20,411 bases of DNA from a virus: the IMG/VR virus record IMGVR_UViG_3300001516_000207, positions 1 to 20,411 of that record, one strand, 5' to 3'. Of the stretch, positions 1 to 20,411 are shown one piece after another. Below the pieces are notes generated by a model, which was not told the origin of the DNA, ran no database searches, and was given only the letters and a program-made list of their open reading frames with translations. The translations under genes and the position numbers were made by a program. Within the stretch, counting starts at the first letter, position 1, and each line of letters opens with the position of its first letter.

Positions 1-54
1 CGACTTGGCTCTTACTGTAGAGCAACCTGCAGGTACTCCCTTAGATATATCAAA
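1..54. repeat. Left arm of 54-bp perfect inverted repeat
   Basis: Bases 1-54 are identical to the reverse complement of 565-618. With one mismatch (position 55) the match extends to 59. The copy touches the window edge, so its full length is unknown. It lies at the end of the partial ORF 1-324 and is an antisense copy of coding sequence in the ORF at 321-665. It could be a fold-back chimera or contig-end artefact, or a real inverted duplication. Confidence 0.9.
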
Positions 55-324
55 CCATAAATCTCCTTCATTGACTCCAGTTGTAGGTTCTGTACCCTGT
101 TGAAATAAATTCTCTGATAATTCTGTAATAGCATCCTGCACTGTCTGAGAAACCATAGTCCCCTGTGGTGCATAAGTAACATATTGAGCTAACTGACTAA
201 AGGATAATTCAGAGGAAGTAACTACTGTAACCTGCTCTGTAATAGCTGTGACTACTCCCCCAGTAGTCTCAACAGTTACATCAATAACAGGTGATACAGT
301 TACTGTAAGGTTAACATCTATCAT
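1..324 (-). CDS. Partial phage structural (fibre-like) protein, 3' end outside window or lost
   Basis: An open frame of 108 codons starts at the ATG at 324-322 and runs off the left edge without a stop. The start overlaps the TGA of the upstream gene as ATGA, and a purine-rich GAAGGGG lies just upstream, which supports this start. The product begins MIDVNLTVTV and is rich in Thr and Val. It contains FSQLAQYVTYAPQG, then a short helical stretch, then NEGDLWFDIS. A GDLWFD-type motif is common in phage fibre and virion proteins, usually followed by a short 'label/value' beta segment. I do not recognise a specific family. The last 18 or so codons (1-54) are an exact reverse complement of 565-618, inside the neighbouring gene, so those residues are probably not the true continuation. 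Treat residues up to about WFDIS as real and the rest as suspect. Confidence 0.6.
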   Translation of the reverse strand, partial: MIDVNLTVTVSPVIDVTVETTGGVVTAITEQVTVVTSSELSFSQLAQYVTYAPQGTMVSQTVQDAITELSENLFQQGTEPTTGVNEGDLWFDISKGVPAGCSTVRAKS

Positions 325-665
325 TTTGTTACCCCTTCTCTGACGTCAGCACGGCCCTCCAAAAGTCGCATTATCACCCCTGTGCTATTTTCCTCTAATT
401 CTATATCATATACATTCATACCAGAAATCATAGTATCTGTATCTGCAGGAAGTATAGTAACTACAAACTTTCCATCTGTACCTCCTCCTGGCTTAGTAGC
501 AACAAAGGTTGCATTAATAGTGGGCTCGTACAAGTCTCTACGAACTTGCCCCCTAATAGTATGATTTGATATATCTAAGGGAGTACCTGCAGGTTGCTCT
601 ACAGTAAGAGCCAAGTCGAAAGATGCTCCCTTTTCAATAATAATATTATGTGTTCCTGCTGGCAT
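321..665 (-). CDS. Small beta-rich phage tail accessory protein (fibre-adjacent, BppU-like N-domain type)
   Basis: This is a complete 114-residue ORF. Its ATG (665-663) shares one base with the TAA of the upstream fibre gene (TAATG), and GGAG sits 8 bases upstream. The layout matches a small family often found beside siphovirus fibre genes: an N-terminal IIIEKGASFDLALTV strand pair, then 'PLDISNHTIRGQVRR', a central acidic and Gly-rich turn (KPGGGTDGKFVVTI), 'VYDIEL', and a C-terminal RLLEGRADVREGVTK. That pattern (strand, [D/N]-[I/L]-[S/T] turn, R-x-x-R, GxYxYDIE, LLEGxxxVxxEVT) suggests a compact beta-sandwich of about 110 residues, related in style to BppU/upper-baseplate N-terminal domains. 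Its likely role is a small tip or fibre-attachment component, but this is inferred from position and fold style. The downstream ORF overlaps it by 4 bases. Confidence 0.65.
   Translation of the reverse strand: MPAGTHNIIIEKGASFDLALTVEQPAGTPLDISNHTIRGQVRRDLYEPTINATFVATKPGGGTDGKFVVTILPADTDTMISGMNVYDIELEENSTGVIMRLLEGRADVREGVTK
565..618. repeat. Right arm of 54-bp perfect inverted repeat
   Basis: This is the internal partner of bases 1-54. It lies wholly within the ORF at 321-665 and encodes DLALTVEQPAGTPLDIS there in the expected frame. That frame fits the surrounding protein family, so this copy looks like the original and the copy at the left edge looks secondary. The arms are separated by 510 bases. 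Confidence 0.9.
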
Positions 666-1783
666 TATTTATTCTCCAATTTTTTGTTTAAATCTTTTAC
701 TGCTTCAATTAAAACAGCAATAAGCCTAGTGTATTGTACCCCATTAGCCTCTCCATCTTCATTGTATGTAACTGCATCTGGTAATACTGTAGCAACTTCT
801 TGGGCTATTAAACCGATAGAAGACTTATCATTTGACTTCCATCTATATGTAGATCCTTTTAATTTATTTATAGAATCTAAAGCGTTCTCTATAGGATTAA
901 TATCGTACTTTAAAGCAATATCTGAACTTTCCGTAAGAGTACCTGTAATAGTTAAATCTCCTGTTATTGTACCCCCTGCGGTAGGTAGATAAGGATGGGT
1001 ATGTGCTGCTGAAAAGTAGGCAGCACTGTTACCATCTAACATATCTGCATTTAAGTTGGTATTAACTGCTCCGTTAGATATCGGAATATTACCATTAGCA
1101 TTACCAACAGTTTTACTATCTACCATGTCTGCATTTAAATTGACGTTCAGGGTACCATTAGAAACAGGTATATTCCCAGTATCATTACCAGAAGTCAACC
1201 CATCTAGCATATCTGCATTTAGATTGACATTTTTAATGCCGTTAGATATAGGAATATCACCACTAGCGTTACTAGCATTATTACCATCTAACATATCTGC
1301 GTTTAAGTTTACACATACGGTACTATTAGAAATAGGAATATTACCGTTCGCATTACCAGCAGTTTTACTATCTAATAGGTCCGAATTTAAGTTTACATTC
1401 AAGGTACCGTTAGATATAGGAATTGCACCTGAAACATTTCCCGCATGAAATCCGTCCAATAAGTCTGCACTTAATTGTAACTGTGTATTATTATTACACA
1501 GAGGAATCGTATTAGCTCCACCAGTAGTAGAGGGTGCGAATGTTTTAAGTGTAGTTACATTAATATCATACTCAGAAACTAAAGCCTCCCATAATGTACC
1601 ATTCCAAGTTAGCCACTTAGTTCCGTCAAATCTAATAGTACCTACTACTGTAGTTCCTGAACCTGTGAAGGTATTAGTACCATATACTCTAAACTGTCTA
1701 GCGGCATCAGAATCCCTATTTTTTACTTCATCTACAAAATCTGTGTATAAACTAGATAGTGTTGGATTATCCCAATTTGCCAT
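665..1783 (-). CDS. Tail fibre with C-terminal peptidase S74 intramolecular chaperone
   Basis: A 372-residue protein in three parts. Residues 1 to about 103 form an attachment region, with VGTIRFDGTKWLTWNGTLWEAL, a Trp-rich strand pair typical of phage fibre collars. Residues 104-243 are five 28-residue repeats plus the start of a sixth, around the theme LNADMLDG...GNIPISNG, probably a trimeric beta-rich shaft. Then HTHPYLPTAGGTITGDLTITGTL leads into the S74 domain (about 285-372). Established knowledge of this family (endosialidase tailspikes, T5 L-shaped fibre) is that the C-terminal domain helps the trimer fold and then cuts itself off with a Ser-Lys dyad. Here SSDIALK supplies Ser287 and Lys292 at the expected +5 spacing, followed by the usual GLIAQEV and a C-terminal helix. 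Predicted mature fibre: about 286 residues. The start follows a strong Shine-Dalgarno site at 1793-1799. Receptor specificity cannot be told. Confidence 0.88.
   Translation of the reverse strand: MANWDNPTLSSLYTDFVDEVKNRDSDAARQFRVYGTNTFTGSGTTVVGTIRFDGTKWLTWNGTLWEALVSEYDINVTTLKTFAPSTTGGANTIPLCNNNTQLQLSADLLDGFHAGNVSGAIPISNGTLNVNLNSDLLDSKTAGNANGNIPISNSTVCVNLNADMLDGNNASNASGDIPISNGIKNVNLNADMLDGLTSGNDTGNIPVSNGTLNVNLNADMVDSKTVGNANGNIPISNGAVNTNLNADMLDGNSAAYFSAAHTHPYLPTAGGTITGDLTITGTLTESSDIALKYDINPIENALDSINKLKGSTYRWKSNDKSSIGLIAQEVATVLPDAVTYNEDGEANGVQYTRLIAVLIEAVKDLNKKLENK
668..925 (-). other. Peptidase S74 / intramolecular chaperone domain
   Basis: The predicted self-cleavage point lies immediately before Ser287 (codon at 925-923). 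Lys292 is at 910-908. The released piece would be 86 residues and contains the conserved GLIAQEVATVLPD and a final amphipathic helix. Both catalytic residues are present, so the domain looks active. Confidence 0.85.
1055..1474 (-). repeat. Five tandem 84-bp (28-residue) repeats in the fibre shaft
   Basis: The protein repeats every 28 residues with no gaps: unit starts are at 1474, 1390, 1306, 1222 and 1138, and a truncated sixth begins at 1054. Core words are L-[NS]-[AS]-D-[ML]-[LV]-D-[GS] and G-x-I-P-[IV]-S-N. The DNA is clearly similar but not identical between units, so the array is old or has been diversified. Units alternate between DGxxA and DSKT endings. Confidence 0.9.
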
Positions 1784-1792
1784 TTTTTATTA

Positions 1793-1799
1793 CTCCTTT
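1793..1799 (-). promoter_or_regulatory. Ribosome binding site of the S74 fibre gene
   Basis: In the 17-base gap after the J-like stop codon the minus strand reads AAAGGAG, nine bases before the fibre ATG at 1783-1781. It is the strongest Shine-Dalgarno match in the window and the only one in a real spacer. It suggests the fibre is translated independently rather than by coupling to the very long upstream gene. Confidence 0.8.
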
Positions 1800-1800
1800 A

Positions 1801-4800
1801 TTAGTCTCTAACGCCAGTAACTGACCAGGTAAAATTACCATCGGTTCTACTACCTGTTGTTATATCATATATATAAACTGTAAAACTCTCTGGGTTAGCT
1901 TCATCTACAAAATCATAGATGGCGGTCTTGCCTGCTGTTCCACTGTAGTTTACAGTAATTTCATTAAGATCCACATATTTATATAGTGTACCATTAGTTG
2001 GGTCTGTGCTATCTACGTACACTTTTACTCCAGTATCTTTTTCTAAAGTAGTGATAGTATGAGAGCCAGATTCTGTTTGTTCTGACATTGATAATAAAAA
2101 CTTAACATTATCTATTTCAACTATATCATTTGTCGGAACTGATGTAAATTTAGTATAAATTTTAACATATCTAAAGTCGGAAGCACTTGAGGTACTAGAA
2201 GCTGCTCCTGAGTAGTTCCAGCCAGTAACATCATTCAATGCTTGGTTATAAATAGCTAAACTATTAGTCCAATAAATATGATTTTCTTTAGTAACTGTAG
2301 TAGTGGTATTATCTCTATAGTTTGCCGCAATTGTTACTGTAATATTAGAAGAAGATAACTCAACTCCAATATCCCAAGAATGGTAATATTCACATTCATC
2401 AGTACCAGCTTTAGCTACAATATAATATTGGTATCCTGCAGATACTTGATCCGCAGGACTATTCCAACTTCTAGTAGTGAAATGTTGTTCCCAAGTCTCG
2501 GTGTTATTTATTGGTCCAAATGCTGGGAAACTATCTCCTTTGTAGATATCAGTAACTTGAATTTTATCTTCTACTACCCAACTGCCACCACCAGCTATAC
2601 AGTCTGTAGAATTAGTTGCCACTGCTCCAGAACAGTATGCCTCATTTACTGGCTTGTCAGGGTCTAAAGAACTATTTATTTGTTGATGTAGTACAAAGTT
2701 TGCGGGTTCATTAACATTAGAAGTTGAAGTTAATGGAGTACTTTCATTACCTGCTGAGTCAATAGAAACAATAAAATACTTATATGTGCCACCAATTGAC
2801 TCAAAACGAGTAACGAAAGTAGCAGGTCCCAGTAAGTCTTGTTCTATTGTATCTATTAGAGTACAAGTTGTGACATCTCTATCACATCTTGAGATTCTAT
2901 AATTTACTATAGGCATCTGCCTAGTAGTTAAACTAGGGTCAGACCAATCTAACTTAACATAGTTATCAATGACTTCTACAGATAATCCACTAGGGGCCGA
3001 AGGTTGGTCTATTGTAACATCAACAAATCCTTTATCTCCGTAGTTTCCTGCAGTATCTATAGGTGCAACCCAGAATGTTCTAGTAGCCTCTCCAGTAAAT
3101 GGGCCCCAACTACAACGTACTGATTTAGTAGTTCCGGATTTCAATTCTGGGGAGAATGACGCATCTGTTGCTAAAACTCCAGACAGGTTCCGTCCATTAC
3201 TCCACGTATCCCCATATCGTATTTCATATGTATCAATAGGTAAAGTAACCGCAGAAGTAGAGGTCCAGGATAAAAGAACGTTTTCAGTATTATAAGTATT
3301 TGTTACTGTAGGTTTACCAGGTTTTATTACGTCTATAGGTATACTGACTGGGGTACCTTCATTTCCTGCTGAATCTACAGAAGTAACCCAAAAAGTCCTA
3401 GGAGTAGTTGGTCCCCAGGTAACTTTAGTTGTCCAATCTGTAACTTTACTAATTGCAATATCTGTAGAACTAGCCCAAACATCTCCATATCTCAGTACAT
3501 AATCTACAATAGGTAAATCTGAAGAAGGAGTAGTCCAATTAAGAACTACATTAGCGCCTGTTATACTAGAGGTAAGAATAGTTGGATTTGGTCTAGCTAT
3601 CACACATGTAAAACTACTAGGTACCCCGTAATTATCAGAATAGTCCTTAGCAGCAATCCAAAAAGTTTTAGAGTCTACACCTACTGATCCATATATACCT
3701 GGACCCCAAGTAACTGGGTAAGTTATAGACGGAGTAGTAACTACCTTAGGATCAATACCTGCAGCCCAACTCGCTCCTTCTCTAACTTCATACTCTTTAA
3801 TACCTTGAGGGGCTGTACCTGGAGCAGTCCAAGTAATATTCACATCCCCTATATTAAATACGTGAATTATAGAACTAACTGAACTAGGTTCAGATACTAC
3901 ATAACTTATAGGAGTAGCATCTACAGAGTAATTACCCGTAGTGTCAATCGCTTTAAGTAAATAAGTATGATTACCTGTACCAACAGCTCCTACTTGATGA
4001 TGAATAGAGGTAATATTAGTGGCAACTACTGTTGCTGTACCCCATACTAATCCCTTGCGGACTTCATAATAAGCCCAGTCTATATCTGGATTAGACTTCC
4101 AATGTATTGTCAGTCCTTTAGCTACTCCCCAAGTAGTAGATAACCCACCTACATTCATTGGAGGTAACGTCTTACCATATAATACTTTAGAGGCTGTAGT
4201 CCAAAGAGACTTTTTATTGTTTACTAAACTTACAGTTTTGACTCTTACTTCATATTCTAATCCTGCAGCAAGCCAAGTATGTCCTGCTGTAGTACAATCT
4301 GTACTAGTTCCATAAGATGTCCACGAGTGGCCTGCTGCAACACAGGTTGTCTGGCTTGTAAGTGTAGGATCTGCAAAACAGTCTCCACTGTCACATCTAG
4401 CTGGTAAAGAGTAAGTATTATCAATAGTAATATTACTCTCAGTATTATGCTCTATTGTATTCCAGGTTTCCCCTTTTATTCTCCATTGTACCTCATAATG
4501 ACTTAAATAGTCATAAGAAGATCTTAGCCAATTATAAGTAGCAGCCTCACAAGAGGCTTTATCAGTATAGGTATTATCTTCTAAACAAAAGTAATTTTGT
4601 CCAGGAGCTACCCAACTAACATGCATCCTATTTCTAATGGTGTTTACATTGCTATATAATTCTTCGGTTATATTAATATCAGTTATAGATGGTGGAGCAG
4701 TTCCCCAAGGCATCCTTTCACTTATACTTGTTACCTCTATTTCATCACCAAGTTCTATAGCATTAAACTTAGATTCATTATATTCTAGTCCAGTAACAGT

Positions 4801-7539
4801 AAACTTATTCAGGTCATCTTCTGTAATAGCTACTACTCTATATAATTGAGACTCTACTTGCCCTATTCTTTCCAAAGTCCACACTTGCATAGGTAATGGG
4901 TCAAAGTCTAAGTCCGATTCTAAATGTATAATATTGGTAGAATATGTAGAGGCACCTGGATCAATAGTAACATCTTTAGTTACTATATAAGATGCTTCAT
5001 CCCAATTTTTACCTGCTCCCATACAAGCAACTTTAGAAGTATATGATGCATTAGTACTTCCATCTTGGTTAGTACACCTATCATCTGGCTTTATGATACT
5101 GAAATTCATATCATCTGCGCCGTTTAGTTCTACTGGGGCATCTAAACAAATAGTACCTTTATCAGTAACAGTCCATGTTCTGGCGTCCCACTCCCAATAA
5201 TCTCCTGTAGTGTGTCCTATTACATTTTGAAATTCATATTTAATACCATAGTTATAAGACTGCTCTCCTAGCTCCATGCGTATGTTAACTCCGGAAGCAA
5301 AGTCTAATGAACCATTAATAAATATATTGAAAGTATCGTGCATGGAAGAAGTAAGAAAAGTAGCCCCAAATTCCAGGTCTATCCCCGTACCGTGGGCGTT
5401 TTCAATATATGTAAGCCCAAGTCCTGCAGCAGCAGTTAAAACAGCAGAAAAATCTTTTGCTGTTTTATACTCCCATATATCTCCCTCATATAATACTGGA
5501 GATTCAAATATTAAATTTGTCTCACGCACTACTGCTGTAGAGGAGTCTTTATTTTTAAACCTATAAGTATCCCCATCATACGAACTTAAGGTAATCCATT
5601 CCTCAGCACTTCCTGCACAAGTAAAATTAACTGCGTCCCAACTTCCAGAGTTATTTGTACAACATAACTCAGGTGTAGATGAAGACCCATCACTACAACT
5701 CTCATATTCTTCTGTTAAAGCTTCATCTCTAAACCATGAAGTATTAGTAACAAATATATTATGAGTTTTTGGTACGTGAGGAGTTAAATATACTACAAAT
5801 CTGTACACATCAGCAGGATCTCCAGTATAGCTACCTGTACGAATAAAATCGTTTAATCCTGTTCCTGTATAAGTAGTACCTAATTCACAATCAGTTTGAG
5901 AAGTATAACTAGTATCAGAGCATACATTAGGCAAAATACGCCCACCATAGCGAACACCTGCTCTATGCTTATCAGACACCTTCATTAAATCACCTGGTCG
6001 TATTGGAGCACCTTCAAATCCAGTAGCAAAACTAATACCTTCAGTTTCTAATCGTTCAGTATATAGAATCCATTTACCTACCCTCTGCGCTTGTCCTCTA
6101 GAAGTACACCCAAAAGCTATAACGCTTTTTTCTACCATTCCGTATCTTTGTATGCCTTCTCTATCCTCTACGTACTCTACAGTCTGTTTATACCCATTAG
6201 CTGGGTCATTCCAAGTAACTAATACTACATTGTGTCTAGCTTTTTTGGAAGAGCCTGTATATGTGAAGTCTCCTCCAAGCACATTAGACTCAGTAAAATG
6301 AAATACTGGTAATTTAGGAGCATCTTGAATTGCAGATACTAATCCTTGGTCCCAATAAACTAGCCCTCTAAATATAGAAGCTAAGTCATTTAAAACCTTA
6401 TAAGCTTCATTTGCCCCTTGTAGGTATAAGTTACAAGCAAAACGTGGTTCTACCTTTGTAGTAGTCCCATCCATAAATCCAGAGGGTACTCCTACGTACT
6501 TACCATTATCATCTACTGCGTCACAATATCTAGCAATTTGGTATAGTGCCCATTTATCAATATTATAATCATCTAAATATTGTCCAAGGCCGTATCTATC
6601 ATTAGTAAGAAGATCGTAATAGACCCAGGCAGGATTACATGTCCACTTTACGTCAAAAGTACCATCCCAGATACTAGAATACAGGAAATCTCCAACTTGA
6701 GTTGAATTTGGGTCATAGGGAGTATAGTTCGAAGGAACTTTTACTTTCACCCCCTTAATTTCATAACCTCGTCTTGGTACGTGGCCAAATTGTTTAGCAT
6801 CTAGTCTTATACCCATTAAAGCACTATTAGGATAAGAAAATTTGTTATCTATAATCTCGGTATGAGTGTGCCAAAATATATCGTTTCTTATAACTTGAGA
6901 ATCTGAGTCCTCTGTTAATCTTTTAATTCTTATAGCAACTTGAGAAAATCCAGCAGTTTTCCAACTAGCAGGTATATCAAATCTATGGCTCCAGTCATAT
7001 CTTGCAGTAGTTTTTCCTTCTTTAGTAAAAGTACCTTGAGTTACCCAACTACCACTATTATCTACTTGAAAAGATATCTCATATTCAACTTTAGTTCCGT
7101 GGATATCTCCTGTATCTTCTTGATGACTAAAAGTATTGGTGTACAGAGATACACGTATAGCATCCATATTACTATTAGTAAGAGTACGTATAACTCCTCC
7201 AGGAGTAGCCCCGCTATTTTCTATTTTAATACCAACTGCTTTTTGAGTACCCACAGATTCAAATCCGGGAATATACGCCTGTCCTTGGGCTCCTTGTCTC
7301 GCATCCCAAACAACATCCTCAAAGTTATAGTTACCTGCAGAGTCTTGTAGAGGAGTATCATCAAAGAATATAGACTTAGCCCCATCAACTAAGCCTTCAA
7401 TTTCTCCCTCGGATACTAAATCTATTACTTGAGCAGATCCAGTAGAGTGTAGAGTGTTAGGATCCTCAGTAGGAGCAGAGCCACCACCTCCGCCTTTACC
7501 ACCTCCAGCTCCTCTAATAGGTTTCTTTATATATTCCAT
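1801..7539 (-). CDS. J: J-like tail tip / central fibre protein (host specificity)
   Basis: The product has 1912 residues; lambda J has about 1130. It forms the trimeric central hub at the tail end and normally carries receptor binding. The N-terminus (GAGGGKGGGGG, then EDPNTLHSTGSAQVIDLVSEGEIEGLV) and the region with FACNLYLQG, EAYKVLNDLASIFRG and GAPIRPGDLMKV are diagnostic of the family. From about residue 945 there is an array of about seven fibronectin type III-like beta domains (EYEVR, TFWV..D.AGN, ITWTAP words), ending near residue 1610. A beta-rich C-terminal domain follows, possibly a jelly-roll tip. Short Cys-rich modules interrupt it at several places, accounting for part of the extra length. 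The ATG shares one base with the stop of the upstream I-like gene (TAATG), and AGGA lies about nine bases upstream. The gene is intact. J identity is very secure; receptor and host are unknown. Confidence 0.93.
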   Translation of the reverse strand: MEYIKKPIRGAGGGKGGGGGSAPTEDPNTLHSTGSAQVIDLVSEGEIEGLVDGAKSIFFDDTPLQDSAGNYNFEDVVWDARQGAQGQAYIPGFESVGTQKAVGIKIENSGATPGGVIRTLTNSNMDAIRVSLYTNTFSHQEDTGDIHGTKVEYEISFQVDNSGSWVTQGTFTKEGKTTARYDWSHRFDIPASWKTAGFSQVAIRIKRLTEDSDSQVIRNDIFWHTHTEIIDNKFSYPNSALMGIRLDAKQFGHVPRRGYEIKGVKVKVPSNYTPYDPNSTQVGDFLYSSIWDGTFDVKWTCNPAWVYYDLLTNDRYGLGQYLDDYNIDKWALYQIARYCDAVDDNGKYVGVPSGFMDGTTTKVEPRFACNLYLQGANEAYKVLNDLASIFRGLVYWDQGLVSAIQDAPKLPVFHFTESNVLGGDFTYTGSSKKARHNVVLVTWNDPANGYKQTVEYVEDREGIQRYGMVEKSVIAFGCTSRGQAQRVGKWILYTERLETEGISFATGFEGAPIRPGDLMKVSDKHRAGVRYGGRILPNVCSDTSYTSQTDCELGTTYTGTGLNDFIRTGSYTGDPADVYRFVVYLTPHVPKTHNIFVTNTSWFRDEALTEEYESCSDGSSSTPELCCTNNSGSWDAVNFTCAGSAEEWITLSSYDGDTYRFKNKDSSTAVVRETNLIFESPVLYEGDIWEYKTAKDFSAVLTAAAGLGLTYIENAHGTGIDLEFGATFLTSSMHDTFNIFINGSLDFASGVNIRMELGEQSYNYGIKYEFQNVIGHTTGDYWEWDARTWTVTDKGTICLDAPVELNGADDMNFSIIKPDDRCTNQDGSTNASYTSKVACMGAGKNWDEASYIVTKDVTIDPGASTYSTNIIHLESDLDFDPLPMQVWTLERIGQVESQLYRVVAITEDDLNKFTVTGLEYNESKFNAIELGDEIEVTSISERMPWGTAPPSITDINITEELYSNVNTIRNRMHVSWVAPGQNYFCLEDNTYTDKASCEAATYNWLRSSYDYLSHYEVQWRIKGETWNTIEHNTESNITIDNTYSLPARCDSGDCFADPTLTSQTTCVAAGHSWTSYGTSTDCTTAGHTWLAAGLEYEVRVKTVSLVNNKKSLWTTASKVLYGKTLPPMNVGGLSTTWGVAKGLTIHWKSNPDIDWAYYEVRKGLVWGTATVVATNITSIHHQVGAVGTGNHTYLLKAIDTTGNYSVDATPISYVVSEPSSVSSIIHVFNIGDVNITWTAPGTAPQGIKEYEVREGASWAAGIDPKVVTTPSITYPVTWGPGIYGSVGVDSKTFWIAAKDYSDNYGVPSSFTCVIARPNPTILTSSITGANVVLNWTTPSSDLPIVDYVLRYGDVWASSTDIAISKVTDWTTKVTWGPTTPRTFWVTSVDSAGNEGTPVSIPIDVIKPGKPTVTNTYNTENVLLSWTSTSAVTLPIDTYEIRYGDTWSNGRNLSGVLATDASFSPELKSGTTKSVRCSWGPFTGEATRTFWVAPIDTAGNYGDKGFVDVTIDQPSAPSGLSVEVIDNYVKLDWSDPSLTTRQMPIVNYRISRCDRDVTTCTLIDTIEQDLLGPATFVTRFESIGGTYKYFIVSIDSAGNESTPLTSTSNVNEPANFVLHQQINSSLDPDKPVNEAYCSGAVATNSTDCIAGGGSWVVEDKIQVTDIYKGDSFPAFGPINNTETWEQHFTTRSWNSPADQVSAGYQYYIVAKAGTDECEYYHSWDIGVELSSSNITVTIAANYRDNTTTTVTKENHIYWTNSLAIYNQALNDVTGWNYSGAASSTSSASDFRYVKIYTKFTSVPTNDIVEIDNVKFLLSMSEQTESGSHTITTLEKDTGVKVYVDSTDPTNGTLYKYVDLNEITVNYSGTAGKTAIYDFVDEANPESFTVYIYDITTGSRTDGNFTWSVTGVRD
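2578..5922 (-). repeat. Seven dispersed cysteine-rich mini-modules inside the J-like protein
   Basis: Short segments with the shared pattern C-x(n)-T-[SDN]-x-x-x-C-x(3-5)-G-x-x-W occur at 5869-5922 (residues 540-557, final Trp replaced by Tyr), 5617-5697 (615-641, a longer variant with four Cys), 5002-5076 (822-846), 4528-4587 (985-1004), 4273-4395 (1049-1089, two copies in tandem) and 2578-2634 (1636-1654). Words such as YTSQTDC, YTSKVAC, YTDKASC, LTSQTTC and TNSTDC recur. Several sit between strands of otherwise ordinary tip or FnIII-like domains, so they look like loop insertions. Each has one or two Cys pairs that could form a disulphide. Nucleotide identity between copies is low. I know no named family for them. 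Confidence 0.75.
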
Positions 7540-8132
7540 TAATCTTTATCCTGTGCTACTATATACGCATTAATTACTGACCCACCTACTCTTACAAGCC
7601 CGTAGGCTATTGGTATTGGGACACCTTGTCTTTGTGTGTTTACTGGCCCATCAAAGAAGTAATTCTCTGGAGCCTCTACAGCTGCTTTGGGGTCTGGAGC
7701 CAAGTATTCAGCAATGCCTGAAAATACCATTGACATTCCAAAATTTATCAGCAGTTTACCTGCTATTTGTGTAGCAGTCATATTAGCAATACCACCTGAT
7801 ACGTCGGTCATACCACCCATCTGAACACCCGCATATATCATAACAGCTCCAAGAATTATTTTAGTTGCCTTACTTTTAGATCCTAATATAGCCGGTATTA
7901 TTTTTATTTTTTCACTGCCTACAGGATTATGTAGTTCATCTAATCCTCTATCTATTTCATCTACTAGTACTCGATACCCAATACTTCTATCTTCAGAAGT
8001 AACTACAAAATCCTTAAATCCAGGTAAAACAGCACATAAAGCACGAACTGCTTCTGCTGCACTATGAACCTCTAAAGAGAAACTTTTGCCAAACTTCTCT
8101 CTTAATTCTCCATATAGTACAACTTCACTCAT
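7539..8132 (-). CDS. I: Lambda I-like tail assembly protein, second copy
   Basis: The product has 197 residues. Residues 1 to about 85 form a beta-grasp (ubiquitin-like) domain opening with VVLYGELREKFGKSFSLEV and including EAVRALCAVLPGF, the hallmark of the phage I/TAPR-like family. A hydrophobic segment (about 90-112, KIILGAVMIYAGVQMGG) and a Gly/Ala/Met-rich region follow. The end carries FFDGPVNTQRQGVPIPIAYG and VGGSVINAYI. In lambda, I acts in assembling the tail tip before J is added, though its exact job is poorly known. Its ATG overlaps the upstream I-like stop by four bases (ATGA) and follows a strong AGAGGA. It is a clear paralogue of the gene just upstream, and is closer to the textbook I sequence (LCAVLPGF). 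Confidence 0.85.
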   Translation of the reverse strand: MSEVVLYGELREKFGKSFSLEVHSAAEAVRALCAVLPGFKDFVVTSEDRSIGYRVLVDEIDRGLDELHNPVGSEKIKIIPAILGSKSKATKIILGAVMIYAGVQMGGMTDVSGGIANMTATQIAGKLLINFGMSMVFSGIAEYLAPDPKAAVEAPENYFFDGPVNTQRQGVPIPIAYGLVRVGGSVINAYIVAQDKD

Positions 8133-8734
8133 TGGTCTTCCTCTGCCCTTATTTGTGCATTAATTACTGCTCCACCTACCATTAGTTGCCCGTAAGCAAT
8201 AGGAACGGGTGCTCCTTGCCTTGTTGTATTTACTGGGCCATCAAAAAAATAGTTCTTAGATTTTGCTACGCTAGTAGGACTACCAGGGTCTCCAGCTAAA
8301 ATTTGTGCAATACCGCCCGTTACCATTGAAGTACCAATATTAAATGCAACAGCTGCAGCATATTGAGCACCAGTTGCAGTACCTGCCATTAATTCACCCA
8401 TAGAAGCCATACCTCCAGGTACCATAACTGCTACATATATTAATACAATTCCTATTATAATAGTAGCCCATTTAGACTTTGCTCCAGATACTACTGGTAT
8501 TATCTTTAAAACTTTCCTTTTATCAAAAGTTTTAAGCATAATATCATCTATAGCCAATTCTTGTTTATCATATACTAGGACATATTGGTTACCTTCTATA
8601 CTAAGAGTATCTTGAAATGTCTTAAAGTTAGCTATTAAGGCAGATATAACTTCTCTAGCAGAATTTACATCGAAAGTAAATTCTGCACCATACTTATCTT
8701 TTAGTTCTCCGTATAGTTTAACATCCGTTAACAT
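8129..8734 (-). CDS. I: Lambda I-like tail assembly protein, first copy
   Basis: The product has 201 residues with the same layout as its downstream neighbour: beta-grasp N-domain (VKLYGELKDKYGAEFTFDV), hydrophobic helix (about 90-110, TIIIGIVLIYVAVMVPGG), Ala/Gly-rich middle, and C-terminal FFDGPVNTTRQGAPVPIAYG. It differs mainly in the loop after the first helix, where the usual CxxxPGF becomes a shorter FKTFQ segment, so the pair has diverged. The start overlaps the K-like stop by seven bases (ATGTTAA) with only a weak AAGG upstream, so it is probably translated by coupling. Paired I-like genes may have divided the role, for example as two different subunits at the tip. Family membership is secure; the function of the extra copy is unknown. 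Confidence 0.83.
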   Translation of the reverse strand: MLTDVKLYGELKDKYGAEFTFDVNSAREVISALIANFKTFQDTLSIEGNQYVLVYDKQELAIDDIMLKTFDKRKVLKIIPVVSGAKSKWATIIIGIVLIYVAVMVPGGMASMGELMAGTATGAQYAAAVAFNIGTSMVTGGIAQILAGDPGSPTSVAKSKNYFFDGPVNTTRQGAPVPIAYGQLMVGGAVINAQIRAEEDQ

Positions 8735-9441
8735 AGTGATTCATGCCTTAAGTGGTGTACTGTATGTTTTTGCCAATATCCACCATACATTTCTTTTGTA
8801 GATAATTTACCTAGTACATGGTGGATAATAATACCTCCTCCCATATATACTGCAGCGTGATTGGCAACCCTAGAAGCTAGTTTAATAAGAAATACATCAT
8901 ACTTCTTAGGCTTCGTATCAATTAATTTTACGAATCCTTGAGATTCGAAGTTCTCTATATAATAATCTTTATCCTCTTCCCACCAGTTATACTCTGGGTA
9001 TCTACCACTTTTATCAATACATTGAAAATCTATATTAAGCTCTCTTTTATAAATATCCCTCCATAAGGTGCAACAATCTAGTATACCGTAGTAGAACGGT
9101 CTACCTAATAAATCGACACTATATCCTTTTGGAGCGAACCTATAAAACTTATTACCTGGCCAACTGAGTATAATCCAAGGTATCTTGGTTTCCTCACAAG
9201 CTACTAAATCTCCTTCGCTAGGCTTCTCAGTCCAATCTGGATGAGAATGAAATACTGCTTTAATTTTACCTAAGTCCTCTGCATCCGCATAGTCTATAGG
9301 ATCAATTATAAATTCTTCGTTAGTACGGTCTGCTATATTCTTACAAGGAATATACCTATCAGTACCATTAACTTCTACTACTAACCCACATGCCTCACTA
9401 GGATATTCAATCTTAGTGTGCTTTCTCATCTCTTCTTCCAT
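8728..9441 (-). CDS. K: K-like tail tip hydrolase: JAMM (MPN) + NlpC/P60 domains
   Basis: The product has 237 residues in the two-domain arrangement of lambda K. The N-terminal JAB1/MPN-type domain has YPSEACGLV with Glu16 and the zinc motif HSHP...SEGD (His65, His67, Asp78), all intact. The C-terminal NlpC/P60 domain has GILDCCTLWRDIY with the expected nucleophile Cys123, YDVFLIK, NHAAVYMG with His195, and IIHH with His207. Such proteins sit at the tail tip; the NlpC/P60 part is thought to cut peptidoglycan peptides during genome entry and the MPN part may act as a protease in tip maturation. The ATG at 9441 is one base after the L-like stop and has AGGA seven bases upstream. A second ATG four codons in is possible, because GAAGAAGAG precedes it. 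Both active sites look functional. Confidence 0.9.
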   Translation of the reverse strand: MEEEMRKHTKIEYPSEACGLVVEVNGTDRYIPCKNIADRTNEEFIIDPIDYADAEDLGKIKAVFHSHPDWTEKPSEGDLVACEETKIPWIILSWPGNKFYRFAPKGYSVDLLGRPFYYGILDCCTLWRDIYKRELNIDFQCIDKSGRYPEYNWWEEDKDYYIENFESQGFVKLIDTKPKKYDVFLIKLASRVANHAAVYMGGGIIIHHVLGKLSTKEMYGGYWQKHTVHHLRHESLC

Positions 9442-9442
9442 T

Positions 9443-10267
9443 TTAAAATCCTAAATTAGACCCAGGGAACCCTCCATAAGGTAACTCGTTACTCTCTCCA
9501 AACCGCAGTTCACAACTCTTAACTCTTTTACCACAGTGGTCATCTGCTTCATTAACTACTGCAATATCATCAATATTATATCTTTTAGTAGAATCATCTA
9601 CCCAAGTGCAACCTTGTCCACTTTTATACTTCCAAGTACATGTATTAGAAATCATTGGCCTACGAGGTAGCTTAGTACCATGCACATCAAATGCAGTAGA
9701 CAACTCAAATTCTATCATTACTCTGTTTTCTGTCTTTTTTCTATCTATGTAGAATATATCATCAGGAAAATGAGCATTTACATCCATGCTAGTATTATTG
9801 TACCAAATTCCACTAGAAATAGGTATACAGCCTAAAAAGCTAGTAATGCCCTCTACAGGAGTTAAGTTAATGGCATCAAAACAAACAGAATCTAAGTATT
9901 TTGCGAAAGTTCTTTTTCTAGTTAATTTTGCCCATACTAAATCTTCATGGTCTAGTATAAGTGTTGTCAGTACTCCAGTTAAATTAGCTACTTTTAAAGA
10001 AGGGGTAGGTAATGCCCCTTTTCCACTAAATTCAAATCCTGATACTTCTATAGGGTAAGGATAATAGATTTTACCTTGCCACATTATTTCTTGACTTTTG
10101 TATGTGCCATAATTTGCAGTACCTGCATGAAAACGTAATACTTCAACACCGCTAACAGGGGTTACCCAATTAGGTATAGTTGTAAGATCAAGCTCAAAAA
10201 GCTCTATTATAACTCCGGGTTCTAACCCATATATGGCCTCTACAATGGCCTTATACCCGCTACTCAC
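9443..10267 (-). CDS. L: L-like minor tail protein with four-cysteine metal/Fe-S site
   Basis: The product has 274 residues, slightly longer than lambda L (232). L connects the tail tube end to the tip. N-terminal words VIELFELDLT, EIMWQGKIYYPYPIEVSGFEFSG and PTPSLKVAN are typical of the family. The C-terminal domain holds four cysteines, Cys210, Cys220, Cys245 and Cys252 (TCTWKYKSGQGCTW ... HCGKRVKSCELRFG), matching the four-Cys arrangement that binds an iron-sulphur cluster in lambda L. It ends ELPYGGFPGSNLGF, also characteristic. A central stretch (about residues 130-190, including FLGCIPISSGIWYNN) is longer than usual and accounts for the extra length. The start is a GTG that overlaps the M-like TGA by four bases (GTGA), with only a weak Shine-Dalgarno, so translation is likely coupled. 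Confidence 0.88.
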   Translation of the reverse strand: MSSGYKAIVEAIYGLEPGVIIELFELDLTTIPNWVTPVSGVEVLRFHAGTANYGTYKSQEIMWQGKIYYPYPIEVSGFEFSGKGALPTPSLKVANLTGVLTTLILDHEDLVWAKLTRKRTFAKYLDSVCFDAINLTPVEGITSFLGCIPISSGIWYNNTSMDVNAHFPDDIFYIDRKKTENRVMIEFELSTAFDVHGTKLPRRPMISNTCTWKYKSGQGCTWVDDSTKRYNIDDIAVVNEADDHCGKRVKSCELRFGESNELPYGGFPGSNLGF

Positions 10268-10614
10268 TCAAATACTCTAACGAATGTGGCAGTTACTGTT
10301 ATAGCACCATGAGCAACATACTGCTCATCCCATTTCTCACAGTATACTGAAATTGCCACTGTTTTGTATGGGGGAGTCCAAGTAAACTTTTCAAAACCTT
10401 TTCTGGCTTCTAAGAAATCTATAATAGTTTGAGCTTCAGCTGAAGTTCTATTTGGGAAAGATAGAGCAAAAGCGCTAGTAAAATTATTAATACCTTCTAC
10501 AGACCTTTGCATATACCCATCACCATATCTAGCTTTTAAGGTATTAGACTTAACCTGTTCTTTAAATCCTTTAGCAGGATTAATACCTACTACTGTATTA
10601 AAATCATATGCCAT
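10264..10614 (-). CDS. M: M-like minor tail protein
   Basis: The product has 116 residues, close to lambda M (109), a small protein that joins the distal end of the tail tube to the tip. It shows the family signatures: an early KSNTLKARYGDGYMQRSVEGIN (the RxGDGYxQRxxxGIN theme), FLEARKGFEKFTWTPP, and an ending with 'ITVTATFVRVFE', a beta strand typical of the last residues. Residues of the FTWTPP motif are intact. The gene begins two bases after the tape measure stop and ends inside the GTG start of the L-like gene, so it is in the same transcript. The upstream ribosome site is weak (TGAG), which points to translation by reinitiation after the tape measure gene. Confidence 0.9.
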   Translation of the reverse strand: MAYDFNTVVGINPAKGFKEQVKSNTLKARYGDGYMQRSVEGINNFTSAFALSFPNRTSAEAQTIIDFLEARKGFEKFTWTPPYKTVAISVYCEKWDEQYVAHGAITVTATFVRVFE

Positions 10615-10616
10615 AA

Positions 10617-13600
10617 TTAATACTCACTTAAAATTCCACCAGGTCTTTGCTCATCAATTAGCTGTTCCTGGATCTTCTGTCCAATCATTAAACCAAGCGC
10701 TTTAGACTGTTCTTGAGTTAACTCATTACCTGAGTCAGAATCAACATCTATAGAAGCACCACCATTCGTTACATTAACATTTACACTGACATTATTGCTA
10801 ACTTCAGTTTTACCCATTGACCCTTGAGGGATAGGCTTAATAGCTGCCATATCTGGTCCAGGAGTCATAGTATCACTAATTCCACCTGCAGCATACTTAG
10901 TATACTCTGGGAACCCGCCTCTAGCAAATCTAGCGAATCCACCTTTAGCTAACTCATCAGCATTGATGGCTTCTATTATAGGTCTGTATCGTGCTGTAGA
11001 AGATGCATTAATAACATATTCACCATTAGATAGCCAAGCAGGAATTGCATCTGCTGTTGGACCACCTGCACCGTGTATCGCACCGCCATTAGAGAATCTT
11101 GCGTATCCTTGCTTAGCTGCTCCGCCTGCTGCAAATTCTGCGTACCCACCTTTAGCTAAAGCTGTGGTGGTGAAACCACTGAATAAACTTGATAACCAGT
11201 CACCGCTACCACTAAACAGATCCATAAGCCAGCTTCCACCAGTTTTTAGCATACCCATAAGTCCGCCGTCTCCTCCCTCACCATTAAATATACTTCCTAT
11301 ACCGTCAAATAACTTAGTACCAAAATTGGATATACTCTGCCATATTCCTCCGGTACCAGTAGTTTCTTTATCAAATGTATCAGATACAGACTTCTTTACA
11401 CTAGTGCCAAAATCATCTACAACCTTACTAGATTCAGATTTTCCGTCTCCGGCTAAAGAAGAGAATAAATCCCTTCCTAAACTATCTATATAGTCTACTG
11501 CCATTGCTGTTGCTGAGTTCATAAAGGCTACACTGACACTAGTTGCAAACGTTGAAAGCATACTCTTAACGTCAAACTTACCCGTTTTAAATAAACTTCC
11601 TAGTTCCATCTCAAAAGAAGCACCAAAGCTTTGTACTAAAGCTTGAGCACTTATACCTGTTGAGCCCTCAAATGATTTAACAGCGTCAGAGTCATTGAAT
11701 AACTTCCAGTTCTTCTGCTCTTCATTTAATTCACCTTTCTGGAAGTTAAATGAATTTTCAAAGTACTCAAGTTGCTTTTTAAGGGTCTCAGCTTGTTCTT
11801 CAGTCATCTTACTAATCTTTGTCAAAAGATCTTCTTGTACTACACTCTTTGTTTTAACGGTTGCAAGTTTGTGCTGAGCATATTCTCTCAGACCTGTGGT
11901 AGGATTGACACTTCCAGATCCTCCCAAACCTCTTAGTACACTAGACTCAAAAGGATTAACATGAGCTAATTCTGTATCTCCATTACGACCTTTACCAGAA
12001 AGAGTTTCAAACATTCTTTCCATATCATAGTCTGCCTTCTTAGGAATGGAAGCATCAGTTAGAGCCTCCCACATTTCTTGAGTATAGTATTCTTTTAACC
12101 ACTCAGGAACCAGATCTTTAATGCTTGTTCCCATAGGGGATACTGCCATTCTTTCTCTAGTACGTGCAATAAGTTCCCTACCTATCTGGTCTTCACGGTA
12201 AGTAAACGCATGGTTCATTTTTCTATCTTCTTTAGTTCCACCTTTATCATTTTTATCTGTTGCTAAATGCTTGAACCAAGATATATCTATTTTATCCCCA
12301 AATACCTCTTTCCAGCCAAGTTGGGCCGAAGGGAGAAAATGACCAGTTTCATGCGCCATAGTACGCACCATATCACCTTCTATACTTGAAAAATATGTAG
12401 CTATCTTAGCCCAGTTACCATCTTCATCCCAACCCTGTTCTGCAACTCCACGGATATTACCCCCTGCCAGTCGCCCTCTTAGTGCGAATATAGGGTCTTG
12501 TCCTGGATTTCCTAGAAAGAAGAAAGGAGCTTTATTAGCCATAGCATCTGGATCTAGCCCTTCGAAAGATAGCTTAAGTCTATCATTAAGATCATTCTTA
12601 CCTCTAGATTTAGAAGAGAAACCATATTTATGTAACCCCATTGGATCTTTAGGTACGACATCGTCCTCCCACCCCATAATATTCCAATCCATGCCTCTAA
12701 CGAATCTTTCCGCGTTACCTACTGGACCTCCATTGGCAAATGATCCATGGCTGTGTATCGATTTCCACATATCCAATCTAGCAGCCGACCGTCTCTGAGC
12801 CATATCCCATGGTTGAAGTCCTGGTACAAATACGCCGTTCCTAGAGTCTACTTGTTGTCTGAGGGTTTTGTACTCTTCCCTAGTCATATTCCCTCTATGG
12901 GCGATAGTAATTCTACCGTTTGGTAATGGGGGAATACCTGAAGACCTTCCACCCCCACCACTCGGCATTATACCACGTCCAACGCCACCTGGCATTAATC
13001 GTTCACCGAATGGTCCCCAACCAGGTGTTATATTAATAGCATTCGCTTGTTTACCAAGGAAGAAGTCAGATATTAGTCCGCCACCTGCAAATCCTTGCAT
13101 AACACTTCTAGGCTCATCCACGAATGGGTTACCTACTAGTATGTTTATAAGCTCAGCTATGCCAAGTCCTCCCGCAAGAGGTAAACCAACTAAAGATCCA
13201 GCTGCTTTTTTAGCAAATCCTTTAGTCCAAATTCTCCTTTCCTGCGCTAAACCTTTGGCAAACTGTACTCCTTTGGCACTTTTTGCTACAATACCTTGAT
13301 GTGATACAGGGTTTGGAACCATAAGGGACTTACCTCTATATGGGTCCTTTCCTGCCATTAGCTTATCGTATATTATTAGTGCTGCTTTCTTTTCGTCAGA
13401 TACACTTTTAAACCCTTTGGCATATTTAGCGGTCCCATCAGGTTTTTTGTCATATTGATTTAGTATTGATACTGGCTTATTTCTATTAGTGGCAGTACCG
13501 ACTTCATGCATATTAAGGTTTGGAGGAGTACCCGCGTAAGGGTTGCCTGTACTGAAAGGCCCAAATCTATGAGCTCCTGCACTTCCACCTTTCCACTTCA

Positions 13601-16600
13601 TACCCTCTTGCCAATTACCGTATGGCTTCCCTACATTACGAACTCTTTGTCCTTCTTTGTTTACCCACCAACTTGCCCCTTTAAAAGTTTTAAAGTTTGG
13701 ACCAGCTTTGTGCATCTTTCCACTAGTATTTCGCATAACGTCATCATTCTTTATGACATTATTTATATTCATTTTATCTGCTAGTCTTTGAACAGCATCA
13801 TTTACGTTTGTTTTTTGAAGAGATTTCATCCAATCAAATGAACCACCATCTGCAAATTTAGCAATGCCTCCCTCTGCAAATTTAGCATATTTACTCTTAT
13901 CTGATCTTCCACCAGCAGCTAGATTCAGAGTATCGTCATTGATGGATTTTACTAATGGTCCATACTTTTTAGTAGAGGCTGCATTAATAACATACTCTCC
14001 ATTAGATAACCAGGCAGGGATCTTATCCTCTTTAGGGCCCCCTGGGCCTGAAATACGACCACCTGCTGCAAATTTATTATGAGGTAGGTCGCCTGCTTTA
14101 GGAGAGAACCACTCACTTGGAGAGAACCACTCACTTGGAGTAGTGATTGTGTCATAAGTCTTAGACGCACTAGTAAACTCAGTATTAATAGTGTCTAGTG
14201 TAATATTTAATTTATCTAATGTAGGAGACATCTCTGTAGAGATGAAACTCATGAATTCTCCCATAGGGATTCCTAATTCGAATTCTATAACAGATACTAA
14301 ATCGAATACTAATTCTCTAGATAAATCATCAATTGCGCGAACAGAGTAGCCTACCTGGTCTTTTAATAAGGTACTTATAGTAAGCACATGCCCGGCTACT
14401 TCTCTCAATACTCTAGTTACTTGAGGGTCTACAGCATCAAAAATACCTCCACCTAAATAACTATCTGGTCTGGTTCCTTCATAGAATCCAGGTATCTTAC
14501 CACCTTCATTAATAATATTTAAGAAAGCTCTATTTCTTTGAGCGGCGTCTGCATTAACAACAAACTCTCCATTAGATAGCCATGCGGCTACTGAATCATC
14601 TGTAGGGCCGCCTAATCCTGACACATGCCCACCATGTGCATAAAATTCTGCGCCTCTATTGTTATCATCTCTGTCTTGCCAAGTAGGATTATGGTTAAGA
14701 TCAGATGCACTAGGCAGAGCGTTATACTTGGGCTTTTCTAAGGGTATAGATGGTATAACGACTGTTGGTGCCAGTAACTTCTCTGTATAATTATCTACAG
14801 CTGCTTTGTAATTATCGAATTGTGCTGCGAATCTATCGAACCTATCTAAAATATATGCTATCTTATCTGGGGATACCTGTCCAGACATCTTATCCGCCAT
14901 CATTGCTCTAGTATTAGCAAGCATACCCGAATTTACTATATTAGGGTCATTGTATTGACCCATTTCACTAGTCAACATACTATGGGCCACAGTCTTCATA
15001 GGATTGAAGCCCATAAAGCCACTACCCATTTCTTCGTTTACAGCACCATGTAAGAATTGTTTAAGTTCTGCAAGGTTATTATTGTACCGTTCATGTTCCC
15101 TAAATTTAGTGTCTTCAGCACTTAGGTTGCTTAACTTATCTGTATAATTAGTTATTACTTCTGTAGCTGTTTTCCCTTTATTACCCAAGCTTATAACTCT
15201 ATCCATTGAGTAACCTAGAGACTCTATGAATCGCTCTATATTAGCCTGAGCCTCCATCTGTTCTTGGTCGAATTCAGCTTGGAACATCGCAAGATCTAAA
15301 TATTCTTCTTCCGCTGCTCTAGCTGCTGATACTTTCGCTGCTTTATCAGCTGCTACTGCTGCAGCACGCGCCTCATTTGACATAAGATTGTTTGTTGGCT
15401 CACCTAACCAGCTTGGAGTAGTATTTAGACGGTGCTCCATCGCATCCCACTGAGCATTGAAATTATCTTGTGCTTTAAAAATTGATTCTGCTTGTACATC
15501 TAGAGCTACTGCTAAGGCGCGATCCTCATTTGACATAAGGTTGTCTGCAACACCTAACCAGCTTGGAGTATTATCTAGAGATTTATTTAATCTCATAGTA
15601 TCCATAATATCAACTAGCTTTTCTAAAGTATCAGCAATTCTATCGCCTGTAGTTTCGGCCGCTAATATAGCATTTGTTAAAAATTCAGACTTAGTTGTTG
15701 GCACGAATTGGTCAAATACTTTCTTATTCTTATTTTTTGCGTAAAAATCCTCTACACCATTAATAGTAGTGCCTGTCTGATTAGATATGTCAACCCTTCT
15801 ATCTCTGATAGCTTTTAGAGTCGCAGAAATATCTAATAAATAGTTATTTCCAATGTCTTGTTTCTTTAGTGCTTGTACTGCTTTTTCTTCTGGAGTAATG
15901 TAAGTAGAGCCTAACATTAACTTGGCTGAAGCCACTTTCATTTTCTCAGCTGCAGAGTCTATAAGTGTATCTCCAGCAGCTCGCCATTGCTTAGCCGCAA
16001 AATTTTCAAATCCGCCCGCACCGAAGGCTCCTTCGCCTTCCTTAATATTTTCTGCCATCATATCTACAGCAGTATTAATAGACCCTATCATTACATTGGC
16101 AGCTGAATCGATAGCACTAGGCATAGCCTCTTGCATTTCTTTAATTCTATAGTATAGCTCATCATCTAAAGATGCTTCGCCTATTCTCTTTTTTGCTTCG
16201 TGAGCAGCTTTTAGCCCCTCTACGTATTCCTCTAAAACTTCTACCTTTTCTTTCTCCATCTCTAGGATTTCAGAATCAATATCTCTAATTAGATTCTGTC
16301 TTTCCCAAGATGTTAATTCTAGATTTTCTAGTTTATCTCTAATTTTTAGTACATTATGTTCATGCTGTAAAGCCTTAATATCAAACTTCTTCTTAATATT
16401 AGATAATCTATTTTCTCTAGCTTTAATATTATTAACATGAAGACTACTAGTAAGTTTAGCATTATTTAGTTCTTCTTGAGCAACTAAGTGCCTATTTATA
16501 CTCTCAAGAGAAGAAGATTCTTTAAGGGTATTTAGTGCTGCTAATGCCTGTAGACTTATAAGTTCCTCTCTAGTAGTTAGCATGAAAGCCATATGAGCTT

Positions 16601-19600
16601 TCTCTAATTTATACCATTTAGTTAAGTCTGTAGTACTACCCACAGCATTCTGTAGAGCAAGTGTATGCCTCTCAGTTAGCTCAGTAGTTGCCCTCATAGA
16701 ATCAAGTCTTTCTTTTGCAAGGTCTGATTCCCTAGCACTAATAATTGCTAGAGATTCGGTAGTACTAGCATTGGCATCATGCACACCTGATAGTTCTTTT
16801 TGTATATCTAATAGAGCACTAGCTCTATCTACCATTTTATTGTATAGGTCTAATTTATGATCTAAGTAAGAAGAATCCCTCTCTATCTTTGCAATTTTAA
16901 CAATATTAGTAAGTCGCTCCCCTACTATCTTATTAGCAGATGTGTAAGCTTCAAGTAACTTTACTTTATCAGCTTCAGGAGATTTCAAATCTTTCTGATA
17001 CTTAGTATGTATATCTAACCAGTCCTTAATTGCAGAATTAATGGATGTTTGTTTAGTAGACACAAAGTTTAGATGTGCTACTTGAGACTTATTTATGCTA
17101 CCTATAGACTCTAGCGCCGTTACCATATCAGTAATCAGCCCAAGATTCTTTTCGTATATGCTATACTGATACTTAATTTCTGTAGTAATACCTTGATGTA
17201 TTATTTGAGCTTCAGATAACCTATTAAGCTCTAAGTCTGCGATTTTCTTTTGTTCTTGAGCAATAGCTTCTTGATTTTCTTTTGTACGTTTACTCAATCT
17301 TAGAGTTTTAATTGTTAGACGGAACTGAGCTTGCTTACTATCTAGTATTTTACTTTCTATATTTAAAGATTTGATTAAATCTGTAGATGTTCCAGTACCC
17401 TTTAACCTTGTCATAGCAGAAGCCATGAGATCTATTTCACCCTGTAAGTATCTAAATTGTCTTTGGGCATTTTTTACAAAGTCATCATAAAGTACAATAG
17501 CCTCTCTAATTGTATCCTTTGCTTCCGTAAATGATAGTTTACTATCTACAGTTTCATGTATTCTTGATAGGAACCCTTCTTTTTCATCTTTAAGAAATCT
17601 ACCAGATTCTAGTAATAGTGTCTCCAGCGCTGATTGTAGCTCTATGCTCAGACCCTCAATTTGGCTTGCTATAGCACTTTTCCACATACCCTGCTTAATC
17701 ATATCAGGAGTAATTTGTTTACCTACAGCATCTTTTACTAATAGTTCTAAAGCATCACTTGATAACGACTCAAGACTGGCGATCCCACTCATAGTATTGC
17801 CAGACTGCATATTGGCAAACTGCTCTGCTCTTTGAGCAGCTGCAGCATCGGCAATTTTAGTATGAATACTTGCAAGGATAGCTTTAGATACCTTATTCCA
17901 TTCTTCCTCAGGTATATGTTTAAAGGCAGTTCTCTTAAGTTGAGGTAATAATGAATCTTTTAGCTGGCTAGCTACTCCCTCTTGTTGCCTCTGTACATTA
18001 GCTTTTGACAGTACTTCATGAATTTCCTGATTTATTGCTTTAGTCTTAACAAAAGATTCATTAGGGGCAAATATACCTTCCGAAAACGACGGCAACTGTT
18101 TCTGTAACTCTGTAACTCGTTCTAAATCTTTTCCTAATAACCCTATAATATCCTTACCAGTACTAGGAGAAACTTTTACTAGATCAATCTCAAAACTAAG
18201 ATTTCCTAAAGTATCTTTAAATTCTTTTACTGCTTCTACGGCTCTATCTAATGTGCCTTCAAAGGCCATTATTGATTGTTCATTATAGAATGTATCCTCA
18301 AAAGTTTTTTTCAACCCTTTTGACTGATCTACTAAAGTATCAAACTTAGTAGATGTTAGCAATCCTTTTGCAAACTCAGACTGAGCGTCTCCTAAGCCTT
18401 GAAATGCTAGAGCTAAGTCTTTAATGTTCGATTCTAAATTTCTAGAGCTTGCAGAGACCTTTTTTGTCTCTTCTTGAAATCTGGCCAGATCCTTAGTTAG
18501 TCTACCTTTAGAATCAAAAAGTGTTATACTATCTATATCTATACTCAATGCTGACGCAATTGCTTTTAAGTGCCCAGAAGTTTTTACCGTATCAATAAAC
18601 TTTTTAGTTTGCTCATCCATTGACTCTGACATACTATCTGACCAGAATACCATCTCTGAGAAGACTTCGCCTACTTTATCACCGGCTGTCATTTTATCAA
18701 TTGCCTGACCCCACTTAACAGACATAGTAGTTAATGAGTTAGAAAAACTCTCTAAACTACTAGCTTCTTGACCAGCTGCTTTACCTATTCCCTCTAAACT
18801 ATTAGTGAATAGATTTAACTGATTAGAGTACCCTATCCATTTTTCTTGTTGAGCGTCTAATTCTTCCCCAAAAGCATTAGCACCTGAAATAGCCTTACTA
18901 ATAACGTCAGTAGTGAAACCGAATGCTTTAGATATACCTTTTACAGCTGCTTCAAGCATGGTGTATATAGCTACAGCTTGCATAGCTTTCATACCCCCTG
19001 ACATTATACCACGACCAAGAGAAGCAATTTGTGAGCCGAACCTAATATTCGCTTTGCCCATAGACTTTAGGGCTTTATGATACAAGTTCATTTTTTTGCC
19101 TTCAGCCTTATATAGCTTATCCATCTCTTTGCCATACCTTTTAGCTTGGTAACTTGCTTCTTGCCACCCTGCAGAAGTTCCTTCATGTTGAAATGCTTGT
19201 TGAACTTCAAATTTACCTGCTGCTCGTAAACCCGCTTTTTTGGCATTAAAAGCCATACGGGATCTAACTTTGCCTTCCATATTTCTGGCCCAGCTTGATG
19301 ATGATCCAGTTACAGCACTTTCCATCTCTGCTAACTGCTTAGCATATGCTTTCGGATCTACCGTTCTAAGCATTTGCATCCTTAGATCTTTTAGTCCTCG
19401 TCTGGTTACATCCATCTCAATGCCCATGCCTTCATCAATAAGGGTGCCGACTCTTCTGCCGGTAGTTTCCATATCCCCTATTAATCCATCGACATTACTC
19501 ATTAGGGAAGAACTCATTGCCTTCTGCACATCCCTAGTACCCGCAAATGGATCATTAGCTAGGTCAAGTTTAGACATGTTGACCTTATCTGCAGAATCTA

Positions 19601-20411
19601 CCAACATATTTGCAACATCTCCGCCAGCTACATCCGTTAGGTGGCGCATCGCTTGGGCATTATTCACGCCCCCTTCACTTAATAGATTTCTGTACGCATT
19701 AGTAATATTATCAAACTTATTTACTATGAGACCTTCTGCGTTTGTTACATTAACACCCATATCCTCTATAGTAGAGTAGAATGCAGCACCTGTTCCCATG
19801 GTATTCATTTGTTTAGCAAAGCTTTGGAATGTAGTTCCACTATTTTTAGCTGATACTGCCATAGCATGAGAATCTGCTGCAAACCTACTTGCAGCATCAG
19901 AATACTTATTAGTAAATTTTCCTACCTGGGGTATCATATTCTTTAGTAAAAATATAGCTAACCCAGAAAAAGCTGCGATTACTGCTGTAGCATTCTCAGA
20001 AAAGAATTTTACTACATCTTTAATACTAGCTATTCCAAATATTATATCAAAGTCTAGCGCGAAATTACCCGCTTTAAGAGCTGTATCTGTTAAAGCAGCT
20101 GATATTGCTGATAAAGAGTTAGCTTTACCTTCCATCTGCTTGCCTAATAAGCCAAACTTATTTTCAGCTTGAGTTATAACTTCGTTTAATACAGCTTGTT
20201 GCTTCTCATAAGTAGTTAGTTCTTTAACATTTTTACCTATACTACCGTCTAAATTTCTTATTGTTTTAGCATATTTTTTAGAGGCAGTTTCAAGACGTAA
20301 TATAATTCCTAATTCGTCTAATAATTCTGGCTCTGCTTTTGTTACACCTTTGGTAATTCTGTCGAAAGCATCACCCAAGTCTCGCCCTAGGGCTAGTCCT
20401 GCATTCTTGGC
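10617..20411 (-). CDS. H: Giant tape measure protein (H-like), N-terminus outside window
   Basis: The frame is open to the right edge; 3264 codons are visible and the true start lies beyond it. The TTG at 20378 is not a real start, since LALGRDLGDAFDRITKG, typical of tape measure N-domains (LGxDLxDAxDRxxxG), reads across it. The protein sets tail length and is ejected with the DNA. In order: N-terminal helical domain with a hydrophobic segment (about 19930-19995); helical and coiled-coil rods (roughly 18500-15900); a low-complexity region with NTPSWLG and PSEWFSP duplications; three GG...AWLSNGE modules (14510-14633, 13938-14063, 10962-11087); many FAxGG motifs; a Trp/Gly-rich globular stretch (13700-13350); a hydrophobic helix (13131-13200); a predicted HExxH zincin domain (about 12050-12700); and a C-terminal helical domain usual for the tip end. 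Lambda H is 853 residues, so this is unusually large. The gene appears intact. Confidence 0.93.
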   Translation of the reverse strand, partial: AKNAGLALGRDLGDAFDRITKGVTKAEPELLDELGIILRLETASKKYAKTIRNLDGSIGKNVKELTTYEKQQAVLNEVITQAENKFGLLGKQMEGKANSLSAISAALTDTALKAGNFALDFDIIFGIASIKDVVKFFSENATAVIAAFSGLAIFLLKNMIPQVGKFTNKYSDAASRFAADSHAMAVSAKNSGTTFQSFAKQMNTMGTGAAFYSTIEDMGVNVTNAEGLIVNKFDNITNAYRNLLSEGGVNNAQAMRHLTDVAGGDVANMLVDSADKVNMSKLDLANDPFAGTRDVQKAMSSSLMSNVDGLIGDMETTGRRVGTLIDEGMGIEMDVTRRGLKDLRMQMLRTVDPKAYAKQLAEMESAVTGSSSSWARNMEGKVRSRMAFNAKKAGLRAAGKFEVQQAFQHEGTSAGWQEASYQAKRYGKEMDKLYKAEGKKMNLYHKALKSMGKANIRFGSQIASLGRGIMSGGMKAMQAVAIYTMLEAAVKGISKAFGFTTDVISKAISGANAFGEELDAQQEKWIGYSNQLNLFTNSLEGIGKAAGQEASSLESFSNSLTTMSVKWGQAIDKMTAGDKVGEVFSEMVFWSDSMSESMDEQTKKFIDTVKTSGHLKAIASALSIDIDSITLFDSKGRLTKDLARFQEETKKVSASSRNLESNIKDLALAFQGLGDAQSEFAKGLLTSTKFDTLVDQSKGLKKTFEDTFYNEQSIMAFEGTLDRAVEAVKEFKDTLGNLSFEIDLVKVSPSTGKDIIGLLGKDLERVTELQKQLPSFSEGIFAPNESFVKTKAINQEIHEVLSKANVQRQQEGVASQLKDSLLPQLKRTAFKHIPEEEWNKVSKAILASIHTKIADAAAAQRAEQFANMQSGNTMSGIASLESLSSDALELLVKDAVGKQITPDMIKQGMWKSAIASQIEGLSIELQSALETLLLESGRFLKDEKEGFLSRIHETVDSKLSFTEAKDTIREAIVLYDDFVKNAQRQFRYLQGEIDLMASAMTRLKGTGTSTDLIKSLNIESKILDSKQAQFRLTIKTLRLSKRTKENQEAIAQEQKKIADLELNRLSEAQIIHQGITTEIKYQYSIYEKNLGLITDMVTALESIGSINKSQVAHLNFVSTKQTSINSAIKDWLDIHTKYQKDLKSPEADKVKLLEAYTSANKIVGERLTNIVKIAKIERDSSYLDHKLDLYNKMVDRASALLDIQKELSGVHDANASTTESLAIISARESDLAKERLDSMRATTELTERHTLALQNAVGSTTDLTKWYKLEKAHMAFMLTTREELISLQALAALNTLKESSSLESINRHLVAQEELNNAKLTSSLHVNNIKARENRLSNIKKKFDIKALQHEHNVLKIRDKLENLELTSWERQNLIRDIDSEILEMEKEKVEVLEEYVEGLKAAHEAKKRIGEASLDDELYYRIKEMQEAMPSAIDSAANVMIGSINTAVDMMAENIKEGEGAFGAGGFENFAAKQWRAAGDTLIDSAAEKMKVASAKLMLGSTYITPEEKAVQALKKQDIGNNYLLDISATLKAIRDRRVDISNQTGTTINGVEDFYAKNKNKKVFDQFVPTTKSEFLTNAILAAETTGDRIADTLEKLVDIMDTMRLNKSLDNTPSWLGVADNLMSNEDRALAVALDVQAESIFKAQDNFNAQWDAMEHRLNTTPSWLGEPTNNLMSNEARAAAVAADKAAKVSAARAAEEEYLDLAMFQAEFDQEQMEAQANIERFIESLGYSMDRVISLGNKGKTATEVITNYTDKLSNLSAEDTKFREHERYNNNLAELKQFLHGAVNEEMGSGFMGFNPMKTVAHSMLTSEMGQYNDPNIVNSGMLANTRAMMADKMSGQVSPDKIAYILDRFDRFAAQFDNYKAAVDNYTEKLLAPTVVIPSIPLEKPKYNALPSASDLNHNPTWQDRDDNNRGAEFYAHGGHVSGLGGPTDDSVAAWLSNGEFVVNADAAQRNRAFLNIINEGGKIPGFYEGTRPDSYLGGGIFDAVDPQVTRVLREVAGHVLTISTLLKDQVGYSVRAIDDLSRELVFDLVSVIEFELGIPMGEFMSFISTEMSPTLDKLNITLDTINTEFTSASKTYDTITTPSEWFSPSEWFSPKAGDLPHNKFAAGGRISGPGGPKEDKIPAWLSNGEYVINAASTKKYGPLVKSINDDTLNLAAGGRSDKSKYAKFAEGGIAKFADGGSFDWMKSLQKTNVNDAVQRLADKMNINNVIKNDDVMRNTSGKMHKAGPNFKTFKGASWWVNKEGQRVRNVGKPYGNWQEGMKWKGGSAGAHRFGPFSTGNPYAGTPPNLNMHEVGTATNRNKPVSILNQYDKKPDGTAKYAKGFKSVSDEKKAALIIYDKLMAGKDPYRGKSLMVPNPVSHQGIVAKSAKGVQFAKGLAQERRIWTKGFAKKAAGSLVGLPLAGGLGIAELINILVGNPFVDEPRSVMQGFAGGGLISDFFLGKQANAINITPGWGPFGERLMPGGVGRGIMPSGGGGRSSGIPPLPNGRITIAHRGNMTREEYKTLRQQVDSRNGVFVPGLQPWDMAQRRSAARLDMWKSIHSHGSFANGGPVGNAERFVRGMDWNIMGWEDDVVPKDPMGLHKYGFSSKSRGKNDLNDRLKLSFEGLDPDAMANKAPFFFLGNPGQDPIFALRGRLAGGNIRGVAEQGWDEDGNWAKIATYFSSIEGDMVRTMAHETGHFLPSAQLGWKEVFGDKIDISWFKHLATDKNDKGGTKEDRKMNHAFTYREDQIGRELIARTRERMAVSPMGTSIKDLVPEWLKEYYTQEMWEALTDASIPKKADYDMERMFETLSGKGRNGDTELAHVNPFESSVLRGLGGSGSVNPTTGLREYAQHKLATVKTKSVVQEDLLTKISKMTEEQAETLKKQLEYFENSFNFQKGELNEEQKNWKLFNDSDAVKSFEGSTGISAQALVQSFGASFEMELGSLFKTGKFDVKSMLSTFATSVSVAFMNSATAMAVDYIDSLGRDLFSSLAGDGKSESSKVVDDFGTSVKKSVSDTFDKETTGTGGIWQSISNFGTKLFDGIGSIFNGEGGDGGLMGMLKTGGSWLMDLFSGSGDWLSSLFSGFTTTALAKGGYAEFAAGGAAKQGYARFSNGGAIHGAGGPTADAIPAWLSNGEYVINASSTARYRPIIEAINADELAKGGFARFARGGFPEYTKYAAGGISDTMTPGPDMAAIKPIPQGSMGKTEVSNNVSVNVNVTNGGASIDVDSDSGNELTQEQSKALGLMIGQKIQEQLIDEQRPGGILSEY
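10962..11087 (-). repeat. AWLSNGE module 3 of the tape measure
   Basis: This copy is close to the C-terminus, after the tip-end helical domain. It reads GGAIHGAGGPTADAIPAWL, then SNGEYVINASSTARYRP, nearly matching module 2 at key positions. FAxGG-type motifs flank it on both sides (FSNGG before it, FARGG after it). Confidence 0.9.
12050..12700 (-). other. Predicted zinc metalloprotease-like (HExxH) domain within the tape measure
   Basis: The codons at 12353-12339 encode HETGH within TMAHETGHFLP, the form of a zincin active site on a helix. Numbering from the right-edge codon, the ligands would be His2687 and His2691 with catalytic Glu2688. A downstream helix, YREDQIGRELIART, offers Glu2740 or Glu2746 (ExxA) as a third, gluzincin-type ligand 49-55 residues later. 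The preceding part holds FFFLGNPGQDPIFALRGRL and ATYFSSIEGDMVRT. The surrounding sequence is globular and unlike the coiled-coil rods. Which zincin family it belongs to is unknown; activity is inference from the motif. Confidence 0.6.
13938..14063 (-). repeat. AWLSNGE module 2 of the tape measure
   Basis: This is the central copy of a module of about 42 residues with the order GG-x-I-S/H-G-x-GGP-x-x-D-x-(I/V)-x-AWLSNGE-(Y/F)-V-(I/V)-NA-x-(S/A)-T. The other two copies are at 14510-14633 and 10962-11087. They are well conserved at protein level. The module is common in large tape measures; its exact role is not known. Confidence 0.9.
14101..14140 (-). repeat. 18-bp tandem repeat, two full copies plus four bases
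   Basis: The plus-strand unit ggagagaaccactcactt occurs at 14101-14118 and again without a gap at 14119-14136, followed by ggag. It is perfect and a multiple of three, so the tape measure reads PSEWFSPSEWFSP there without a frame change. It is probably a recent slippage duplication. Confidence 0.95.
14510..14633 (-). repeat. AWLSNGE module 1 of the tape measure
   Basis: This is the copy nearest the N-terminus. It reads GGHVSGLGGPTDDS...AAWLSNGEFVVNADAAQRNR. It differs from the other two copies by having F-V-V-N-A-D and no Tyr in the second half, so it is the most divergent of the three. Confidence 0.88.
15345..15425 (-). repeat. Internal tape measure duplication, C-terminal copy
   Basis: This copy reads NTTPSWLG, then EPTNNLMSNEARA and AAVAAD. 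It carries one or two extra residues relative to the copy at 15498-15572. A segment duplication of about 150 bases (repeat plus spacer) in the tape measure would explain the pair. Confidence 0.88.
15498..15572 (-). repeat. Internal tape measure duplication, N-terminal copy (NTPSWLG...NLMSNE)
   Basis: This 25-residue segment reads NTPSWLGVADNLMSNEDRA and continues LAVALD. It matches 15345-15425 at the protein level with a one-residue length difference; the plus-strand word cacctaaccagcttggagta is identical in both copies. The two copies are separated by about 72 bases. Confidence 0.88.

Follow-up and report, generated by a model that had tools for sequence, protein, structure and literature searches.

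How can the same short, cysteine-rich segment come to interrupt a single phage protein at several unrelated places? This question is raised by a lambda-J-like tail tip protein of 1912 aa, encoded at 1801..7539 (-) of a 20,411-nucleotide stretch of viral DNA (IMG/VR record IMGVR_UViG_3300001516_000207; the whole stretch is referred to below as the window). An earlier reading of the sequence alone (the sequence-only reading) had pointed out seven Cys...Cys...Trp units at six positions of this protein, placed them in loops of ordinary domains, and proposed either the spread of a small independently folding loop, perhaps held by a disulphide, or a DNA sequence that duplicates itself in frame within coding DNA. 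Here we argue that the units are copies of one promiscuous, probably disulphide-locked mini-domain, which is tolerated in surface loops and has been spread by recombination and tandem duplication, an interpretation to which we assign a probability of about 0.78.

The seven units of the tail tip protein

The minus strand of the window carries a lambda-type tail gene cluster, comprising a probable tape measure ORF, a minor tail protein M-like product, L, a protein of the JAB-NlpC/P60 type, a pair of adjacent I-like proteins, J, and a fibre that bears an S74 chaperone. The tip protein was assigned by family models that match its conserved core, namely phrog_31 (E 1.2e-227, 760 bits), FNIII-A_GpJ and Phage-tail_3 of Pfam (PF24801, PF13550) and lambda_TipJ of NCBIfam (E 5.5e-124). 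The seven units at six positions were borne out, with the coordinates 2578 to 5922 exact, all on the minus strand. M1 (5869..5922, aa 540-557, CSDTSYTSQTDCELGTTY) directly follows the conserved GGR(I/V) motif that closes the J core and is a variant with Tyr in place of Trp and one residue less. M2 (5617..5697, aa 615-641, CSDGSSSTPELCCTNNSGSWDAVNFTC), the weakest member, is known from sequence and departs from the pattern in having CC and another Cys after the Trp. It is followed by M3 (5002..5076, aa 822-846, CTNQDGSTNASYTSKVACMGAGKNW) and by M4 (4528..4587, aa 985-1004, CLEDNTYTDKASCEAATYNW), which is devoid of the Gly. M4 occupies the B-C loop of an fn3 domain, whose E-F loop holds M5a (4321..4395, aa 1049-1073) and M5b (4273..4320, aa 1074-1089, TSYGTSTDCTTAGHTW), the two halves of one tandem 4-Cys double unit, while M6 (2578..2634, aa 1636-1654, CSGAVATNSTDCIAGGGSW) is located far downstream in the protein. 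For M4 and M5, the placement in loops of ordinary domains was therefore described correctly from the outset.

Segments this short might be chance cysteine-rich loops with no common origin, and two of them, M2 and M6, indeed stay within the noise of the profile described below. However, the pattern Cys-x6..17-Cys-x5..7-Trp starts nine times in J, whereas 2000 shuffles of the same protein gave 0.31 starts on average and never more than 4. Since our alignment A2 includes M5a of the window, the match of this alignment to the genome of the window is partly circular, and the independent test of membership was made with a "foreign" profile, for which 59 units were taken from other proteins and none from J. 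It scored M5a at 15.6, M1 at 14.9, M3 at 12.1, M4 at 10.2 and M5b at 7.6 bits, so that five of the seven units exceed every one of the decoys (4112 reversed ORFs, 4.4 bits at best); M6 received 1.5 bits and M2 was not listed. We accept M6 despite its low score, because the homologous site is filled with CDIGSGSYITEVSCENAGGNW in one relative (L168) and with a related unit in another (L166), and is empty in a third (L167). Together with the empty-site homologs and structural models presented below, these results already contradict chance for M1, M3, M4 and M5, and make it a most improbable account of the whole set.

Recurrence in unrelated protein families

The consensus of the unit is C[ST][DN]xxYTx4CxxAGxxW, about 20 residues. 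The sequence-only reading had proposed a search of phage and metagenomic proteins with a profile of the units; pattern searches revealed that the unit recurs in many unrelated proteins. The back-translated pattern [DN]xxYTx4CxxAGxxW was found in 97 IMG/VR stretches, nearly all in frame, whereas a control pattern with one base missing gave six matches and no in-frame unit; a stricter pattern identified 17 loci in bacterial genomes (17/17 in frame), from Gammaproteobacteria, Bacilli, Spirochaetes, Patescibacteria, Actinobacteria and others. After masking of the unit, the host proteins fell into 29 clusters with no mutual similarity at E 1e-5. Those host families that are annotated are mainly virion proteins: minor tail protein L, head completion or head-tail adaptor proteins, the neck protein Ad2 of the T4 gp13 type (in which the unit is a 22-mer, SVCSNVAYTTESTCTAAGETWT), phrog_10775, J, baseplate wedge and tail-tip fibre. 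Judging from the arrangement of its cysteines, M5 is a 4-Cys double unit of the same design as the one in phrog_10775, an unrelated tail protein. Among cultured phages (tblastn of the consensus against 50,697 records) only the Vibrio phages GR7B and GR11A carry the unit, in their baseplate-wedge protein. Within each family and site the unit is stable.

The number of copies per genome can be high, with 15 profile matches in a 124-kb phage record and 7 in a 99-kb record, some of them arranged as tandem arrays within proteins of 1200-2800 aa. In two such loci (L230 and L123) the module repeats were not detected as an array by TRF, therefore their tandem copies are not recent at the DNA level. As a side observation, the large virion-type proteins with Cys-unit arrays in the 124-kb record G004 (L225, L228) and in the 99-kb record G003 (L230) include homologous arrays whose copy content differs between the two phages, and one array of these phages lies near a GLEYA / PA14 domain. 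Four proteins from Bacilli (L116, L118, L124, L125) have one consensus unit near the C-terminus and an N-terminal hydrophobic segment that, by eye, resembles that of TasA-type secreted proteins.

No model or chain in Pfam, NCBIfam or PDB matched the unit above the cut-off, and searches of an open-access literature library gave no mention of it. A match to the TFIIIA zinc finger (E 0.018) fell below the cut-off for that family and was taken as chance.

Filled and empty sites

The sequence-only reading had named two outcomes by which the spread of a module could be judged: presence and absence in relatives with clean flanks, which would support it, and modules fixed at the same sites in all relatives, which would speak against it. 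The former was found in J and, beyond it, in the neck protein, phrog_10775 and baseplate-wedge families, and the latter is not the case, as empty sites exist. Relatives of J provide clean empty sites for M1 and M3-M6; in those about 50% identical, the M4 and M5 sites are empty and the M1 site is mostly empty. The M1 site is unoccupied in L145-L148, L152-L157 and others, and holds other units in L057, L149, L150 and L161. M3 has variant units in the J clade and none in the outgroups (L167, L169, L173, L182, L195, L198, L207); a nested 156-nt insert at this site is carried by L149, L153, L160 and L161 and is present or absent among close relatives. The M4 site is empty in module-free relatives, M5a and M5b together make one clean insertion of 49 aa relative to L146 and others, and one close relative (L004) has an extra consensus-like unit just after M2. 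An observation of a different kind concerns L057, whose J-like ORF (L057:599-1166) has a HINT / intein-like domain (PT-HINT, aa 50-174) immediately ahead of the J core, a possible intein in a tail gene.

In the neck protein, a segment of about 23 aa fills an inter-strand loop in L109, L070 and others, and is missing from the homologs of pelagiphages, a Methylophilales phage, a Stenotrophomonas phage and a cyanophage. Likewise, phrog_10775 is found without the double unit in the pelagiphages HTVC115P and HTVC103P, and the baseplate wedge without the unit in Rhizobium phage TM2_3B and Escherichia phage IME392.

Movement at the DNA level

The most direct record of movement comes from M1. A 78-nt in-frame insert occupies this site in L149, L150 and L161, and is absent from L160 (92% identical to L161) and others. 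Between L150 and L161 the insert is identical at 75 of 78 nt, while the flanks agree at only 42 of 60 (70%) and 46 of 60 (77%) positions, a comparison to be read with the reservation that all metagenomic contigs could contain local assembly errors. An exact-DNA scan located the insert in six records, which stem from several metagenomes and represent two J backgrounds between which it is 96-97% identical, and always at the M1 site of J. In L149 the left flank of the junction is identical to L150 and the right flank to L161; this mosaic could be a recombinant or an assembly chimera, which leaves the comparison of L150 with L161 unaffected, since that comparison is independent of L149. The insert is far more alike than its flanks, therefore a short patch of DNA carried the unit from one to another of two divergent J genes. 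The edges of the patch are near recombination junctions, and in at least this one case the unit was passed between different phages. Recent movement is seen only at this occupied allelic site, i.e. into the same site.

These data bear on the possibility that the unit was inherited vertically in J and the other families and repeatedly lost rather than gained, with no recent spread. Such a history would agree with the stability of units per family and site and with their ameliorated GC3. It is nevertheless unable to explain either the same unit in 29 non-homologous families or the extra unit of L004, and it is contradicted at M1 by the excess similarity of the insert over its flanks, unless both L150 and L161 were mis-assembled; we regard it as very unlikely.

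As a second alternative, the unit could be a small piece of mobile DNA that enters genes in frame, much as Rickettsia palindromic elements do, with the peptide as a tolerated by-product. These elements and in-frame MITE-like sequences resemble the unit in that they, too, are short in-frame inserts which many unrelated genes accept, and both the cleanness of the insertions and the insert DNA being younger than its flanks are in line with this view. In the Rickettsia elements, however, it is the DNA palindrome that is conserved, whereas in the unit conservation is at the amino acids, and its DNA is neither palindromic nor common to the sites. There is no target-site duplication, no strong hairpin (z from -1.9 to +0.7) and no repeat shared by the J units at the DNA level; the GC3 of the unit follows that of the host gene (r = 0.93), the best match of unit DNA between different families is 44/51 nt, and the 78-nt insert occurs at the M1 site of J only. 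The idea of a DNA sequence that duplicates itself is therefore not supported, its likelihood being as small as that of purely vertical descent, and the data are better explained by a protein module that recombines and descends than by self-mobile DNA. Of the two explanations offered at first, the spread of a small independently folding loop is the one that stands, with some 29 unrelated families, clean empty sites and a predicted mini-fold in its favour.

Predicted fold and cysteine pairing

Structures were predicted with AlphaFold2, with low to medium confidence for M5 and for the neck protein overall. In the neck protein of L109, the model shows a strand at 160-162 (including Cys162), a helix at 170-175 (with Cys173) and a strand at 180-181 (with Trp180); this block, with pLDDT of 84-89, is the most reliable portion of a mediocre model (mean 63), whose best matches in the PDB are T4 gp13 / neck structures. 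For J aa 940-1128 the model is a good fn3 domain. Its B-C loop contains M4, folded as strand 43-46, helix 55-60 and strand 65-68 (numbering of the model), and its E-F loop contains M5, a strand-helix-helix-strand of lower confidence in which M5b is the second helix. The models hence predict the same small beta-alpha-beta (strand-helix-strand) fold in two unrelated hosts. Segments that belong to different larger folds, which would have spoken against a common module, were not seen, and the unit is not itself a beta-sandwich (Ig-like / fn3) domain; in the model it is a strand-helix-strand insert within the fn3 loops.

The first cysteine was not demanded by the search pattern, yet it is present just upstream in 17 of 18 viral families, with 2.35 expected; a single family is without it. 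This excess lends statistical support to a disulphide between Cys1 and Cys2, which would probably lock the unit. A short strand bearing Cys1 and a short strand bearing the Trp would flank a short helix, which would start near the conserved Thr, carry Cys2 and end at the Gly, and the disulphide would presumably form after release from the cell. The predicted structures and the empty-site alignments suggest that both ends of the unit emerge side by side, and for this reason it could be plugged into a surface loop with the host fold left undisturbed. Its spread would then follow two routes, exchange of patches between related phages at an existing site, as shown at M1 of J, and tandem or nested duplication, as is evident from the arrays and double units. 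The presence of the unit in unrelated proteins suggests that it is also, rarely, captured at new sites. The unit may be retained because its insertion is tolerated and because rigid oxidised knobs may help the exterior of the particle.

Relation to known modules and possible roles

PSI, EGF and similar small Cys-rich domains of extracellular proteins have several disulphides each. They share with the unit the use of short Cys/Trp motifs as repeated extracellular modules, but the unit has one Cys pair and no profile match to Pfam or to a PDB chain. Accessory Ig-like, fn3, BACON and carbohydrate-binding domains are whole domains of roughly 80-150 residues, whereas the unit, of about 20 residues with one Cys pair, resides inside loops of other domains and has no Pfam or NCBIfam model. 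Like the unit, such accessory domains are scattered in several virion proteins, variable between close phages and sometimes tandem, as with the BACON tandem repeats in crAss-like phages (PMC6949934) and in 936 lactococcal phages, where carbohydrate-binding modules are extra modules scattered over several virion proteins (PMC6669499).

The last example also invites the suggestion that the unit is a dedicated receptor- or glycan-binding module by which the phage tip chooses its host. In these phages, carbohydrate-binding modules decorate several virion proteins (PMC6669499); moreover, J is the host-specificity protein in lambda, and M4 and M5 lie in exposed fn3 loops. However, neck, head-completion and baseplate-wedge proteins also contain the unit, as do diverse bacterial proteins, and none of these has the task of selecting a host. 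Receptor choice is less likely as a general role because the unit occurs in these virion proteins, and we consider it improbable, albeit less so than mobile DNA or vertical descent. That the units stabilise, shield or weakly bind as part of the exterior surface is, taken alone, a tentative suggestion. Somewhat more doubtful still is the broadest proposal, a universal micro-domain of about 20 residues that actively circulates on the surface of phages and bacteria as a cassette, spread by recombination and tandem expansion, with one conserved extracellular role, for example as a common weak ligand or a site of cross-linking or modification; if true, it would be among the smallest mobile protein modules known.

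According to the interpretation we prefer, of a mini-domain tolerated in surface loops, a protein unit far smaller than usual domains behaves as a module that plugs into neck, tail, baseplate and tip proteins alike, and the near-identical filled and empty alleles allow its gain and loss to be tested directly. Should the fold be confirmed, the unit would be a natural two-cysteine insertion cassette, accepted in many loops, and a new family with which many unnamed virion and bacterial surface proteins could be annotated.

Other features of the tail gene cluster

In the minor tail protein L (9443-10267, minus strand) an additional Cys...Cys...Trp stretch, CFDAINLTPVEGITSFLGCIPISSGIW, lies between conserved L segments. 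This stretch (Cys-x15-Cys...Trp) was suspected by eye to be a module, was not recognised by the profile, and is not claimed here. The very long ORF (10617-20411, minus strand), which exceeds 3200 aa and runs open to the edge of the window, is probably the tape measure, as judged from position and composition only, and includes a HETGH motif (MAHETGHF) that resembles those of zinc metalloproteases. Upstream of J there is a tandem I-like gene pair (7539-8132 and 8129-8734, minus strand), both members of which match phrog_32, the lambda tail assembly protein I.
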